Positions 1 through 64,000 of a stretch of DNA of 64,000 nt are shown here, piece after piece. The notes under the pieces are model-generated. The model was not told the DNA's origin. It saw only the letters and a program-made list of their open reading frames with translations, and ran no database searches. The position numbers and the translations under genes are program-made. The DNA is from Aristaeella lactis (GTDB taxonomy: Bacteria > Bacillota > Clostridia > Christensenellales > Aristaeellaceae): positions 1,364,001 through 1,428,000 of the forward strand of contig NZ_CP069421.1 of NCBI RefSeq assembly GCF_018118585.1, given 5' to 3'. How positions within the stretch are numbered: position 1 is the stretch's first letter; the number at the start of each line of letters is the position of its first letter.

Positions 1-649
1 TTCCGGACAGGATCACTTTGGCGTAGTCTTTGATATCCGTCAGCCTGTGGTCCAGCGATACGCCGTAAAGCGGCCAATCGGCACCTTTGTGGTTATCCGA
101 TCCGGCGGACATGACCAGGTTGAATTCCTTTCCGTAAAGCCAGGCCCTGGCGTCGTCCAGGGGATCGTTTCCCGCGTTGGCCACCTCGATACCGTCACAG
201 TACTTCAGTCCCAGGCGGATCCGGTCCATATAGTTCCGCATCCGGAACGGATGGGCCTGTACCACGCAGCCCCCGGCCTTGTGCACTTCCTCCAGCTGCT
301 CGTGCCGGGTCCAGTGTTCCATCTCCGGATGGGCTTTCATATACTCTTTTGTCAGACCGTAGATCAGGTATTCATCAAAATGGATATTCTGCTCCAGGCC
401 GAAGAAGACATCCAGGCCGATCCGGTCTCCCTCTTCCTTCGCGTCTTCATATCCCTTCCAGAACAGATCCACCCGTTCTTCCCAGGGCAGTTCCCGGTTC
501 ACAGCGGTGTTTCCGCCGAAAAAATGGTCCGTAATGATGATCCCGGTAAAACCGGCTTCCTTATAAACCCGGGCCTGTTCTTTGCCCGTCACCTTTCCGC
601 AGGCGCTTCCCTGGCAGGTATGCATATGGGTTTCATATAAAAATGGCAT
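1..649 (-). CDS. PHP-domain metal-dependent hydrolase, partial (runs off the window)
   Basis: About 216 residues are visible and the C-terminus lies outside the window. The start is the ATG at 649, preceded by GGAAGGAGAG. The N-terminus reads MPFLYETHMHT, giving the HxH metal motif of PHP phosphoesterases. Further PHP metal-ligand candidates follow: TDHFF, the FGLEQ segment, QAHPF and SAGSDNHKG. Family knowledge points to a trinuclear-metal phosphoesterase acting on a small phosphorylated metabolite or nucleotide. Nothing identifies the substrate. It has its own good promoter and is not part of the his operon, so a second histidinol phosphatase is possible but unproven. This is one of three PHP proteins in the window. 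Confidence 0.85.
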   Translation of the reverse strand, partial: MPFLYETHMHTCQGSACGKVTGKEQARVYKEAGFTGIIITDHFFGGNTAVNRELPWEERVDLFWKGYEDAKEEGDRIGLDVFFGLEQNIHFDEYLIYGLTKEYMKAHPEMEHWTRHEQLEEVHKAGGCVVQAHPFRMRNYMDRIRLGLKYCDGIEVANAGNDPLDDARAWLYGKEFNLVMSAGSDNHKGADWPLYGVSLDHRLTDIKDYAKVILSG

Positions 650-681
650 GGCGTCTCTCCTTCCGGATATACATCCATGCC

Positions 682-710
682 ATTATATTCAATTAAACCG
701 TTTTTGTCAT
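682..710 (-). promoter_or_regulatory. Promoter of the partial PHP gene
   Basis: On the minus strand, ATGACA (705-710) and TATAAT (682-687) are separated by exactly 17 bases. The ATG at 649 lies about 30 bases further on. This is a near-consensus sigma-A promoter. Confidence 0.7.
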
Positions 711-794
711 TCTTTTTTTATGCTCGTCATATCCTTTTGCTTTCCTGCTGTTTACTTGTGTTCCCGTCCATTTATTTGCGGAATCAGTTGATAT

Positions 795-822
795 AATTCT
801 GAATTCTGAATTCTGAATTCTG
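795..822. repeat. Tandem 7-bp repeat AATTCTG x4
   Basis: There are four perfect head-to-tail copies of AATTCTG. The tract ends three bases from the stop codon of the von Willebrand A gene (826). It is one of six 7-bp-period tracts in the window that sit directly at gene 3' ends. Confidence 0.9.
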
Positions 823-825
823 AAT

Positions 826-2655
826 TTAATGACTCCGTTCCAGCAGCGTCAGCAGGTACACAAACTCTTCCTTATATGCGTCTCCGGAAACGCTTTCGCA
901 GCCCCGGACCAGTTCCAGTGCCTGGGTATAGGTCGCAGTGCCCTTCCACTCGCTTTCCCGAAGGAGCATACCGGCTTCCGCAACCGCCGCGGCAAACCGC
1001 AGGTTCTCGCTCATGTTTTCCTTCACGGCTTCATCCGTCACAGGATATTCATACAGTTTGCTTACCGTTCCTTCCGGCTCCTTGGCGCGGATGGAGACTG
1101 TCAGCCAGTCGGTCTTTTCCGCCGCGTCGGACACCTGGGCATTCTGGTAGCGGCTTTCCGCCTCACCGAATTCGAAATCGGAATCTGCCGGAATGATCTC
1201 ATACAGGGCCGTCATGCGGTGACCGCTGCCGATCTCTCCGCCGTCCTTCTCGTCATTGGCGAAATCTTCCGCGGCCATCACCCTGTCTTCGTAGCCGATC
1301 AGCCGGTAGCCCTTCACCTTGGCAGGATTGAAGTCCACCTGGATCTTAACGTCCTTGGCCACGGTGATAAACGTGCCGCCGCCTTCTTCCACCAGGGCCT
1401 TGCGGGCTTCATAGATGGTGTCGATATACCGGCAGTTGCCGTTGCCGTAATCCGCCAGGGCTTCCATCTTGTTATCCTTGTAGTTGCCCATGCCGAATCC
1501 CAGGCAGGTCAGGCTGATGCCGCTTTCCCTCTTTTCCGTCACAAGCCTGGTCAGTTCGCCTTCGCTGGTCACGCCAACGTTCAGGTCGCCGTCTGTCGCC
1601 AGCAGGATCCGGTTCACGCCTCCTTCCCGGTAATACTTCGCGGCGATCTCATACGCCCGGAGAATTCCGGCACTGCCGTTGGTGCTGCCGCGCGCTTCCA
1701 GTTCGGAAATAGCCTCCATGATCCGGGTCTTGTCGGCTGCCGGAGTGCCCTCCAGTACAACACGGTCGTTGCTTGCGTAAGTGACAATGGATACGGTGTC
1801 TTCCGGATCCAGTTCCTCCAGCAGGAGCATGAACGCCCGCTTCACCAGGTCCAGCCGGTCGCTGCCAAACATACTTCCGGATGTATCGATCAGGAAAACC
1901 AGGTTATGTCCGGGACGTTCATCCTTTTTCACTTCCTCCGCCTGCAGGCCGATCAGCATCAGCCTGGTCTTTGCGTTCCAGGGGCAGGGAGCGATTTCCG
2001 TGGTCACGCCAAAGGGTTCGCCGTTCTGCGGCTTCGCGTAGTCATAGCTGAAGTAGTTCAGCATTTCCTCAATGCGGATACTGTTCGCGGGAATCCGTTC
2101 CCCGCTCAGGATCTTCCGCCTCAGCAGGGCGTAGGAAGAGGTATCCACGTCCGCCGCGAAGGTGGACAGGGGCGAAGTCAAAACGCTCAGGAAGCGGTTG
2201 CTCTCAAAGGTGGTGTACTCCTCCGTGTTCCATTTCCAGCTGTCAGCCTTGTTGGAAGTGGCTGACGGCATCGCCATGGAAGCAGTGGCCGACGGGGCAT
2301 ATTCCGCTTCATAGCACACAGCTTCCTCCCAATAATCCAAATCATAACAACTGTGTGCCTCCGTTTTGGTTTCCGTGGCGGTTTCCAGTACCTTCATCGT
2401 AATGCTGTCCGCCATGCCGCTTTTCAGCAGTCCCTGGTCCCACTGGAACGCCATCAGGGCCATTTCCGTTTCTTCATCAAAAATGCCGTCAGGTTCTTTT
2501 TCCAGGTATTCCAGTTCCTTCAGCCGGGTCTGGATCCAGGTGACCTTTTCTCCCTGGTCGCCTTTCTTCCAGATCTTGTTTTCTTCTCCCATGGCCGAAG
2601 CCGCGGCGGCAAACACCATCAGTGCCGCCAGAATAATCGCGATGATCCGCTTCAT
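826..2655 (-). CDS. Secreted von Willebrand factor A protein with N-terminal peptidoglycan-binding domain (YfbK-like)
   Basis: The protein has 609 residues. Residues 1-22 form a signal peptide (KRIIAIILAALMVFAAAASA). Residues about 30-90 look like a PG_binding_1 domain (WKKGDQGEKVTWIQTRL, then DGIFDEETEMALMAFQ). The rest matches the YfbK-type architecture: a VWA_N-like segment, a VWA domain with the MIDAS motif DTSGSM at about residue 257, and a C-terminal DUF3520-like region. The likely role is a cell-wall-tethered metal-dependent adhesion or scaffold protein. The start follows GAAAGGAGACG. A terminator lies upstream (2718-2750), so it is probably transcribed separately from the his operon, although I see no strong promoter of its own. 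The function is inferred from domains only. Confidence 0.85.
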   Translation of the reverse strand: MKRIIAIILAALMVFAAAASAMGEENKIWKKGDQGEKVTWIQTRLKELEYLEKEPDGIFDEETEMALMAFQWDQGLLKSGMADSITMKVLETATETKTEAHSCYDLDYWEEAVCYEAEYAPSATASMAMPSATSNKADSWKWNTEEYTTFESNRFLSVLTSPLSTFAADVDTSSYALLRRKILSGERIPANSIRIEEMLNYFSYDYAKPQNGEPFGVTTEIAPCPWNAKTRLMLIGLQAEEVKKDERPGHNLVFLIDTSGSMFGSDRLDLVKRAFMLLLEELDPEDTVSIVTYASNDRVVLEGTPAADKTRIMEAISELEARGSTNGSAGILRAYEIAAKYYREGGVNRILLATDGDLNVGVTSEGELTRLVTEKRESGISLTCLGFGMGNYKDNKMEALADYGNGNCRYIDTIYEARKALVEEGGGTFITVAKDVKIQVDFNPAKVKGYRLIGYEDRVMAAEDFANDEKDGGEIGSGHRMTALYEIIPADSDFEFGEAESRYQNAQVSDAAEKTDWLTVSIRAKEPEGTVSKLYEYPVTDEAVKENMSENLRFAAAVAEAGMLLRESEWKGTATYTQALELVRGCESVSGDAYKEEFVYLLTLLERSH

Positions 2656-2717
2656 TGTTTTCGTCTCCTTTCAGTGTACCGGTTTTCCCGGCCTCACTCT
2701 GTAGGACGCACCCCAAT

Positions 2718-2750
2718 AAAAAAAGTTCCCGGATTTCCCGGAAACTTTTT
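2718..2750 (-). terminator. Intrinsic terminator of the his operon
   Basis: On the minus strand a stem of GTTTCCGG type pairs with CCGGGAAC around a short loop and is followed by seven T residues. It lies about 87 bases after the stop of the last his gene and before the VWA gene. Confidence 0.75.
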
Positions 2751-2804
2751 GTCAACCGCTCAGATTACTGTTCAGCAAAGGAAAAAACACTATATCATTA
2801 TGCT

Positions 2805-2825
2805 TTATGCATTATGCATTATGCA
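2805..2825. repeat. Tandem 7-bp repeat TTATGCA x3 (plus decayed flanking copies)
   Basis: Three perfect TTATGCA copies lie 3' of the histidinol phosphatase gene, directly after its stop-codon hairpin. They have the same 7-base period as the tracts at 795, 8280, 20180, 21311 and 42961. Confidence 0.85.
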
Positions 2826-2828
2826 TTG

Positions 2829-2863
2829 TTTGAAGATTATATCTCATCGATATAATCTTCAAA
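2829..2863 (-). repeat. Perfect inverted repeat spanning the stop codon of the histidinol phosphatase gene
   Basis: A 15-bp perfect stem (TTTGAAGATTATATC and its complement) has a 5-base loop. The TAA stop (2837-2839) sits inside the distal arm, so the last sense codons are mirrored downstream of the stop. There is no T-tract; a 7-bp repeat follows instead. See the gene-end inverted repeats at 8319, 20221 and 28016. Confidence 0.9.
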
Positions 2864-3571
2864 CTTATACGCTATCGTTTCAACCTGGTGGCTGTCACTC
2901 GAAAGGATCATTTTCCCTCCGTGTGCCCTGATATAGTCCCGGATCTCCCGGCTCGGATAGGGTTCTGTCCGGTATCCACGGGAAATCGCCCCGGTATTGA
3001 TCTCGAAAGGCTTTCCGGTCTTCAGCAGCTCATCCACCGCGTTCTGCCAGGCCTTCACATACCTGGGGTGGTGTACGTCAAACGCCGGTTCCTGCTCGAT
3101 GAACTTCGTGATCAGGTCAAAGTGGCCGATGATGTCGCATTTCGTCACTTCCACTACCCTGGCCTCTGTCGCGTAATACGCTTCCGCGAAGGCATACCAG
3201 TCGCCGCCGAAATACTTTTCCACGCCTTCCCGCTGTTTTTCCGCGGTCCAGTCAATGGAAACGTGATGGCCGTCCGGCATCGTCAGCAGGTGCACCGAGC
3301 CGATCACATAATCATAGTCCGAAAAATCATCGGAGATGAAATCCCGTTCCAGGCCGCACAGCACCCGGATCTGCCCGGCATACTTTTCCTTCAGCCGTGC
3401 GATCTCCCTGTGGTATTCCTCCGTGGCTTCCAGGGTCATGCCGCAGGGATCCAGGTGGCTGTGGTCGGAGATACCAACCGTATCCAGTCCCAGCCGGATC
3501 GCCTCCAGGATCATTTCCTCCGGCGTATTCTTTCCGTCGGAAAACACCGTGTGCATGTGCAGATCTTTCAT
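2837..3571 (-). CDS. hisJ: Histidinol-phosphatase, PHP family
   Basis: The protein has 244 residues. It should hydrolyse L-histidinol phosphate to L-histidinol, the penultimate stage before HisD. The N-terminus DLHMHTVFSDG is the PHP HxH motif. ISDHSHLD, GLERDF, GSVHL, IGHFDL and SSDSHQ supply the other usual metal-ligand positions. Its start overlaps the hisIE stop by one base (TGATG), so the two are translationally coupled. The assignment rests on the operon position, because this family also contains other phosphoesterases. No HAD-type HisB phosphatase domain exists in the hisB gene here, so a PHP phosphatase is needed to complete the pathway. The symbol hisK is used in some genomes. Confidence 0.88.
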   Translation of the reverse strand: MKDLHMHTVFSDGKNTPEEMILEAIRLGLDTVGISDHSHLDPCGMTLEATEEYHREIARLKEKYAGQIRVLCGLERDFISDDFSDYDYVIGSVHLLTMPDGHHVSIDWTAEKQREGVEKYFGGDWYAFAEAYYATEARVVEVTKCDIIGHFDLITKFIEQEPAFDVHHPRYVKAWQNAVDELLKTGKPFEINTGAISRGYRTEPYPSREIRDYIRAHGGKMILSSDSHQVETIAYKFEDYIDEI

Positions 3572-4218
3572 CAGACCATTTTCTCCTGCTTTACCTTTTT
3601 GTCGATCACGTGGCGGGAGGCCAGTTCCTTGTGAATATCCTCCAGGGAGATACCCGCCTCGATCATCAGTACCATCACATGGTACGCCAGATCAGCGATC
3701 TCATAGACCGTGTTTTTCTTGTCCTTGTCCTTAGCGGCAATGATCACTTCCGTGGTCTCTTCGCCCACCTTCTTCAGGATTTTATCCAGGCCCTTTTCAA
3801 ACAGATAGGTGGTGTAGGAACCTTCCTTCTTTTCGGTCTTCCGGCCGGCGATCAGTTCCATCAGTCCCTCATAGGTGAACTCATGCAGCTCATCGCTTTC
3901 CCAGATCACGTCATTGAAGCAGGTTTCCGTACCCGTATGGCAGGCCGGCCCGTCCTTTTCCACTTTCACCAGCAGCGTATCCCGGTCGCAGTCCGCCGTG
4001 ATGGACACAATATGCTGGTAGTTGCCGCTGGTCTCGCCCTTCAGCCACAGTTCCTGGCGGCTCCTGCTCCAGAAGCAGGTCAGTCCCTTCTCCATGGAAA
4101 CCTTCAGGCTTTCCCTGTTCATATAGGCCATCATCAGCACCTTGCCGCTTACGGCATCCACCACAATGGCCGGGATCAGGCCCTTCTCGTCAAACTTCAG
4201 TTCATCGATGTTCAGCAT
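3571..4218 (-). CDS. hisIE: Bifunctional phosphoribosyl-AMP cyclohydrolase / phosphoribosyl-ATP pyrophosphatase
   Basis: The protein has 215 residues. The N-terminal HisI domain (about 1-115) opens the adenine ring of PR-AMP and shows the Zn/Mg-ligand regions [24 protein letters not shown] and CHTG. The C-terminal HisE domain (about 125-210) hydrolyses PR-ATP and shows the EE..E..IAAK pattern ([16 protein letters not shown]) followed by DLAYH. GGAGG precedes the ATG. Unusually for this tight operon, 269 bases separate it from hisF. That gap holds a structured-RNA candidate. Confidence 0.95.
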
Positions 4219-4304
4219 AATGCTTCCTCCAATTCATAATCACAATTCACTGTGAGATATTTCAGACTCTCTTATTTTTCCTTAGGCGAGCTCAACAATC
4301 TTTC

Positions 4305-4485
4305 GGCAGGCCGTGAGGAATGTCCCTCGAAGGACGTCCGCAGTGCGGGTGCTTAACGATAAACGAGCCTTGGCGAAGTTTGAGTTTAGCACCCCTACAC
4401 TAGGACCAAGTGCGAACGGTCCGCGAGAGGGACTTCCGAGATCAGGCCTGCCAGGAGAGCCCCCCTGACAGCGAGCATTTCTGCC
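4305..4485 (-). ncRNA. Candidate structured RNA between hisF and hisIE (unassigned family)
   Basis: The gap folds as a closed multibranch structure. The outer stem is GGCAGGCC (4305-4312) with GGCCTGCC (4445-4452). Nested inside is GUCCCUC/GAGGGAC, flanked by GGAA/UUCC. The core holds GGGTGCT/AGCACCC and GGACC/GGUCC hairpins. Two further hairpins, near 4452-4467 and 4467-4485, lie on the hisF side. In three of these helices the pairing is completed by a G-U wobble on the minus strand but would be an A-C mismatch on the plus strand, so it is probably transcribed with the operon. No ribosome-binding site and no recognised protein support the short reading frame across it. The size and multibranch fold make the Bacillota raiA-motif RNA the first family to compare. 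I cannot confirm that by eye. Confidence 0.65.
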
Positions 4486-4487
4486 TA

Positions 4488-5246
4488 TCATAACCTTGCA
4501 GGAATTCCGTTCTTCTGCATTTCCCGCTTCAGGTCATTAATAGCCACTTCTCCAAAGTGGAAGATCGATGCAGCGAGCCCCGCATCCACCCCGGGCAGCG
4601 CCTTGAACAGCGTAATAAAGTCCCCGATGCATCCGGCCCCGCCGGAAGCGATCACCGGCACCTTCACCACATCGCAAACCTTTTCCAGCAGCTCCAGGTC
4701 AAACCCCTGTTTCACGCCGTCGGTATCCATGGAGTTGACCACAACCTCCCCGGCACCTTCCCCGACGCAACGGCGGACCCATTCAATGGCCTCCATGCCG
4801 GTATTTTCCCGGCCGCCCTTGGCGAAAATCCGGAACACACCGTCCACCCGCTTCACGTCCACGCTCAGCACCACGCACTGATCGCCGTAGAGCTTCGCGG
4901 CCTTTCCCACCAGCGAGGGATCCCGGATCGCGCCGGAGTTGACGGACACCTTATCCGCGCCGCACTTCAGCACCCGGTCAAAGTCCGCTGTGGTATTGAT
5001 GCCTCCGCCGACAGTCAGCGGAATAAACACCGTCCTTGCGGTTTCAGTCAGGATATCCGTAAACAGCGCCCGGCCTTCCGCGGAAGCCGTGATGTCATAG
5101 AACACCAGCTCGTCCGCGCCGTTCTCGCTGTAATACTTCGCCAGTTCCACCGGAGACGCCACATCCCCGAGCTTCTGGAAGTTGACACCCTTCACTACAC
5201 GCCCGTCCTTCACGTCCAGGCAGGGAATGATTCGTTTTGTGATCAT
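4488..5246 (-). CDS. hisF: Imidazole glycerol phosphate synthase, cyclase subunit
   Basis: The protein has 252 residues, the usual length. It uses ammonia from HisH to close PRFAR into imidazole glycerol phosphate plus AICAR. The start MITKRIIPCLDVKDGRVVKG carries the catalytic Asp (CLDV), and the second catalytic Asp lies in NSMDTDG. The phosphate-binding glycines SGGAG and the VGGGI motif are present. The start overlaps the hisA stop by 4 bases. It is the last gene before the RNA-containing gap. Confidence 0.97.
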   Translation of the reverse strand: MITKRIIPCLDVKDGRVVKGVNFQKLGDVASPVELAKYYSENGADELVFYDITASAEGRALFTDILTETARTVFIPLTVGGGINTTADFDRVLKCGADKVSVNSGAIRDPSLVGKAAKLYGDQCVVLSVDVKRVDGVFRIFAKGGRENTGMEAIEWVRRCVGEGAGEVVVNSMDTDGVKQGFDLELLEKVCDVVKVPVIASGGAGCIGDFITLFKALPGVDAGLAASIFHFGEVAINDLKREMQKNGIPARL

Positions 5247-5956
5247 CTTGCAGCCTCAATCGCTTTCTTCAGGTCGATATCCCCGGTATAGTACGCCTTG
5301 CCGATAATGGCGCCGTACAGGTTCATCTTCCGCAGGCTCTCCACATCCTCCAGGGTGGATACGCCGCCGGAAGCCGTAATCTGCAGTCCCAGTGTTTCAG
5401 ACAGCTGCCGGTACATTTCCCGGTTGGTTCCGCGCATGGCGCCGTCCCTGGAAATGTCCGTGCAGATCAGCGTTTTCACTCCGATGCTTTCCATCTCCCG
5501 GCAGAAATCCATGAAAGGCAGGGCGGATTTCTCCATCCAGCCCTTGATCGCCACATAGCCGTCACGGACGTCCACGCCCACGGCAATCTTTTCGCCGTAT
5601 GTGTTCACCGCTTCCCGAAGGAAAGCGGGGTCTTCCACCGCCGCGGTCCCCAGGATCACCCGGTCCAGGCCGGCGGAAAGATACGTCTTCACCGTTTCCA
5701 TGCTGCGGATACCGCCGCCGATCTCACAGAAAAGCCCGGCTGCGTTTTTGATGCGCAGCACCGTTTCCAGGTTCGGCGTCGTTCCGTTTTTCGCGCCTTC
5801 CAGGTCAACCAGGTGGGCGTGGGTCGCGCCTTTGGCGGCAAAATCCTTCGCGATCTCCTCGGGATGCTCGCTGTATACGGTCATCTGTGCGTAATCGCCC
5901 TTGAACAGGCGCACAGCTTTACCTTCATATAAATCAATGGCAGGGAAAAGAATCAT
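5243..5956 (-). CDS. hisA: ProFAR isomerase (1-(5-phosphoribosyl)-5-[(5-phosphoribosylamino)methylideneamino]imidazole-4-carboxamide isomerase)
   Basis: The protein has 237 residues in a TIM-barrel family homologous to HisF. It performs the Amadori rearrangement of ProFAR to PRFAR. The N-terminus MILFPAIDLYEGKAVRL contains the catalytic Asp (AIDL), with the second catalytic Asp in CTDISRDGA. Phosphate-binding motifs IGGGI and TASGGV are present. It starts 5 bases after the hisH stop and overlaps hisF by 4 bases. Confidence 0.97.
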   Translation of the reverse strand: MILFPAIDLYEGKAVRLFKGDYAQMTVYSEHPEEIAKDFAAKGATHAHLVDLEGAKNGTTPNLETVLRIKNAAGLFCEIGGGIRSMETVKTYLSAGLDRVILGTAAVEDPAFLREAVNTYGEKIAVGVDVRDGYVAIKGWMEKSALPFMDFCREMESIGVKTLICTDISRDGAMRGTNREMYRQLSETLGLQITASGGVSTLEDVESLRKMNLYGAIIGKAYYTGDIDLKKAIEAAR

Positions 5957-5961
5957 CTTTC

Positions 5962-6579
5962 TCAGATTCCCTCCGTTTCACAGAATGCTTTTAGGATCCT
6001 CAGGCCGACTTCTCCACTCTTTTCCGGGTGGAACTGGCATCCGAACACATTGCCCTTTCCCACGCAGGCGGTCAGGTCCGCGCCGTATTCCGTCACGGCC
6101 AGCAGGCTTTCATCGCAGTTCACCGCGCTGTAGGAGTGTACAAAATAGACGTACTCCCCTTCCCGGGTATACTTCAGCAGCGGCGATTCCTTCACAATCT
6201 TCAGGCTGTTCCAGCCCATCTGGGGAATCTTCAGGCCTTCCGGGATCCGTTCGGCAATGGGCCGGATCTCACCCTTCAGCAGGCCCAGTCCCTCATGTAC
6301 GCCGTATTCATAGCTGCGTTCAAACAGCATCTGCATGCCCAGGCATACGCCCATCAGCGGCTTCCCTTTGGCCGTTTCTTCCTTCACCGCCCGGTCCATG
6401 CCGGAGGCCCGCAGCTTCTCCGCCGCGTCCTGGAAAGCGCCGACGCCGGGAAGGATCAGCCGGTCCGCCCGGCGGATCTCCTCAATATCGCTGGTCACCA
6501 CCGCTTCCTGTCCGATGGCCGCAAAGGAGGAGCGGAGGGAAAACAGGTTTCCCACGCCGTAATCGATGATCGCGATCAT
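5962..6579 (-). CDS. hisH: Imidazole glycerol phosphate synthase, glutamine amidotransferase subunit
   Basis: The protein has 205 residues. As a class I glutamine amidotransferase it supplies ammonia to HisF. The nucleophile is in GVCLGMQ, and the partner His/Glu are in QFHPEKSG. The oxyanion-hole region PGVGAF is visible. I use the ATG at 6579 (AAAGGAG seven bases before it), which overlaps the hisB stop as TGATG. A GTG one codon earlier is less well placed. Confidence 0.96.
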   Translation of the reverse strand: MIAIIDYGVGNLFSLRSSFAAIGQEAVVTSDIEEIRRADRLILPGVGAFQDAAEKLRASGMDRAVKEETAKGKPLMGVCLGMQMLFERSYEYGVHEGLGLLKGEIRPIAERIPEGLKIPQMGWNSLKIVKESPLLKYTREGEYVYFVHSYSAVNCDESLLAVTEYGADLTACVGKGNVFGCQFHPEKSGEVGLRILKAFCETEGI

Positions 6580-7166
6580 CACAGAACTCCTTTCGTGGAA
6601 GGAATCTCTCCGGCACAGGCCGGATCGATCGCCACGGCGGTCCGCAGGCTGCGTGCCGCGCTCTTGAAAGCGCCTTCAATGATGTGGTGGCTGTTTCCGC
6701 CCGCAAGCTGCCGGATGTGCAGCGTAGCGCCCGCGTTGTGAGCCAGGGCCCGGAAGAACTCTTCCGTCAGCTCCGTGTCAAAGGTACCGACTTTTTCAGC
6801 CGGGATCTGCAGGTCATACACCAGCAGGCCCCGTCCGGAAAGATCCACCGCCGTCAGGATCAGGCTTTCATCCATGGGTAGGATCGTGCTGCCGTAGCGG
6901 GTCACGCCTTTCTTGTCGCCCATGGCCTGCTCAAACGCCTTTCCCAGCGCGATGCCGATATCCTCAACGGAGTGATGGTCATCCACATAGGTATCACCCT
7001 TGCAGGAAACCTCCAGGTCAAAGCGCCCGTGCCGGGCGAACAGCGTCAGCATGTGATCCAGGAATCCAACGCCTGTGTCGATCACGCTTTTTCCTGTTCC
7101 GTCAATGTTCAGCAGGATCCGGATATCCGTTTCACCTGTTTTGCGGTTCACTTCAGCCTGTCTCAT
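6579..7166 (-). CDS. hisB: Imidazoleglycerol-phosphate dehydratase
   Basis: The protein has 195 residues, a monofunctional dehydratase length. It lacks the HAD phosphatase domain found in enterobacterial HisB. It converts imidazole glycerol phosphate to imidazole acetol phosphate. The paired metal-binding repeats are visible as FLDHMLTLFARHGRFDL...DDHHSVEDIGI and later FRALAHNAGATLHIR...GGNSHHIIEGAFK. It overlaps hisC by 4 bases (ATGA). Confidence 0.97.
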   Translation of the reverse strand: MRQAEVNRKTGETDIRILLNIDGTGKSVIDTGVGFLDHMLTLFARHGRFDLEVSCKGDTYVDDHHSVEDIGIALGKAFEQAMGDKKGVTRYGSTILPMDESLILTAVDLSGRGLLVYDLQIPAEKVGTFDTELTEEFFRALAHNAGATLHIRQLAGGNSHHIIEGAFKSAARSLRTAVAIDPACAGEIPSTKGVL

Positions 7167-8227
7167 TTTTTCTCCTCCAGGATGTCTTTGATGTTGGCGA
7201 TCAGGGCGTCCATCTGCTCCGGTGTTCCGATCGTGATGCGGTTATAGTCCCTGATGCGTTCCTTGCTGAAGTGGCGGATCAGGATTCCCCGCTTCTTCAG
7301 TTCAAGGTACAGCTCCTCACCGGAAACCGCCGGATGCCGGGCAAACAGGAAATTGGTCCGGGATTCTGTCATTTCAAAGCCCAGGTCCCGCAGCGCCTTG
7401 GCGGTACGGTCCCGCGTTTCCATGATGATCCCGCAGTTTCTTATATTATATTCGTCCTTTTTCAGGCACGCAACGCCTGCCGCGTGTGTCAGCCGGTTAA
7501 CATTGTAGGGATTCAGGGAATACTTCACCGTGTTCAGGTCCCGGATCAGTTCCGGATTGCCGATTCCCATTCCCAGCCGGGCACCCGCCATGGAGCGGGA
7601 CTTAGAGAATGTCTGGGTAACCAGCAGGTTGTCGTATTTCCGGATCAGCGGCACACAGCTTTCCGCGCCGAAGTCCACATATGCCTCATCCACTACCACA
7701 ATGTTCCCCGGATTCCGTTTCACGATCTCCTCGATCTCATCCCGGCCCAGGGCAATGGCTGTCGGCGCGTTGGGGTTGGCGATAAAGATCGTCCCGTTCT
7801 TTCCGAAGTAATCGGTGATATCAATGGTCAGATCTTCCTTCAGGGGGATCTCCTCATAGGGAAGCATATTAATATCCGCGAAAACCGGATAGAAGCCGTA
7901 GGTCACGTCCGCGAAGACTGCCGGGGTTTTGCTGTCGCAGAAAGCCATGAAAGCAAAATTGAGGATCTCATCCGAGCCGTTGGTCATCAGCAGCTCCTCA
8001 GCGGATACGTTCAGCCTTTCCGCCAGGATCTTCCGCAGTTCCACGCATTCCGTATCGGAATACAGGTACAGCTTTTCGCTTTCCGCCCGGACCGCCTCAG
8101 CCACTTCCGGCAGCGGCGGATAGGGATTCTCATTGGTGTTCAGCTTGATGTATTTCTGATCCCTGGGCTGTTCACCGGGAACATAAGCCACCAGGTTTTT
8201 ATACTTTTCCGAAAAGAACCGGCTCAT
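7163..8227 (-). CDS. hisC: Histidinol-phosphate aminotransferase
   Basis: The protein has 354 residues in the fold-type I PLP aminotransferases. It transaminates imidazole acetol phosphate to histidinol phosphate. LNTNENPYPP is the substrate-loop motif, TNGSDEIL and NPNAPT are cofactor motifs, and the Schiff-base lysine is in TFSKSRSMAGARLG. I start at the ATG at 8227 (GGAG eight bases upstream) rather than the GTG three codons earlier. A gap of about 80 bases separates it from hisD and holds a 7-bp repeat tract, one of two breaks in the otherwise overlapping operon. Confidence 0.96.
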   Translation of the reverse strand: MSRFFSEKYKNLVAYVPGEQPRDQKYIKLNTNENPYPPLPEVAEAVRAESEKLYLYSDTECVELRKILAERLNVSAEELLMTNGSDEILNFAFMAFCDSKTPAVFADVTYGFYPVFADINMLPYEEIPLKEDLTIDITDYFGKNGTIFIANPNAPTAIALGRDEIEEIVKRNPGNIVVVDEAYVDFGAESCVPLIRKYDNLLVTQTFSKSRSMAGARLGMGIGNPELIRDLNTVKYSLNPYNVNRLTHAAGVACLKKDEYNIRNCGIIMETRDRTAKALRDLGFEMTESRTNFLFARHPAVSGEELYLELKKRGILIRHFSKERIRDYNRITIGTPEQMDALIANIKDILEEKK

Positions 8228-8279
8228 GCTGCTCACTCCACTTCACAGATATATACCTCGTTATGCTGAAAGTATATAT

Positions 8280-8318
8280 CATTTTTCATTCTTCATTTTT
8301 CATTGTTCATTTTTCATT
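8280..8318. repeat. 7-bp-period CATTNTT repeat tract at the hisD 3' end
   Basis: The tract reads as CATTTTT/CATTCTT/CATTGTT units with a 7-base period. The hisD stop (8307-8309) falls inside it, so the last hisD codons (NEK) are repeat-encoded. A hairpin directly abuts it (8319-8348). Confidence 0.85.
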
Positions 8319-9590
8319 GCACGAAGTGCGAATGACCGCACTTCGCGCATGCCCCGTCAGTCCCTCCATCCGGGCGAAGGCAGCCACATCCTCGGCCACC
8401 GCAGCCAGTGCTTCCTTTGTAAAGTAGGTATACTGTGTCTTCTTTACAAAGTCATCCACGGACAGGGGGCTGGAGAACTTCGCCGTTCCCTGGGTCGGCA
8501 GGGTGTGGTTGGGGCCGGCCAGGTAATCGCCCAGCGCTTCCGGGCAGTTCCTGCCCAGGAAGACCGATCCGGCATGCCGGATGCTGTCCAGCCAGTCAAA
8601 AGGATTGTCCACGCACAGTTCCAGGTGCTCCGGCGCGATCTCGTTGGCAATATCGATCACTGTCTTCAGGTCTTCCGCCACAATGATCTTGCCATTGTTG
8701 TCAATGGATACCCGGGCGATCTCGCTGCGATCCAGTTCGGGGATCTGCTTTTCCAGTTCATCCCGCACCTGTTCGGCCAGCTCCATGGAATCCGTTACCA
8801 GCACCGCGCTGGCCACTTTGTCGTGTTCCGCCTGGCTCAGCAGGTCCGCCGCCAGGTAGGCGGGATTGGACTTGCCGTCAGCCGCCACCAGGATCTCGCT
8901 GGGGCCGGCGATCATATCAATGGAAACAACACCGTAAACCTGCCGCTTGGCTTCCGCCACAAAGGCGTTTCCGGGCCCCACGATCTTGTCTGTCTTCGGC
9001 ACGGATTCCGTTCCGTATGCCAGGGCGGCGATTGCCTGCGCACCGCCGGCCTTGACGATCTTGTCCGCTCCGGCTACTTTGGCGGCGGCCAGGATCGCGG
9101 CATTGATCTTTCCGTCTTTTCCGGGAGGCGTTGCCAGGACAACTTCCTTCACACCCGCGATCTTCGCCGGGATCACGTCCATCAGCACAGTGGAGGACAG
9201 CGGCGCCGTTCCGCCCGGCACATAGATGCCGGCCCGATCCACAGGAATCACCTTCTGGCCCATGACCACGCCGGGCTCATCATTGATAATGAAGGAATTC
9301 CTCACCTGGCGGGTGTGGAATTTCCGGATGTTGGCCGCGGCCTTTTCCAGAACAGCCATAAACTCAGGGGTGGTCGCCGCCAGCGCTTCTTCCATTTCCG
9401 CGGGTGTCACCAGGAGGCTGTCCAGCTTCGCGCCGTCAAACTTTTCGGTATATTCACGCAGGGCTTCGTCTCCCCGCTCCCGCACATTGCGGATGATCTC
9501 CGCAACCTTGTCTGTCACGTTTACGGTAGGCATAGCCCGGGCGAAGATCTCATCATTGGATACCTCGCCGTATTTCATAATACGGATCAT
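8307..9590 (-). CDS. hisD: Histidinol dehydrogenase
   Basis: The protein has 427 residues. It performs two NAD+-dependent oxidations from histidinol to histidine using Zn2+. The signature segment is visible as AGPSEILV, with downstream QAEHD (catalytic His and Zn ligands) and EIAPEHLEL. It overlaps hisG by 4 bases. The C-terminal residues after GHARSAVIRTS (CNEK) come from an inverted repeat plus a 7-bp repeat tract, and so look like late additions to an otherwise normal protein. Confidence 0.97.
   Translation of the reverse strand: MIRIMKYGEVSNDEIFARAMPTVNVTDKVAEIIRNVRERGDEALREYTEKFDGAKLDSLLVTPAEMEEALAATTPEFMAVLEKAAANIRKFHTRQVRNSFIINDEPGVVMGQKVIPVDRAGIYVPGGTAPLSSTVLMDVIPAKIAGVKEVVLATPPGKDGKINAAILAAAKVAGADKIVKAGGAQAIAALAYGTESVPKTDKIVGPGNAFVAEAKRQVYGVVSIDMIAGPSEILVAADGKSNPAYLAADLLSQAEHDKVASAVLVTDSMELAEQVRDELEKQIPELDRSEIARVSIDNNGKIIVAEDLKTVIDIANEIAPEHLELCVDNPFDWLDSIRHAGSVFLGRNCPEALGDYLAGPNHTLPTQGTAKFSSPLSVDDFVKKTQYTYFTKEALAAVAEDVAAFARMEGLTGHARSAVIRTSCNEK
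8319..8348 (-). repeat. Gene-end inverted repeat inside hisD
   Basis: A 12-bp stem (GCACGAAGTGCG with CGCACTTCGCGC) has a six-base loop. The single mismatch on the plus strand is a G-U pair in the minus-strand RNA. It encodes the last conserved hisD residues and is followed by the AATGAA-type 7-bp tract. Confidence 0.8.
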
Positions 9591-10213
9591 GCTTCCTGCA
9601 CTTCCTTTCTGAGTCCCTCGGTCAGCCGCTCGATCTGCTCTGTCCGGAATTTGAATCCGGACTTGTTGGCGATCAGCCGGGCTGAGATCGGAACGATCTC
9701 TTCGATAACGGAGAGGTTATTCTCCCGCAGGGTGGTACCGGTCTCAACGATATCCACGATAACATCGGACAGCCCCAGGATCGGGGCGATCTCAATGGAA
9801 CCGTTCAGGTGGATGATGTCGATATCCCTGCCGATGGAAGAGTAGTAATCCCGGGCGATCCGGGAAAACTTGGTGGCAACGCGCAGTGTGCGGTTCGGAT
9901 CATCCCGGAATCCTGCCGGCGCGGCGACTGCCATCCGGCATTTGCCCACATTCAGGTCCAGCAGTTCATAGACGTCCGGCTGGTACTCCAGCAGGATATC
10001 CTTTCCGGCCACGCCGATATCGGCTGCGCCGCGTTCCACATAGATCGCCACGTCAGACGGCTTCACCCAGAAATAACGTACGCCGGCTTCCTCGTTGTCG
10101 AAGATCAGTTTCCGGCTGTTCTCCATCAGTGCCGGGCATTCAAAGCCGGCTTTGGCGAACATGGCATATACTTTCTCGCCCAGTCTTCCCTTGGGCAGCG
10201 CGATATTAAGCAC
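9587..10213 (-). CDS. hisG: ATP phosphoribosyltransferase catalytic subunit (short form)
   Basis: The protein has 208 residues, the short HisG that needs HisZ. It condenses ATP with PRPP, the first and feedback-regulated step. LPKGRLGEKV starts the protein. VERGAADIGVAGKD and DIVETGTTLRENNL are typical, the latter being the PRPP-loop region. The start is GTG with GAGGAC upstream, overlapping the hisZ stop by 8 bases. The C-terminal regulatory domain of long HisG is absent, as expected. Confidence 0.96.
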   Translation of the reverse strand: MLNIALPKGRLGEKVYAMFAKAGFECPALMENSRKLIFDNEEAGVRYFWVKPSDVAIYVERGAADIGVAGKDILLEYQPDVYELLDLNVGKCRMAVAAPAGFRDDPNRTLRVATKFSRIARDYYSSIGRDIDIIHLNGSIEIAPILGLSDVIVDIVETGTTLRENNLSVIEEIVPISARLIANKSGFKFRTEQIERLTEGLRKEVQEA

Positions 10214-11153
10214 GGAAGTCGTCCTCCTCTGTCAGTCTTTCCAGCATGTCAAGGAATACGGCGAAACCGATTGCCCGGTCCTTCCGTCCCATTTTCTTCA
10301 TCAGCGTGTCATACTGCCCGCCGGACAGTACGCTGCCGGGGATACCGCTGATGAAGCCCTTGAACGCGATCCCGTTATAGTACTTCAGGTCGCCGGTGGC
10401 GGAAAAATCGATCTGGATCCTGTCCTCGATATCGCTGCCGGTAAACCCGGCCACTGCCCGACCCAGCTCCGCCGCCATCTCACCGGCACCGTATTCTTCC
10501 GCCAGCGCCCGGATCTTCGGCATCACCGTGCGGGGCGTACCGTAAAGGCTCAGCAGTTCCTTCAGAGCGTCTTCCGCTCCTTCCCTGATCCCGTTGTCCC
10601 GGCAAACCCGGCTGATTCCGTGCAGGTTCTTCTGCCCGGCGCAGCGTAGGATTTCCTCCTTCACATTCACGTCCGGCGCGATGGCATCCACAAAGGCGCC
10701 CAGAATACCTACATGGCTGATCTCCAGTACAAACTGCTCGGAGCACAGGCGCAGGCTTTCAGCCGCCAGCTTCAGCACTTCCGCGACGCAGGCACCGTCC
10801 ACAGCGCCCATGCATTCCAGGCCGACCTGGGTCTGCTCCCGGAATCCGTCCGCACCGGCGGAAACGCGGTAGACGTTTTCATGGTAGTAGAGCCTCTGGA
10901 TCTCCCCGGGGGTGTCTTTCCTGTTCTTTATAATGGAAAGAGTCACGTCCGGTTTCAGGGCCATCAGCCTGCCGTTGGTGTCGGTAAAGGTGATGACCCC
11001 TTCGGAAAACAGGAAGTCCTTGTTCCGGCTGTACAGGTCATACTCCTCAAACTTGCTCATCCGGTAGCGTTCATATCCATATCCGGAATACAGGGAACGA
11101 AGGCGGAAACTGATCCGTTCCTGACCGTTCATTACGCTGTCATCAATCTGCAT
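10206..11153 (-). CDS. hisZ: ATP phosphoribosyltransferase regulatory subunit (histidyl-tRNA synthetase paralogue)
   Basis: The protein has 315 residues. It is similar to the catalytic core of histidyl-tRNA synthetase but lacks the anticodon domain, and it activates and confers histidine feedback on short HisG. Visible HisRS-like motifs are ALKPDVTLSI, YYHENVYR and QTQVGLECMG. The reading frame is open 43 codons further upstream. I choose the ATG at 11153 because AGGAGGAG lies directly before it and the promoter at 11214-11242 would be inside a longer gene. It is the first gene of the his operon. Confidence 0.94.
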   Translation of the reverse strand: MQIDDSVMNGQERISFRLRSLYSGYGYERYRMSKFEEYDLYSRNKDFLFSEGVITFTDTNGRLMALKPDVTLSIIKNRKDTPGEIQRLYYHENVYRVSAGADGFREQTQVGLECMGAVDGACVAEVLKLAAESLRLCSEQFVLEISHVGILGAFVDAIAPDVNVKEEILRCAGQKNLHGISRVCRDNGIREGAEDALKELLSLYGTPRTVMPKIRALAEEYGAGEMAAELGRAVAGFTGSDIEDRIQIDFSATGDLKYYNGIAFKGFISGIPGSVLSGGQYDTLMKKMGRKDRAIGFAVFLDMLERLTEEDDFRA

Positions 11154-11213
11154 ACGTACTCCTCCTGGATCCGGGAAAAGCCGTTTTCCGGCCCCTCCCC
11201 AAAATTCTTTACC

Positions 11214-11242
11214 ATGATAATGCTTTACCGTGATAAAGTCAA
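11214..11242 (-). promoter_or_regulatory. his operon promoter with overlapping direct-repeat operator (11207-11236)
   Basis: On the minus strand, TTGACT (11237-11242) and TATCAT (11214-11219) are 17 bases apart. Two direct repeats TTATCAYGGTAAAG, at 11223-11236 and 11207-11220, cover the spacer, -10 and start region with a 16-base period. A partial third copy (GTGGTAAA) lies upstream. The leader is only about 55 bases, with no T-box or attenuator. Repressor control is therefore likely. A TrpR-like YerC/HisR regulator is a candidate by analogy. Confidence 0.75.
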
Positions 11243-11339
11243 GTATTTTTTTACCACAATATATTGTATGCTTATTCCGCAACGGTAACTATTTCGTTGT
11301 TTTTCTATAATATATTTGTAAAAATTTCTTCAAAAAGAC

Positions 11340-11368
11340 TTTTCATTTCGATAAAATTTGTATATAAT
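11340..11368 (+). promoter_or_regulatory. Promoter of the five-SH3 protein gene
   Basis: TTTTCA (11340-11345) and a perfect TATAAT (11363-11368) are 17 bases apart. They lie about 47 bases before the ATG at 11416, divergent from the his operon. Confidence 0.6.
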
Positions 11369-11415
11369 CACTGTGGTTATTCATATTGGTATTACTGTTT
11401 TTGGAGGGAGCTCTG

Positions 11416-12624
11416 ATGAAAAAACGTCTGATTGCACTGCTGCTTGTGCTGGCCCTGCTGATTCCGGCCGCGGTTGCTTCTGCTGCCACCTGGTACAGGG
11501 TAAACACTACTTCCCTGCGGGTTCGTTTCCTGCCTGATACCAGTGCCAAGGAAATCGGCAGCTACCGCAAGGATTATGCCTGCACCATTGACAAAAACTA
11601 CAAGGACGGCTGGTCCTATGTTACATTCTCCAATGGTACGCAGGGCTATGTCCAGACCAAGTACATTACCAAGGCCAGTTCCTACAAGGCCTGGATCTAT
11701 AAGGATGATACCTCCCTGCGCAAGGGTCCGGACGGCAGCTTCCAGGCGATCGCTTCTCTCGCCCAGGGCACAAAGGTGACCGTTCTTTCCCACGGCTCCA
11801 AGTATGACTATGTCAGCGCCGGTGACCTGGGACAGGGCTATGTGGTCAACAGCCTGCTGAGCAAGAAAAAGATTGCCCCCTCCGGAAATGAATCCACCGG
11901 CACTGCCTCCGGCGGTAACTATGAAGCCTGGGTGTTCAACGCGGCTGACCGGAAGGTTAACCTCCGCAAGAACCCGAACACCAATGCGGCTGTGATCGCC
12001 CAGTACCCCTCCGGAACCCAGGTCCATGTTGTTTCCCACGGAGAAACCTGGGACAAGGTTCAGGTCGGCGGCAATGAAGGCTGGATGATGAACCGCTTCC
12101 TTTCCACCGCGGTTCCCGCTCCCACGCCTGACACCGGAGTGGCTCCCACTCCCGAAAGCGATACTTCCTACACCGCCTACGCCGTAACAGACAACAAAAA
12201 GGGTGTTAACGTCCGTAAGGGTGCCGGCAGCGGTTATACTAAGCTTTTCTCCGTTCCCTACGGTGCTCCCGTCCTGGTGCTGAAGCACGACACCACCTGG
12301 GACTATATCCAGTATAACGGCCGGAAGGGCTACATGATGAACAAGTACTTGCAGCTTTCCAAGCCTGCTGACGCGGCTAACATCGAAACGCAGGATCCCT
12401 CTGTTGTGACTCCCACCCCGAAGCCCTTTGAACAGTACACCACCACCGTTAAGGTTGACCAGCTGAACTTCCATAAGCAGAAAGGTGACTGGTCCTCCAA
12501 CGTGGACGGCGTCGGCCGGCTGAACTCCGGTGACTCCGTAAAGGTGCTGGAGATCTCCGGCGGCTGGGCCAAGGTCGAATACAACGGCTATACCGGCTGG
12601 GTCCATAAAGAATTCCTCAACTGA
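11416..12624 (+). CDS. Secreted protein with five bacterial SH3 domains
   Basis: The protein has 402 residues. Residues 1-23 are a signal peptide (KKRLIALLLVLALLIPAAVASA). Five SH3b repeats of about 60-65 residues follow, each with a V/S-L-R/N-V-R core and a GxxGYV/GWM closing motif. Examples are TSLRVRF, TSLRKGP, VNLRKNP and VNVRKGA, with the last diverged (LNFHKQK). Two Pro/Thr linkers (APTPDTGVAPTPES and VVTPTPKP) separate the later domains. SH3b domains usually bind peptidoglycan or its peptides. No catalytic domain is present, so a wall-binding sensor or scaffold is likely. GGAGGGAG precedes the ATG. Confidence 0.85.
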   Translation: MKKRLIALLLVLALLIPAAVASAATWYRVNTTSLRVRFLPDTSAKEIGSYRKDYACTIDKNYKDGWSYVTFSNGTQGYVQTKYITKASSYKAWIYKDDTSLRKGPDGSFQAIASLAQGTKVTVLSHGSKYDYVSAGDLGQGYVVNSLLSKKKIAPSGNESTGTASGGNYEAWVFNAADRKVNLRKNPNTNAAVIAQYPSGTQVHVVSHGETWDKVQVGGNEGWMMNRFLSTAVPAPTPDTGVAPTPESDTSYTAYAVTDNKKGVNVRKGAGSGYTKLFSVPYGAPVLVLKHDTTWDYIQYNGRKGYMMNKYLQLSKPADAANIETQDPSVVTPTPKPFEQYTTTVKVDQLNFHKQKGDWSSNVDGVGRLNSGDSVKVLEISGGWAKVEYNGYTGWVHKEFLN

Positions 12625-12635
12625 GGAGCGCAGCC

Positions 12636-12893
12636 ATGAAAGGAAGAAAATCCGGCGCTGTTGCCATGTTCATCGGTTTGTTCCTGATCGTAGTGTTCTT
12701 CACGGGAATGGCCGTTGACAACAATCCCCGCGCGCTGATGCGGAATGACGGATATGACAGGGCGCTTGAACTGTTCGGCGTGTTCTGCGCCGGTATATGG
12801 CTTCCTGCCGGCATCATCGGTTTCCCCCTGTTCCTGATCTCGCTGGTCATCAGCCTGGTCCGTGAACACCGGGAAAAAAGCCGGGAACAATAA
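12636..12893 (+). CDS. Small two-helix membrane protein, unknown function
   Basis: The protein has 85 residues. There are two predicted membrane segments (about 8-26 and 45-73) and a charged, probably cytoplasmic C-terminus (REHREKSREQ). It begins 11 bases after the SH3 gene stop with GAGGAG overlapping that stop, so the two are co-transcribed and end at the terminator at 12910. I recognise no family. Pairing with a wall-binding SH3 protein suggests an envelope role. Confidence 0.7.
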   Translation: MKGRKSGAVAMFIGLFLIVVFFTGMAVDNNPRALMRNDGYDRALELFGVFCAGIWLPAGIIGFPLFLISLVISLVREHREKSREQ

Positions 12894-12909
12894 ACCCGAT
12901 ATAAACAAA

Positions 12910-12945
12910 GGAGCACGATCCACACGGATCGTGCTCCTTCTTTTA
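12910..12945. terminator. Intrinsic terminator between convergent genes
   Basis: A 12-bp perfect stem (GGAGCACGATCC) with loop ACAC is followed by TTCTTTTA on the plus strand. It ends the SH3/small-membrane-protein unit and could also serve the convergent BMP operon. Confidence 0.9.
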
Positions 12946-12967
12946 TGCCCTTCCGGGTCCTGGCTGC

Positions 12968-14161
12968 TCAGTTCTCCACCGTAATGTAATCCTTCAGGAT
13001 ATAGCCGAAGGAGGGATTGGAGGAATACTGGTTCTCCGTAAAGCCTTCGTTCAGGTCAATGGTGTCTGACGCGTTGAGCGGATTTACACCGGTGTAGTTG
13101 CCGCTGAACACCCTGATCTTCCCTTTTTTCAGGCCCTCAATGGCATTGTCGATCTTTTCCTGTGTTCCTTCCGCGGCAATGAATTTATTCAGTTCCAGCA
13201 GCTCCACCCATCCGCTTTCAAAGCCGGCACTCAGGTCTCGGCCGTGTTCATGGGCTTCCACCGTGTTTTCAATGCTGGTACCGCTCATGACCGCCTGGAC
13301 CGCCTGGATCACGTAAGGGGCCCAGTTGGTCCTGATGCTGGCCAGTGCGCAGGAGGGGGCGATATCCATCATGCTCTGGTGGTATCCCACGTGGTAGACG
13401 GTCTTTCCGGCGGATGCCGCTTCCTCACAGGCAACAGCCGGTGCGGTGGTGTTCACGTGCTGGGCAATGATCACGCAGCCTTCTTCGATCAGTTCCCTGG
13501 TCTGTTCCTTTTCCGCGGCGTAGTTGCTCCAGCTGCCGGTATACCGCACGCGCATGGTCGCCTCCGGCGCCACACTGCGCACGCCCAGCAGGAACGCCGT
13601 ATAGCCGGAGATAACCTCCGTGCTGGCATTGGCGCCCACATACCCTACCAGTGCGTCCCGCGGAAGCAGTGCCCCGCTGTCCAGCAGCTGGCGCAGCTTC
13701 ATGCCGGCGGCGATACCGCTGATATAGCGGGCCTGGTATATTTCCCCGTTGAAGGTATGGTAATTGTCCGGTGTGCCGTCCATGCTGATGGTCGGCAGGG
13801 ACACCTGGCAGAACTGCACGTCCGGGAATTCCCTGGCCAGCGTGATCGGAATATCCGTATCCATGTTAATAAAGAGAATCTTAACGCCATCCCGGATCAG
13901 TTCCCGCATAGGCTGTTCCGATTCCCTGCTCAGCACATTGCTCTTCACCAGCACCTGTACCCGGTCGCCGTATTCATCCTCCAGAGCCCGCTGCGCCTTG
14001 ACAAAGTTGGCGGTATACGGTGTGCTCTCATCTTCGGAATAAACAAAGCCTACCCGGGTCACATTGATCTTCGGCGCGTTGTCCCAGAACCCGGTTATGA
14101 TTGATAAAGCAGCCAGCACAAGCACGCAGATGATAACAGTCGGGAGAAAAAACTTCTTCAC
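12968..14161 (-). CDS. BMP-family (PnrA-like) solute-binding protein
   Basis: The protein has 397 residues. An N-terminal hydrophobic segment (residues about 5-25) without a clear lipobox suggests a membrane-anchored or secreted form. The remainder matches the BMP/PnrA class of periplasmic-type binding proteins, whose known ligands are mostly purine nucleosides (VGFVYS, FINMDTDI, GYVGANAS, CVIIAQHVNTTAP). The start is GTG at 14161, overlapping the stop of the HD-GYP gene (GTGA). No ABC permease or ATPase is adjacent, so a sensory rather than transport role is plausible. Confidence 0.85.
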   Translation of the reverse strand: MKKFFLPTVIICVLVLAALSIITGFWDNAPKINVTRVGFVYSEDESTPYTANFVKAQRALEDEYGDRVQVLVKSNVLSRESEQPMRELIRDGVKILFINMDTDIPITLAREFPDVQFCQVSLPTISMDGTPDNYHTFNGEIYQARYISGIAAGMKLRQLLDSGALLPRDALVGYVGANASTEVISGYTAFLLGVRSVAPEATMRVRYTGSWSNYAAEKEQTRELIEEGCVIIAQHVNTTAPAVACEEAASAGKTVYHVGYHQSMMDIAPSCALASIRTNWAPYVIQAVQAVMSGTSIENTVEAHEHGRDLSAGFESGWVELLELNKFIAAEGTQEKIDNAIEGLKKGKIRVFSGNYTGVNPLNASDTIDLNEGFTENQYSSNPSFGYILKDYITVEN

Positions 14162-17100
14162 GCTTTACCACCTTCTTCCTGGTCCTTCCTCTCCGAGATG
14201 CTGCCGGAACTGAAAGGACTTCCATCCTGCTTGTTCGCTTCGTTTTCCCGGGCGGCCGCCGCTTCCTTCTCTGCCTGTTCGCTGGCTTCCCTGGATACGT
14301 GGTAGATCTCGTTCAGGTCGATCGTGCCGTCCTTGATCAGCTTCAGCAGAATATCAACAAACTGCGGGTCAAACTGCGTTCCCCTGCCCCGTTCCATCTC
14401 GCCCAGCACGTAGCTGAAGTCCATCTGCTGGCGGTAGATACGGTTGGCTGTCATGGCGTCAAAGGCGTCTGCCACACCAATGATCCGGGCAAACAGCGGG
14501 ATCTCCTCGCCTTTCAGGCCTTTGGGATAGCCCCGGCCGTCATACCGTTCATGGTGATACTGCGCACCGTCAATAACGTTGTCCAGCAGCGTAAAGTCCT
14601 TCAGGATTTCCGCGCCGCGGGTCGTATGGGATTTCATGACGGCGTATTCTTCATCCGTCAGACGGCCCGGCTTATTCAGGATAGCGTCGGGAATACCGAT
14701 CTTGCCGATATCGTGCATATGAGCTGACCATTCAATATCCCTGCACTGTTTTTCGTCCAGTCCGTACTCACGGGCGATCTTCTTGGAATAGATAGCCACA
14801 CGCTTGCTGTGGTCACTGGTCCGCTGGTCCTTGGCATCGACCGTACGGGCAATGGCAATAACTGTCTGTTTGCCCATCTCGATCTGACGGTTCGCCAGTT
14901 CCAGCTGTTCCTGCATCTTCCGCTCATGACGCTTGACCAGCAGCCATGTCACCCAGCCCACTGTAAACATAGGAACCGAAAGCATATAGAAGATGAACCA
15001 GTTGTTGTCGTACATCTCCTTTTCTTTCGTGATGTTGTAGGTACGCTCAACAATGATGTTCTCCTGGTTGTTGTCGAAAACAGCCAGGCGGAACACATAG
15101 TCCCCCGCGGGCAGGTTGGTATAGGAAATGGAACCCAGGGAGTTCTGCGGAACAATGGTCCAGTTCGTGTCGAAGCCATCCAGCATATAGCCGACGTTCG
15201 GATCCTGGATCGTGTAGTTGATCACTTCCGGCAGGATCTCCAGGCGGCTGACGCCCCGCGGGATCTTCTGGGTCACGCTGCGATCCACCCGGTGGACCGT
15301 ACCGTCCATTTTGATGGTGGGAACGCTCATCCGGTACACCTTGGCCCCGGAGGCAAAGCTGTTGGTGTTGATCACAAACACGCCGGTGTCGCAGGGCAGG
15401 TACAGGTCGCCGTTCTCAGCGTTGAACCAGGTCCAGGAGTTGGCGGTCAGGCTGCTGTTCAGCCCGCGCCGGGAATCCAGCAGGTCATAGGAGATTTCAT
15501 CCTTGCCGCTGAGCAGCTCATTCCGGTCCACGGTATAGATACCGGCGCTGCTCAGCACAAACAAGCTGTCCGTTCCCTTGATCCAGATATCATAGTTGTT
15601 GAAATAAGGGAAGTTGTCCAGCTTGCGGATGGTTTCATCCGTGTTCATGTAGCAAAGGCCGTTGCTTGTCACCACAAAGACGCCGCCGGTCTTGGTGTCC
15701 GGCACCGTCCGGAGGATCACCTCACTGCTCAGGCCGTCGACCCGGGTCAGCATCCTGACCACGTCGCCGTTCTCAATCACTGCCAGGCCGTTTCCGTCCG
15801 TACCGGCCAGGATCTTTCCGTCCGGAAGTTCCGTAATGGTCAGCACCATGCTGCTGATCCGGTCTTCCGCGTAAACGATGGTGTGTTCGATCCTGTGGTC
15901 CCGGATATAGCTCAGTCCCGTATCGCCGGCCGCGAGGATCGTACCATCCCGCAGCTGGGCCACCACCCTCGCCCGGTTTCCGAACGCGCCGTTATCCCGG
16001 TTATACACATATTCCGTTCCGTCCGGATCAAACTCTGCAAGGCCGTCGCCATAGGTGCAGACCCACAGGTGGCTCTGGTCATCCACTGTCATGCAGCGGA
16101 TCCGGACTCCACTGAACCGCTCGGTGATCTTGTCCTGGACCCGGTTCATTCCCCGTTGGTCCACCGCGTCCATGCCCTTGTCCGTGCCGATGTAATATAC
16201 GCCGTTCCACTGGGCCACGGTATTGACCACCCGTTTTTCCATACCGGCAGTGGAATAGATATCCCGGAAGTCTGAAGCCGCAAGGCGCAGCAGGCCAAGC
16301 CGGGAGGATGTGAACCACAGGTTTCCCTGATAGTCCACCAGCATGTTGTCAATGGAATTGTTGAAATTGTTGGTGTTGATCCTTTCGTATTCACCGCCGG
16401 CGGAAAGATAGGCGATGCCATTGTCCGCGCAGATGAACATCCCGCCGTTATCCATGTAATGCATGTTCTTGATGCTTACAAGGCCGGGATATTCCGTTGT
16501 GCCGCGCAGGTCAAACCAGCCTTTGCTGATATCAAAACGGAATATCTCATTGCCGGATGTGGCGGCAAGCAGGTATCCGTCCGGATCAAACGCGCAGCTC
16601 TTGAACACCGTCTGGCGTTCCGGAAGCTGCCTGGACGATACGATCCGTCCCTGCTGCAGCAGGAACAGCGTTCCTTCATTGGTGACAGCAGCCACGTTTC
16701 CGCAGTCGTCCGCGGTCAGCTGTTCCGCGTATGCCACCTCGGAAAGGGTATTCAGCTTCTTCAGGCCGCAGTTCAGCGTCAGGATCTGCATGCTGCCCGT
16801 GGTACCTATATAGTAGTAGCCATCCGAACTCCGGATGATGGATTTGACAGAGTTAGCCGGAAGGCCCTGGCTCTGGTCAATGACGTTGACCACCTGTTCG
16901 TTAATGACGATGGAAAGGCCGTTGTCATTGGTGCCGATCCAGAGGCGTCCCTCTTCATCCACATACAGGCAGTTCACATTCCGAACCGAATCGAAACCGT
17001 CCATCCAGCGGAATTCCCGTCCGTTGTACCGGTACAGGCCGGCATAGGTGCCGATCCAGATAATGCCGTCCCTGGTGATGTTGATATCGTTGGCCTCACC

Positions 17101-17865
17101 GCAGGGCAGCCCGTTGGTGCTTGAATAGATGGTCTGGACGTAGTCATTGTAATTGATATCGCCGGCATTCTCCGCGGCTTCCGCCTGTGCCTGCGGCACA
17201 AACCCGCCCGCGCCGGAAAGGCACAGTCCCGCGGCAAGCAGCAGGATCAGCGCCCGCGTCGCGGCAGTACTGATGTCTTTCTTTTCTTTTCCTTTTTCTT
17301 TCTCTTCCGGCCTTACAAACCCGAACCGTTTAAGGATCAGGGAGATAATGTACAGGATCACAAGCACAAGCAGCTTGTCCAGCATCTCCACATACAGTTC
17401 ACCGATAAAGAGGCCTGACCAGGTGGAGATCCCCGCCTCCCCGAGGAAACCGATCACCGCGTCGCCCCAGGCATTGCCGGTGCTTCCGCCGTTCAGGATC
17501 AGGTTGATCGGATAGGCGCAGACCGCAGTGGCAAAGCTCAGGATCGCGCCGGTGGTCAGCGTACCGAGCAGGGTCTCCATATGCTTCCTGCGGACAGCGT
17601 ATCCGGTAATAACCGCGATCAGGATGCTGACAAACGCGTAGTACCAGGGATTGCCGTAAAGGATAAACGTTCCGATATTGTATGTCGCGCCGACCACAGC
17701 GCCCGGCCAGGGGCCCAGCAGGTAAGCAGCCAGTGCTGTTCCGAGAGAATCCAGCCAGACCGGCCAGTTCAGGCGGGTGGCCAGGAGGTCTCCGCCCCAG
17801 TCCAGGAAAAGACAGAACACGATCTGCAGGCAGAAAACAGGTATGAAGATCTTCTTATTCTTCAT
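14158..17865 (-). CDS. Membrane sensor: ECF-S-like membrane domain + two-component-type beta-propeller + Y_Y_Y + HD-GYP phosphodiesterase
   Basis: The protein has 1235 residues. Residues 1-185 form about six membrane helices resembling ECF transporter S-components. A second hydrophobic stretch ending in AQA at about 205-230 looks like an internal signal peptide. Residues about 235-890 are repeated sensor-propeller blades (for example DGIIWIGTYAGLYRYNG and EGRLWIGTNDNGLS). A Y_Y_Y domain follows (about 900-960, YMLDGFDTNW), then a membrane helix (about 970-990), a short coiled coil and HD-GYP (about 1010-1180). HD-GYP shows HMHDIGKIGIP and HHERYDGRGYPKGL, all metal and GYP residues intact. Expected activity is c-di-GMP (or related dinucleotide) hydrolysis controlled by an external signal. 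It lies between two solute-binding proteins in one operon. Confidence 0.88.
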   Translation of the reverse strand: MKNKKIFIPVFCLQIVFCLFLDWGGDLLATRLNWPVWLDSLGTALAAYLLGPWPGAVVGATYNIGTFILYGNPWYYAFVSILIAVITGYAVRRKHMETLLGTLTTGAILSFATAVCAYPINLILNGGSTGNAWGDAVIGFLGEAGISTWSGLFIGELYVEMLDKLLVLVILYIISLILKRFGFVRPEEKEKGKEKKDISTAATRALILLLAAGLCLSGAGGFVPQAQAEAAENAGDINYNDYVQTIYSSTNGLPCGEANDINITRDGIIWIGTYAGLYRYNGREFRWMDGFDSVRNVNCLYVDEEGRLWIGTNDNGLSIVINEQVVNVIDQSQGLPANSVKSIIRSSDGYYYIGTTGSMQILTLNCGLKKLNTLSEVAYAEQLTADDCGNVAAVTNEGTLFLLQQGRIVSSRQLPERQTVFKSCAFDPDGYLLAATSGNEIFRFDISKGWFDLRGTTEYPGLVSIKNMHYMDNGGMFICADNGIAYLSAGGEYERINTNNFNNSIDNMLVDYQGNLWFTSSRLGLLRLAASDFRDIYSTAGMEKRVVNTVAQWNGVYYIGTDKGMDAVDQRGMNRVQDKITERFSGVRIRCMTVDDQSHLWVCTYGDGLAEFDPDGTEYVYNRDNGAFGNRARVVAQLRDGTILAAGDTGLSYIRDHRIEHTIVYAEDRISSMVLTITELPDGKILAGTDGNGLAVIENGDVVRMLTRVDGLSSEVILRTVPDTKTGGVFVVTSNGLCYMNTDETIRKLDNFPYFNNYDIWIKGTDSLFVLSSAGIYTVDRNELLSGKDEISYDLLDSRRGLNSSLTANSWTWFNAENGDLYLPCDTGVFVINTNSFASGAKVYRMSVPTIKMDGTVHRVDRSVTQKIPRGVSRLEILPEVINYTIQDPNVGYMLDGFDTNWTIVPQNSLGSISYTNLPAGDYVFRLAVFDNNQENIIVERTYNITKEKEMYDNNWFIFYMLSVPMFTVGWVTWLLVKRHERKMQEQLELANRQIEMGKQTVIAIARTVDAKDQRTSDHSKRVAIYSKKIAREYGLDEKQCRDIEWSAHMHDIGKIGIPDAILNKPGRLTDEEYAVMKSHTTRGAEILKDFTLLDNVIDGAQYHHERYDGRGYPKGLKGEEIPLFARIIGVADAFDAMTANRIYRQQMDFSYVLGEMERGRGTQFDPQFVDILLKLIKDGTIDLNEIYHVSREASEQAEKEAAAARENEANKQDGSPFSSGSISERKDQEEGGKA

Positions 17866-17908
17866 AAGCGTTCCTCCTTTCGCAGTCTGTCATATTCTCC
17901 CGGTTAAC

Positions 17909-18835
17909 TTACATTCCCAGTTCGTCCGCCCGTTTCTGCGCTTCCTCAATCCATTTCAGGTAAGTACCGTCCGCAAGCACCTCGTCTATGACGCCGTTTA
18001 CAAAATAGATCAGCTGTGCCTCTCCCTTTTTGGCAGCCACGCGGTCACCGAGATACTGCTCTTCCAGGACAAAATACAGGTCTTCAGCCAGGGCCAGCCC
18101 CGCAGTGGGATTATTGCGGATATAGGTTTCAGCGGTCTCCTTGTCAACCACGCCGGCGTCTGCCTTCCCCTGCCGGACCGCCTCATAGACCGTCTGGAGG
18201 GAAGAAAGCCGCCGGAACTCGCGGTAACTGTGCACATGTTTCGCCACCAGCGCCTCCTGCAGGGAACTGCTTTGGGCAACCAGGATCTTGTCCGCCAGGT
18301 CTTCCATGGAGGTGTACTGGTCTTTGTCCGCTTCCCGGATCACAAAGGCCGTGGTCGCTGTGCCTTCAGAGAAATAGTAGCCCTTGGACATCGTATAGGA
18401 AGAAGCCCTGCCGGGCGTAAAGGAAATAGCGGAGATCGTCAGGTCCACCTGGTTGTCTGTCAGTGCGGGCAGAACCTGGGTAAATTCCATGGGAACGATC
18501 TGCAGCTCCACACCCATGCGTTTCGCGATCAGCCTGGCCAGTTCCATATCGGCGCCGACAAACCGGTTTTGTCCCAGCAGGTCCGGATCGATAAACTCCT
18601 GCGGCGCGTAATACGGTTCCGTAGCCACACGAAGCACACCCTTGCGGCGGATCCGCTCCAATACCCCGGTGGCATTCTCCGGGATGCCATGCTTCGCGTC
18701 CATGGAACCGTCCACATAATTCCATTCGTTCTCAACGTAATACATTTCGGAAGAGGCGGGATAAACGGCAGCGCTAAAACAAAGGGCCAGCCCTGTGACC
18801 AGTCCAATCAGCGCGCGGAAATACTGTCTTTTCAT
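17909..18835 (-). CDS. Solute-binding protein, amino-acid type (SBP_bac_3)
   Basis: The protein has 308 residues. A signal peptide (about 1-29) is followed by family-3 binding-protein motifs: KGVLRVATEPYYAPQEF, FVGADMELARLIAKRMGV, DLTISAISFTPGRA and KADAGVVDKETA. These proteins bind polar amino acids or similar ligands, or form the sensor domains of kinases. It is the first gene of a three-gene operon (43 bases before the HD-GYP gene) that has no permease. I infer that it presents a ligand to the sensor. Confidence 0.88.
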   Translation of the reverse strand: MKRQYFRALIGLVTGLALCFSAAVYPASSEMYYVENEWNYVDGSMDAKHGIPENATGVLERIRRKGVLRVATEPYYAPQEFIDPDLLGQNRFVGADMELARLIAKRMGVELQIVPMEFTQVLPALTDNQVDLTISAISFTPGRASSYTMSKGYYFSEGTATTAFVIREADKDQYTSMEDLADKILVAQSSSLQEALVAKHVHSYREFRRLSSLQTVYEAVRQGKADAGVVDKETAETYIRNNPTAGLALAEDLYFVLEEQYLGDRVAAKKGEAQLIYFVNGVIDEVLADGTYLKWIEEAQKRADELGM

Positions 18836-18873
18836 AGGCTTCTCCCCCGCCTGCAGTCGCCGCCGTGTATAAA

Positions 18874-18920
18874 CAAAAAATGAAAAAAGGAATATCTGTA
18901 TGCATTATAACAGGTATTCC
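18874..18920 (-). terminator. Terminator of the DUF4097 gene
   Basis: An 11-bp stem (GGAATACCTGT with ACAGATATTCC on the minus strand, one G-U pair) has a 10-base loop and is followed by a T-rich tail. It lies between the DUF4097 stop and the start of the solute-binding-protein operon. Confidence 0.75.
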
Positions 18921-19005
18921 TTTTCATTTCCATGATTTTCTATTTTTAAGTTACATTTTTTCTGTACTTTTAATATTTCATGGTTACATCTTTGTAGATG
19001 CTCTT

Positions 19006-20118
19006 TTATTCCACGGTTACGTCGCCGCTGATGCTCTTCGCGCGGATCTGCACTTCAGCGTTCATACCGGCATCGGAAACCCGGGAGCAGCAGTCACCGC
19101 TGACAGTTGCGCATTCCGCGTGTACGCTGCGCAGGCCGCGGGGCAGGTAGATCTCCACATCGCCGCTGGTGCTTTTGCCGGCGATCTGCTTCACCGTTGT
19201 GTTTTCAATCGTCAGGCTGACATCTCCGCTGATGGCGCTGGCGTTCACTTCCATAACGGAACCGTTGAACTCCACTTCGCCGCTCGTGCTCTTCATCTCC
19301 AGCGTTTCAAACACACCGTCCACTGTCACGTCACCACTCATGCTGCTGACTTCAGCCTCCAGCGCGGAACCGTGAACCTCCGCTTCACCGCTGACCGTGC
19401 TCACGATCATCTTCTCGGCGGTCTTTTCAGTTTCCGGCTGCAGGGTCACGTCGCCGCTGGTGGAACGGACCGTCATCTTCCGGGCCATGGCGCAGCAGCA
19501 CTCGATATCGCCGCTGCGGCTGTTCAGCTCAATTTCCTTCATCTGTCCGTCCGGAACCTCAATAGTGATCGGGGGACCGCCCTGGATATTTGGAACCATA
19601 TTCCGGATGGCTTTGCCCACCATGTTCAGGATACCGCTGATACTGACTTCTTCGCCTTCAGGAAACTGGAAAGCCGCGGATACTTTTTCACTCTTCTGTC
19701 CGGTAACACGGACTTCGCCGTCCACCAGCTCAGCCTTCACGCCTGCTGCGTCATCACACCAGACATGGATTGCGCCGTCCGCTGAAGGATTCACGGTGAT
19801 ATCCTGATCCTTTGTTTCCACCTTCAGCATATCCGCTCCGTTGAAAACAAAGCACTTTCCCTCGTCCTCTTCCTGATCTTCGGAGAAGGAGGAAGGTCCG
19901 GAGGTCTTCTTCGGATACTGGCCGATAACGTCCTTCATGCCTTTCAGGCTTTCCACAACCTCAGCGACCGCCTCATCCTCGCTCAGTCCGCGGCTGATCA
20001 GGTCCTGGTAGTGTTCCTGGCAGTTGTTCATCAGTTCTTCATGCAGTGCCCGGGTCTCGTCGTTTTCTACCGTGTCCTGGAACAGGATATCCACGATCCT
20101 CTTTACCGTCTGGTTCAT
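19006..20118 (-). CDS. DUF1700-like/DUF4097 domain protein
   Basis: The protein has 370 residues. The first about 75 residues are a helical HAAS/DUF1700-like segment (LHEELMNNCQEHYQDLISRGLSEDEAVAEVVESLKG). The rest is a DUF4097 beta-helix built on repeated S.SGDV/SGEV strands, about ten copies spaced about 20 residues apart. Such proteins are usually co-encoded with PadR regulators and linked to envelope stress responses; the biochemical role is unknown. I start at the ATG at 20118, behind GAGAGGGG. It lies 120 bases downstream of padR in the same direction, hence a likely operon. Confidence 0.85.
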   Translation of the reverse strand: MNQTVKRIVDILFQDTVENDETRALHEELMNNCQEHYQDLISRGLSEDEAVAEVVESLKGMKDVIGQYPKKTSGPSSFSEDQEEDEGKCFVFNGADMLKVETKDQDITVNPSADGAIHVWCDDAAGVKAELVDGEVRVTGQKSEKVSAAFQFPEGEEVSISGILNMVGKAIRNMVPNIQGGPPITIEVPDGQMKEIELNSRSGDIECCCAMARKMTVRSTSGDVTLQPETEKTAEKMIVSTVSGEAEVHGSALEAEVSSMSGDVTVDGVFETLEMKSTSGEVEFNGSVMEVNASAISGDVSLTIENTTVKQIAGKSTSGDVEIYLPRGLRSVHAECATVSGDCCSRVSDAGMNAEVQIRAKSISGDVTVE

Positions 20119-20179
20119 TTTTATTCCCCTCTCTGAAGAATGCATCCCGCATCTTCATTTTCTGTTTTTGGCTTCAGTA

Positions 20180-20220
20180 TTAATTGTTCATTGTTCATTG
20201 TTCATTGTTAATTGTTCATT
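20180..20220. repeat. 7-bp-period TTGTTCA tract after padR
   Basis: The tract comprises about six TTGTTCA/TTGTTAA units. It starts directly after the gene-end inverted repeat of padR (20221-20243) and precedes the DUF4097 gene. Confidence 0.85.
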
Positions 20221-20243
20221 GGATAACGCCTCCGGCGTTATCC
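20221..20243 (-). repeat. Inverted repeat containing the padR stop codon
   Basis: A perfect 10-bp stem (GGATAACGCC/GGCGTTATCC) has a 3-base loop. The TAA stop (20238-20240) is in one arm. There is no T-tract; a 7-bp repeat tract follows. Confidence 0.85.
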
Positions 20244-20561
20244 CAACAGCGTGTCCATCACCCGCCGGGTTTCTTCCCAGGCGGATTTCTCATCCGCCAG
20301 TTTTTCCCGTCCGGGTTCTGTCAGGCTGTAGTAACGGCGTCGGGCTCCCGTGGCTTCATCTCCCCAGTAGGAGGTGATATATCCGTTATCTTCCATCCGG
20401 CGGAAAGCCGTATACAGTGTGGCTTCCTTCAGCTGCACCATTCCGTCGCTCTTTTCCGCGACAGCCCGGCTGATGCCGTATCCGTAACCGTCTGTGTCTG
20501 CCAGCTGCCGCATGATGATCGTATCTGTATATCCGCGCAGCAGGTCTGCTGAAATTGTCAT
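20238..20561 (-). CDS. PadR-family transcriptional regulator
   Basis: The protein has 107 residues. It has the winged-helix PadR_N pattern: LLRGYTDTIIMRQL, DGYGYGISRAV, LKEATLYTAFRRMEDNGYI and the wing GARRRYYSLTEPGRE. The start is the ATG at 20561, behind AAGGGGG. A longer frame upstream would include the promoter. Its own promoter carries a dyad (20600-20618) over the -35 box, consistent with autorepression and control of the downstream DUF4097 gene. Confidence 0.92.
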   Translation of the reverse strand: MTISADLLRGYTDTIIMRQLADTDGYGYGISRAVAEKSDGMVQLKEATLYTAFRRMEDNGYITSYWGDEATGARRRYYSLTEPGREKLADEKSAWEETRRVMDTLLG

Positions 20562-20585
20562 GGTTTCATCCCCCTTTCGAGATAA

Positions 20586-20618
20586 ATCATACACGAATGT
20601 ACCTCGCCTGTCAAGGTA
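20586..20618 (-). promoter_or_regulatory. padR promoter with PadR-type operator
   Basis: TTGACA (20609-20614) and TATGAT (20586-20591) are 17 bases apart on the minus strand. The dyad TACCT-N9-AGGTA (20600-20618) overlaps the -35 box, as expected for autorepression. Confidence 0.75.
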
Positions 20619-20752
20619 TCTCGTGAAAAAAAGTTTTTCTTTCTGAATCTCCTGTGCTACAATGACTTGTGGATAAGGATGCATACATTTTTTTGTGCCG
20701 GTTGCAAGAAATGATCCTTATCCCCCGTTGTATTCCCGAAGGAGGTTTTTCC

Positions 20753-21217
20753 ATGAAGCGTTTCCCCGGGGTTTTACTGGCTCTGATCCTGGTTTTCTCT
20801 GTAAGCGCTGCCCTGGCGCAAAGGGCGGAGTGTGCTGTTGGCGGTTTTTCGGTCAACCTGCCGGATCATTTTGTCGAGGAAGCCTATAACTTCGGAGATC
20901 CGGACCTGTGCTTCAACTGGCATGGAAATATGCTCACTGTTCAGGCTTACGTCTCCTACCAGGGTGAAGTCGCCGGTTCAGACCTTTTCCAGGTGCTCAC
21001 CGGTTATGAAACAGACTACGGTTCCGTGAGCATCAACGGTACAAGCATGCTCTATACCCGCACAGAGGAATACGGCAGCATTACTATCGCCTACACCTGG
21101 ATGGACCGCGGCAACTGTGTGACCATGGAATTCACCTATGACTCGGATGATGAATCCTCCGTCCAGCGCTCCATCAAATCCATCATCAATTCCGTCAGTT
21201 TTGACGTAGGCAACTGA
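20753..21217 (+). CDS. Small secreted protein, unknown function
   Basis: The protein has 154 residues. A signal peptide (KRFPGVLLALILVFSVSAALA) is followed by a compact all-beta-looking domain (CAVGGFSVNLPDHFVEEAY, then FQVLTGYETDYGSVSING). It resembles small exported proteins of Clostridia of the kind that also precede DUF-type regulators. I recognise no catalytic motif. GGAGG lies 10 bases before the ATG. It is transcribed divergently from padR and ends at the terminator at 21280. The protein at 58414 has a similar design but no obvious sequence identity. Confidence 0.75.
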   Translation: MKRFPGVLLALILVFSVSAALAQRAECAVGGFSVNLPDHFVEEAYNFGDPDLCFNWHGNMLTVQAYVSYQGEVAGSDLFQVLTGYETDYGSVSINGTSMLYTRTEEYGSITIAYTWMDRGNCVTMEFTYDSDDESSVQRSIKSIINSVSFDVGN

Positions 21218-21279
21218 ATCAATCAGGAATAATTACAGTATCTGGTTTTCTGATCCGACCAGCAAACATAAAATAGAGA

Positions 21280-21307
21280 AAACCCCGGAGAATTATCTCC
21301 GGGGTTT
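21280..21307. terminator. Bidirectional terminator
   Basis: A perfect 12-bp stem AAACCCCGGAGA/TCTCCGGGGTTT with loop ATTA lies between the convergent secreted-protein and apt genes. Confidence 0.88.
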
Positions 21308-21310
21308 AAC

Positions 21311-21351
21311 ATTTAATTCTTCATTTTTCATTGTTAATTGTTAATTGATTA
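21311..21351. repeat. Degenerate 7-bp-period tract after apt
   Basis: Units of TTCATTT, TTCATTG and TTAATTG extend right up to the apt stop codon (21352). They have the same period and words as the tracts at 8280 and 20180. Confidence 0.75.
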
Positions 21352-21879
21352 TTATTTCCCTTCGTACACGATCAGCGATTCCACGTCGTAGCCTTTCAGT
21401 TTCTCCCTGCCCTTGAGTCCAGCGAGTTCCATGACAAAAATCATCTTCACAACCTGGCCGCCCAGTTTTTCCACCAGCTTTGCCGCGGCCTCCGCGCTTC
21501 CGCCTGTGGCGATCAGGTCATCCACGATGACCACCTTCTGTCCGGGTTTGATCGCGTCCACATGAATCTCGATTTCAGCCTGGCCGTATTCCAGGTCATA
21601 CTTCTGGCTCACGGTTTTCCGCGGTAGCTTGCCCTTTTTACGGACGGGAATGAATCCCTTGCCCTTCAGGTAGGCAACCGGCACGCCGAAAATAAAGCCC
21701 CGGGATTCCGGTCCCACGATCAGGTCAAAATCCGTATCCTTCAGCAGGTCTGCCAGGCCGTCCACAGCCAACCGCAGTCCGTCCGGATCCTGGATCACCG
21801 AGGTGATATCCCGGAACATAATACCCGGTTCCGGAAAATCCGGGATAGTGACTACATACTCTTCCAGTTTCTTGCTCAT
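21352..21879 (-). CDS. apt: Adenine phosphoribosyltransferase
   Basis: The protein has 175 residues. It salvages adenine with PRPP to AMP. PEPGIMFRDIT at the N-terminus and the PRPP-binding motif VVIVDDLIATGGSA are diagnostic, and VGPESRGFIFG lines the active site. I use the ATG at 21879 (GGAG upstream) instead of an in-frame start 11 codons earlier. It lies 56 bases after the hydrolase gene and probably belongs to the same transcript. Confidence 0.96.
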   Translation of the reverse strand: MSKKLEEYVVTIPDFPEPGIMFRDITSVIQDPDGLRLAVDGLADLLKDTDFDLIVGPESRGFIFGVPVAYLKGKGFIPVRKKGKLPRKTVSQKYDLEYGQAEIEIHVDAIKPGQKVVIVDDLIATGGSAEAAAKLVEKLGGQVVKMIFVMELAGLKGREKLKGYDVESLIVYEGK

Positions 21880-21935
21880 TGTCTTTCTCTCCTTCTGCCG
21901 TCTCCGCGGCACTTTGCCGAACCGGCCTGCGGTTC

Positions 21936-22841
21936 TTATTCTTTTTCGATGAAATCCAGGATCCTGAGGTAAACGTCTTCCCGTCCGTTCTCGTTGAGAA
22001 TCTCATGCCGCATTCCGTCCAGCGTCACGATCTCAAGATTCCGGAATCCGGCCCTGCGCAGCCGGTTTTCTGAATCCCCTCGGCCTTTTTCGCCGCCGGT
22101 GCAGGGATCTTCCTTACCGGAGATCAGCAGGATCGGCAGATCCTTCCGGACCTCCTCATAGTTTTCCGGGCTGTCCATCATCCGGATCAGGTGGAACAGG
22201 GCGTTATAGCTTCCCAGGGTGAACCGCACGCCGCACAGGGGATCCGCGATATAGCGCTGTACATTCTCCCGGTTTACGGAAAGCCAGTCCTGCGGTGTCA
22301 CCGCGTTCGGAACAGCTTTGGCAAACGGTCCCAGCACCATGCCGTCCACCATTTTTGAATAGCCTTTGCCGCCCTTCACCGCGGCGATCATTTCAGTCAG
22401 CACAATTCCCGCACCAGCCGCGCCGTTCGGATTCGGATATCCGGAAAGCACAACCTTGTGGAATTCTTCGCTGTGCTTCTGCAGGAAAGCCCGGGCGATA
22501 ATAGTTCCCATGGAATGGCCGAAAAGGATCACCGGCATGCCGGGCCAGCGTCCGTGGATTTCATCCAGGATCACTTCCTCGTCTTCCAGCAGCCGCAGGT
22601 GGCCTTCCTTGTCCGCGATATGGCTCAGCACAGGCGCGTTTTTGCCGTGTCCCCGCAGGTCCGCTGTCACAACGGTGTATCCTGCCTCCCGCAGGTATTC
22701 GGCGAAAGATTCATACCGGTCCTGGTACTCTTCCATGCCGTGTATAAACTTGACCACTGCTTTCGGAGCATCCGCTTCATAAAACCGGAGGGAAAGCTCG
22801 TACCCATCCCTGGACGTCAGGGTCTGAATCCGGTAACTCAC
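21936..22841 (-). CDS. Alpha/beta hydrolase, monoacylglycerol lipase/lysophospholipase-like
   Basis: The protein has 301 residues. A nucleophile elbow GHSMG, an acid in LLISGKEDPCTG and a His in DGMRHEILNE give a complete Ser-Asp-His triad. FIHGMEEYQDRYESFAEYL and DLRGHGKN are typical of the Hydrolase_4 (PldB/monoglyceride lipase) group. The likely substrate is a monoacyl lipid. It starts within the last codons of the upstream membrane-sensor gene (ATGA overlap), so the two are translationally coupled. Confidence 0.9.
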   Translation of the reverse strand: MSYRIQTLTSRDGYELSLRFYEADAPKAVVKFIHGMEEYQDRYESFAEYLREAGYTVVTADLRGHGKNAPVLSHIADKEGHLRLLEDEEVILDEIHGRWPGMPVILFGHSMGTIIARAFLQKHSEEFHKVVLSGYPNPNGAAGAGIVLTEMIAAVKGGKGYSKMVDGMVLGPFAKAVPNAVTPQDWLSVNRENVQRYIADPLCGVRFTLGSYNALFHLIRMMDSPENYEEVRKDLPILLISGKEDPCTGGEKGRGDSENRLRRAGFRNLEIVTLDGMRHEILNENGREDVYLRILDFIEKE

Positions 22842-23716
22842 AAATCCGCCTCCTTGCTTTCGTGGAGTTTCTCCAGCATCTCATTATATTTCCCGGCCAG
22901 CCTGCGAAATTCCTTCGCGCCGGTCACCGGAATTGCTTCTCCTGCCTCCGCCTTTTTCCCGGCTTCCATCAGCGGGATCGTCCCAAGACGGGCTGTCAGC
23001 CAGATCAGCAGGAGGATCGCAGCTGTCAGGATGGCGATCACAACCCGAACCAGGGTGAGCCTGCTGTTCAGCTCATCAGACGTATTCTGGCGCGTAGTAC
23101 TCATCCGCCTGTCCAGGCTTTCCAGCCCCGCCTTCAGTTTTGTGCGGATGGTTTCCTTCCGGTTGTAGTACTCGGTACCCATCACCATTTTCTTGGCCAG
23201 GTCCATCTTTTCATCCGCGGAAAGGAAGGAGTCCTCTTCCTTCAGTTCAATGCCGCGGAGTGTGTCCGGATAATCCCTGATCTCTTTGGCTTCGATCACC
23301 AGCTTCATCGCGTAGTACTCACGGTACATCAGCGAAGTGGATTCGTCCATGGCTTCCTGAAGCTGATTCATAAGGTCCGATTCCGTTTCGCCTTCGGACA
23401 TGCTGGTGATGGACTCTTCCCGGCGGCGGGATACGAACGCTTCCTCAAAATAATTGTCCAGGAACTGGGTATCGCCCTCCAGGGTAAAACGCTGCGCCAT
23501 TTCCGTCAGGTAATCGGAAGCCTCCATCAGCTCATGGGCGGCTTTCTGCCGGACAATATAGCTGCCGGTGGCCTTAGACAGGGAGGAGAACACACTGGCT
23601 GATTCATAAGTGGAGAAAACCAGGAGCAGACAGATGACCACAGCGCATATAATCATGGCTATGTGCAAGGTCTTCAGAGAAATGCCGTCTTTCTGAAGCT
23701 GATGGCTCTTATTCAT
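22838..23716 (-). CDS. Orphan membrane sensor: two helices, extracytoplasmic four-helix-type domain, no output domain
   Basis: The protein has 292 residues. A first membrane helix (about residues 18-40) precedes a helical extracytoplasmic domain of about 165 residues rich in Glu/Lys. A second membrane helix (about 225-245, VRVVIAILTAAILLLIWL) and a short HAMP-like cytoplasmic tail of about 45 residues follow. This is the plan of a chemoreceptor or histidine-kinase sensor half, but no kinase, methyl-accepting or cyclase domain is present. The start at 23716 follows a GGGGGCAGGAG stretch. It is coupled to a lipase-like hydrolase, suggesting membrane or lipid sensing. The function is not known. 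Confidence 0.75.
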   Translation of the reverse strand: MNKSHQLQKDGISLKTLHIAMIICAVVICLLLVFSTYESASVFSSLSKATGSYIVRQKAAHELMEASDYLTEMAQRFTLEGDTQFLDNYFEEAFVSRRREESITSMSEGETESDLMNQLQEAMDESTSLMYREYYAMKLVIEAKEIRDYPDTLRGIELKEEDSFLSADEKMDLAKKMVMGTEYYNRKETIRTKLKAGLESLDRRMSTTRQNTSDELNSRLTLVRVVIAILTAAILLLIWLTARLGTIPLMEAGKKAEAGEAIPVTGAKEFRRLAGKYNEMLEKLHESKEADL

Positions 23717-23762
23717 TCTCCTGCCCCCATTCGTCATTATTCAGTTCATTCCATCCTGTATA

Positions 23763-23791
23763 TTATATCCAATCCATCCTCAATGAACAAG
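23763..23791 (-). promoter_or_regulatory. Promoter of the sensor-hydrolase-apt unit
   Basis: TTGTTC (23786-23791) and a perfect TATAAT (23763-23768) are 17 bases apart on the minus strand, about 47 bases before the sensor ATG. Confidence 0.6.
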
Positions 23792-23800
23792 GGCCCCTTC

Positions 23801-25198
23801 TCAGTCGTCCGGAGTGATGATGATCTTGGTGTCATGCGGCAGGTGGGTCCAGATCCACCAGCTGTTGATACCGTTGCCCGCCTCCGTGATTCGCGGGTCC
23901 ACGCGGATGCAGCCGTGGCTGGCTTTGCTGCCAAGCAGCGCCATTTCCTCCTCAAATGACCGTTCCCCGTTATGAACGGCATAACCCAGCTGGTGGATCA
24001 GGTTGCTTCCGTCAATCCGGATCGGGTACTGGTAATTATGTCCGTCCCGCTCAAACCCGGCCATCCGCGTCCCCAGCAGGTAAACGCCGCTGTGCGTATC
24101 CGCCTTGGGATGCTTTTCATCCACCAGTCCGGTGGACACCAGCACGGTGCCAATGGGCTTTCCGTATTCATAGACGGTCATCATCTGCTCTTTCTTGTCC
24201 AGCAGGATCCCGTAACGGGTGTTCGGCCGGATCATCCGCAGCTTGTCTTCTTTAACATAGCCTTCAATATAAGCGCCGTCGGGTTGGCGCCAGGCACCGA
24301 CCTTCACCCATCCGTCCCCGCAGATTTCCAGCACCGCCACGCCGACTGTCCGGCAGGAGCATGTCCCTGCCTTGGGGGAAGACGCGCTTTTTTCGCTGAC
24401 AATATACAGCCCGTTTCCTTCCTCTCCCGCGCCGACAGCCACAGGCGCCGTCAGGGCTTCCCAGACCACCGCGTCATCTGACAGGTCCGTCGGGATCAGG
24501 CTGCCGGTCACGGCCAGTTCCGGTTCCGGTACCGGTTCGGCAAGCAGTGTCACCTCCGCCTGGATCACCCGTTCCCTGCAGACGCTTGTGTAAGCGGAAA
24601 GAATATACACACCCGGTTCACAGATCCCGTGATGCCTGTTCCGTCCGTCCCACCAGAACACCACAGGATATTTCTGGCCGTTCGCGTCTTTCATATGCCA
24701 GAGTTCTTCCTCCGGATTCTCTTTGGACGCAATGCTCAGTTCGCAGGTGCCCGTTCCGGATACACCTACCTCAATCCGCAGCGGAGTTTTCCCGTCCAGG
24801 TAAACTGATTCAGCCGCCGGCAGGCAGCATACAGCGGCGGAACGCGGCCTTGCGGCCGCTGTGGTAACGCTTGTTTCCTCGCTGGTGCCGTCACTGTGTT
24901 CCAGGATGGCCCGGAGCGTCAGCTTTCCCTGCTGCAGGGGCTCCCCGCCAAAGGTCAGCCCGTCCCACAGAATCTCTGTTTTCCCCGCCGGAATTTCCAG
25001 GCCGGTCACCGGATTTTTCAGCGGAACCGTTCCGCTGACAGCCTCAATGGTCAGCGTTCCGCCTGTTTCCGTGTTCACAGTCAGTATGTTATCGTCAAAG
25101 GACCTGATCCCCTGTGTTTTCAGCTCAAGCGCGCAGGCGGAACAGGCCCCCGCAAGCAGCAGCAAAACAAGGATGAGTACGGCAGCGGACTTCTTCAT
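23801..25198 (-). CDS. Exported L,D-transpeptidase (YkuD domain)
   Basis: The protein has 465 residues. The N-terminal export signal ends in LLAGACSAC, a possible lipobox. Residues about 30-240 hold beta-rich domains with Ig-like features, then an SH3-like segment (about 255-315). The YkuD catalytic domain occupies about residues 325-465. Its motif SKASHGCIRV provides the catalytic Cys, with the upstream His in LIHQLGYAVHNG. Such enzymes form 3-3 peptidoglycan cross-links or attach proteins to the wall. The start is the ATG at 25198 (GGGAGG 10 bases upstream). A TTG one codon earlier is possible. Confidence 0.9.
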   Translation of the reverse strand: MKKSAAVLILVLLLLAGACSACALELKTQGIRSFDDNILTVNTETGGTLTIEAVSGTVPLKNPVTGLEIPAGKTEILWDGLTFGGEPLQQGKLTLRAILEHSDGTSEETSVTTAAARPRSAAVCCLPAAESVYLDGKTPLRIEVGVSGTGTCELSIASKENPEEELWHMKDANGQKYPVVFWWDGRNRHHGICEPGVYILSAYTSVCRERVIQAEVTLLAEPVPEPELAVTGSLIPTDLSDDAVVWEALTAPVAVGAGEEGNGLYIVSEKSASSPKAGTCSCRTVGVAVLEICGDGWVKVGAWRQPDGAYIEGYVKEDKLRMIRPNTRYGILLDKKEQMMTVYEYGKPIGTVLVSTGLVDEKHPKADTHSGVYLLGTRMAGFERDGHNYQYPIRIDGSNLIHQLGYAVHNGERSFEEEMALLGSKASHGCIRVDPRITEAGNGINSWWIWTHLPHDTKIIITPDD

Positions 25199-25271
25199 CA
25201 ATGAGCATCCTCCCGTTCATTGTCCTGGGGACCGTTCTGTGATTGTGCCGTTCAGCTTTATTCTGTTTTAT

Positions 25272-25300
25272 ATTGTAGCGTTTCAGGTTCCTTTTGTCCA
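25272..25300 (-). promoter_or_regulatory. Promoter of the L,D-transpeptidase gene
   Basis: TGGACA (25295-25300) and TACAAT (25272-25277) are 17 bases apart on the minus strand. Confidence 0.65.
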
Positions 25301-25309
25301 CGCCGGATC

Positions 25310-25951
25310 TCAGACTTCCCCGGTGTATTCTTTCAGTTCCTCCAGGAACTCCCGGTAATCCTCATCAGACCAGCGGAACGTCAGGTCTTCCTCTGTAAAG
25401 TCCTCCGGCTTGTCCCGCATAAGCTCCTCCCCGATGTCATAATCGAACCTCCGCAGGACAGCTTCCGCAAACTCCCGGAAGAACATTCCGATCCCCGTAA
25501 TGACGTTTCCGTCCTCGATGATCCCTTTATGAATAAAATTCTCCTTCTCCACAAAATCGAAGGTTTCCGCCATCTGCATAAAATAGCCAGACGTGAACTT
25601 TCTGCCGCGAAGGATCCCCGCTTTGGACAGCAGGATCGGAGCGGAGGAAATGGCCGCGAACACGGTCTCTGAGCCGGCGCCTTCCCCGAGGAACCGGATC
25701 AGTTCATCGTCAAACAGTGCCGGGAGCGGATTCACTGTACCCGGCAGGATCACGCAGTCATAATCCGTCACTTTGGCTTCCGCTGTGGTTTTTGTAGGAT
25801 GCGCCTTCAGGCCTTCCTCGCTGGTTACTTCCTGCGCGCCGCTCGAAATAAAGTCAATCTTCTCCCCAAACCACACGCTCAGCACAGAGGTGAGGCAGGT
25901 GATCTCCTGCAGTGAAAAATCCGGATAAAGCATTACAGCAAACTTTGACAT
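25310..25951 (-). CDS. DJ-1/PfpI-family protein with Ser at the nucleophile position
   Basis: The protein has 213 residues. KFAVMLYPDFSLQEIT and DYDCVILPGTVNP match the N-terminal half of DJ-1/PfpI proteins. The nucleophile elbow, usually A-I-C-x-x-P, reads AAISSAP here, so the reactive Cys is Ser. Peptidase or deglycase chemistry is therefore doubtful, and a binding or regulatory role is possible. GGGAGG precedes the ATG. It follows the ABC-F stop by one base and is probably expressed from the ABC-F attenuated promoter. Confidence 0.85.
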   Translation of the reverse strand: MSKFAVMLYPDFSLQEITCLTSVLSVWFGEKIDFISSGAQEVTSEEGLKAHPTKTTAEAKVTDYDCVILPGTVNPLPALFDDELIRFLGEGAGSETVFAAISSAPILLSKAGILRGRKFTSGYFMQMAETFDFVEKENFIHKGIIEDGNVITGIGMFFREFAEAVLRRFDYDIGEELMRDKPEDFTEEDLTFRWSDEDYREFLEELKEYTGEV

Positions 25952-25952
25952 A

Positions 25953-27509
25953 TCAGTTCCTCCCTTCATCTTCCGTTGTTTGGGCAGCGGACAGTCCCTG
26001 TTCCGTCAGCCGGAGTACCCTGCCGGGCCAGTCCCTGATCAGCAGCCGGTCATGGGTTACACAGATCACGGCACCCGGAAAGCTGCGGATCATATCCCGC
26101 ATCACCGGTGCGGAAAGCGGGGAAAGATTCCGCGTGGGTTCATCCATCAGCAGCACATCCGGATGCGCCATCATCAGTTTGAGCAGGAGCACTTTCGCTT
26201 TCTGCCCGCCGGACAGGGACCGGATCGGATGTTCCAGTTCGTCCCGGGAAAACTTCATGGCGATCAGGGAAGCCCGGATGGAAGTCATCTGCTCCTTGCT
26301 GCCGTCTGTATTCAGGTATTCCACCGGCGTCATGGAAAAGTCCAGTCCTTCCTCATAGTGCTGGGGCATCAGGGCCGTCTTCAAACTGGAATCCTGCTTC
26401 AGTTTCTCTTCGATCTGCCGTAACAGGGTCGTTTTGCCTGTGCCGTTGCTGCCGGTGATCAGCACCTTTTCGGAGCCCCGGATCTGCAGGTGCAGATCCT
26501 CTGCCAGTGTCCTTTCCCCGACGGACAGCCGGTCCAGGTCCAGGTCCAGCACATGCTTTCCGCCCGGAACCGGCTGGATATCGGAAAACAGCGCGTACAT
26601 GGAGAGTTCCTCCGCCGGTTTTTCAATGGCGGATTTCTCTTCCCGTTCATAGCGGTGTTCCAGGCTTTTGACCGCTTTCATCTTCTTTTTCAGCAGCCTG
26701 CCGCCATGGGGATCCTGGCGGGAGATATTCTCCTGTGCCCTGGTAACGGCATCCTCGATCTTTCTGAATTTTTCCTCCCGGATCCGCCGTTCCCTTTGAT
26801 CGTTTTTCCAAAGCTGTTCCTGCCGGTCCAGCTGGTCCCGCCGGTTCCGGACGTATACCGCGTAGGGTTCCTTTGTCCAGGTCCATCTGGGTTCAGCCCG
26901 GCCGTGCAGGGATTCCAGGTGAAGCACCTGGGTAGCGGTCGCCTGCAGCAGCCCCTCGTCATGGCTTACATACAGTACCGGCAGTTCACAGGAGAGCAGG
27001 AAACGTTCCAGCGCCAGGATCGCGTCCAGGTCCAGGTCGTTGCCCGGCTCATCCAGCAGCAGCATGGTGGGCTGCTCACAAAGGAGCAGCAGTAGGCGCA
27101 GTCTCACCTTCTCCCCGCCGGAAAGCAGGCCAAAACAGGTTTCCGACCAGCAAAGCTCCTGATCCATGGACAGTTTCCGGCAAAGCTCAGCCAGGTCTCC
27201 GGGATCCGTATCCGTGAACGCCGGGTTTCCCATGCAGAGCGTATAAGCCGGCAGGTCATTCCACTCCGTCGGAGCTTCCTGGGCCAGGTAGCCGATTTTT
27301 TCGCCCGGATAATGGATATTTCCGCTGATCTCCGCCCACTGCCTCAGCCTGTCCGGACAGGCAATGGCCTGCAGCAGGGCGGATTTTCCGTTCCCTTCCT
27401 CTCCGATCACGGCAAGGCGTTCATTGCCGGCCAGCGTAAAGGAAAGATCTTTGATCAGCGGTCTTAAGTCTTTGTTATGAAGAATGGATAGATTTCGAAC
27501 TGTTAGCAT
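25953..27509 (-). CDS. ABC-F ribosome-associated ATPase (antibiotic-resistance type)
   Basis: The protein has 518 residues. There are two ABC domains with no membrane segments: Walker A GEEGNGKSALL with signature LLSGGEKVRLR, and Walker A GSNGTGKTTLL with signature RSLSGGQKAKV. A charged helical linker of about 80 residues (the P-site tRNA interaction motif region) joins them. The size and the leader architecture match target-protection ABC-Fs (Vga/Lsa/Msr/VmlR type). Those displace ribosome-bound antibiotics. Which drug class cannot be read from sequence. The start is the ATG at 27509 with GGAGG eight bases before. The upstream leader holds a three-codon frame and a terminator. Confidence 0.88.
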   Translation of the reverse strand: MLTVRNLSILHNKDLRPLIKDLSFTLAGNERLAVIGEEGNGKSALLQAIACPDRLRQWAEISGNIHYPGEKIGYLAQEAPTEWNDLPAYTLCMGNPAFTDTDPGDLAELCRKLSMDQELCWSETCFGLLSGGEKVRLRLLLLLCEQPTMLLLDEPGNDLDLDAILALERFLLSCELPVLYVSHDEGLLQATATQVLHLESLHGRAEPRWTWTKEPYAVYVRNRRDQLDRQEQLWKNDQRERRIREEKFRKIEDAVTRAQENISRQDPHGGRLLKKKMKAVKSLEHRYEREEKSAIEKPAEELSMYALFSDIQPVPGGKHVLDLDLDRLSVGERTLAEDLHLQIRGSEKVLITGSNGTGKTTLLRQIEEKLKQDSSLKTALMPQHYEEGLDFSMTPVEYLNTDGSKEQMTSIRASLIAMKFSRDELEHPIRSLSGGQKAKVLLLKLMMAHPDVLLMDEPTRNLSPLSAPVMRDMIRSFPGAVICVTHDRLLIRDWPGRVLRLTEQGLSAAQTTEDEGRN

Positions 27510-27527
27510 ACACAACACCTCCGGTGA

Positions 27528-27594
27528 GGCGTCAAACCCGGAAACAGATCGGCACGAAAAAAAGCCGGAAGCTGCGCTCCGGTATTTTGACGCC
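27528..27594 (-). promoter_or_regulatory. ABC-F leader: terminator enclosed by a second long stem
   Basis: On the minus strand, GGCGTCAAA (27594-27586) can pair with TTTGACGCC (27536-27528), enclosing the terminator hairpin at 27582-27557. The distal arm ends just upstream of the ABC-F ribosome-binding site (27518-27522). Mutually exclusive folds between this stem, the terminator and an upstream AAACCGC hairpin would make a classical attenuator. Confidence 0.6.
27557..27582 (-). terminator. Leader terminator of the ABC-F gene
   Basis: On the minus strand CCGGAGC-GCA-GCTTCCGG (one bulged T) is followed by CTTTTTTT. It lies about 48 bases upstream of the ABC-F start codon and downstream of the promoter, so it must be read through for expression. 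Confidence 0.75.
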
Positions 27595-27640
27595 CGAAAT
27601 AAACCGCCTGTTCAGCGGTTTCCTCTGACATCAAAATCCG

Positions 27641-27652
27641 TTATTTGCGCAT
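27641..27652 (-). CDS. Three-codon leader ORF (Met-Arg-Lys-stop) upstream of the ABC-F gene
   Basis: ATG CGC AAA TAA is preceded by a purine-rich GGGGCGGGAAG ribosome-binding site. It begins about 25 bases after the predicted transcription start. Very short leader frames upstream of a terminator are the known regulatory element of ribosome-protection ABC-F and Erm genes. A drug-stalled ribosome at such a frame would change leader folding. Existence as a translated element is inferred, not shown. Confidence 0.5.
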   Translation of the reverse strand: MRK

Positions 27653-27683
27653 CTTCCCGCCCCTCTCATCAATCGTTATTTAC

Positions 27684-27712
27684 ATCCTACCATTCGTTTC
27701 AGCTTCTGTCAA
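27684..27712 (-). promoter_or_regulatory. Promoter of the ABC-F leader
   Basis: A perfect TTGACA (27707-27712) and TAGGAT (27684-27689) are 17 bases apart on the minus strand. Confidence 0.75.
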
Positions 27713-27756
27713 ACCCGTCCGGTATATTTTTCCTTCATCTTCACCATACCAGGTTT

Positions 27757-27825
27757 CCAGTAACTATCACATCGCAGCCGTGCACGGCTGCGATATTTCA
27801 CATCCCGCGCAGCGGGATATTTCAC
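27757..27825. repeat. Hairpin array A (two stems joined by ATTTCAC)
   Basis: The array opens with CCAGTAACTATCAC. Stem 1 is ATCGCAGCCG/CGGCTGCGAT with loop TGCA (27771-27794). Then come ATTTCAC, stem 2 ATCCCGC/GCGGGAT with loop GCA (27802-27818), and ATTTCAC. It is the same layout as array B, about 70 bases downstream. Confidence 0.9.
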
Positions 27826-27892
27826 TTACAATATACTGTTTCCTTTCAATACCCTGACTGACAAGAAACGTCTCTTTTTCATTCCCTTGTCC

Positions 27893-28013
27893 CCAGTAAC
27901 TATCACATTTTGCCGAAGGCAAAATATTTCACATTTCCCGAAGGGAAATATTTCACATTGAGCCGTAGGCTCAATATTTCACATCGCAGCCGTTTACGGC
28001 TGCGATATTTCAT
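27893..28013. repeat. Hairpin array B (four stems joined by ATTTCAC)
   Basis: It opens with CCAGTAACTATCAC, as array A does. Stems are ATTTTGCC (27907-27925), ATTTCCC (27933-27949), ATTGAGCC (27957-27975) and ATCGCAGCCG (27983-28006), each perfectly self-complementary with 3-4-base loops. Between stems the linker is always ATTTCAC. Stem sequences differ but pairing is kept; the last stem equals stem 1 of array A. The array lies downstream of the xre gene and upstream of the ABC-F promoter. Confidence 0.92.
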
Positions 28014-28015
28014 TG

Positions 28016-28079
28016 GGAATACGCGGTCGATGAGGATGAAACGCTCACGTTTCAGCTTTCCTCATCATCCGCGTATTCC
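28016..28079 (-). repeat. Large inverted repeat spanning the xre stop codon
   Basis: GGAATACGCGG pairs with CCGCGTATTCC, GATGAGGA with TCCTCATC, and TGAAACG with CGTTTCA, separated by small internal loops (26 bp total, loop CTCA). One arm is the coding sequence for the C-terminal EYADDEES and stop. The other arm is its mirror downstream. Confidence 0.9.
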
Positions 28080-28264
28080 AAAATTTCTCCCGGCTGGCAC
28101 TTCAGCACCTTGCAGATCGCGTTCAGTGTTGAAAAGCGCACCGCGCTGATCTTTCCGGTTTTCATCTTTGACAGGTTAACGTTTGCCACGCCCACCTTTT
28201 CGGAAAGCTCGTTCAGCGACATTTTCCTGTCCGCCATTACCCTGTCCAGGCGTAAAATAATCAT
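28052..28264 (-). CDS. Small XRE-family HTH regulator (YozG-like)
   Basis: The protein has 70 residues, almost entirely a Cro/C1 helix-turn-helix: LDRVMADRKMSLNELSEKVG, then VNLSKMKTGKISAVRFSTLNAICKVLKCQPGEIL. It matches the YozG-type regulators that are paired with DUF2975 membrane proteins. The start is the ATG at 28264 with GGCGGTGAGC upstream, 13 bases after the DUF2975 gene. Its stop codon lies within a large inverted repeat. Confidence 0.9.
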   Translation of the reverse strand: MIILRLDRVMADRKMSLNELSEKVGVANVNLSKMKTGKISAVRFSTLNAICKVLKCQPGEILEYADDEES

Positions 28265-28277
28265 ATGCTCACCGCCT

Positions 28278-28835
28278 TCACAGCGTCTCGTCTGATTCCT
28301 GCTGCAGCTTGCAGCCATAGTTGAACACATAGGCTATGATCATCAGCACCACACCCAGGATAAGCACGGAATAGATGAACGGATAACCCAGATCCATATA
28401 TCCGTCTGATTTCACGAAGTTTCCCCCGTTTTTCGAGATCAGTTCAACAACCGTCCTGTAAACGAGACTGATGATTCCGAGCAGTATGGCAAGGAACCCG
28501 GCGCCTTTGATCTTGTCCGCGATATCGTAGCAGAAGGGTGTTTCCGCGGTTCTCAGCCGACGGAAAATGTGTCGTGCCGCATTCCACAGCAGGGCAATGC
28601 CGCCCAGCACCAGGAATACATATATCACTGAAACCAGTACCGAAGGAATATCTGCTTTTCCCCCGTTGTTCCGGTACTGGATGGCCTGGACAATCGGCAC
28701 GATAAGGCAGAAAACAGCAGCGGCAGCGAACAGGACGCACATAAGCGTACTGAAAATATGCATTATCTTGCAGAATTTTTCATACCGGCCTTTTTCCTGT
28801 GCCAGCGTTCTTTCCATAATGTCCGTTGTTTCCAT
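28278..28835 (-). CDS. DUF2975 membrane protein
   Basis: The protein has 185 residues. There are four predicted membrane helices (about 28-50, 72-92, 118-142 and 155-175). The layout and partner gene match the DUF2975/YoaS family, always found with a YozG-like regulator. The function of the pair is not established; an inhibitory membrane partner for the regulator is one idea. The start is the ATG at 28835, behind AAGGAGG. Confidence 0.85.
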   Translation of the reverse strand: METTDIMERTLAQEKGRYEKFCKIMHIFSTLMCVLFAAAAVFCLIVPIVQAIQYRNNGGKADIPSVLVSVIYVFLVLGGIALLWNAARHIFRRLRTAETPFCYDIADKIKGAGFLAILLGIISLVYRTVVELISKNGGNFVKSDGYMDLGYPFIYSVLILGVVLMIIAYVFNYGCKLQQESDETL

Positions 28836-28897
28836 GGCATATTCCTCCTTTGTATTCTTATTATCCGCAAAGACTTTCCCTTTCACTCACAGCCATT

Positions 28898-28926
28898 ATA
28901 CTAAACCTTGTTTATACGCTTGTCAA
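28898..28926 (-). promoter_or_regulatory. Promoter of the DUF2975-xre pair
   Basis: TTGACA (28921-28926) and TAGTAT (28898-28903) are 17 bases apart on the minus strand. The rest of the gap (28927-29187) contains one hairpin (CCCGGTGTC/GACAGCCGGG, 29000-29025) and no convincing gene. Confidence 0.7.
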
Positions 28927-29187
28927 TATATTTTTAATGTTTATCGTTAATTGTTTAACTTTCATCATTATATGATCTTTGATTCCTGATGAATAGTTTC
29001 CCGGTGTCTGACATTGACAGCCGGGAGTCAAACTGATATTGTACAATCAACTTTGCACCGTTATCAGCGTTCCGGTCCGCCGCCTGCCCCATGAAGCATC
29101 CGGTGGTCAAGCCCGAACAGAATAACCCCTTGAAATCACTGAATCTTTTCAGGATAGGATACATCCATTCAACAGGAGGAAGAAACC

Positions 29188-29952
29188 ATGGAAAACGCAC
29201 CCCAGCTGAGAATCCCGAATGTGATCCCGATCAATGACCATATCTGGCTGCTGGATGATAATCACCAGGCCACCTGCTATGTGGTTGCCGGCACAAAGCA
29301 GGCCGCCGTTATCGACACATCCCTCGGTATGAGCAATATCCGGGCGGTTGCGGAAGCCCTGACTTCCCTGCCCCTGATCTGCATCAACACCCACGGCCAC
29401 GGAGACCATATGGGCGGAAACTGGGCTTTCGAAAAAGCTTATATGAACCTGGCGGATCTGCCCCTGACAGAAGAAACCATCAACATGCCCCAGATGCAGG
29501 CTGCCATGAAACAGTTCGGGATCAATTTCCCGCCCTTTGAAAACATTGAAGACGGGCAGGTTTTTGATCTGGGCGGAGTTGAACTGGAAGCGATTCATTT
29601 TCCCGGGCATACTGCCGGAGAAATCGTCCTCCTGGACCGGAAGGATCGCATTCTTTTTGCAGGAGACGGTATGGTACAGCACCTGTGGCTGCAGCTGGAG
29701 GAATCCCTGCCCGTAAAAACGCAGATCGAAAGCATGGAACGCCTGCTCCCCCTGAAGGATCAGTTTGAAACCATCCTGCACGGCCACTGCCAGGCGCCCT
29801 GCGGCATTGAGCTGTTCGACACCATGCTGGCCGCGCTGAAAGATCTGGAAGCCGGGAACACCGAAAACGATATTGATTATGAATGTTTCGGGCAGGTCTT
29901 CAGAGCCCATCCCTATCAGCCGGAAGACCGCAGGATCGTATATAAAGGCTGA
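29188..29952 (+). CDS. Metallo-beta-lactamase-fold hydrolase
   Basis: The protein has 254 residues. The zinc motif is THGHGDHMGG, followed by further ligand positions in PGHTAGE, AGDGM and LHGHC. It is a glyoxalase-II-like subgroup of unknown substrate. GGAGG precedes the start. It is the first gene of a co-directional run of eleven small enzymes extending to 37078. Two related proteins occur at 33440 and 55848. Confidence 0.88.
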   Translation: MENAPQLRIPNVIPINDHIWLLDDNHQATCYVVAGTKQAAVIDTSLGMSNIRAVAEALTSLPLICINTHGHGDHMGGNWAFEKAYMNLADLPLTEETINMPQMQAAMKQFGINFPPFENIEDGQVFDLGGVELEAIHFPGHTAGEIVLLDRKDRILFAGDGMVQHLWLQLEESLPVKTQIESMERLLPLKDQFETILHGHCQAPCGIELFDTMLAALKDLEAGNTENDIDYECFGQVFRAHPYQPEDRRIVYKG

Positions 29953-29969
29953 ATGCGGAGGATAAAGAA

Positions 29970-30506
29970 ATGAAGATCAGGCAGTGCCTGTTTGATGAGG
30001 TTCTGGTACTGGAACCAGCTGTCCGTACAGACATCTGCGGAAGCATGACGGATCTTTCCCCCGATCAGATCCGGGAAGCTGTTCCGCAGGCAGACTGGAA
30101 AGTTCAGCGGATCTATACCATGCCTGAACGGCATACCTTCTTCGGCATCCATTTCCAGAAAGAACCTTATCCCCAGGCAAAGCTCATTTCCGTCCTGCAG
30201 GGTAAGGGACTGGACTATGTGGTGGACCTGAGGAAATGCTCCGCGACCTGTGCGCAATGGCAGGCCCTGGAACTGGACGCTGCCGATCCCGTTTTTGTGT
30301 ATATTCCTTCGGGGTTCGGCCATGCCTTCCTTTCCCTCGAGGAAAACACCATCCAGTACTTTGCCGCGGACCGGGAGTTTGTCCGCGGGTATTCCGGAAG
30401 CATCAACTGGAAAGATCCGGAAATTGCCCTGGAACTACCCTGTGAAGATCCGGTCCTTTCAGACAAGGACAGGCTGGCCCCGTTCTTGAAAGCGATCGGA
30501 AAATAA
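29970..30506 (+). CDS. dTDP-4-dehydrorhamnose 3,5-epimerase-like cupin (RmlC family)
   Basis: The protein has 178 residues. FFGIHFQ, QGKGLDYVVDLRK and FVYIPSGFGHAFLSLE match RmlC-type epimerases that epimerise nucleotide-sugar intermediates. No other rhamnose genes are nearby, so the substrate is uncertain. It begins 17 bases after the preceding gene with GGAGG. Confidence 0.82.
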   Translation: MKIRQCLFDEVLVLEPAVRTDICGSMTDLSPDQIREAVPQADWKVQRIYTMPERHTFFGIHFQKEPYPQAKLISVLQGKGLDYVVDLRKCSATCAQWQALELDAADPVFVYIPSGFGHAFLSLEENTIQYFAADREFVRGYSGSINWKDPEIALELPCEDPVLSDKDRLAPFLKAIGK

Positions 30507-30540
30507 TCCTGCCTTTCATACCTTTTCGGAGGGAAACAAA

Positions 30541-31041
30541 ATGCTCTGTGTCATTGCGTTGCTGTCCCCTGAAGCAGATCAGTCCCTGACCCTGCTTCGC
30601 GAAACGGCTCTTCCCGGGGTTCGGTTTACCCGTCCCCTTCACGCGCATATTACACTCGCCACGTATCTCCCGGAAGATACCGATACGTTTATCCGCTCGT
30701 GTGAAAAAATGTTCAAAGACACCCGATCCTTCACCGTCAGCTATGAACAGATTGAAGTGCTTTCCGACATCGTCATTGCCGCGCCGTCAAAATCTCCGGA
30801 ACTCATCTCCCTGCACAGACGCATTGCTGATCAGTACAATGAATCCCTGGATCAATGGACTGCCGGGGATCTCTGGTATCCGCATACAACGCTGTACTGC
30901 GATCCCGAAGCGGATCTGAACGCGGTCTGTGCGGAGATACGGAAGCATTTTGTTCCGTTTGAAACGCGGATCAGCGAGATTGAATTTTCCCGGGTGGAAG
31001 AAACAGGCTACACCGTCCTGAAAAAGATCACCCTGCTGTAA
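30541..31041 (+). CDS. 2H phosphoesterase (2'-5' RNA ligase-like)
   Basis: The protein has 166 residues. The two HxT motifs are HAHITLA (near residue 35) and YPHTTLY (near residue 120). This superfamily hydrolyses 2',3'-cyclic phosphates or 2'-5' linkages. The particular substrate is unknown. GGAGG lies upstream. Confidence 0.85.
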   Translation: MLCVIALLSPEADQSLTLLRETALPGVRFTRPLHAHITLATYLPEDTDTFIRSCEKMFKDTRSFTVSYEQIEVLSDIVIAAPSKSPELISLHRRIADQYNESLDQWTAGDLWYPHTTLYCDPEADLNAVCAEIRKHFVPFETRISEIEFSRVEETGYTVLKKITLL

Positions 31042-31054
31042 ACAGGAGGCCTGT

Positions 31055-31534
31055 ATGGATAACGAACAAACCTCCGGCTGCTACGGCTGCCGCATTATCA
31101 AGGGAGAGAAGGAACTCCCCGGCGGGGTCATCCATGACGGTAAAGCCGCTATTCTGGCTGCTGATCCCGATGTTCCCGTTCCCGGTTTCCTGATCATCAC
31201 TGCCAAAAGGCATATCCGCGCCTTCTCAGATCTGACAAAGGAAGAAAGAATCGAGATCGGCAGTATCCTTTACTGTGCTGAAAAAGCCCTGAAGGAACTG
31301 CATATTGTGAATGAGATCACCCTGGTCCAGGAAGAGCGTTCTGAACACTTTCATATCTGGCTCTTCCCGATGTATGATTGGATGATCGAACGCTTTGGAA
31401 CCGGCATACGGTATTTACGGGATATCTCTGAATACGCAAAGGAGCATGCGGACAAAAGCACCTGGAAAACAGTTTCGGATACAGCTGAAAGGATCAAAAC
31501 CGCCTTCATGGACTTTTACAGGGAGGAAGCATAA
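31055..31534 (+). CDS. HIT-like protein with altered histidine triad
   Basis: The protein has 159 residues. Related to HIT nucleotide hydrolases and transferases (PGFLIITAKRHI and EHFHIWLFP). The usual H-x-H-x-H-x-x triad reads H-F-H-I-W, so the third His is Trp. Catalysis may still be possible, because the middle His is the nucleophile. Its stop overlaps the next gene's start (TAATG). Confidence 0.8.
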   Translation: MDNEQTSGCYGCRIIKGEKELPGGVIHDGKAAILAADPDVPVPGFLIITAKRHIRAFSDLTKEERIEIGSILYCAEKALKELHIVNEITLVQEERSEHFHIWLFPMYDWMIERFGTGIRYLRDISEYAKEHADKSTWKTVSDTAERIKTAFMDFYREEA

Positions 31535-32016
31535 TGCAGGAAAAGGAACAGGAATACCTATACCGGCGCAGCCGCAGCGTGGCCGTTGTTGTCCGCGGCG
31601 GAAAGATCCTGATGGAGCGGGTTTTCTATTTCGGTCATGAATTCTACACCCTCCCCGGCGGCGGTATTGAAGAAGGCGAAACGCCTGAGCAGGCGGTCAT
31701 CCGGGAGCTGAAGGAAGAATGCGGGCTGGACGGCACGATTATCCGGCCTTTGGTGTTACTGTACAAAAAAGGCAGCAGTGCGGAATACGCCTTCGAGGTC
31801 AGCGTTCTCGCGGATCAGGAAGCGGTAACCGGTTATGACCCGGAAGAGTCGGCGGATGATCCGCCCCTGAAGGAAGTTCTCTGGATGAAGCTCAGTGAGA
31901 TTCCTGAAAGGGATCGTGCCTTTTTATGGCAGTACGGCCTGATGACTGTGGAGGGGTTCTTTGATGAACTTCAAAGCTGGGGAGACGATATCAGTTATCC
32001 CCGCCCGGCAAAATGA
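31534..32016 (+). CDS. Nudix hydrolase
   Basis: The protein has 160 residues. The Nudix box is GGIEEGETPEQAVIRELKEE with C-G following. It hydrolyses nucleoside-diphosphate-linked compounds; the substrate is unknown. It is translationally coupled to the HIT-like gene. The combination with HIT and 2H enzymes suggests nucleotide clean-up or tRNA/nucleotide repair. Confidence 0.92.
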   Translation: MQEKEQEYLYRRSRSVAVVVRGGKILMERVFYFGHEFYTLPGGGIEEGETPEQAVIRELKEECGLDGTIIRPLVLLYKKGSSAEYAFEVSVLADQEAVTGYDPEESADDPPLKEVLWMKLSEIPERDRAFLWQYGLMTVEGFFDELQSWGDDISYPRPAK

Positions 32017-32028
32017 GAGGTGATTCCG

Positions 32029-32580
32029 ATGAAGCTGCATCTGGTAAAGCCTGACCTGGCTTATTATGAACAATATAACGAAATGATGACAGAATGGTGT
32101 GAGAGCAAAACACAGATCGCGCCGTGGTTCCTGGACGCTCCTTTTGCAAGCCTTGAGGAGTATGCGCAGTTGGTCCGGATGCTGGATAACTGTGAACACG
32201 GGATCGTGGATCCCCGCTTTGCCGCCACAACTTCTTATTTTGTCGTGGATGAATCCGGCAGGCTGATCGGAGCGGTAAGCCTGCGGCATTACCTGACCGT
32301 GGAAGGTTTCCGGACCTGGGGCCATATAGGCTACGGTATCCGTCCGGAAGAACGGGGGAAAGGATATGGGATTCAGGCCCTCCGTCTGGCGCTGGAACAG
32401 GCCCGTGAAAAGAAGATCGACAAAGTCCTGATCGGCGTCCACGAAGGAAACATTCCTTCCCGGAAGACGGTCGAGCACTGCGGCGGCATCCTGGAAAACA
32501 CGGTTCGCGTTGATACTGATGAAGAACCCATTCGCCGTTACTGGATTAATCTGTCAGATCACAGTAAACTGAATCTGTAA
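32029..32580 (+). CDS. GNAT N-acetyltransferase
   Basis: The protein has 183 residues. The acetyl-CoA loop reads RPEERGKGYGIQAL, with the downstream HEGNIPSRKTVEHCGG helix typical of RimJ/RimL-like GNATs. The start is the ATG at 32029 (GAGAGG upstream); a GTG three codons earlier is poorly spaced. The substrate is unknown. Confidence 0.9.
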   Translation: MKLHLVKPDLAYYEQYNEMMTEWCESKTQIAPWFLDAPFASLEEYAQLVRMLDNCEHGIVDPRFAATTSYFVVDESGRLIGAVSLRHYLTVEGFRTWGHIGYGIRPEERGKGYGIQALRLALEQAREKKIDKVLIGVHEGNIPSRKTVEHCGGILENTVRVDTDEEPIRRYWINLSDHSKLNL

Positions 32581-32594
32581 TTTCGGAGGAGAAA

Positions 32595-33032
32595 ATGGTA
32601 CATCTGCAGCCGGTCACAAAGGAAAACCTGGATGAAGTTCTCAGCCTGAAAATCTATGACAGCCAGGCCGGCTTTGTTTCTTCCACGGCCGAATCCCTGG
32701 CCGAGGCCTATGTTTACAGGGAGGCCGCATTCCCTTTCGCTGTTTACAGCGATCAGGAAGTCGTCGGTTTCATCATGATGGGTTATTATGAGGCAAAAAA
32801 CTATTATACGCTGTGGAAGCTGCTGATCAGCCGGGAACACCAGCACCGCGGATACGGAAAGGAAGCCCTCAGGCTTGGGATCGCGTTCCTGAAGGAACGC
32901 TTCCACGTGAATGAGGTCTATACCGGTGTGATCCCCGGTAATGTTGTCGCAAAAAGGCTGTATGAATCCATGGGGTTCAGGGAAACCGGTCTTTTTGAGA
33001 ACAACATGCTGGAAATGCGGCTCAGCTGCTGA
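32595..33032 (+). CDS. GNAT N-acetyltransferase (polyamine acetyltransferase-like)
   Basis: The protein has 145 residues. The acetyl-CoA motif is QHRGYGKEAL, with AKRLYESMGFRETG at the C-terminus. Length and motifs resemble spermidine/spermine acetyltransferases such as BltD/PaiA, but specificity is not certain. GGAGG is 14 bases after the previous stop. Confidence 0.88.
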   Translation: MVHLQPVTKENLDEVLSLKIYDSQAGFVSSTAESLAEAYVYREAAFPFAVYSDQEVVGFIMMGYYEAKNYYTLWKLLISREHQHRGYGKEALRLGIAFLKERFHVNEVYTGVIPGNVVAKRLYESMGFRETGLFENNMLEMRLSC

Positions 33033-33043
33033 CGGAGGACATT

Positions 33044-33433
33044 ATGGACAAACAGGAGATCCTGGATCAGCTGCGATCCTTTCCCTATGACAGAAACGGG
33101 TACTGGGTGATAGCCGGCAGCGCCATGGTGCTCTGGGGGATCAAAAAGCAGACCGCTGACATAGACCTGGGCTGCAGTTCAAAGCTGGCTGATCGTCTGT
33201 CAGCGGACGGTTACCCGTTTCGGTACACAGAATCCGGAAACCGGCAGTTTAAGATCGGAGACAGCATTGAGATCTTCGAAAACTGGCTTCAGGACAAGGT
33301 TGAAACAATAGAAGGTTATCAGGTCGTATCGCTTCAGGGCCTGATCGGGATGAAACATAAACTCGGCCGGGAAAAGGATCTGAAAGATATCGAGATGATT
33401 CGCGCTTACCTGAAACAAAAACAAGGAGAATAA
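33044..33433 (+). CDS. Nucleotidyltransferase-fold protein (DUF6036-like)
   Basis: The protein has 129 residues. AGSAMVLWGIKKQTADIDLG fits the G-S...D-x-D core of minimal nucleotidyltransferases, and GLIGMKHKLGREKDLKDIEMI is typical of the C-terminal helix. Such proteins can be antitoxin/toxin-like or tRNA-modifying. No partner toxin gene is adjacent, so no function is assigned. Confidence 0.75.
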   Translation: MDKQEILDQLRSFPYDRNGYWVIAGSAMVLWGIKKQTADIDLGCSSKLADRLSADGYPFRYTESGNRQFKIGDSIEIFENWLQDKVETIEGYQVVSLQGLIGMKHKLGREKDLKDIEMIRAYLKQKQGE

Positions 33434-33439
33434 TGAAAT

Positions 33440-34123
33440 ATGAGACTGAATCAGATTACAGAAAGGATTTGGGTATATCCTTTTGAAGAAGAAAGGGACC
33501 GCCCGAATCTCAGCTATATCCGCGGAGACCGCTGGAGCCTGGCAGTGGACGCGGGCCACTCTGAAGAACACACACGGGAGTTTTATCGGGAACTGGAAGA
33601 ATCCGGCCTGCCCCTGCCGCAGCTTACCGTGCTGACCCACTGGCACTGGGATCACACTTTCGGCATGCATGCGGTTCACGGGCTCACCCTGGCCAATGAA
33701 CGGACAACTCAATACCTGCGGGATATCCGTGACCGCCTGGCCAAAGAGGGATCCGGTTTTTTCCTCTCCATGCATGATACGATCCAGCGTGAATACGCGG
33801 ATAACAAACCGGTCATCGTAACCCTTCCGGATATGGTTTTCCGGGGCGAGATGACGCTGGACCCCGGAAACTGCCCTGTCCGCATCTTCCAGGCTGAAGC
33901 GCCCCACACGGACGATTCCACCCTGGTCGAGGTACCCGGTGAAAAAATGCTGATCCTGGGCGACTGTACAGGCGGGGCATTCCCCGGCTGGAAAGTGGAT
34001 CAGGAACTGGCCGGCAAGCTGGCGGAAACCATACGCCGGGTTAATCCTGAAACCTGCCTTCCCGGCCACTGGGCGCCCCTGTCCCGGGACTTCATCATCC
34101 AGGATCTGCTTTATGGTGATTAA
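33440..34123 (+). CDS. Metallo-beta-lactamase-fold hydrolase
   Basis: The protein has 227 residues. The zinc motif is THWHWDHTFG, followed by APHTDDS, LGDCTGG and LPGHW. It begins 6 bases after the preceding gene with AAGGAG. The substrate is unknown. Confidence 0.88.
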   Translation: MRLNQITERIWVYPFEEERDRPNLSYIRGDRWSLAVDAGHSEEHTREFYRELEESGLPLPQLTVLTHWHWDHTFGMHAVHGLTLANERTTQYLRDIRDRLAKEGSGFFLSMHDTIQREYADNKPVIVTLPDMVFRGEMTLDPGNCPVRIFQAEAPHTDDSTLVEVPGEKMLILGDCTGGAFPGWKVDQELAGKLAETIRRVNPETCLPGHWAPLSRDFIIQDLLYGD

Positions 34124-34156
34124 ACCCATCCTGCGGGAAATCATGGAGACACACCT

Positions 34157-35029
34157 ATGAATATTCTGGTAATCGGCGGTACGCGATTCTTCGGGATTCC
34201 CATGATTGAGGAGCTTCTGAAATCCGGGCATGATGTAACGATCGCCACACGCGGCTTGTCTGCCGATTCTTTCGGCAGCAGGGTCAAACGGCTCATTCTT
34301 GACAGGACTGATGCCCAAAGCGTCCGGGACGCGTTGTCCGGCAGGCGCTTCGACGTCATTATCGACAAACTGGCCTACTGCTCCAATGATATAAAATCTG
34401 TCATGGACGCGGCGGACTTTGATCAGTATATCCAGATGTCCACCACCGCCGTATATGAACCGAAGCACATCAACACGGTGGAATCTGATTTTGATGCCCT
34501 GTCAAAGGAACTGATCTGGTGCGGCAGGCCGGATTTCCCCTATGCTGAGATCAAGCGCCAGGCAGAATGTGCCCTGTGGCAGAAGTATCCTGACCGGAAC
34601 TGGATTGCGGTTCGTTATCCCTTTGTCATCGGCAGGGATGACTACACCAGGCGTCTGCTCTTCTATGTAGATCATGTCATCCATTCAAGGCCCATGCACA
34701 TTGATAACGCGGATCATCAGATGAGTTTCATCCGGTCTGATGAAGCCGGAAAGTTTCTGGCTTTTCTTGCAGAAAAAGACTGCTGCGGTGCCGTAAACGG
34801 CGCTTCGGAAGGCACGGTTTCCGTCAGGGAGATTCTGGACTTCGTTGAACAGAAAACCGGGAAAAAAGCCATCATTGAAGCCTCCGGAGATCCCGCCCCG
34901 TATAACGGCGAACCGGAATACAGTATCAACACAGACAAAGCCACAGCGCTTGGCTTCCGTTTTTCCCGGCTGCGGGACTGGATATACGATCTGCTTGATT
35001 ACTATATTGCGGGTCTTGCGCATCAATAA
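34157..35029 (+). CDS. NAD-dependent epimerase/dehydratase-like (extended SDR)
   Basis: The protein has 290 residues. The dinucleotide motif is GGTRFFG (residues 7-13) and the active-site pair is YAEIKRQAE. The overall pattern resembles atypical SDRs such as chloroplast CSP41-like nucleotide-sugar or RNA-binding members. Substrate not identifiable. Confidence 0.8.
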   Translation: MNILVIGGTRFFGIPMIEELLKSGHDVTIATRGLSADSFGSRVKRLILDRTDAQSVRDALSGRRFDVIIDKLAYCSNDIKSVMDAADFDQYIQMSTTAVYEPKHINTVESDFDALSKELIWCGRPDFPYAEIKRQAECALWQKYPDRNWIAVRYPFVIGRDDYTRRLLFYVDHVIHSRPMHIDNADHQMSFIRSDEAGKFLAFLAEKDCCGAVNGASEGTVSVREILDFVEQKTGKKAIIEASGDPAPYNGEPEYSINTDKATALGFRFSRLRDWIYDLLDYYIAGLAHQ

Positions 35030-35044
35030 AGTGAGGCAGCCATT

Positions 35045-36046
35045 ATGAAAACCACTTATCTTGGAATTGCAAATTACTGCGTGCCCTGTCAGGCACATTG
35101 CCATCATTGTCTGCTTTCTTCCTGCGGTCAGGTCTCCGGTGTGGATTTCCATCGAAGCACGGCCTTCGCGCGCCGTGTAATAACTGAACTGAAGGAAAAC
35201 CGCCCGGAGCTCGGCAGTTCTTTCTACATTGGATACTGCATGGACACGCCGGACCTCTGGGAATACATCCGTTTTTCCGGGGAGTTTGACGCTCCCGGCG
35301 CCGGTTTCCTCCAGATGAACGGTTTCGCTTTCCGGGATGACCCGGAGCTGCTGGCCCTCATGTGCCGGATCCGCGCTGAGGGCGTAAAACTCATCGACCT
35401 GACCTTCTATGGTACAGAGGAGTATCATGACCGCTTTGCCGGCCGGAAGGGCGATTATCGGTTTATGACGCGGATGCTGTCAGCAGCCGTTCAGGCAGAA
35501 CTGCCGGTGAACATCAGCATTCCGCTCCTGCGAAGCAACCTGGATCAGATGAGAGAACTCCGGGCTTTGCTTTCCGCTTATCCCGGCATCCGATTCAGTT
35601 TTTTTCTTCCCCACAGTAAAGGCCGGGGCCGGACCCTGCAGGACCAGCGGATCACCCGCAGGGAATTTGACACCCTGCCGGAAGAAATCCGAAACACCTT
35701 TGTGAAGATCCCTCATCAGACAGAAGCGGAGTGGATCGCGGACATCGGATCCCGGGCCTTTGATGAGCGGGCACTGACACTGGTACTGGATCAGGAAAAC
35801 ATAGCCCGGTTTGAAGCCATGCCTGCGGAAGAGGTCCTGTCCTTCATGGAAGGCCTGGATGACCGGTATCTTTCACAGATGCCTTCCCTGCCGGAGCTCG
35901 CCGCGAAATACGGAGATCCCGGCAATGAACAGCTTTTCCGGATCAGGGATCTTGTGCTGAAATGGCAGCAGCGTTTCATTGCCGACACCGGAAACACAAT
36001 CTATGATATGCATGATGAATCCCATCATTTCAGCGTACATATGTAA
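35045..36046 (+). CDS. Radical-SAM-like protein
   Basis: The protein has 333 residues. The Cys cluster at residues 12-22 includes C-x3-C-x2-C (CQAHCHHC), the radical-SAM iron-sulfur motif. An extra Cys precedes it and another follows (SSC). A TIM-barrel-like body follows (LIDLTFYGTEEYHDRF, then LPVNISIPLLRSN). The substrate is unknown. It lies 15 bases after the SDR gene. Confidence 0.75.
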   Translation: MKTTYLGIANYCVPCQAHCHHCLLSSCGQVSGVDFHRSTAFARRVITELKENRPELGSSFYIGYCMDTPDLWEYIRFSGEFDAPGAGFLQMNGFAFRDDPELLALMCRIRAEGVKLIDLTFYGTEEYHDRFAGRKGDYRFMTRMLSAAVQAELPVNISIPLLRSNLDQMRELRALLSAYPGIRFSFFLPHSKGRGRTLQDQRITRREFDTLPEEIRNTFVKIPHQTEAEWIADIGSRAFDERALTLVLDQENIARFEAMPAEEVLSFMEGLDDRYLSQMPSLPELAAKYGDPGNEQLFRIRDLVLKWQQRFIADTGNTIYDMHDESHHFSVHM

Positions 36047-36076
36047 ACCGCATTGATGATATTTCGGAGACTGAAA

Positions 36077-37078
36077 ATGATTGAAAACACTATAGCCAGA
36101 CTGTTTGAGCTGACAGGTCTGGGAACAGTCCTGCCTCCCGTATCCCCCGTATCCGGCGGTTTGATGCACAGAATGTACCGGGTAAACACGCTGGATCATT
36201 CCTATGCCGTAAAGCATCTGAACCCCGGCATCATGAAGCGTCCGGGCGTCATGGATAACTACCGCAGGGCAGAAAAACTGGAACAGATAATCGAAGATGC
36301 CGGGATTCCGGTCGTAGCCGCCTTATCGATCAGCGGCCGGAAAATGCAGGAACTGGACGGAGAATACTTCTATATTTTCCGCTGGCAGAACGGCAGTATC
36401 ACAGACTGGAACAACATCACTCCGGATCAGTGCAGGCAGGCTGGGATCCTGCAGGCCCGGATTCACGCGCTGCAGCCCCGCCATACAGATCATCATGATC
36501 CCGAGCTGAGCGCCATTCACTGGTCGGAATACATTGCGGAAGCCTGCAGGCTGGACAGCGTCATCGCTCCCCTGCTGAGAGAAAATGAACAGCTGCTGAA
36601 CGATGCGCAGAAAGCGTTGAACAACGCCCGGCAGGCGTTGCCTGACATCGGGTGCATCACCAATGACGATATGGATCCCAAGAACGTTATGTGGGATGAG
36701 GGCAGGCCGGTAATGATCGATCTGGAGTGTCTGGATTACGGTAACCCTGTATCCAGTGTCATCCAGCTTTCGCTGCAGTGGTCCGGCATCACCACCTGCG
36801 ATCTGGATCCGGTAAAAACCAAAGCCTTCCTTGACGGATACCTGGAAACCTGGGATAACGGTTTCAGGGATTACGGAAACGTCCTGGGCCTTGCCTATAC
36901 CTGGATTGAATGGCTGGAATACAACATTACCCGCGCCCTGGGTCAGTGCCGGGACGAAAACGAGCGTGAAATGGGCATCTCGGAAGTCCGCAGCACCCTC
37001 AGCCGCATCCGGTATATCCGGGAGAAGGAAAATGATCTCCGTCAGCTGCTGGACCGGATGTTTGCCCGGCAGGAATAG
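36077..37078 (+). CDS. APH-family phosphotransferase
   Basis: The protein has 333 residues. The kinase-like fold shows the catalytic loop as NDDMDPKNVMW and the metal-binding motif as MIDLE. The N-terminal region SGGLMHRMYRV is the nucleotide loop. It could phosphorylate an aminoglycoside, homoserine, choline or similar small molecule. The start is the ATG at 36077 (CGGAG upstream). It is the last gene of the first enzyme train; a terminator follows. Confidence 0.85.
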   Translation: MIENTIARLFELTGLGTVLPPVSPVSGGLMHRMYRVNTLDHSYAVKHLNPGIMKRPGVMDNYRRAEKLEQIIEDAGIPVVAALSISGRKMQELDGEYFYIFRWQNGSITDWNNITPDQCRQAGILQARIHALQPRHTDHHDPELSAIHWSEYIAEACRLDSVIAPLLRENEQLLNDAQKALNNARQALPDIGCITNDDMDPKNVMWDEGRPVMIDLECLDYGNPVSSVIQLSLQWSGITTCDLDPVKTKAFLDGYLETWDNGFRDYGNVLGLAYTWIEWLEYNITRALGQCRDENEREMGISEVRSTLSRIRYIREKENDLRQLLDRMFARQE

Positions 37079-37120
37079 CCATCATGCTTTACAGAGCATA
37101 TATTTCCGTGCATGCTCAGG

Positions 37121-37149
37121 CACAGGGTTTTTACCCTGTGTTTTTTATT
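37121..37149 (+). terminator. Terminator closing the 29.2-37.1 kb enzyme train
   Basis: Stem CACAGGGT/ACCCTGTG, loop TTTT, then TTTTTTATT. It overlaps the -35 box of the following promoter. Confidence 0.88.
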
Positions 37150-37175
37150 GACAGCCTGTTCAGTTGGTTTATACT
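37148..37175 (+). promoter_or_regulatory. Promoter of the Mg2+ P-type ATPase gene
   Basis: TTGACA (37148-37153) and TATACT (37170-37175) are 16 bases apart, giving a leader of only about 40 bases. An M-box Mg2+ riboswitch is therefore absent. Confidence 0.75.
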
Positions 37176-37222
37176 GTTACCAGGCGAAAACAGGCATATT
37201 ACTGATCGGGAGGATGATAAAT

Positions 37223-39841
37223 ATGGCCGAGCAGAAAAATGACAAGGCTCGTGAAGTGGAGCAGAACCTGCTTGCTGTCAGCCGTCTGAATGATGATCAG
37301 CTTTTTGAGCGGCTCAAAACAGAACCTGACGGTCTGAACCAGGTGGAGGCTGCCGAACGTCTGGAGGAGTACGGCAGGAACATCATTGACGTCAGCAGTG
37401 AGAACAGTCTTCTCAGCCGGATCAGGGAAGCCCTGATCAATCCATTCAATATTGTCCTGATGATCGTTGCGATCGTCACGCTGATTACGGATGTCATCCT
37501 GGCGGATCAGCCGAATCCCGCCACCTTTATCATGCTGGTGCTGATCATTCTGATCTCCGGCATCATCTCCTTCGTCCAGTCCGAAAAATCCAACAACGCG
37601 GCCCAGAAGCTGCAGAAGATGATCGCCAACAAGATCGACGTCATCCGCAACGGCAGCGTCATGGAGATTGACATTGATGAGGCAGTTCCCGGCGATATCG
37701 TGAAGCTCGCTTCCGGAGACATGATCCCCGGTGATGTACGCTTTGTTGAATCCAAAGACCTCTTCATTGACCAGTCCCAGCTCACCGGTGAAAGCAATCC
37801 CGTCGAAAAATTTGCCGGGCCCGATCCGGACGGCGACAGCCTGACGGATATCGACAACATCGGCTTCATGGGCAGCAATATTGTTTCAGGCAGCGCGAAG
37901 GGCGTGATCCTGGCCACCGGAAACAGTACCTATTTCGGCAGTATGGCCAAAAGCCTGAACACCTATAAGGACAAGAGCAGCTTTGAGGAAAACCTGAGTT
38001 CCATCAGCCGCCTGCTTATCAGCTTCATGGTGATCATGGTGCCCATCATCTTCATTGCCAACTTCATCACCAAGGGCAACTGGCTTGAATCCCTGATGTT
38101 CGGCATCACCATCGCCGTCGGCATCATGCCGGAAATGCTCCCCGTGATCATGACATCCTCCCTGGCCAAGGGCGCTGTCAATATGTCCCGCAAGCAGACC
38201 ATCGTCAAACGTCTCAGTTCCATCCAGACCTTCGGCGAAATGGATGTCTTCTGTACGGATAAAACCGGCACCCTGACCCAGGATGAGATCGTCCTGGAAA
38301 AATATATGGACGTGCTGGGACGCGAAGACATACGGATCCTCCGTCATGCCTTCCTGAACAGTTATTTCCAGACCGGCCTGAAAAACCTGATGGACCTGGC
38401 CATCATCAGCCGGGCGGAAAAAGAAGACCTTTCCTTCCTGAAGGAAGCTTACAACCGTGAGGATGAGATCCCCTTCGACTTCAGCCGCCGCCGGATGAGC
38501 GTTGTGCTGCGGGACAAGCAGGGTAAGCGCCAGCTGATCACCAAGGGTGCCGTTGAGGAAATGCTTTCCATCTGCTCCTTCATCGAGATCGACGGCGAAG
38601 TAAAGCCCATCACGCCTGAATTGGTCGCCAACGCGCAGAAGATTGCGGATGAAAACAACGCGGAAGGCATTCGCGTCATTGCCGTAGCCCAGAAAAACGA
38701 AGTGCATGACGTGGAAACCTTCGGTGTACAGGACGAGAGCAGCATGGTGCTGATCGGCTTTGTCGGCTTCCTTGATCCGCCGAAGCCTTCCGCCGGCACA
38801 GCTATTGCCGCCCTGCAGAGGAACGGCGTCCGTACCGTGGTCCTGACCGGCGACAACGAAGGCGTTGCCGTTGCCATCTGCGGACGCCTGGGCATTGACA
38901 CAGGCTATACCCTCACGGGTGCCAAAGTGGAGGCCATGAACGATGAGGAGCTGAAGGAAGCCTGCGAGAAATGCCATATTTTCTCCAAGCTTTCTCCCTA
39001 TCAGAAGCAGCGCGTCGTAAAAGCCTTCCAGTCCAACGGCCACATCGTCGGCTATATGGGTGACGGCATCAACGACAGCCTGCCCCTCAAGCAGTCGGAT
39101 GTCGGTATTTCCGTGGATACCGCCGTGGATATCGCCAAGGAAGTTGCGGATATCATTTTGCTGGAGAAGGACCTGCAGGTGCTGGAGGAGGGCGTCATCG
39201 AAGGCCGCCGGACCTTTGCGAACATGTCCAAGTATCTGAAGATGACCGTCAGCGGCAACTTCGGCAACATGTTCTCCGTGCTGATCGCGAGTATTTTCCT
39301 GCCCTTCCTGCCGATGCTTCCGATCCACATCCTGGTGCAGAACCTGCTGAATGACTTTGCCCAGCTGGGCATGCCCTTCGACCATGTGGAAGACCGGTAT
39401 ATCGAAAAACCGAAGCGCTGGGATATTCCGGGCATCAAGAAGTTTATGATCTTCTTCGGTCTGCTCAGTACGGTGCTGGATGTACTTTGCTTCCTGGTTC
39501 TGTGGTTTGTGTTCAAATACAACAACACTTCCCTCGCGGGATACTTCCAGTGCGGCTGGTTCATGTTCGGCGTTATCTCCCAGACCATGGTTATCCATAC
39601 AATCCGCACACCGAAGATTCCCTTCATCCAGGACCGTGCTTCAAAACAGCTGACACTGTCCACCGTGCTTGTCTGTATCATCACGCTGCTGATTGGCTTC
39701 ACCGGAATTGCGGTGCTCTTCAGTCTGCCGGTTATGCCGCTCACCTTCCTGGCCTGGATGGCCGGCCTGATGGTTGTCTACACTGTCCTGGCACAAATCA
39801 TGAAGGTGATCTATATCCGGATCAACAGGGAATGGGTCTGA
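37223..39841 (+). CDS. mgtA: Magnesium-translocating P-type ATPase (type IIIB)
   Basis: The protein has 872 residues. It has a P-type ATPase plan: an actuator TGES (in LTGESNPVEKF), the phosphorylation motif CTDKTGTLTQDE, the hinge VVLTGDNEGVA and GYMGDGINDSLPLK, and about ten membrane helices. NPFNIVLMIVA and the short N-terminus resemble MgtA/MgtB Mg2+ importers more than Ca2+ pumps. The start is the ATG at 37223 with GGGAGG ten bases upstream. It is a single-gene transcript with its own promoter and a 3' hairpin. Confidence 0.9.
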   Translation: MAEQKNDKAREVEQNLLAVSRLNDDQLFERLKTEPDGLNQVEAAERLEEYGRNIIDVSSENSLLSRIREALINPFNIVLMIVAIVTLITDVILADQPNPATFIMLVLIILISGIISFVQSEKSNNAAQKLQKMIANKIDVIRNGSVMEIDIDEAVPGDIVKLASGDMIPGDVRFVESKDLFIDQSQLTGESNPVEKFAGPDPDGDSLTDIDNIGFMGSNIVSGSAKGVILATGNSTYFGSMAKSLNTYKDKSSFEENLSSISRLLISFMVIMVPIIFIANFITKGNWLESLMFGITIAVGIMPEMLPVIMTSSLAKGAVNMSRKQTIVKRLSSIQTFGEMDVFCTDKTGTLTQDEIVLEKYMDVLGREDIRILRHAFLNSYFQTGLKNLMDLAIISRAEKEDLSFLKEAYNREDEIPFDFSRRRMSVVLRDKQGKRQLITKGAVEEMLSICSFIEIDGEVKPITPELVANAQKIADENNAEGIRVIAVAQKNEVHDVETFGVQDESSMVLIGFVGFLDPPKPSAGTAIAALQRNGVRTVVLTGDNEGVAVAICGRLGIDTGYTLTGAKVEAMNDEELKEACEKCHIFSKLSPYQKQRVVKAFQSNGHIVGYMGDGINDSLPLKQSDVGISVDTAVDIAKEVADIILLEKDLQVLEEGVIEGRRTFANMSKYLKMTVSGNFGNMFSVLIASIFLPFLPMLPIHILVQNLLNDFAQLGMPFDHVEDRYIEKPKRWDIPGIKKFMIFFGLLSTVLDVLCFLVLWFVFKYNNTSLAGYFQCGWFMFGVISQTMVIHTIRTPKIPFIQDRASKQLTLSTVLVCIITLLIGFTGIAVLFSLPVMPLTFLAWMAGLMVVYTVLAQIMKVIYIRINREWV

Positions 39842-39849
39842 TATTCTTT

Positions 39850-39884
39850 ATCACCGGGCGGGCTTGAAGTGCCCGCCCGGTGAT
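39850..39884 (+). terminator. GC-rich hairpin after mgtA
   Basis: A perfect 14-bp stem (ATCACCGGGCGGGC) has a 7-base loop. There is no T-tract, so it may be a weak terminator or an mRNA 3' stabiliser. Confidence 0.6.
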
Positions 39885-39960
39885 GTATAATATCCGGTAT
39901 GATCTTCTTCCGTTTTCCATCTGGGATGGATCACGGGAAACCTGAAAGGATTGATCCGTT

Positions 39961-40536
39961 ATGGGTATCACCACAGAACAGGTATCTGCGCAGGCGGAGC
40001 AGGCTGTCACCGCTTTGCTTCAGGAAAACCGGCCGCATTTTAATCCGGTAAAACTGCTGGTCATCGGCGGCAGTTCCAGTGAGATCGCCGGCGGCACCAT
40101 CGGCCATAACTCCACCTATGAATATGGAGAAGCAGTGGTGGAAGCCGTGATGAAAGTATGTCGTGAAGCCGGCGTGGCACCCGCTTTCCAGTGCTGTGAG
40201 CACCTGAACAGGGCGCTCATTATGGAAAGGGAAACCGCGGAACGCTATGGTTATGAGATCGTCTGGGTTATACCGCGGATCAAAGCCGGCGGTTCCCTGG
40301 CCACTGCTGCCTGGAAACGGTTTAAAGACCCCGTGGCAGTTCTGGCTGTCCAGGCGGATGCCGGTCTGGATATCGGCCAGACCCTGATCGGTATGCATCT
40401 GCGCCGTGTGGCTGTACCCGTGCGTCTCAGCATCTCCCGGGTCGGCGAAGCACGGATCACCGCTGCCCGTACCCGTCCCCTGCTGGTCGGCGGTGAACGG
40501 GCCAGGTACGTTCCGGAATCTGAGGAAACCCTGTAA
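39961..40536 (+). CDS. ywlG: YwlG/TIGR01440 (DUF436) family protein
   Basis: The protein has 191 residues, the full family length. VIGGSSSEIAGGTIGHNSTYEYGEAVV, AFQCCEHLNRALIMERE and HLRRVAVPVR are characteristic of this conserved Bacillota family. The role is unknown; in other genomes it sits near ribose-5-phosphate isomerase or glyA. The ribosome-binding site is weak (AAGGAT). Confidence 0.88.
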   Translation: MGITTEQVSAQAEQAVTALLQENRPHFNPVKLLVIGGSSSEIAGGTIGHNSTYEYGEAVVEAVMKVCREAGVAPAFQCCEHLNRALIMERETAERYGYEIVWVIPRIKAGGSLATAAWKRFKDPVAVLAVQADAGLDIGQTLIGMHLRRVAVPVRLSISRVGEARITAARTRPLLVGGERARYVPESEETL

Positions 40537-40600
40537 AAAGCTTTCAGAGCATCGCTGTTTTGTAAAAAATGTAAATTGTGCAAAAATGTGCAAATCGTCC

Positions 40601-40630
40601 TTGACAAAACCGGTTTCGTTCTGTTATTAT
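40601..40630 (+). promoter_or_regulatory. helD promoter
   Basis: A perfect TTGACA (40601-40606) and TATTAT (40625-40630) are 18 bases apart, leaving a leader of about 90 bases before helD. Confidence 0.75.
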
Positions 40631-40664
40631 GCACTTCCACACGCTTGCAGGACATAGAATCCGT

Positions 40665-40708
40665 AAGCCTCTGCGTAGAAAAAATACGGCAGAGGCTTTT
40701 ATATTTTT
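40665..40708 (+). terminator. Leader terminator (attenuator candidate) of helD
   Basis: A 10-bp perfect stem AAGCCTCTGC/GCAGAGGCTT (40665-40674 with 40689-40698) is followed by TTTTATATTTTT. It lies between the promoter and the helD start codon at 40726. The loop contains a competing CGTA/TACG register. Confidence 0.8.
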
Positions 40709-40725
40709 GCCGGGAAAGGACGATT

Positions 40726-42921
40726 ATGGAATCAGTCACATTACCCGAACATCCATCCGCGAAGGAAGAATATCTTCATCTTCAGCAGGCCTGTGATACC
40801 ATTGACCGGGAGATCAGGGAAGTGGAAGCCCTCACCGGGGCAAAAGCCGGCGAAGAGATGGACGTTCACGCGAACATTATTCCCGATGACCAGGAGGAGG
40901 TATACCTCCAGCTGTTCAAATCCAAGCTGGACCGACTGCGGCAGCTCGCCATGGCCATCGGCCAGGCATACTTCGCCCGGCTGGACTTCACTCCCGCCGG
41001 CAGTTCTCCGGAAACCTGGTACCTGGGCCGCTGGGGTGTCCTGGATCCTGTTGCGCTGACCCCTGTTGTGGTGGACTGGCGTTCCCCCGTTGCCAACCTG
41101 TACTACTCCGGCCAGATCGGGAAAATGGATTACGAGGCCCCGGACGGCCACGTGGAGGGAGAACTGACCCTAAAGCGCATGCTGACAGTACGGGAACGGG
41201 AACTGATCAGCCTGTTCGACAGCGGGATCGTCTCCCAGGAGGCATACCTGCAGAGCGTGCTGGGCAGCATTTCCTCGGACCGCCTGAAGGAGATCGTCAC
41301 AACGATCCAGGCGGAACAGAACATTGTGATCCGCTATCCCCTCTCCTCCAACCTGCTGGTGCAGGGAGCGGCCGGAAGCGGAAAAACCACCATCGCGCTT
41401 CACCGGATCGCCTACCTTCTCTACACCTTCCAGAAAACCCTGCGGCCGGAAAACATGATGATCCTGGCCCCCAACCCGCTCTTCCTCTCCTATATCTCCC
41501 AGGTCCTTCCGGATCTGGGCGTGGAACGGGTTGTCCAGACCACCTTTGAAAGCTGGTGCCGGGAAGGCATGGGACGGCGGATGCCGAAGATCCTGCGGGA
41601 AAGCAGGCTGGAAAAGAACCTGTCCCTCACGGAAGCGGAACGGGAAAAAGCCGGCCGGCTGCTCCGTCTGAAAGGTTCCCTTTCCGTCATGAAGAAGCTG
41701 GAAAACTGGCTGGATCGCCTGCAGGATTCCGTGCTGCCGGAGAACGGTTTCAAAATGGCCGGCGTTCCCCTCATGGACCGAAAGGAACTGGAAAACATCT
41801 TCCTCCGGGATCTCCGTTATTTCCCGCTGGAGCAGCGCGTCAGCGAGCTGAAAAAGATCGTCCGGAAGCGTGTCCAGTCCGCCGCGGCCATCCTGAAAGA
41901 ACGGTACAACGCCAATGCGGAGCAGATGGTTCTGAAGATCCGGGCCAACATGCGGGAAAGCGCCCTGCGGCAGCAGAAGATCAAGGACCTGTACACGGTC
42001 CGGGATCAGCGGTATAAGGAGATTGATGCCCGGGCGGAAGAATATATGAACCGGTACCGGGAAAGATTTGCCCTTCCGGATCTGCCGGGTCTCTACCGGG
42101 CTTTCCTCCGGGAATGTGTGCCGGAAGCTTATACCGAAGAGGAAGCCCTGCGGCAGGAAGACCTGCCGATGCTGGTAATGATCTGCAAAGCGGTCTTCGG
42201 GCTGAAGACAAAGCAGATGAAGCATATCGTCATTGACGAATGCCAGGACTTCTCTCCCTTCCAGATTGAATTGCTGAAGCAGGCCAATCCCGCGGCCACC
42301 TTCACCCTGGTCGGAGACCTTTATCAGGGGATCCTGGCGGATGAGGGCATCCGCAGCTGGGAGGAATGGAAGGAGCCCATCTTTGAAAACAAGGCGAATC
42401 TGAAACAGCTGACCGTCAGCTACCGGAACACAGTGGAGATCATGAACCTGGCCCAGACCGTTTCCGCCCGTTATCCAATCCCGGGCATCTGTGAAACAAA
42501 GCCGGTGCTGCGGCATGGTGAAGCCCCGAAGATCATCCGGGCAGAGAGTGAAAAAGAGCGTCTTTCCCGGATCTGTGACCAGGTGCGTGTCTGGCGGCAG
42601 GAAGGCTATCACAGCATCGCCCTGATCGAAAAAACAGCGGAACAGGCAAAGAAGCTGTACCGGCAGATCGGTCAGGAACTGGATGCCCATCTGCTTTCGG
42701 AAACGGATGCCGAATACCGGGGAGGCGTGCTCATCCTCCCGGCCAGCATTGTCAAGGGCATGGAATTTGACTGCGTGGGTATCTGCGATGCCTCCGCCGA
42801 AAACTTCCCGGATGATGAATTTCTCTGCCGCATCCTGTATGTCATGATGACCCGTCCCCTGCACCGTCTGGCCATCTGGCACAAAGGCGACCTTTCTCCC
42901 CTCCTGCCCAATACTCCGTAA
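40726..42921 (+). CDS. helD: HelD-like helicase (RNA polymerase recycling factor)
   Basis: The protein has 731 residues. It is UvrD/Rep-like: Walker A GAAGSGKTTIALHR, Walker B VIDECQDFS, and the later motifs GDLYQGI, SYRNTVEI and KGMEFDCV. The N-terminal helical region (about 1-120, EEYLHLQQACDTIDREIREVEA) is the arm that enters RNA polymerase in characterised HelD proteins. Known roles are removing stalled RNA polymerase from DNA and, in some lineages, protection from rifamycins. The start is the ATG at 40726 behind GGAAAGGA. Expression must pass the leader terminator. Confidence 0.9.
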   Translation: MESVTLPEHPSAKEEYLHLQQACDTIDREIREVEALTGAKAGEEMDVHANIIPDDQEEVYLQLFKSKLDRLRQLAMAIGQAYFARLDFTPAGSSPETWYLGRWGVLDPVALTPVVVDWRSPVANLYYSGQIGKMDYEAPDGHVEGELTLKRMLTVRERELISLFDSGIVSQEAYLQSVLGSISSDRLKEIVTTIQAEQNIVIRYPLSSNLLVQGAAGSGKTTIALHRIAYLLYTFQKTLRPENMMILAPNPLFLSYISQVLPDLGVERVVQTTFESWCREGMGRRMPKILRESRLEKNLSLTEAEREKAGRLLRLKGSLSVMKKLENWLDRLQDSVLPENGFKMAGVPLMDRKELENIFLRDLRYFPLEQRVSELKKIVRKRVQSAAAILKERYNANAEQMVLKIRANMRESALRQQKIKDLYTVRDQRYKEIDARAEEYMNRYRERFALPDLPGLYRAFLRECVPEAYTEEEALRQEDLPMLVMICKAVFGLKTKQMKHIVIDECQDFSPFQIELLKQANPAATFTLVGDLYQGILADEGIRSWEEWKEPIFENKANLKQLTVSYRNTVEIMNLAQTVSARYPIPGICETKPVLRHGEAPKIIRAESEKERLSRICDQVRVWRQEGYHSIALIEKTAEQAKKLYRQIGQELDAHLLSETDAEYRGGVLILPASIVKGMEFDCVGICDASAENFPDDEFLCRILYVMMTRPLHRLAIWHKGDLSPLLPNTP

Positions 42922-42933
42922 ATTACATTCAAA

Positions 42934-42956
42934 GAAAGCGCGTTCCACGCGCTTTC
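42934..42956 (+). terminator. Hairpin after helD
   Basis: A perfect 10-bp stem GAAAGCGCGT/ACGCGCTTTC has a 3-base loop and no T-tract. A 7-bp repeat tract follows at 42961, the same order as at hisD, padR and the histidinol phosphatase gene. Confidence 0.65.
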
Positions 42957-42960
42957 CTCC

Positions 42961-42990
42961 GCCATTATTCATTATTCATTATTCATTTTT
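42961..42990. repeat. 7-bp-period CATTATT tract after helD
   Basis: CATTATT units (about four) lead into a run of TTAAG words (TTTTTAAGTCTTAAG). It lies between the helD hairpin and a small TTTCCGG hairpin just before the next ribosome-binding site. Confidence 0.8.
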
Positions 42991-43050
42991 AAGTCTTAAG
43001 TTTTAAGTAATTTCCGGCCTCAGCCGGAAATCCCATACAAGGAGGCCCCC

Positions 43051-43584
43051 ATGATCGAAACTCCCCGCCTTCTCCTCCGCGAGTACACCCTCGATGATTT
43101 CCCTTCCCTCTACGAGATCCTGTCCGATCCGGAGACCATGCAGCATTATCCAGCTCCCTATGATGAGGAGAAAACCAGGCTCTGGATCACCTGGAACCTG
43201 GACAATTATGAGAAATACGGTTTCGGTCTCTGGGCGATTATCCTGAAGGAAACCGGTGAATTCATCGGGGATTGCGGCATCACCCTCCAGAATATCGATG
43301 GTGAAATCCTGCCGGAAATCGGTTATCATATTCATAAAAAGTACTGGAGGCGCGGGTTCGCGAAGGAAGCAGCCCGGGCTGTCCGGGACTGGGGTTTCCG
43401 TAACACGGATTACGACACCTTCTATTCCTATATGAAGTACACAAACATAGGATCCTGGTTCACGGCCTTGGCCAACGGAATGAAAAAGATCAAGGAATAT
43501 CCGGACCCGAAGAACACCGTCTCATACGCGTTTGCCATCACCCGTGATGAATGGGAGAAGCTGCAGCAGGCAGCAAACAACTGA
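43051..43584 (+). CDS. GNAT N-acetyltransferase (RimJ/RimL-like)
   Basis: The protein has 177 residues. It starts IETPRLLLREYTLDDFPSLYEIL, the usual RimJ/RimL opening, with the acetyl-CoA loop HKKYWRRGFAKEAARA. It opens the second enzyme train. GGAGG precedes the start, behind a TTTCCGG/CCGGAAA hairpin. The substrate is unknown. Confidence 0.9.
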   Translation: MIETPRLLLREYTLDDFPSLYEILSDPETMQHYPAPYDEEKTRLWITWNLDNYEKYGFGLWAIILKETGEFIGDCGITLQNIDGEILPEIGYHIHKKYWRRGFAKEAARAVRDWGFRNTDYDTFYSYMKYTNIGSWFTALANGMKKIKEYPDPKNTVSYAFAITRDEWEKLQQAANN

Positions 43585-43644
43585 TTCTTTCCCCTCGGCA
43601 ATTCTTTTCTCTGACCGTCAAAAATATCATAAAGGAGCGGAACT

Positions 43645-44400
43645 ATGGAAGAGTACAGCAAGCAGCACAAGAAAGCCTGGGAGTACAACGCCTATGATTT
43701 CTGGGTCACGCACGCCGGAACCCCGGCTGAACGGGCAAAGGAAGATATGGCCGCCCCCGAAAAGATGCTGAGGAAGTACGCGCGCTACTTCGACCGTTAT
43801 GAAGGCATCCGGATCGCCAATATCTGCGGCTCCTGCGGAAAGAAGGCCATCCCCTTGGCACTGCTTGGGGCAGATGTGACAGTTTTCGATATCTCCGAGC
43901 AGAACAGGCAGTACGCCATGGAAACGGCGGAAGCCGCGCATGTTTGTCTCCATTATGTAGTGTGTGATGTCCTGGAGATTGACCTGGAGAAGTATGGCAG
44001 TTCCTTTGACGTAGTGTTTATGGAAGGCGGGATTCTCCATTACTTCCATGACATCGATGAGTTTATGAGGATCATGTATTCCCTGCTGAAGCCCGGCGGA
44101 AAAATGATCTGCAGTGATTTCCATCCCTTCACAAAGATCAATGACAGCCTGAAAATGGGAATGCCTGTTATGAGTTATTTCTCCACTGATATCATTGAGG
44201 CTGAAATGGCCCATTCCCGGTTCTTTGAGGATGAGATCCGCCGTCAGATGCCGAAGTGCAGCCTCAGGAAATACACCATCAGCGAGATCCTGAACGCCAT
44301 CATCCGCAGCGGCTTCACCCTGAAGCAGTTTGATGAACATCCCTCCTGGGAAGATGACAGGCTGCCGGGCGAATTCACCGCCATTGCGATTAAGGAATGA
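43645..44400 (+). CDS. Class I SAM-dependent methyltransferase
   Basis: The protein has 251 residues. The SAM-binding motif I is ANICGSCGKKAIPLALLGADVTVFDIS, an unusual Cys-containing glycine loop (ICGSCGKK). FDVVFMEGGILHYF is motif II and LLKPGGKM motif III. A small-molecule substrate is likely. AAGGAG lies upstream. Confidence 0.85.
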   Translation: MEEYSKQHKKAWEYNAYDFWVTHAGTPAERAKEDMAAPEKMLRKYARYFDRYEGIRIANICGSCGKKAIPLALLGADVTVFDISEQNRQYAMETAEAAHVCLHYVVCDVLEIDLEKYGSSFDVVFMEGGILHYFHDIDEFMRIMYSLLKPGGKMICSDFHPFTKINDSLKMGMPVMSYFSTDIIEAEMAHSRFFEDEIRRQMPKCSLRKYTISEILNAIIRSGFTLKQFDEHPSWEDDRLPGEFTAIAIKE

Positions 44401-44425
44401 GTGCGGAAATAAGGAGCGGAACATC

Positions 44426-44971
44426 GTGAAAGAGCTGAAACAGAAGCACCTGGACAGGCGGGAATGGTATTCCGATACCGATCGGGAATTTGCCTGTATG
44501 TATCACCGGGATGACTGCTTTGCCGGTGCGGTCGGGCTGCTGACCTTCACAGGTCTCCCAAAGCCGGAATATGTCAATTCCGTCCGGGGTGAAATGTGTA
44601 TCGCGGACAAGGGGTACCAGTGGCTGGAGCTCGTCCCAGAAAACGGTCACTGGGCTTTGACCGCCATGTTCCGGGATGATGAGCTGTTCGAACAGTATAT
44701 TGACATCACCCTGGAGAACGAAGTGTCTGCTGACGGAAATGCCGTATTCACCGACCTGCTCCTGGACGTTGTCATCCTGCGGGACGGAAAACCGGTCGTT
44801 CTGGATATGGAAGAACTGGAGGATTCGTTTGCGGGCGGTGCCGTCACACAGGAACAGGTCGAACTGGCAAAGCGGACTGCCGATACGATTATGGCCTTCT
44901 ATGCAGCCAACAGGGAGCAGATCATCCGGAAGCTCTTTGAATACCGTTCCTTTTTCAGGGAACATCTGTAA
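44426..44971 (+). CDS. DUF402 family protein (FomD-like phosphohydrolase superfamily)
   Basis: The protein has 181 residues. YIDITLENEVS, FTDLLLDVVILRDGKPVVLD and ELEDSFAGGAVTQEQVELA match DUF402, whose characterised members hydrolyse nucleotide (di/tri)phosphate-type bonds. The start is a GTG at 44426 with AAGGAGCGG upstream; no ATG is well placed. Confidence 0.85.
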   Translation: MKELKQKHLDRREWYSDTDREFACMYHRDDCFAGAVGLLTFTGLPKPEYVNSVRGEMCIADKGYQWLELVPENGHWALTAMFRDDELFEQYIDITLENEVSADGNAVFTDLLLDVVILRDGKPVVLDMEELEDSFAGGAVTQEQVELAKRTADTIMAFYAANREQIIRKLFEYRSFFREHL

Positions 44972-44999
44972 ATTGAAAATAAAAGGAGGCATAAAAACG

Positions 45000-45773
45000 A
45001 TGGAATACAGGAAAGTGTTTGATAAGATCCCCGACCAGTTTGACAAATTCAGACCCCGATACAGCGCCGAACTCTTTGCTGATCTGATCAGCTATGCCGG
45101 GATAGGCCCCGATGTGCCGGTACTGGAGATCGGTCCCGGAACAGGCCAGGCAACAGATCCGATCCTGGATACCGGCTGCGATTATCATGCGATCGAGCTG
45201 GGCGAACACCTGTATGAGAAAATGAAGGAAAAATACGGCAGCCGTTCCAACTTCCATATCGTGAATGATGATTTCATCACCCATGATTACGGAACACAGA
45301 AGTTTGATATGATCTATTCCGCGGCAACGATCCAGTGGATCCCGGAAGCTGTTGCCTTCTCAAAAACCTTTGACCTGCTGAAGCCGGGCGGAACACTCGC
45401 GATGATGCTGACCAGCGATGATTACAGGACTCCGAACGAAGCATTGTATAACCGGATTCAGGAAGTCTATGCCAATTATTTCAAGCCGGAAGCACGCTAT
45501 ACAGAAATGCATGCTCCCTTCTCCTACACCAACGCCCCCGCTTACGGCTATGTGGATTTTGAACGGCGTGAATATTATGGAAAACGCGTCTTTACCGCGG
45601 ATGAATACGTTTCATACTGCGGAACCCACTGCACTTCCCTCGTGATCCCGGAACCTTACAAAAGCCTGTTCTTCAATGGTCTGAAGGAAGCTGTGCTGGA
45701 TGCCGGTAACAGGATCGTTTTCAATGATACCTACGTCCTGTATCTGGCAAAAAAGCCTCAGGAAACGGTTTGA
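45000..45773 (+). CDS. Class I SAM-dependent methyltransferase
   Basis: The protein has 257 residues. Motif I LEIGPGTGQATDPIL, then FDMIYSAATIQWIPE and LLKPGGTLAMM. It is close in layout to the protein at 46340 (both start with a F-x-x-x-P..Y/F-x-K-x-R-P-x-Y segment). A tandem duplication with a GNAT gene between is likely. The start is the ATG at 45000 behind AAAGGAGG. Confidence 0.88.
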   Translation: MEYRKVFDKIPDQFDKFRPRYSAELFADLISYAGIGPDVPVLEIGPGTGQATDPILDTGCDYHAIELGEHLYEKMKEKYGSRSNFHIVNDDFITHDYGTQKFDMIYSAATIQWIPEAVAFSKTFDLLKPGGTLAMMLTSDDYRTPNEALYNRIQEVYANYFKPEARYTEMHAPFSYTNAPAYGYVDFERREYYGKRVFTADEYVSYCGTHCTSLVIPEPYKSLFFNGLKEAVLDAGNRIVFNDTYVLYLAKKPQETV

Positions 45774-45798
45774 TAAACTGCAGTGCGGGGAGATTTCC

Positions 45799-46299
45799 AT
45801 GGAAGAGAAGTTTATCTGTAAGATCGCGTCCCCGGAGGAAATGGATCGGAAATGGGATTATGAGATCGAAAGCAATCCCTCTGACCGGGATAACTGGATC
45901 ACCTGGAAGGCCGAAGCGATCAGCGGCCGCCTTTCAGGCGTTTCCCTTCCCTACTACGGCATTCTGGACGGAAACATCATTTGCGAGGCAACAGCCTTCA
46001 TCCGGCAGGATCTGCTTCCGGACTGCAGGGATGTGATGGATGAACACACCGCTTATCTCGGAGCCTTCCGGACCGTGGAAGCCTGGCGGGGCAGAGGGTA
46101 TTTTTCCAGGCTCTTTTCCTTTATGCTGGAGGACCTGAAGCAGCGGGGATTCACGAAGTTTCTCCTCGGTGTGGAACCCGAAGAAACGGTCAATCAATCG
46201 ATCTACGCCCATTGGGGTTTTACGGAGCTTGTAAAATCCGGAACGAACACTTACCCGGACGGCACGGTAATCCGGGTCGACTACTACCTGAAGCAATAA
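45799..46299 (+). CDS. GNAT N-acetyltransferase
   Basis: The protein has 166 residues. The acetyl-CoA motif is EAWRGRGYFSRLF, and VNQSIYAHWGFTELVKSG follows. It is placed between two paralogous methyltransferases. The start is the ATG at 45799 with GGGGAG upstream. The substrate is unknown. Confidence 0.85.
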   Translation: MEEKFICKIASPEEMDRKWDYEIESNPSDRDNWITWKAEAISGRLSGVSLPYYGILDGNIICEATAFIRQDLLPDCRDVMDEHTAYLGAFRTVEAWRGRGYFSRLFSFMLEDLKQRGFTKFLLGVEPEETVNQSIYAHWGFTELVKSGTNTYPDGTVIRVDYYLKQ

Positions 46300-46339
46300 C
46301 CAAAAAAGATTGAATGCTGTGACGGGGAGACTGAAACAG

Positions 46340-47137
46340 ATGCAGATAAACAATGGAAAAGGCTGGACCTTCAACGCTGTACCGGAGGTCTATGAAAAGC
46401 TCCGTCCCGGTTATCCGGAGGAATTGTATCAGGCGGTATTCGCATATGTTCAGCTTGGTCCCGCCTGCACAGCCCTGGAAATCGGCATCGGTACGGGACA
46501 GGCAGCACCGCCCGTCCTGAAAACCGGCTGTGCACTGACTGCGGTGGAATACGGTGATCGGCTGGCACAGGTGTGCAGGGAAAAGTTCCGTGATTATCCC
46601 CGTTTTTCAGTGATTACCGGCAAATTTGAGGACGCCTGCCTTCCGGAGAATGCGTTTGACCTGGTATACTCTGCAACCGCCTTCCACTGGATTCCGGAGG
46701 AAACCGGATATCCGAAGGTTTTCCGGGTCCTGAAGCCGGGCGGTGCCTTTGCAAGGTTTGCCAATCATCCGTACCAGGCAAAGGATAATCCGGAGTTGTC
46801 CGAAGCCATACAGCATGCCTATGCTCAGTACTATTATCCTTATTACAAAAAGCAGCCGGCAAAACCTGCCGGGTTTACGGAAGACCGGGCAGCAGCGATA
46901 GCGAAAATTGCGGATAAATACGGGTTTACCGATACGCGGTATGCCCTGTTTCACAGGCAGCGGATCCTGACAGCCGCTGAATACCGATCGCTGATCGGAA
47001 CTTACTCGGACCATATTGCCATCGTGGAAAGCGTCCGGGAACCTTTCCATGACGCGATAGAAGAGGCAGTCAACCGGTATGGCGGTTCCATCACAATTGA
47101 TGATACCATTGATCTGCAGCTGGCCAGGAAGCCATAA
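46340..47137 (+). CDS. Class I SAM-dependent methyltransferase (paralogue of 45000-45773)
   Basis: The protein has 265 residues. Motif I LEIGIGTGQAAPPVLKTGC, then FDLVYSATAFHWIPEE and VLKPGGAFARF. The parallel to the 45000 gene in motifs, length and C-terminal DDTIDLQLARKP / NDTYVLYLAKKP supports duplication. The start is the ATG at 46340 (GGGGAG 10 bases before). Confidence 0.88.
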   Translation: MQINNGKGWTFNAVPEVYEKLRPGYPEELYQAVFAYVQLGPACTALEIGIGTGQAAPPVLKTGCALTAVEYGDRLAQVCREKFRDYPRFSVITGKFEDACLPENAFDLVYSATAFHWIPEETGYPKVFRVLKPGGAFARFANHPYQAKDNPELSEAIQHAYAQYYYPYYKKQPAKPAGFTEDRAAAIAKIADKYGFTDTRYALFHRQRILTAAEYRSLIGTYSDHIAIVESVREPFHDAIEEAVNRYGGSITIDDTIDLQLARKP

Positions 47138-47154
47138 AGAAGGTTGGGACAGTC

Positions 47155-48117
47155 ATGGAAAAAGCAACCCGAAAAGCGTTGGCAACGATCGCAGAAGAAA
47201 AAGCCCGGCTTCCCTTTCATGGGTATATTGAAGGCAAGGAATCCAATCTTGAGCCCCTTATCCGGTTTTTCCCCGGGTGGACCCTGCAGGAAGCAGACGG
47301 CGTATGGTGTGCAGCCTTCGTGTACTACTGTTGCAGGGAAGCAGGGTTTGATCTCCCCATCCGGCCGGACGAATGCAGGTCCTGCCATCTGGCGGGATGT
47401 ATTGCCTGGGAAGAGTGGGCGATTGGCGATGACCGGATCGGTTATCATAAAGGAACGGATACCTTTGTGCCGGAAGCCGGTGATATTGTTCTTTATGACC
47501 GGGTCTTCAACAATCAGGAGCATGACCATATCGGCATTGTTCTGCGGAAACGCGGAAACACCCTCATCGTAGCGGAAGGTAATAAGGACAACATATCGCA
47601 GATTGTGGAACGTCCGCTGGGCGAACATATCCGGGCGTATATCAGGATTCCGGACGGATATCGGTATGACCGTACCGGCAGTGCGTTTTTCATAGGCTTT
47701 AAGGGGAAAAGCAACGCCTCTGCCGTTCTGGTCCGGTCAGTCTCACCTGACCATTCCCTGCTCACAAATTCTTTTACAGGGCTCAAGAAAGATATTGAAG
47801 CGCTCAAAGCAGACTGTGGTTCTGTGTATCTTTTTGGTGTTGATAAAAACCTGAAGGATTCGTTCCGGATCGAAAAGGTCGCGGAAAAAGGAGGCAGCCG
47901 GTTTGAAACCTGTCTCGATACAGATGCCCTTCGGAAACAGCTGGAAGCTTCCGGAATCAGAACTTGTGTTTCAGAACGCCCGACAAAATACCTGTGCAAC
48001 GAAGCTTATTGGGAACTGCTGCGCAAATTCGGCGGCAGGGCTGTTTTGATCCATATACCCACAATCAGGTATAATGACGAAAGCTGGCCTGCAAAACTCA
48101 CACAGATTCTGCGGTGA
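47155..48117 (+). CDS. CHAP-type amidase fused to a peptidase C15 (pyroglutamyl-peptidase)-like domain
   Basis: The protein has 320 residues. The N-terminal half (about 1-180) is CHAP/NlpC-like: GVWCAAFVYYCCREAGF holds the Cys, and QEHDHIGIVL the His, followed by VAEGNKDN. The C-terminal half (about 185-320) resembles pyroglutamyl-peptidase I: YLFGVDKNLKDSFRIEKVA, KYLCNEAYWELL (Cys region) and VLIHIPTIRY (His region). There is no signal peptide, so it probably acts in the cytoplasm, unusual for CHAP. I have not seen this fusion described. The C15 call is a motif-level judgement. Confidence 0.65.
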   Translation: MEKATRKALATIAEEKARLPFHGYIEGKESNLEPLIRFFPGWTLQEADGVWCAAFVYYCCREAGFDLPIRPDECRSCHLAGCIAWEEWAIGDDRIGYHKGTDTFVPEAGDIVLYDRVFNNQEHDHIGIVLRKRGNTLIVAEGNKDNISQIVERPLGEHIRAYIRIPDGYRYDRTGSAFFIGFKGKSNASAVLVRSVSPDHSLLTNSFTGLKKDIEALKADCGSVYLFGVDKNLKDSFRIEKVAEKGGSRFETCLDTDALRKQLEASGIRTCVSERPTKYLCNEAYWELLRKFGGRAVLIHIPTIRYNDESWPAKLTQILR

Positions 48118-48138
48118 ACACGGAAGGAGCTGAAAGTC

Positions 48139-48930
48139 ATGCCCTGGTATAATCCGGATGATCATTCTGCCCCTGTCATAGATCCTGTCTCACAGATAAA
48201 AAGCAAATACCCCGGAATGCAGGTTCCGGTACTTCCGGCCAGGGCTGTTGTCTTCTGCCTGGGGAAAGGGATTCCCGTTCTGAAGGAGCATTATTCCTGT
48301 TTTCAGATCATGGAAAAACTCCCCGGCTTCATCACCCATTCCGAGGTGCTTGGCATTAACGGCATTCCCGGTGTCTGCTTTCTTCACGGCGGCTACGCTG
48401 CCCCTCAGATCACCTGTACAATAGAAACCCTCCGCGTCCTTGGCGTCCAGGAAGTGATACTCGTCGGGCTTTGCGGCGGATTCGGTGAAAACCTGTCTGT
48501 CGGCGATATCCTCCTGCCTGAAAAAATATGGAGTGAAGAAGGCGCCTCCCTGCACTACCTGGAATCTCCCGGGTTCGCGCAGGTCACTCCTCCTGCCCCC
48601 TTTGACAGCATCGCTTCCTTTTTCATGGAAAAAGGATATCAGGTGTGCCGGAAATCCACCGTAACCACCGATGCCGTCTACAGGCAGACCTGGAGCAAGG
48701 AACAGCGCTGGCGGGAAATGGGCTGTGTGGCTGTGGATATGGAAGCCTCCGCGCTGGTAAACATCAGCAATCTTTACGGCATCCGGAATACTGTGATCCT
48801 CATGGTTTCCGACCGTCATCCGCTCAGTGCGGACAGTCCTGCCTGGGAGTGGGGCGGTGCGGATTTCGGGGAAATGACCCGGCGTTTCATCCTGGACTGT
48901 GTCGCTTACGCGGTGGAACCCGGCAAATGA
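48139..48930 (+). CDS. Nucleoside phosphorylase (PNP/UDP family)
   Basis: The protein has 263 residues. GLCGGFGENLSVGDILLPE and AVDMEASALVNI are the phosphate- and nucleoside-binding motifs of the family-1 phosphorylases. It releases a purine or pyrimidine base from nucleosides, or acts on a related compound. GGAAGGAG lies upstream. Confidence 0.9.
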   Translation: MPWYNPDDHSAPVIDPVSQIKSKYPGMQVPVLPARAVVFCLGKGIPVLKEHYSCFQIMEKLPGFITHSEVLGINGIPGVCFLHGGYAAPQITCTIETLRVLGVQEVILVGLCGGFGENLSVGDILLPEKIWSEEGASLHYLESPGFAQVTPPAPFDSIASFFMEKGYQVCRKSTVTTDAVYRQTWSKEQRWREMGCVAVDMEASALVNISNLYGIRNTVILMVSDRHPLSADSPAWEWGGADFGEMTRRFILDCVAYAVEPGK

Positions 48931-48966
48931 CCAATTCAGCAATATTACAGACTAGGGAGATAACAG

Positions 48967-49755
48967 ATGACTCATATGACGGATGGTCATATCCATATTG
49001 AACGCGGACCCTATACTTTGGAATGGATCAATGAGTTTGTGAAAAAAGCCGTTGAGATGCAGCTTGACGAAATACGGCTTCTGGAGCACTGCTACCGGTT
49101 TGAGGAATTCGTCCCGATGTACGATTCCGTATGCGCATACAGCGACTATGTAAACAAATGGTTCCACAGCCAGGCCGGCGTGCTGAAACTGGCGGATTAC
49201 CTGGAGCTGATCAGGAAGGTCCGGAATGAGCAGTATCCCGTAACGATTCGATTCGGTCTTGAAATATGCTATTTCAGGGAACATGAATCCTTCATCGCTG
49301 AGCAGTCCAAAGGCAAAGGCTTTGATTTCCTGCTCGGGAGCATGCATTTCGTTGATGATTTTGCTTTTGACCATAAAGCGGAACACTGGGCCGGGATTGA
49401 TGTGGACAGGATCTTCCGCAGGTATTATGAAGATTCGGTTGCACTGGCTGAAAGCGGATTGTTTGACGGTATCGGTCATCCGGATACTATAAAGCTCTTT
49501 GGTCATAAACCTTCCTACCCGCTGACCGGATATTATGAAGACCTGGCTGCCGCGCTTGCGAAAAACAATATGTACGCGGATCAGAACAGCGGGGCTGAAA
49601 GGAGATGCCCCGGCACTTCCCTTGGCATGGAACCGGAACTGCTCCGCATCCTGAAGAAGCACAACGTGAAAATAATCACTTCTTCGGACGCCCATTGTCC
49701 GGAAGACGTGGGATATAAGATCCGGGAACTGAACGACTGTATTCAGAACTGCTGA
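48967..49755 (+). CDS. PHP-domain histidinol-phosphatase-like hydrolase
   Basis: The protein has 262 residues. TDGHIHIERG gives the HxH motif; LLEHCYRF, FGLEICYF, GSMHF, GIGHPD and SSDAHCPEDVG are the following metal-ligand regions. It resembles histidinol phosphatases, but the his operon already has one (2837-3571), so a different phosphoester is likely. GGGAG precedes the ATG. Confidence 0.85.
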   Translation: MTHMTDGHIHIERGPYTLEWINEFVKKAVEMQLDEIRLLEHCYRFEEFVPMYDSVCAYSDYVNKWFHSQAGVLKLADYLELIRKVRNEQYPVTIRFGLEICYFREHESFIAEQSKGKGFDFLLGSMHFVDDFAFDHKAEHWAGIDVDRIFRRYYEDSVALAESGLFDGIGHPDTIKLFGHKPSYPLTGYYEDLAAALAKNNMYADQNSGAERRCPGTSLGMEPELLRILKKHNVKIITSSDAHCPEDVGYKIRELNDCIQNC

Positions 49756-49785
49756 TAACAGAAATGACTGGAAGGTGTGAAGCCT

Positions 49786-50316
49786 GTGAAGATCATCGTC
49801 ATAGCCGCCGTAACAGCCGGTGGGAAAACCACCGTGGTCAATGAGATCAAAAAGCATCTGCCCCGCTGCGCTTCCCTGCACTTTGATGATTATTCCTTTG
49901 AGGGTGAAGTGGAAGATTTCCATCAGTGGGTCCTGGACGGAGCGGATTATGACGTATGGGATCTTTCACCCCTGAAGGCGGACATCGAAAAGATCATGGA
50001 CAGCAACGCGTATGATTACCTGCTGCTGGATTACCCATTTGCGTATCTGAACACGCAGATCAGGGGCTATATCGACTGCGCCGTTTTCATTGATACCCCG
50101 CTGGATATCGCCATGGCCAGGAGGGTGCTCCGGGACATGAAAGATGCCTCCGCCGATGAGATCCGGACAGAGATGGATGTCTACCTCAAATATGCCCGCA
50201 TTGCCTACGTACAGATGCTGGACGCTGTACTTCCCTCCTCGGATTACGTGGTTGACGGATCAAAGGACCTGGAAAGTATCACAAGTAAGATCATAAATAT
50301 CATCCTGGAAAAGTAA
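49786..50316 (+). CDS. P-loop NTPase, uridine-kinase-like small-molecule kinase
   Basis: The protein has 176 residues. Walker A is AVTAGGKTTVVNE, and LLLDYPFAYLN resembles the acceptor-binding Asp of nucleoside kinases. The start is a GTG at 49786, nine bases after GGAAGG; an earlier GTG is too close to it. The substrate is not known. Confidence 0.82.
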   Translation: MKIIVIAAVTAGGKTTVVNEIKKHLPRCASLHFDDYSFEGEVEDFHQWVLDGADYDVWDLSPLKADIEKIMDSNAYDYLLLDYPFAYLNTQIRGYIDCAVFIDTPLDIAMARRVLRDMKDASADEIRTEMDVYLKYARIAYVQMLDAVLPSSDYVVDGSKDLESITSKIINIILEK

Positions 50317-50357
50317 TACAATGGATTATCAGTCTGTTGTCAGAAAGGATGCAGTTT

Positions 50358-51275
50358 ATGAACATGCAGGATTACCTCAGGGGAAACCGGATAAAAGAGA
50401 TCAGGACCGGCCAGAGCGGCGCGGATGTCTGGGAGATCGGCAATGATACCGTTCTGAAGCATATAGAGCGCAGCCGGCTGGAGCCCTCCCGGTTCGATAC
50501 CTATTCCCGGGAAGCGCTGTTTTATCAGGCTAAGGCAGGCACTGCGGACTATCTACCGCAGGTGCTGAACGTGGAAATCTCGGAGGATGAGATCATCCTG
50601 CTTCTGAAGAAATACGGCAGTCCGGACCGCAGTGCCCTTGACGATACCCTGCTTCGCGGGATCACACACACCCTGGCCCGGATCCATATAGATACAGTGC
50701 CCGCTTTCCTGAACGCTGATAAAGCCCCTGCGGAACGCCTTTCCACCGGGCGCATTAAGGAATGCCTTGACGGGTGGAAAAGCATCCTGGATGAGCATCC
50801 CGGAGCTTTTGACGAAGCGCCGCTCAAAGCCATTGCGGAAAAGATCAACCGGATCATTGAGTGGCATGACACAGAAGAGCGTGTCCTGTCCCACGGGGAT
50901 TTCCACTTTGATAACCTACTGACGGATGAACAGGGAAACATCCTGGTCTGTGACTGGCAGGGTGTAAACCTGGGCGGAGCCTCCGGCGACCTGAGCTTCT
51001 TCATGAGCCGCCTGGGTTCCGACGGAGTTTCTGTTGATCCTGCTTTCCTCCTACAGTCCTATGCGGACGCGGTGCTGGAACTGACCGGCCGTACGGTGGA
51101 TACGGCCGCCATTGCCGGCCATATTGCCGCTGCCAACGTGATCACCTCCTTCCTCTTCTGGTATCAGTTCCTCCGCGGTGCGGACACCGGAAGGGTGCGG
51201 GGGATCTATGAAAAGATGGCTGGCGATTTTCGTCGGCTGGAAAGTATCTCTGATATAAAAACGGATGGAGAATGA
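50358..51275 (+). CDS. APH-family phosphotransferase
   Basis: The protein has 305 residues. The catalytic loop HGDFHFDNLL and metal motif VCDWQGV are canonical for aminoglycoside/choline-kinase-like enzymes. The start is the ATG at 50358 (AAAGGA upstream). It overlaps the start region of the following P-loop gene. It could be an antibiotic- or metabolite-kinase. Confidence 0.88.
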   Translation: MNMQDYLRGNRIKEIRTGQSGADVWEIGNDTVLKHIERSRLEPSRFDTYSREALFYQAKAGTADYLPQVLNVEISEDEIILLLKKYGSPDRSALDDTLLRGITHTLARIHIDTVPAFLNADKAPAERLSTGRIKECLDGWKSILDEHPGAFDEAPLKAIAEKINRIIEWHDTEERVLSHGDFHFDNLLTDEQGNILVCDWQGVNLGGASGDLSFFMSRLGSDGVSVDPAFLLQSYADAVLELTGRTVDTAAIAGHIAAANVITSFLFWYQFLRGADTGRVRGIYEKMAGDFRRLESISDIKTDGE

Positions 51276-51277
51276 AT

Positions 51278-51799
51278 ATGGTTATACTGATCGCCGGTGC
51301 GTCCCATACCGGTAAAACGCTGCTGGCCCAGCGGATGCTGGAGAAATACCATTACCCTTATCTTTCCATTGACCACCTGAAAATGGGCCTGATCCGCAGC
51401 GGAAACACCCTTCTGACTCCGGATGATGACGATGCCCTGACAGAATATCTCTGGCCCATCGTCCGGGAAATGATCAAAACCGCCGTTGAAAACCGGCAGA
51501 ACCTGATCGTCGAAGGCTGCTATATCCCCTTTGACTGGCAGAAGGATTTTGACGATGAATACCTGCCCTCCCTCCGGTTTATCTGCCTTGTCATGACGGA
51601 CGGGTATATCGACACTCATTTTGAACAGATTGCCGGTCATGCTTCTGAAATAGAAGACAGGATGGATGACTCGGACTGCAGCGCCGCAAGCCTGAAGGAA
51701 TCCAACCGTAAACTGATCATGGGCTATCAGAACGCGGGCGAACAGGTAGTCCTGATCGATTCGGATTATGACTCGGTCATCGCCCGTCTTCTGGACTGA
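51278..51799 (+). CDS. P-loop kinase-like protein
   Basis: The protein has 173 residues. Walker A is AGASHTGKTLLAQ, and LIVEGCYIPFDW the acceptor site. Related to small phosphotransferases of the 2-phosphoglycerate-kinase or AAA_33 type. It is coupled to the APH gene (start inside its last codons). The first ATG at 51272 is too close to GGAG, so I use 51278. Confidence 0.8.
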   Translation: MVILIAGASHTGKTLLAQRMLEKYHYPYLSIDHLKMGLIRSGNTLLTPDDDDALTEYLWPIVREMIKTAVENRQNLIVEGCYIPFDWQKDFDDEYLPSLRFICLVMTDGYIDTHFEQIAGHASEIEDRMDDSDCSAASLKESNRKLIMGYQNAGEQVVLIDSDYDSVIARLLD

Positions 51800-51837
51800 T
51801 AACCGCAAGGGAAATCATGTTCTTATGGATCGGGTTA

Positions 51838-51846
51838 TGATATAAT
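51838..51846 (+). promoter_or_regulatory. Extended -10 promoter within the second enzyme train
   Basis: TGATATAAT at 51838-51846 is an extended -10 without a clear -35. It lies in the longest gap of the train (51800-51934), about 88 bases before the next gene. Confidence 0.5.
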
Positions 51847-51934
51847 CTGGAAGATCGTTTGTGCAGCACAGCACTGTCCCGGCGGCAGTTCAGCCGTCAT
51901 CCCGGAGACACACAACGGAAAGGAGCATCCTCAG

Positions 51935-52582
51935 ATGAACCGCAAAATCAACAAGGATCATATTGAGGCACTGTATGAAGCACGGTTCCTGAACATGTAT
52001 GACCTGCAGTACGCGGAAGGTAAGCATTATTTTGTGGCTACCCGCCGGGGAAAAGAGAACCTCACTGCGAAAAAGAGCGATGCGGAATTCCGGGAGATGC
52101 TGCCGGACGCCGTGACGATCGCCGTTGTGCTGCATCTGTCTGGAAATGAAACCCGTCTCCTGATGTCCTATGAATACCGCTACCCTGTCGGACAGTTCCT
52201 GCTGAGTCCTGTGGCCGGCCTGCTGGATCCGGATGACCGGGAAAACGATGATCCCCTGGTAAGCGCCGCGATCCGCGAGATCCGGGAGGAAACTGGTCTC
52301 ACAGTCAAGGAAAGCGATAAGGTCTATGTCCTGAATCCCTGTGCTTTCTCCTCCCCCGGCATGACGGACGAGAGCAATGCCTTCCTCTGTGCGGAGATCA
52401 CGCTGGATAATCTGGATGACCTGAACCAGAACGGTGCGGAAGGTTCTGAACTGTTCAACGGCTTTGAACTGCTGGACCGGAAACAGGCGCAGGAGATTTT
52501 CCGGACCGGCCGGGATAAGCATGGCAATTTCTATTCCCTGGCCGCCTGGATGGTGCTCAGTATCTTCCTTTCACAGTTCTGA
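51935..52582 (+). CDS. Nudix hydrolase (ADP-ribose pyrophosphatase-like)
   Basis: The protein has 215 residues. The Nudix box is spread over LLDPDDRENDDPLVSAAIREIREETGL with A...G spacing longer than usual upstream. The surrounding pattern LLSPVAGLLD resembles NDP-sugar/ADP-ribose hydrolases. GGAAAGGAG lies upstream. Confidence 0.88.
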   Translation: MNRKINKDHIEALYEARFLNMYDLQYAEGKHYFVATRRGKENLTAKKSDAEFREMLPDAVTIAVVLHLSGNETRLLMSYEYRYPVGQFLLSPVAGLLDPDDRENDDPLVSAAIREIREETGLTVKESDKVYVLNPCAFSSPGMTDESNAFLCAEITLDNLDDLNQNGAEGSELFNGFELLDRKQAQEIFRTGRDKHGNFYSLAAWMVLSIFLSQF

Positions 52583-52613
52583 ACCGGGTCAGGTATACAA
52601 CAGGGAGCTCAGT

Positions 52614-53102
52614 ATGAAAGTGATCATCCTTAACGGCCCGATGGGTGTGGGCAAAACCACCGTGGGCAAATACATCGCGGACCATTATCCCGGCACCGCC
52701 TTTATTGACGGAGACTGGTGCCTGGATCTCCATCCCTTTGTCGGAAACCGGGAAACGAAATCCATGGCTGTCGATAATATCCTGCACATGATCGGCAACT
52801 ACATGAAATGCTCCGTCTGCAAAATGATCGTGCTGGTCTGGCTCATGGATGACCCGTGGGCCCTTCGGGCCATCACTGACGGGCTTGCCGCCCTGCAGGC
52901 GGAAGTGAAAAGCGTTACCCTGGTTTGTGATCGGGAGAACCTGATCCGGCGCTGGGAAAACGATCATAATTGCGAATGGCGAACAGATGAATGGCTGAAA
53001 GTCAGCCTGGCTTCCCTTCCTGCCTTTGCCGGTATGGAAAACCCAATGGACACCGCCGGCCTGTCTGTCGAACGTATCGCGGGCAGGATCATGGAGTCCT
53101 GA
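52614..53102 (+). CDS. P-loop kinase-like protein (AAA_33/shikimate-kinase-like)
   Basis: The protein has 162 residues. Walker A is LNGPMGVGKTTVGKYIA, with FIDGDWCLDLHPF as the acceptor region and VTLVCDRENLIRRW as the lid. A small-molecule kinase of unknown substrate, the third such enzyme in this train. Confidence 0.8.
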   Translation: MKVIILNGPMGVGKTTVGKYIADHYPGTAFIDGDWCLDLHPFVGNRETKSMAVDNILHMIGNYMKCSVCKMIVLVWLMDDPWALRAITDGLAALQAEVKSVTLVCDRENLIRRWENDHNCEWRTDEWLKVSLASLPAFAGMENPMDTAGLSVERIAGRIMES

Positions 53103-53130
53103 AACACGGAAAGGAAAACAAGCAAAGGCA

Positions 53131-53559
53131 ATGGTTGAAGTCCGGTTTTATGATAATGTGGATGACGCGCTGCTGAAGTTCGCCGTCATCATTGCCAGGA
53201 GTAACGGCAAATGGGTTTTCTGCAAGCATAAGAAACGGAATACCTATGAGATTCCGGGAGGCCACAGGGAAAACGAAGAAGCGATTATTGAGACCGCCCG
53301 CCGGGAACTGTATGAGGAAACAGGTGCGCTGGATTTCAGCCTTACGCCTGTCTGCGTTTACTCTGTAACCGCGCCGGACAACTTTGACGGTCAGGAAACC
53401 TTCGGCATGCTTTACTATTCGGATATCCGGCGCTTTGACGAAGAACTGCACAGCGAGATCGAAAAGATCGTCCTGACAGATGAACTGACCGACAGCTGGA
53501 CCTATCCCCTCATCCAGCCGAAGATGATCGAAGAGGCAAAACGCCGGGGAATTCTGTAA
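53131..53559 (+). CDS. Nudix hydrolase
   Basis: The protein has 142 residues. The Nudix box is GGHRENEEAIIETARRELYEE followed by T-G. GYEDR-like insertions are absent. The ribosome-binding site is poor (GGAAAGG 18 bases upstream), so expression may rely on the upstream gene. Confidence 0.9.
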   Translation: MVEVRFYDNVDDALLKFAVIIARSNGKWVFCKHKKRNTYEIPGGHRENEEAIIETARRELYEETGALDFSLTPVCVYSVTAPDNFDGQETFGMLYYSDIRRFDEELHSEIEKIVLTDELTDSWTYPLIQPKMIEEAKRRGIL

Positions 53560-53574
53560 GCATTGGAGACTGAT

Positions 53575-54198
53575 ATGTTACCGACAGTGGAAGAAGCACT
53601 GAAAGAACTGAAACTGGCCGGGGAACTGAATCCGGGACCTTGGATCAGGCACTCGGTCAACACCGGTATCGCCGCGCGGAATATCGCTGAAAAGCTGCCG
53701 TCGCTGGATCCTGAAAAAGCCTATATTGTCGGACTGCTCCACGATATCGGCCGTCGGGTCGGCATTGTGGATATTCCCACGCATGTGCTCGAAGGTTACC
53801 GGTACTGTATGCAAAAAGGCTGGGACGAGGCTGCCAGGATCTGCATGACCCATTCCTACCTTCGGATGCAGGATGAGTTTGACTATGATCCGGAAACCGA
53901 AACTGAAAAAGCCATCAAGGCCTATATCATGGACTGCCGGGCGAATGATTACGACAGGCTGATCCAGCTGTGTGATTCCCTGGCCGCTGACTATGGCTTT
54001 GTCATCCTGGAAAAACGTTTTGTGGATATTGTCAGGCGCCACGGGATCATGGAAGGCTATATCAAAGGCTGGGAGATCGCTTTTGCAATCAAGGACGCCT
54101 TTGAGAAAGAGATGGGCTGCTCCATCTATGATGTGCTTCCGGATATAGGCAAAACTTCCCTCCTGACGCCGAAGCCCTGGAAACCCGGGGATAAATAA
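53575..54198 (+). CDS. HD-domain phosphohydrolase
   Basis: The protein has 207 residues. WIRHSVNTG and VGLLHDIGRR give the H...HD metal motif. It probably hydrolyses a nucleotide or other phosphoester. The start is the ATG at 53575 with TTGGAG upstream. Confidence 0.85.
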   Translation: MLPTVEEALKELKLAGELNPGPWIRHSVNTGIAARNIAEKLPSLDPEKAYIVGLLHDIGRRVGIVDIPTHVLEGYRYCMQKGWDEAARICMTHSYLRMQDEFDYDPETETEKAIKAYIMDCRANDYDRLIQLCDSLAADYGFVILEKRFVDIVRRHGIMEGYIKGWEIAFAIKDAFEKEMGCSIYDVLPDIGKTSLLTPKPWKPGDK

Positions 54199-54219
54199 GC
54201 CGGCTGCGGAGGATATGGC

Positions 54220-54789
54220 ATGATTGATTCCATCAGGAACACCTATCTGGATCATCAGAAAGTAAAAACGCTGAAGCATGTGGAAGAGGTGGCTGAAACA
54301 GCCGTTCAGCTTGCTGTCATACATGGCCTGGATCAGGACAAGGTCCGTCTGGCCGCGCTGCTCCATGATATCAGCGCCGTCATGACGCCGCAGGCAATGT
54401 ATGACCTGGCTGTCAGCCGCAGGATGCCTTTGGATCCCGCCGAGGAAAAGTATCATTTCCTGCTTCACCAGAGGATCTCCCGTATCCTGGCTGAGGAACA
54501 GTTTGGTATTCATGACCCGGATATCCTGGATGCGGTTGAATGCCATACAACGCTGAAAAAGAATGCCGGTCTGTATGACAAGGTCATCTTTATCGCGGAT
54601 AAGATCTCCTGGGATCAGGAAGGACTGCCGCCGTATTATGACATGCTGAAACAGCTGGCTGAACAGTCCCTGGACGAAGCCTGTTTCTTTTATATCAGTT
54701 ATCAGTTTGACCACAATCTTCTGCTGATGCCCCACCGGTGGATCAGGGAATCTTATGAGGATCTGAAAACAATACTTGCAAAAGGATGA
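54220..54789 (+). CDS. yqeK: YqeK-family HD hydrolase (diadenosine tetraphosphatase-like)
   Basis: The protein has 189 residues. LKHVEEVAETAVQLAVIHGLDQDKVRLAALLHDI matches the opening of YqeK proteins, which cleave Ap4A symmetrically. HTTLKKNAGLYDKVIFIADKISWDQ contains the distal metal ligand. Usually found beside nadD; here it lies among unrelated enzymes, so it may be a paralogue. Confidence 0.8.
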   Translation: MIDSIRNTYLDHQKVKTLKHVEEVAETAVQLAVIHGLDQDKVRLAALLHDISAVMTPQAMYDLAVSRRMPLDPAEEKYHFLLHQRISRILAEEQFGIHDPDILDAVECHTTLKKNAGLYDKVIFIADKISWDQEGLPPYYDMLKQLAEQSLDEACFFYISYQFDHNLLLMPHRWIRESYEDLKTILAKG

Positions 54790-54796
54790 GAATAAA

Positions 54797-55384
54797 ATGG
54801 AAAACAATCAATACGAGATCGTTGCGCTGCCGAAGGAACAGTGGAAAGGAACTCCGATTCCGATGGCAACCCGGAACGACAGCTATTATGATTTTGAGAT
54901 CAGCCCGCTGGGCCATGACGGATGCACCATATCTATTGTCCGGAAACCCGCGGAGCAGGACATCGTTCACACACCTGAGGAATATGATTTCCCGGACGGA
55001 CTGTACCAGGACCACTGGGAAAAAGCTGAAGCCTACGGCATTGTCGGACCTGGCGGGGAAATGCTGGCCTGCATTGAGGTCTGCCCCGAGGAATGGTCCA
55101 ACAGGCTGATGGTCACCGAACTGTGGGTTTCTGAAGGACTCCGCCGCAAGGGCATCGGGAAACGCCTGATGGATAAAGCCAAGGAAATCGCTGTAAACCA
55201 GAAACGGCGGGCGGTCATTCTGGAAACCCAGTCCTGTAACACCAAAGCCATCGCTTTTTATCTCAGCCAGGGATTTGAACTCATCGGCTTTGACACCTGC
55301 TGTTACACAAACAATGATATCGGGCGGCGTGAAGTCAGGATTAACCTGGGCTACTTCTTCCACCGTGAAGGCCGCAGACGATAA
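54797..55384 (+). CDS. GNAT N-acetyltransferase
   Basis: The protein has 195 residues. The acetyl-CoA motif SEGLRRKGIGKRLMDKA is followed by TKAIAFYLSQGFELIG. An N-terminal extension of about 65 residues precedes the core. Streptothricin acetyltransferase-like overall. The start is the ATG at 54797 (AAAGGATG upstream). Confidence 0.88.
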   Translation: MENNQYEIVALPKEQWKGTPIPMATRNDSYYDFEISPLGHDGCTISIVRKPAEQDIVHTPEEYDFPDGLYQDHWEKAEAYGIVGPGGEMLACIEVCPEEWSNRLMVTELWVSEGLRRKGIGKRLMDKAKEIAVNQKRRAVILETQSCNTKAIAFYLSQGFELIGFDTCCYTNNDIGRREVRINLGYFFHREGRRR

Positions 55385-55407
55385 ATACCAGAGAGGAGAA
55401 AACACGT

Positions 55408-55815
55408 ATGACTATCATTGATCTGACTGAGGAACAGGCAGAGGACATCGAAGAACGGCTGGAAGCATTCGATGAAAGCTACATCACCTACAAAATGGAC
55501 GGCGAGATCCGGATTGGCATTGAGGATGACGGAAAACTGGTTGCCGGCCTGGATGCCTGCGTCACCAACTTTAAGGTCCTGTACGTATCCACTGTGTTTG
55601 TGGATGAAGAGTACCGCCGGAAGGGCCTCGGCGCGCGGCTGATGCGTGAAATGAAAAAGCGGGCTGCCGCCATGGGCGTCAACAACATCCGTCTGGATAC
55701 CTACGACTGGCAGGGTAAAGAATTCTACGAGACCCTCGGTTATGAATGCGTCGGCCACTATGACAACAAAGAGGACGGTTTCTCGGAATACTTCTACCTG
55801 AAAAAGCTTGGCTGA
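55408..55815 (+). CDS. GNAT N-acetyltransferase
   Basis: The protein has 135 residues. The acetyl-CoA motif DEEYRRKGLGARLMREM and the C-terminal GKEFYETLGYECVG are intact. A compact GNAT of unknown substrate. GAGGAG lies upstream. Confidence 0.9.
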   Translation: MTIIDLTEEQAEDIEERLEAFDESYITYKMDGEIRIGIEDDGKLVAGLDACVTNFKVLYVSTVFVDEEYRRKGLGARLMREMKKRAAAMGVNNIRLDTYDWQGKEFYETLGYECVGHYDNKEDGFSEYFYLKKLG

Positions 55816-55847
55816 CAAAACTGAGGACGCGGAGAGGAAACCCTGAG

Positions 55848-56612
55848 ATGGACAGCTGGTTCACCGTTGAAACGATCGATTCCCAAACCTATGCCATCAG
55901 CGAATACAGGCATTGGGAGGAAACCCACTGCTACCTGCTTTGCGGCCGTGAAAAGGCCATTCTCATTGATACAGGCCTTGGGATCTCCGGCATTCGGAAA
56001 GTTGTGGAAGGGTTAACAGACCTGCCTGTCACAGTGGTAACCACCCATGTCCACTGGGATCACATCGGCGGCCACGGGCTTTTTGATACCATCGCCGTCC
56101 ATGAGCTGGAAAAGGACTGGCTGGCTGTCCGCTTCCCTCTCCCGCTTCAGGCGGTCAAAAACAGTCTCACCATGCGTCCCTGCGACTTCCCCGATGGATT
56201 CAACCCGGAGGATTACCGGATATTCCAGGGTGAACCGCAGATCATTCTGCGTGACGGTGACTGCCTGGACCCCGGCGGACGGGAAATACGGGTCGTTCAT
56301 ACGCCCGGCCATTCTCCCGGCCATTGCTGCTTTTATGAGCCGGACCGTCAGTATATGTACACCGGCGATCTGGTCTATGAAGGCTGCCTGGACGCGTTTT
56401 ATCCGACCACGGATCCGATTCTCATGTACAAATCCGTGAAACGGATCAGTCAGTATGAGGTGAGCAGGATCCTGCCCGGCCATCACCGGCTGGATATACC
56501 TGTCTCCCTGGTCAGCCGGGTGGAAGACGGGTTCACTCAGATCGAGCAGCAGGGCCTGCTTCGGCAGGGAAACGGACTGTTTGAATTTGATGGTTTCCAG
56601 ATCCGGATCTGA
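55848..56612 (+). CDS. Metallo-beta-lactamase-fold hydrolase
   Basis: The protein has 254 residues. The zinc motif THVHWDHIGGHG is complete, with TPGHSPGHCCF, TGDLVYEG and LPGHHRL as the later ligands. It is the last gene of the second enzyme train, with a terminator immediately after. Confidence 0.9.
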   Translation: MDSWFTVETIDSQTYAISEYRHWEETHCYLLCGREKAILIDTGLGISGIRKVVEGLTDLPVTVVTTHVHWDHIGGHGLFDTIAVHELEKDWLAVRFPLPLQAVKNSLTMRPCDFPDGFNPEDYRIFQGEPQIILRDGDCLDPGGREIRVVHTPGHSPGHCCFYEPDRQYMYTGDLVYEGCLDAFYPTTDPILMYKSVKRISQYEVSRILPGHHRLDIPVSLVSRVEDGFTQIEQQGLLRQGNGLFEFDGFQIRI

Positions 56613-56618
56613 AAAGAA

Positions 56619-56651
56619 AAAGGTCCATCGGCTAATAACCGATGGACCTTT
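56619..56651. terminator. Bidirectional terminator ending the second enzyme train
   Basis: A perfect 13-bp stem AAAGGTCCATCGG with a 7-base loop is flanked by A and T runs. It lies between convergent genes. Confidence 0.9.
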
Positions 56652-56656
56652 ATTGT

Positions 56657-57349
56657 TCACTCCAGGATCTTTTTCCGGAAGGCTTCCAGTTCCCCGTCTG
56701 TGATGCCCAGCCTTCCGCGGATGTAATCGCTGCCCATTTCCTCCCATGCTGCCCGGATATACTTCTCATCCGCGATATAGGCCCGGTAGGCGCCTTCGGC
56801 TACTTCCTCGCCATGGGTCTCCAGCAGCTTCTCGCGGACTTTGGCAGCCTTTGGCAGGTTGATCAGGTTGGTTTTCAGGTAATCCTCCAGGATAGTTTCC
56901 CGGTCAACGCCCAGGGCTTCCAGGACCAGCGCCGTGGTCATCCCGCAGCGGTCCTTGCCCTCCGTGCAGTGCCACAGGACCGCGCCTTTGCTGTAGTCAT
57001 GCTCCAGGATGGTTTTCAGGATCTTCCGGAAGTTATCGGCATACACCCGCATCAGGATGCCGTACAGCACTGCCATGTCGGGAATCGCTTTGTTTTCCGC
57101 TTCTTCCTCATGGCTGATTCCCTCATTCATCTTATTGAAAACCGGCACGGGAAGATATTCCCTTCCGCAGGTCAGGTCCGGCATTTCTTCCCGTTCCGCC
57201 TCGGTCCGCAGGTCTATGATCGTCGCGATCCCTTTCAGGTCATTCTCCTCCGCCTCGGCAAGCTTTGCTGAACGAACCAGCATGCCGTTGCGGATCACTT
57301 TACCGTCTTTTGTCTTCATTCCTCCAAGGTCACGTTTGTTTTGAATCAT
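56657..57349 (-). CDS. Tyrosine-protein phosphatase (Y_phosphatase3-like)
   Basis: The protein has 230 residues. The P-loop HCTEGKDRCG carries the C-x5-R signature. RDLGGMKTKDGK and RSAKLAEAEENDLK match the N-terminal half of this bacterial family (PtpB-like dual-specificity/lipid phosphatases). The start is the ATG at 57349, behind AAGGG. Confidence 0.92.
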   Translation of the reverse strand: MIQNKRDLGGMKTKDGKVIRNGMLVRSAKLAEAEENDLKGIATIIDLRTEAEREEMPDLTCGREYLPVPVFNKMNEGISHEEEAENKAIPDMAVLYGILMRVYADNFRKILKTILEHDYSKGAVLWHCTEGKDRCGMTTALVLEALGVDRETILEDYLKTNLINLPKAAKVREKLLETHGEEVAEGAYRAYIADEKYIRAAWEEMGSDYIRGRLGITDGELEAFRKKILE

Positions 57350-57521
57350 GTCGTTTTTAACCCTTCTCGTTTTTGCCGCGGCACAAGGCCGCCACAATAC
57401 GGAATTTTATCATACCCCTCCGGTGCTGTCCATGCAGTTTCACGCTGGCATGACGGGTTGCGTTCTGATACAATACACTCATCAGAGCCAGTGGATAATA
57501 TACATTTTCAGGAGAAAAACC

Positions 57522-58397
57522 ATGCTGAAATATGATGTTGTGGATTCCAAAAAAGTACGGGTGATCATCGATTCCGACACCGCCTGTGAGGCGGATGATC
57601 CTTTTGCCATCGCCTATGCACTCATGAGTCCCAAGCTCATCGTCAGGGCCATTGTGGCGGAGCATTTTGCCCAGCCGGGTTCCATGGAAAAAAGCCGGGA
57701 AGCCGCCCTGCGTGTTACCCGGGCCATGGAATCGGATGTGCCGGTGCTTCACGGCGAGGAAGGCCCCGGGGAAACCGGAGAGCCCTCTGAAGGGGTTCAG
57801 TTCATCATCCGGGAAGCCCGCACACCGGATATCCATCCCCTTTTCCTGCTCTGCATGGGCGCATTGACCAACATAGCCCGTGCGCTGGCGGAAGCGCCGG
57901 ATATTGCGGATAAAGTAACCATCGTCACCATCGGCGGACATCCGTATGATATGCAGGAGATTCCCTGGAAGGAATTCAACTTCGGCAATGATCCGGATGC
58001 CGCCAATCAGGTGCTGCAGTCAGAAGCCCCTGTCTGGCAGATTCCCTCCAATGTCTATGGCAGCATCCGTGTCGGCCTTGCGGAACTGCAGGAGCAGGTT
58101 ATGCCTTACGGAGCGATCGGTCAATATCTCTTTGACCAGATGGTAGCCTACAACGCTACCCCCGCCGCTTCATGGACACAGGGTGAAAGCTGGGCCCTGG
58201 GAGACTCCCCCTCCGTTGCCGCTGTATTGCATCCTGCCTGTGGCAGGACAGAATGGCAAACGGTCTGCCATGTGAATGAAGACACCAGTTATTCACCGCT
58301 CCCCGTTGCCAGGAAGATCCTGGTCTACCGGGATATGGACAGCCGGTACCTCCTGGGGGATTTCTACGCGAAACTACACCTGCTCTGGCCCGTGTGA
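57522..58397 (+). CDS. Nucleoside hydrolase
   Basis: The protein has 291 residues. The Asp-rich Ca2+ motif at the N-terminus reads DSDTACEADDPFAIAYAL, the longer spacing variant of the D-x-D...D-D motif. The MGALTNIARAL motif follows. It hydrolyses N-glycosidic bonds of nucleosides or analogues. The start is the ATG at 57522 behind CAGGAG. Divergent from the tyrosine phosphatase. Confidence 0.88.
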   Translation: MLKYDVVDSKKVRVIIDSDTACEADDPFAIAYALMSPKLIVRAIVAEHFAQPGSMEKSREAALRVTRAMESDVPVLHGEEGPGETGEPSEGVQFIIREARTPDIHPLFLLCMGALTNIARALAEAPDIADKVTIVTIGGHPYDMQEIPWKEFNFGNDPDAANQVLQSEAPVWQIPSNVYGSIRVGLAELQEQVMPYGAIGQYLFDQMVAYNATPAASWTQGESWALGDSPSVAAVLHPACGRTEWQTVCHVNEDTSYSPLPVARKILVYRDMDSRYLLGDFYAKLHLLWPV

Positions 58398-58413
58398 TAC
58401 AGGGCGCTTTTCC

Positions 58414-59022
58414 TTAGTCTCCCTGACCCTCAGGCTGGTCAGGGAGACCCCATTCGGAAAAGTCCCTGTTCCTGGCGCTCTTTGCAATAATATCGGCAAT
58501 CTTCCATACCACGGCGTCTTTTTTATACTCTTCTTTTTCCCCGGTAAATATGCTGATTTTGTACAGCTTGCCGTCAAGTCCTTCCAGGCCGATCCCGTAC
58601 AGTTCGGAAACCTCGGTCGGATATTTGTTCCGGTAGAACAGCACTTCCTTACCGTAGCGTTCCTCCGTATGGACTTCCGCCGTGATCTCCTTTTTCATCT
58701 GCTTCTTCAGGTCTTTGTACGTCATAACCTCGGGTTCAAAACAGCGAAGCTGCAGGGTATAGTCTTCATTGGCAGCCACAAAGATGATGCCGGCTTCCTT
58801 TTGCGCGTCATCCAGCGGATAGGAATAACTGTCAGTCGGAATTGCGAACGTGACCCCGCCATAGGTATATCCGAAATAATACCAGCTTTCCGGGTCACTG
58901 ATAAAACCGTTCTCGTCAAAAGTCACGTCAAGGTTGATCTCAGCCGCGGCGCACACCTGGATCGTCAGCACAGCCAGCACCAGCATCAGGGCAATGATCA
59001 TCTTTCCTTTTGTTCGGAACAT
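58414..59022 (-). CDS. Small secreted protein, unknown function
   Basis: The protein has 202 residues. A signal peptide (about 1-26, ending in CAAA) precedes a domain with WYYFGYTYGGVTFAIP, plausibly beta-rich. I recognise no family. The start follows AGGAGAG. The last ten codons are one arm of a perfect inverted repeat (58417-58448). It is transcribed divergently from an XRE-type regulator. Confidence 0.75.
   Translation of the reverse strand: MFRTKGKMIIALMLVLAVLTIQVCAAAEINLDVTFDENGFISDPESWYYFGYTYGGVTFAIPTDSYSYPLDDAQKEAGIIFVAANEDYTLQLRCFEPEVMTYKDLKKQMKKEITAEVHTEERYGKEVLFYRNKYPTEVSELYGIGLEGLDGKLYKISIFTGEKEEYKKDAVVWKIADIIAKSARNRDFSEWGLPDQPEGQGD
58417..58448. repeat. Inverted repeat directly before the stop of the secreted-protein gene
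   Basis: A perfect 12-bp stem (GTCTCCCTGACC/GGTCAGGGAGAC) with an 8-base loop lies entirely in coding sequence, adjacent to the TAA. It has no T-tract on either strand. Confidence 0.8.
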
Positions 59023-59178
59023 ATGTCTTCTCTCCTGCCTCTCCTGTTCACGGGGAACAGTCTTTTTGTTTTGGGAATACCGGAACCACCGGCCTGCTGT
59101 TTCCTATTTTTGCATATTCATTCTTTCAAATCAACATGCTTTCTGTTTTCCGCGGGTGTTGTGTCCCGTATGCTTTCT

Positions 59179-59206
59179 TCCAACCTCCAGTTGGATAATA
59201 TTCCAA
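59179..59206. promoter_or_regulatory. Operator-like TCCAA half-sites upstream of the XRE gene
   Basis: TCCAA-N7-TTGGA (59179-59195) overlaps TTGGA-N6-TCCAA (59191-59206), giving three alternating half-sites about 20 bases before the XRE promoter. They could bind the divergently encoded regulator. Confidence 0.45.
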
Positions 59207-59224
59207 AATTCACCTTATGCGTTA

Positions 59225-59253
59225 TTGATTTCCATATGTTTACAGCATATACT
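59225..59253 (+). promoter_or_regulatory. Promoter of the XRE regulator gene
   Basis: TTGATT (59225-59230) and TATACT (59248-59253) are 17 bases apart. Confidence 0.65.
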
Positions 59254-59293
59254 TTCAGCACCGGCCGGAAAAACATGTATGGGAGATGATCAA

Positions 59294-60055
59294 ATGAACG
59301 CGATAAAAATCTGTGAGCAGATCAGTTTTTTACGGCGTCAGAAGGGGATTACCCAGGAAGCCCTTGCCAAACACCTGGGCGTCACAAACCAGACGATCTC
59401 CAAATGGGAATCGGGCCAATGCTGTCCTGACATCCAGTTTCTTCCGCGGGTCGCGGACTACTTCGGAGTCTCAATCGATGAACTGCTTGGGCACACCCCG
59501 AATTCCAGCCTGGAAGCCCTGTGCCTGTCGCTGAAGAAGTACTTTTCAGAACTGCCTGAAAAAGAATGCTTTGACAGCGCGTACCGTCTGGCCGCACAGC
59601 TGCACGAAATCGTTATGAGCAGCGGATACAGGAACAGTGTCCACTGGAAGGAAAAGAACTACGCCAAAGAACCCGTGAGCCATTGGGGACTTTCCGCCCG
59701 GAGCGAAGCGGAAGGCTGTTCCGTCAGGGACGGCGATCTGATCCTTTTCACCGACAGCAGGGCCTGGAGCAGGCTGAAAAAAGCAGAAATCAGGAAGCTT
59801 GCCTGCATGCTGGAACAGTTTGCCGATGAAAAAGTACTGAAAGTCTTCTTCACGCTGCAGGATCTGACTATGCGGGATTCAGACCGGTATGTTTCTGCCG
59901 GTGAAATTGCCGAATCCCTGAAAATGAATACTGACGATGTGGAGAAGATCCTTTCCGAGTTGCCCGTCACTGTGCGGGAAGACGAAGATGAAGAAAAGTA
60001 CCGCATTGACGGTTCCGCAGCCTGGATCCCGTCCGTGCTGACTTTACTGAGATAA
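59294..60055 (+). CDS. XRE-family transcriptional regulator with C-terminal domain
   Basis: The protein has 253 residues. Residues 1-65 are a Cro/C1 helix-turn-helix (FLRRQKGITQEALAKHLGV, NQTISKWESGQ, LPRVADYFGVSIDEL). The remainder, with YAKEPVSHWGLSARSEAEGCSV and a possible winged segment near the C-terminus, is of unknown function. The start is the ATG at 59294 with GGGAG upstream. Confidence 0.88.
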   Translation: MNAIKICEQISFLRRQKGITQEALAKHLGVTNQTISKWESGQCCPDIQFLPRVADYFGVSIDELLGHTPNSSLEALCLSLKKYFSELPEKECFDSAYRLAAQLHEIVMSSGYRNSVHWKEKNYAKEPVSHWGLSARSEAEGCSVRDGDLILFTDSRAWSRLKKAEIRKLACMLEQFADEKVLKVFFTLQDLTMRDSDRYVSAGEIAESLKMNTDDVEKILSELPVTVREDEDEEKYRIDGSAAWIPSVLTLLR

Positions 60056-60071
60056 CCGTATTACCCGAAGT

Positions 60072-60106
60072 AAAGGGAGCCTGCAAGGCAGACTCCCCTT
60101 TTTCTT
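60072..60106 (+). terminator. Terminator after the XRE gene
   Basis: AAAGGGAG-x-CTGC pairs with GCAG-x-CTCCCC around AAG and ends in TTTTTCTTA. Confidence 0.8.
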
Positions 60107-60153
60107 ATACTCTTTCCTTCCACACACATCATTTATTCTCAAATTCCACATGT

Positions 60154-60210
60154 TTATTCGTTACACGCAGGTAGTATAAGTCTAACAAACAGTAAGCCCG
60201 TTTTTTTCAT
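60154..60210 (-). pseudogene. Eighteen-codon frame with strong ribosome-binding site, probable lipoprotein remnant
   Basis: The frame reads MKKTGLLFVRLILPACNE then stop, after AAAGGAGGAATTCGTC. The first 16 residues look like a lipoprotein signal with a lipobox-like LPAC, and then the frame ends. It lies directly downstream of the trypsin/SH3 gene in the AT-rich patch. A truncated lipoprotein gene or a genuine micro-protein are both possible. Confidence 0.45.
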
Positions 60211-60256
60211 GACGAATTCCTCCTTTGTGCAGTCTCAATCTACTACTTAACTAATT

Positions 60257-61525
60257 CTATTGGCCTTGATTGATCAAATATATATATTCGCTTTTTATAT
60301 ATCCTTCTATCATATTATAGCTTACCCTTGACCACATTTCTCCCTGTTCGTTTGTTTCATTGGATAAAACAAATACACGCTTGCCAACGGGAAGCGGTTC
60401 TCCAGCTAAAGCCGAATCGATAGAAGGGCCAGTCCGGAAATTGACAAGATGATTAATAATTCCAAATAGATTGATAGTCACGCCGGAAGGCAACTTGTCA
60501 GTTGATGAATAAATCGGAGCAGGCGTGGGCTGAGCGTTATCATATTTTTTACCATCATTTTCATCAATAAGATTTATACAATCACTTCTAACATAGCCTA
60601 CTTTGCCGTTATAGTTTATTCTTGACCACACTTCACCAGCATCATTCATCACATTCATGATGAGATATACATATTCACCAGCTGCTATCGGATTTCCATT
60701 TTTAGGAGAATTCGTAGACGGTCCATTTCGGAAATTGACCAAACGATTGATTATCCCATACCGATTAAGGAATTCATCTACCGGTAAAGTGTCTACTAAA
60801 GGTGGTGGCGGCGTTACTCCAACCATATCCCATGATCGTGCAGATCCTAATTGTTCATAGTTGTTTTTGTCCCACTGATCATACATCTCCAGAACATATT
60901 TGATTGGTATAGCAAAATTCAAATTCTGTCCTTCTTCAATACCAGCAGAAGTTACACCTATTACCTTGCCTATATCATCAAACAAGCAGCCGCCACTACT
61001 TCCATGAGATATAGGAGCAGTAAACTGAATATATTCTATATCATCCATCTTAGGGAACGCACCAATATTGCCATATGCCACGGTATTCTGAAATCCTTTT
61101 GGGCTACCAATCGTTACCACTGGTTGACCTCGTTTTAATATTTCATCCCCATTCAATTCCAAAGAATTATACTGTTTGCCTTCCGGAAACAACAGAATTG
61201 CTATATCATGTGCTTCATCAGACATAACCACTTTATCAATCATATACATATTATTGTCATCATCCCATACCTTAAGATATGAAGCATCTTTGATAACATG
61301 CTGATTGGTAACAAAAAGATGTTCATCAAAAGCTACAAAGCCACTTGCACTTGAAATAATACTATGTTGACTATCATATGTTTCAACATAAAACAAAGAT
61401 TTTGCTGCTAGATCTATTTTTTCATAATCTTCTCTAAAAGAATAAGCTGTTTCTCCACCCGCTTGTCCCGAAAGACATATTAATGACAAGACTATAACTA
61501 CAATTAAAGCCACAATACGTTTCAT
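60257..61525 (-). CDS. Secreted trypsin-like (S1C/HtrA-type) serine protease with two SH3 domains
   Basis: The protein has 422 residues. A signal peptide (about 1-24) is followed by a protease domain (about 30-225) with the triad in TNQHVI, EAHDIAIL and SHGSSGGCL. No PDZ domain follows. Two SH3b-like repeats occupy about 255-325 and 350-420 (LVNFRNGPSTNS...GKVGYV and LVNFRTGPSIDS...IEGYI). A wall-associated quality-control or toxin-like protease is plausible. The gene is far more AT-rich than the neighbours, suggesting recent acquisition. AGGAG precedes the ATG. Confidence 0.88.
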   Translation of the reverse strand: MKRIVALIVVIVLSLICLSGQAGGETAYSFREDYEKIDLAAKSLFYVETYDSQHSIISSASGFVAFDEHLFVTNQHVIKDASYLKVWDDDNNMYMIDKVVMSDEAHDIAILLFPEGKQYNSLELNGDEILKRGQPVVTIGSPKGFQNTVAYGNIGAFPKMDDIEYIQFTAPISHGSSGGCLFDDIGKVIGVTSAGIEEGQNLNFAIPIKYVLEMYDQWDKNNYEQLGSARSWDMVGVTPPPPLVDTLPVDEFLNRYGIINRLVNFRNGPSTNSPKNGNPIAAGEYVYLIMNVMNDAGEVWSRINYNGKVGYVRSDCINLIDENDGKKYDNAQPTPAPIYSSTDKLPSGVTINLFGIINHLVNFRTGPSIDSALAGEPLPVGKRVFVLSNETNEQGEMWSRVSYNMIEGYIKSEYIYLINQGQ

Positions 61526-61591
61526 ATATATTCTCCTGCTTAAGTCTTAAAGCTGAGGTCATCATATATTTACATAATCATTGTTATTCTG

Positions 61592-61611
61592 TAGCACATC
61601 ATAGCACATCC
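61592..61611. repeat. Tandem 10-bp repeat upstream of the protease gene
   Basis: TAGCACATCA and TAGCACATCC lie head-to-tail 67-86 bases before the protease start codon. The rest of the 61526-61882 gap is AT-rich and holds an inverted pair CATAATCCT (61702-61710) / AGGATTATG (61765-61773) and a lone TATAAT (61823-61828). I see no gene in it. Confidence 0.6.
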
Positions 61612-61882
61612 CACAAAAAAGAAAAAGAACTATCCAGATCATACTGAATAATGCCGTTCGTTCATCTTCCCTTGGAGCTGGAGATACTCTCCCTTTCACG
61701 CCATAATCCTCTCTCACTGGCTTCTTCATGTATAACTTTAGGGGATTTCATGTGCTGAGAATGCAGGATTATGAGGATCCGGCAATCCCATATAATCTCT
61801 TTTCCGTCCCCTGCTTCTGTCATATAATAGCAATTGATCACTATCAGAGTTTTTATACTTATTGATAATCAGGAGAATGCAT

Positions 61883-62407
61883 ATGGATGTTTTCTTTGAA
61901 ACGGAACGGATCCTGGCGAGAAAACTCGAACCGGAAGATGCTGCGAGATTATATGAAAATCACGCAGAGGCGAAAGTGAAGAAATGGTTCCCGAACGAAA
62001 GCTATGCTGATATTGATGAAGCCAAAGAAGCCATTCTTTTTTTCAGGGATTGTGTTGATCAAAATCGCTTGCCTTTTGTCCTTGCGATTCAGCTGAAAGA
62101 AACCGGAGAACTGATCGGTGACACAGGGGTCAGTGAAGTTGAGGAAGAACCGGACGCATTGGAGATCGGCTATCAGATTTGTGAAAAATATAACGGAAAA
62201 GGACTGGCAACAGAAGTCCTTAATGCCATGACAGCATTCTCATTCGCCCGGCTTAACGCGACGATCAGTTACGGACGCGTTGTCCATGGAAACGCGGCAT
62301 CGGCAAGGGTGCTGGAAAAAGCAGGATACATGTTTGTCAATGAGGAATATGGGGCTGAAGATGATCCTTACGGTAATGGGATGTTGGTATACAAGAGAGA
62401 GGCATGA
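61883..62407 (+). CDS. GNAT N-acetyltransferase (RimJ/RimL-like)
   Basis: The protein has 174 residues. FETERILARKLEPEDAARLYE is the usual opening; the acetyl-CoA region EKYNGKGLATEVLNAM and NAASARVLEKAGYM follow. The start is the ATG at 61883 behind AGGAG. The substrate is unknown. Confidence 0.9.
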   Translation: MDVFFETERILARKLEPEDAARLYENHAEAKVKKWFPNESYADIDEAKEAILFFRDCVDQNRLPFVLAIQLKETGELIGDTGVSEVEEEPDALEIGYQICEKYNGKGLATEVLNAMTAFSFARLNATISYGRVVHGNAASARVLEKAGYMFVNEEYGAEDDPYGNGMLVYKREA

Positions 62408-62533
62408 TAACCCGGAAAGCGGAAGATACTTGGACCCGGGAAAAGTAGCGCATTAAAGGTTCAGCAGGCTGGCCGGTCATCATCCGGCGTCTTTATGTTC
62501 CGTGGCAGTGATTGGCACCTTCTGTGTTAATTC

Positions 62534-62575
62534 AAAAAAGGGAGCAGGCACTTCTCTGTGTCTGCTCCCTTTTTC
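62534..62575. terminator. Intrinsic terminator
   Basis: AAAAAAGGGAGCAG pairs with CTGCTCCCTTTTT around a 14-base loop that itself holds a GCAC/GTGT-type pairing. It lies between the GNAT gene and the convergent small membrane protein gene. Confidence 0.85.
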
Positions 62576-62633
62576 GGGTCTATGCAGGTATACTGCAACC
62601 TTTTTCCGTCTGTTAACTCCTACGGAGTAAGCT

Positions 62634-62873
62634 TTACTTATCAGTCTTTTTACCGTCTTTCAGCAGTCCGCAGACAAGGAAACCAATACCAACGACCAGC
62701 GCGGCGATAGTGGCAATCAGCAGGTTCGGGCCGACGTAGCTCAGGCTGTTCCCGAACAGCTCAGCGCTCCAGGAAGAAGTGTTGCTCATGAAGATGGCAG
62801 CGGCCACGTACCGGGCACCGGCCAGAATTGCGGCGATCAGGCAGAAAATTGCTCCTGTAATCTTGTTGTTCAT
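62634..62873 (-). CDS. Small membrane protein, unknown function
   Basis: The protein has 79 residues. Two membrane segments (about 5-28 and 48-70) separated by a polar loop, with a Lys-rich C-terminus (KDGKKTDK). The start is the ATG at 62873 with AAGGAGG upstream. No family recognised. The region 62874-63075 holds nothing else I can support. Confidence 0.7.
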   Translation of the reverse strand: MNNKITGAIFCLIAAILAGARYVAAAIFMSNTSSWSAELFGNSLSYVGPNLLIATIAALVVGIGFLVCGLLKDGKKTDK

Positions 62874-63075
62874 TTTCGTATCCTCCTTGCCCTTTGGGCT
62901 TCTTTCATTCTGTTTCCGACCGGCTTTTCCGCCAGCCATATATATATACGCTTGTTATAAGAGGATGGCTGTTAGTTGTGGTTTTTTCGAAATAAAAAAA
63001 GAATCATGTATTTGCAGGGGTTTTGACAGCATCGTTCCTAAGCATTGTAAACCACGGCAGCTTACAGGAGCCGAG

Positions 63076-63123
63076 TTGACAAGTGACCGATCGGTAACTA
63101 AAATAAGGTTACCGGTCGGTCAC
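63076..63123 (+). promoter_or_regulatory. Promoter with a TetR-family-type double operator
   Basis: TTGACA (63076-63081) and TAAAAT (63099-63104) are 17 bases apart. GTGACCGATCGGTAAC (63083-63098) fills the spacer, and its near-perfect reverse complement GTTACCGGTCGGTCAC lies at 63108-63123. Each arm is itself an ACCGRTCGGT palindrome, as in TetR/AcrR operators. The regulator gene is not in the window. Confidence 0.75.
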
Positions 63124-63175
63124 TATTTTATTTTGCTTGGGAATAACGAAGATCGTGTTGAAATAAGGAATGAAG

Positions 63176-64000
63176 ATGAAAAGAAAGAAAAAGAATAAAA
63201 TGATAGCACTATGTATATTGGGGATTATCGTCTTGGCTCTTGCGGTAGATTTTATACTGGTCAGGAAAACAGCGCTGGACAGATTTGCAGTCTATGAGGC
63301 GAAAGCCCAAAGCATAAATAGTTCCTATGGAAAGATCAGTTATATAGACGAGGGTGAGGGAGAGCCCTTTCTTGTCTGTCATGGAATTACCGGAGGGTAT
63401 GACCAGGGTTTTGATGTGTTGAGCGGACGTACAGACGATTACAGGGTTATTGCACCATCAAGGTTCGGATATCCCGGAACAGATATGCCGGAAAACGCCA
63501 CAGTAGATATGCAGGTAGACGCATTTATTGAATTTCTGAATGCGCTTGGCATAGAGAAAACCTTTATCGTGGCTACCAGCGCCGGAGGAACAGTCGCGCA
63601 GAGATTCGCGTTGATGTATCCCGAAAGATGCAAAGGTCTGGTGCTGTACTGTTCAGGATATCCGGCATCGGAGAAACCGGCCAAACCGGCTGCAGGAATG
63701 TCAGGACCTCCGGAAATGTTGTGTAATGACATTGCCATGTGGATGATCAGTCCTTTGTTTAAACCGGTCATGGGAATGGAAAGCAGTGTGATAAAGCAGA
63801 TTATGCCGATGAAAGAACGCAGGGCAGGCATAGTCTTTGATGGAGAAGTTGTGAATAAGGATCATACTGATCACTATGAGAACTATGATTTACGAAATAT
63901 AAAAGTACCGGTTCTTATTATTCATTCTGAAGACGATAAGCTGGCAGATCCGGAGAAAGCGAAGTACTGGAGCAATGAAATACCCGATTGCGTTTCTGTT
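63176..64000 (+). CDS. Membrane-anchored alpha/beta hydrolase, partial (runs off the window)
   Basis: 275 codons are visible. A single N-terminal membrane helix (about 8-28) precedes an alpha/beta hydrolase domain: VCHGITGGYDQGF (oxyanion region), APSRFGYPGTD, nucleophile elbow VATSAGG (A-x-S-x-G instead of G-x-S-x-G), and IIHSEDDKLADP with the acid. The His should lie just beyond the end. The start is the ATG at 63176 behind AAGGA; the ATG at 63170 is less well spaced. It is controlled by the operator at 63083-63123. Confidence 0.85.
   Translation, partial: MKRKKKNKMIALCILGIIVLALAVDFILVRKTALDRFAVYEAKAQSINSSYGKISYIDEGEGEPFLVCHGITGGYDQGFDVLSGRTDDYRVIAPSRFGYPGTDMPENATVDMQVDAFIEFLNALGIEKTFIVATSAGGTVAQRFALMYPERCKGLVLYCSGYPASEKPAKPAAGMSGPPEMLCNDIAMWMISPLFKPVMGMESSVIKQIMPMKERRAGIVFDGEVVNKDHTDHYENYDLRNIKVPVLIIHSEDDKLADPEKAKYWSNEIPDCVSV

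Follow-up and report, generated by a model that had tools for sequence, protein, structure and literature searches.

The focal hairpin array, which lies in a window of 64,000 nucleotides from Aristaeella lactis (the window being the whole stretch of DNA that was analysed), is best read as one copy of a dispersed, non-coding hairpin-array repeat that is listed in Rfam as Gut-1 RNA. We take the element to be a structured repeat of the Gut-1 family that is dispersed and evolves in an unusual manner. The element is dispersed in the genome, has a fixed layout, changes more slowly in its stems and linkers than its surroundings do and has been gained or lost at the focal locus; at fixed sites, single hairpins are deleted and hairpins or whole arrays are replaced. 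With regard to its role, we give a probability of about 0.5 to a REP-like hairpin repeat that is selected for structure and kept at gene 3′ ends, where it ends or protects the transcript. The Gut-1 family is already named in Rfam; what is new here is the description of the element, not the category.

Hairpin arrays at the focal locus

Two arrays are present in the window, one with two hairpins (27757-27825) and one with four (27893-28015), and on re-reading the sequence the coordinates and layout given in the initial annotation proved right. Both begin with the head CCAGTAACTATCAC, every linker is ATTTCAC and all six stems are perfect, with 7 to 10 bp including closing AT pairs, so that the shared head, the self-complementary stems and the invariant linker noticed earlier are confirmed. 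The stems are not all different, as had been stated: hairpins 1 and 6 have the common stem ATCGCAGCCG/CGGCTGCGAT and differ in the loop alone (TGCA and TTTA), which leaves five stem types. Folded as DNA, array 2 reaches -30.8 kcal/mol compared with -8.8 (sd 2.3) in 200 dinucleotide shuffles (z -9.8), and its RNA fold has a z of -8.7. The features of the locus are:

27757..27770, plus strand: head of array 1, CCAGTAACTATCAC (genus consensus AGTAACTATCAC)
27771..27794, plus strand: hairpin 1, 10-bp perfect stem, loop TGCA
27795..27801, plus strand: linker ATTTCAC
27802..27818, plus strand: hairpin 2, 7-bp perfect stem, loop GCA (GNA type)
27819..27825, plus strand: linker/tail ATTTCAC of array 1, then TTACA
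27893..27906, plus strand: head of array 2, CCAGTAACTATCAC
27907..27925, plus strand: hairpin 3, 8-bp perfect stem, loop GAA (GNA type)
27926..27932, plus strand: linker ATTTCAC
27933..27949, plus strand: hairpin 4, 7-bp perfect stem, loop GAA (GNA type)
27950..27956, plus strand: linker ATTTCAC
27957..27975, plus strand: hairpin 5, 8-bp perfect stem, loop GTA (GNA type)
27976..27982, plus strand: linker ATTTCAC
27983..28006, plus strand: hairpin 6, stem as in hairpin 1, loop TTTA
28007..28015, plus strand: tail ATTTCATTG of array 2, joins the gene-end hairpin
28013..28082, minus strand: long gene-end hairpin, its 5′ arm (gene strand) being the 3′ end of the HTH gene with the stop codon
27921..28015, minus strand: match to Rfam RF01706 Gut-1 RNA, array 2, 49.9 bits (gathering score 50), E 1.9e-8
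27759..27846, minus strand: match to Rfam RF01706 Gut-1 RNA, array 1, 30 bits, E 0.002, below the cut-off
28052..28330, minus strand: upstream gene (ORF as listed), Cro/C1-type HTH, PF13443
28278..28886, minus strand: DUF2975 gene, PF11188, 27.9 bits (cut-off 27)
25953..27518, minus strand: downstream gene, two stretches of ABC ATPase (PF00005); the label "ABC-F" comes from the initial annotation

The tail of array 2 ends about 37 nt past the stop of the HTH gene, and the reported gene context holds, with the DUF2975 and Cro/C1 HTH genes upstream and the two-domain ABC ATPase gene downstream. Upstream of the ATPase gene, window positions 27519-27700 are strongly alike in four relatives and contain, by eye, a GCCGGAAGC...GCTCCGG hairpin and a short minus-strand reading frame; this segment looks like a predicted leader-peptide attenuator.

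Family identity and distribution

The initial annotation knew of no named element with this layout; the arrays match the Rfam family Gut-1 RNA (RF01706; PMC2864571), which they resemble in sequence and structure, with hairpins joined by GUGAAAU. An Infernal search matched array 2 to Gut-1 RNA on the strand opposite to ATTTCAC, at 49.9 bits and so marginally under the gathering score of 50. Aligned to the family, the best copy of the genome has the same hairpin type and GUGAAAU linkers on the modelled strand, and the linker counts and the focal sequence agree with this arrangement. In the part of the source that was available, Gut-1 is an RNA of human gut sequences only, noncoding and not cis-regulatory (PMC2864571). 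A literature search for the accession RF01706 yielded nothing beyond that paper and one for the name "Gut-1 RNA" yielded none; in titles and abstract beginnings of the literature on hairpin and palindrome repeats, which included papers on REP, we found no description of Gut-1-type arrays.

The genome-wide search that the initial annotation had called for returned many copies, and the pattern is not unique to the focal locus. With 150 of 361 candidates scored, this genome contains at least 57 Gut-1 matches, at least 22 of them over the cut-off. The motif ATATTTCACAT occurs 110 times in the genome and once in the form of the reversed control, and our array finder detected 63 arrays in 344,638 real bases, taken from stretches picked for holding the motif, and none in the same bases after mononucleotide shuffling. 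The arrays had been held not to be CRISPR, and rightly: instead of identical repeats with unique, non-palindromic spacers, their variable parts are palindromes that recur in the genome.

With part of the candidates scored, Gut-1 matches were found in at least 14 of 81 genomes (this one and 80 relatives) and in at least 46 of 291 genomes from the class, this one included; the match in an E. coli control genome was below the cut-off. Most matches to the linker pattern in the genome and viral contigs look like chance. Chains of at least three hairpins were present in 17 of 114 genome loci among the matches listed, and the contigs bearing them are titled Clostridia, Ruminococcus or Oscillospiraceae MAGs. 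In viral contigs, searched for the ATTTCAC linker only, 106 loci match the pattern, four of them with chains of at least three hairpins and none with a GN(N)A loop; a phage origin is unsupported for this linker, as the viral contigs gave no such arrays.

Anatomy of the arrays

The arrays were analysed in 38 stretches of this genome and 55 of the congeners G022, G035 and G001, all chosen for holding the motif. The unit of about 110-120 nt consists of a head, usually four perfect hairpins on 7-nt linkers, and a tail, with the consensus AGTAACTATCAC for the head and ATTTCATT for the tail (90 arrays of at least four hairpins). Defined by chained hairpins, 165 arrays were obtained, of which 44 have two hairpins, 31 three, 89 four and one five; the array of five is in L043, where the additional hairpin seems to be a stem formed by chance within the head. 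On the ATTTCAC strand the linkers read ATTTCAC (329), ATTTCAT (149), ATATCAT (52), ATATCAC (10) or otherwise (2). Stems recur, the 542 hairpins having 210 distinct 5′ arms. Other families use linkers which include ATATCACT and ATATAACT, in rows of up to nine hairpins. A stem that closes the unit between head and tail was rejected, the mean run being 3.87 bp compared with 3.93 for shuffled partners (90 arrays). By eye, another dispersed repeat (AAGCAGTGCGAAGCGCTCC, GATTGAGGTTGCG) interrupts or abuts hairpin arrays in L041, L015, L016, L019 and L024, and a repeat GTCATCCTGAGC...GAAGGATC lies beside several arrays. A family that was listed in 2010 as a noncoding RNA thereby gains an anatomy: a four-hairpin unit at gene ends, of which the structure is kept and the sequence replaced.

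Change between species

Close species (G022, G035 and G001) were compared in pairs in which the compared flank is at least 90% identical. The 41 close ortholog array pairs, which have members in common and are thus not independent, differ by 0.035 (stems), 0.028 (linkers), 0.100 (loops) and 0.080-0.086 (flanks). Stems and linkers hence differ 2-3 times less than flanks, in support of the constraint on structure that had been proposed from the focal sequence. In the close pairs, the stems are unchanged in 103 of 118 ungapped hairpins, and in 12 of 23 changed base pairs both arms have changed with pairing kept; some of these two-sided changes look to sit in hairpins that were replaced rather than mutated. 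The arrays offer a natural multi-copy system in which selection on structure can be separated from selection on sequence.

Single hairpins are lost at linkers (arrays 92 and 133; L088 and L133), and in the pairs 98/118 and 83/105 hairpin 1 and everything upstream of it are replaced while hairpins 2-4 are kept. Even the linker type differs at one site, being ATTTCAC in arrays 122 and 164 and ATATCAT in their partners 77 and 126 (77/122; 164/126), and L024 compared with L083/L123 is a case of same-site hairpin turnover. Of 37 comparisons of this genome with relatives, 26 gave an array close to the site and 24 one of unchanged orientation, the latter (24/37) being a biased estimate of site retention since the ortholog loci were picked for holding arrays. 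The stems of such same-site arrays, where printed, are mostly unrelated. In species further apart than the close ones, a site thus often retains an array that consists of other hairpins and in some cases has another linker. We propose that the unit spreads and is remodelled by exchange between copies at shared linkers or hairpins, possibly in single-stranded DNA; an exchange at linkers would fit the break points observed.

The DUF2975 gene of the focal locus has relatives in G001, G007, G022 and G035, out of the other 44 genus genomes searched. By eye, gene order and the long gene-end hairpin are retained in each of these four, and none of them has an array. The focal array was therefore gained in this lineage or lost in others. 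That stems would be preserved as palindromes in relatives, as anticipated initially, is true of other orthologous loci, and the focal locus is without an array in the four relatives found. The long gene-end hairpin (window 28013-28082 and L409-L412) is present in these relatives, so that the array is not needed for it. A gene-end hairpin beside an array can also vary in step: in L117 and L130, again by eye, its coding arm changes with the last four amino acids unchanged, and the other arm follows.

Placement at gene ends

Genes were called with a simple codon-usage caller, which missed for example the small HTH gene at the focal locus. In this genome, a gene precedes the tail on the Gut-1 strand in 47 of 57 arrays, the other 10 having no same-strand gene ahead. 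The question whether copies occur at gene 3′ ends, raised in the initial annotation, can mostly be answered with yes, as 39 of the 57 tails lie at most 100 nt from a same-strand stop. The unit typically has a gene-end hairpin as its neighbour there. In gaps between co-directional genes, hairpin arrays are nearer the stop in 26 of 35 cases.

The arrays resemble intrinsic terminators in placing hairpins right after stop codons. They differ from them in having usually four hairpins in a row, a constant linker and no U-tract; instead of a GC-rich stem followed by a U-tract, there are linkers in which a run of T reaches three at most, whichever strand is read. A U-tract terminator was recognised at 7 of 39 array-bearing gene ends and at 66 of 158 without an array (Fisher p 0.006), a comparison that is partly biased as the array itself takes up the greater part of the 150 nt that were searched. 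Terminator-like hairpins with a T-run stand next to the array in some other Clostridia (L159, L191 and L224; by eye). The deficit and the bordering hairpins fit either a substitution of arrays for the terminator or an insertion beside one.

Short palindromic extragenic repeats in many copies are known as REP, BIME and REPIN elements, associated with RAYT, and roles in termination, mRNA stability or supercoiling have been proposed for them, according to the parts of the reports considered here (PMC3733652, PMC6006769, PMC3116915). Gut-1-type arrays are likewise short palindromic extragenic repeats in many copies. By analogy with REP/BIME, a row of hairpins in the transcript of the upstream gene may end or protect this transcript, and the array would be kept at gene ends for this reason. 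In favour of this reading, the stem foot has an additional U.G pair on the transcript strand (468 of 542 hairpins, and 64 of 75 in four other families). It counts against our main reading that the type of loop and the wobbles inside stems favour the strand opposite to the transcript. Unlike in REP/REPIN, a GTAG, GTGG or CGTC tag at most 6 nt 5′ of the stem, on either strand, occurs in only one of 542 hairpins, stem sequence is not conserved (210 distinct 5′ arms), the mostly unlike hairpins stand in direct rows of four, and there is neither a consistent link to a Y1 transposase nor, in this genome, a cognate RAYT flanked by the repeat.

Which strand folds

Evidence on the folding strand is split: the loops favour the ATTTCAC strand and DNA mini-hairpins, whereas a conserved U.G pair favours RNA of the other strand. 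On the ATTTCAC strand, 254 of 348 triloops are GNA and 4 the complement TNC, with a C-G closing pair in 325 of the 348; counted over 202 distinct triloop hairpins, the numbers are 126 and 3. Tetraloops follow with 74 GNNA and 3 TNNC out of 152. GNYA exceeds GNRA (54 and 20), and such an excess suits DNA better than RNA. In four other families we counted 56 GN(N)A, 1 TN(N)C and 18 other loops (20 stretches, chains oriented by the linker, two ambiguous chains left out; several stretches have no chain of three). Internal single mismatches point to the same strand, with 19 G.T, 6 A.C and 12 others in 384 distinct hairpins (p 0.015); a larger G.T count (34 vs 8 of 60) includes repeated orthologs and outermost pairs, and the count from 384 hairpins is preferred. 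A mutational strand bias was rejected as the cause of the G.T excess, for substitutions in the flanks on the same strand are 125 C>T and 117 G>A.

On the Gut-1 strand, 468 of 542 hairpins have a U.G pair directly outside the perfect stem and 419 of 542 have A-U as the pair after that, which gives an RNA of this strand longer stems, joined by GAA. The four other families likewise have a U.G pair at the stem foot (64 of 75 hairpins), a count that refutes the assumption that their linkers exclude it. As a strand test folding energy was rejected; among 89 four-hairpin arrays, RNA parameters make the ATTTCAC strand the more stable of the two in 6 and DNA parameters do so in 37. What results is a concrete strand question, with DNA-type loops on one strand and a stem-foot wobble pair on the other.

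It is possible, though we consider it doubtful, that Gut-1 is what the catalogue says, a discrete small noncoding RNA from the strand of the upstream gene that acts as RNA itself. The Rfam match lies on this strand, the U.G and A-U extension and the U.G pair of the other families are in favour of it, and so is the small number of arrays (6 of 89) with a more stable ATTTCAC strand under RNA parameters. However, the U.G pair may reflect the constant linker alone, and GNA triloops and internal mismatches point to the other strand. Gut-1 as listed, in the available part of its source, is a noncoding RNA of the human gut only (PMC2864571), whereas here we deal with a dispersed repeat of mostly two to four hairpins, with hairpins swapped between orthologous sites and loops that indicate the opposite strand.

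We consider it unlikely that the arrays are primarily a repeat of single-stranded DNA, in which the ATTTCAC strand as a string of stable DNA mini-hairpins would be the substrate of a mobile or recombination process and any host role secondary. GNA and GNNA loops on G-C pairs are described as unusually stable, nuclease-resistant DNA mini-hairpins in the part of the source at hand (PMC4686876), and the focal family and the other families share this loop type. The modular swaps of hairpins between orthologous arrays point in the same direction. Orientation likewise follows the replichore: the GC skew, taken from the 38 stretches, changes sign at 0.58-1.03 Mb (terminus side) and 2.35-2.68 Mb (origin side), and in 52 of 57 arrays the G-rich strand is that of Gut-1, a share above the 182 of 277 for genes (Fisher p 5e-5). 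By the same skew, however, the ATTTCAC strand is not the lagging-strand template, which is the strand used by IS200/IS605-type elements. The stem-foot U.G pair favours the other strand, DNA folding energies fail to separate the strands, and the loop bias is weaker in named Clostridia, with 44 GN(N)A and 14 TN(N)C in 17 loci among the matches listed (L151 and L256 being reversed). Between 581 kb and 1,028 kb of G000 C1 (about 447 kb, the putative terminus), neither a linker nor a Gut-1 match was present among the matches listed (linkers ordered by position up to 3.08 Mb; 57 Gut-1 matches), with both sides dense. The best DnaA-domain match (G000 C1:1306829-1307311) lies far from the origin estimated by GC skew near 2.5 Mb.

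Candidate enzymes for mobility

Y1_Tnp genes occur in 28 of 45 genomes, in array-rich and array-free congeners alike, and the lack of a matching enzyme counts against our main reading. By eye, the four in this genome have no array within 1.5 kb, which speaks against the single-stranded-DNA reading. In favour of the latter, the distance between a Y1 gene and an array is about 0.95 kb in G001 (C35:9442-10801) and 2.4 kb in G022 (C1:3258974-3261812); this is one orthologous locus and the sole nearness noticed. As a mobiliser, RAYT has no consistent support, the presence of Y1 not tracking the arrays. RVT_1 has no match in the array-rich genomes G000, G001, G022 and G035, and four in the array-bearing G004; the four array-rich genomes rule against host reverse transcription by RVT_1.

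Heptamer repeats in the gene-end slot

In the relatives without the focal array, the slot is occupied by a 7-nt tandem repeat in G001, G035 and G007 (scores 23-24 of 25) and by about one copy in G022 (score 11), the slot score used being reached by 3.5% of 400 background windows. Four further array-less comparisons (three loci, with the gene end aligned close by) have heptamers in the slot in three cases (L011 with L095 and with L102, L023 with L092) and none in L015 with L128. In the array loci and the window together (902,180 bases, the window overlapping two loci) there are 148 period-7 tandem repeats, 71 of them of 31-34 nt; the same bases give one repeat at periods 8-13 and 5, 1 and 17 at periods 4, 5 and 6. 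A 100-kb piece of G035 that was chosen by position contains two period-7 repeats; 200 kb of G044, a congener without a Gut-1 match, and 100 kb of G078 contain none. The heptamer repeats are not nearer gene 3′ ends than starts (20 of 36 co-directional gaps), compared with the 26 of 35 for hairpin arrays.

Heptameric direct repeats have been described in Beggiatoaceae (TAACTGA; PMC4679880) and in Xanthomonas (GGGAATC, the majority with four units; PMC4692102), and share with ours the 7-nt period, the few copies and the intergenic position. As presented in the parts of these papers considered here, one sequence is repeated with no hairpins between units, whereas in our arrays the heptamer links one hairpin to the next, and repeats of naked heptamers, in many different sequences, are found alongside. 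No report of a combination with hairpins was found in the literature on heptameric repeats.

As a speculative and rather improbable extension, the gene end in this clade may provide a slot of about four steps that is filled either with naked 7-nt repeats (often about 32 nt) or with four DNA mini-hairpins joined by 7-nt linkers; one process that copies single strands would make, swap and size-limit both, and the host would use the filled slot as a transcript-end element. If true, the heptamer link would point to a repeat-making process in gut Clostridia. That template switching keeps making and repairing both palindromes and 7-nt repeats as a functionless by-product of replication in tolerant gene-end DNA is very unlikely. 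In its favour, period-7 repeats are common in the array-bearing genomes (71 of 148 having 31-34 nt) and in some relatives take the place of the array. Against it, change is slower in stems and linkers than in flanks, arrays have an upper limit of about four hairpins and the congener G044 lacks such repeats in 200 kb.

The window itself contains six 7-nt tandem repeats of 28-34 nt (795-826, 2796-2829, 8277-8304, 20176-20209, 21316-21347 and 42963-42994), each overlapping a gene 3′ end or at most about 42 nt from one. They are part of the clade-wide period-7 excess, and repeats of this kind can occupy the slot of a hairpin array.
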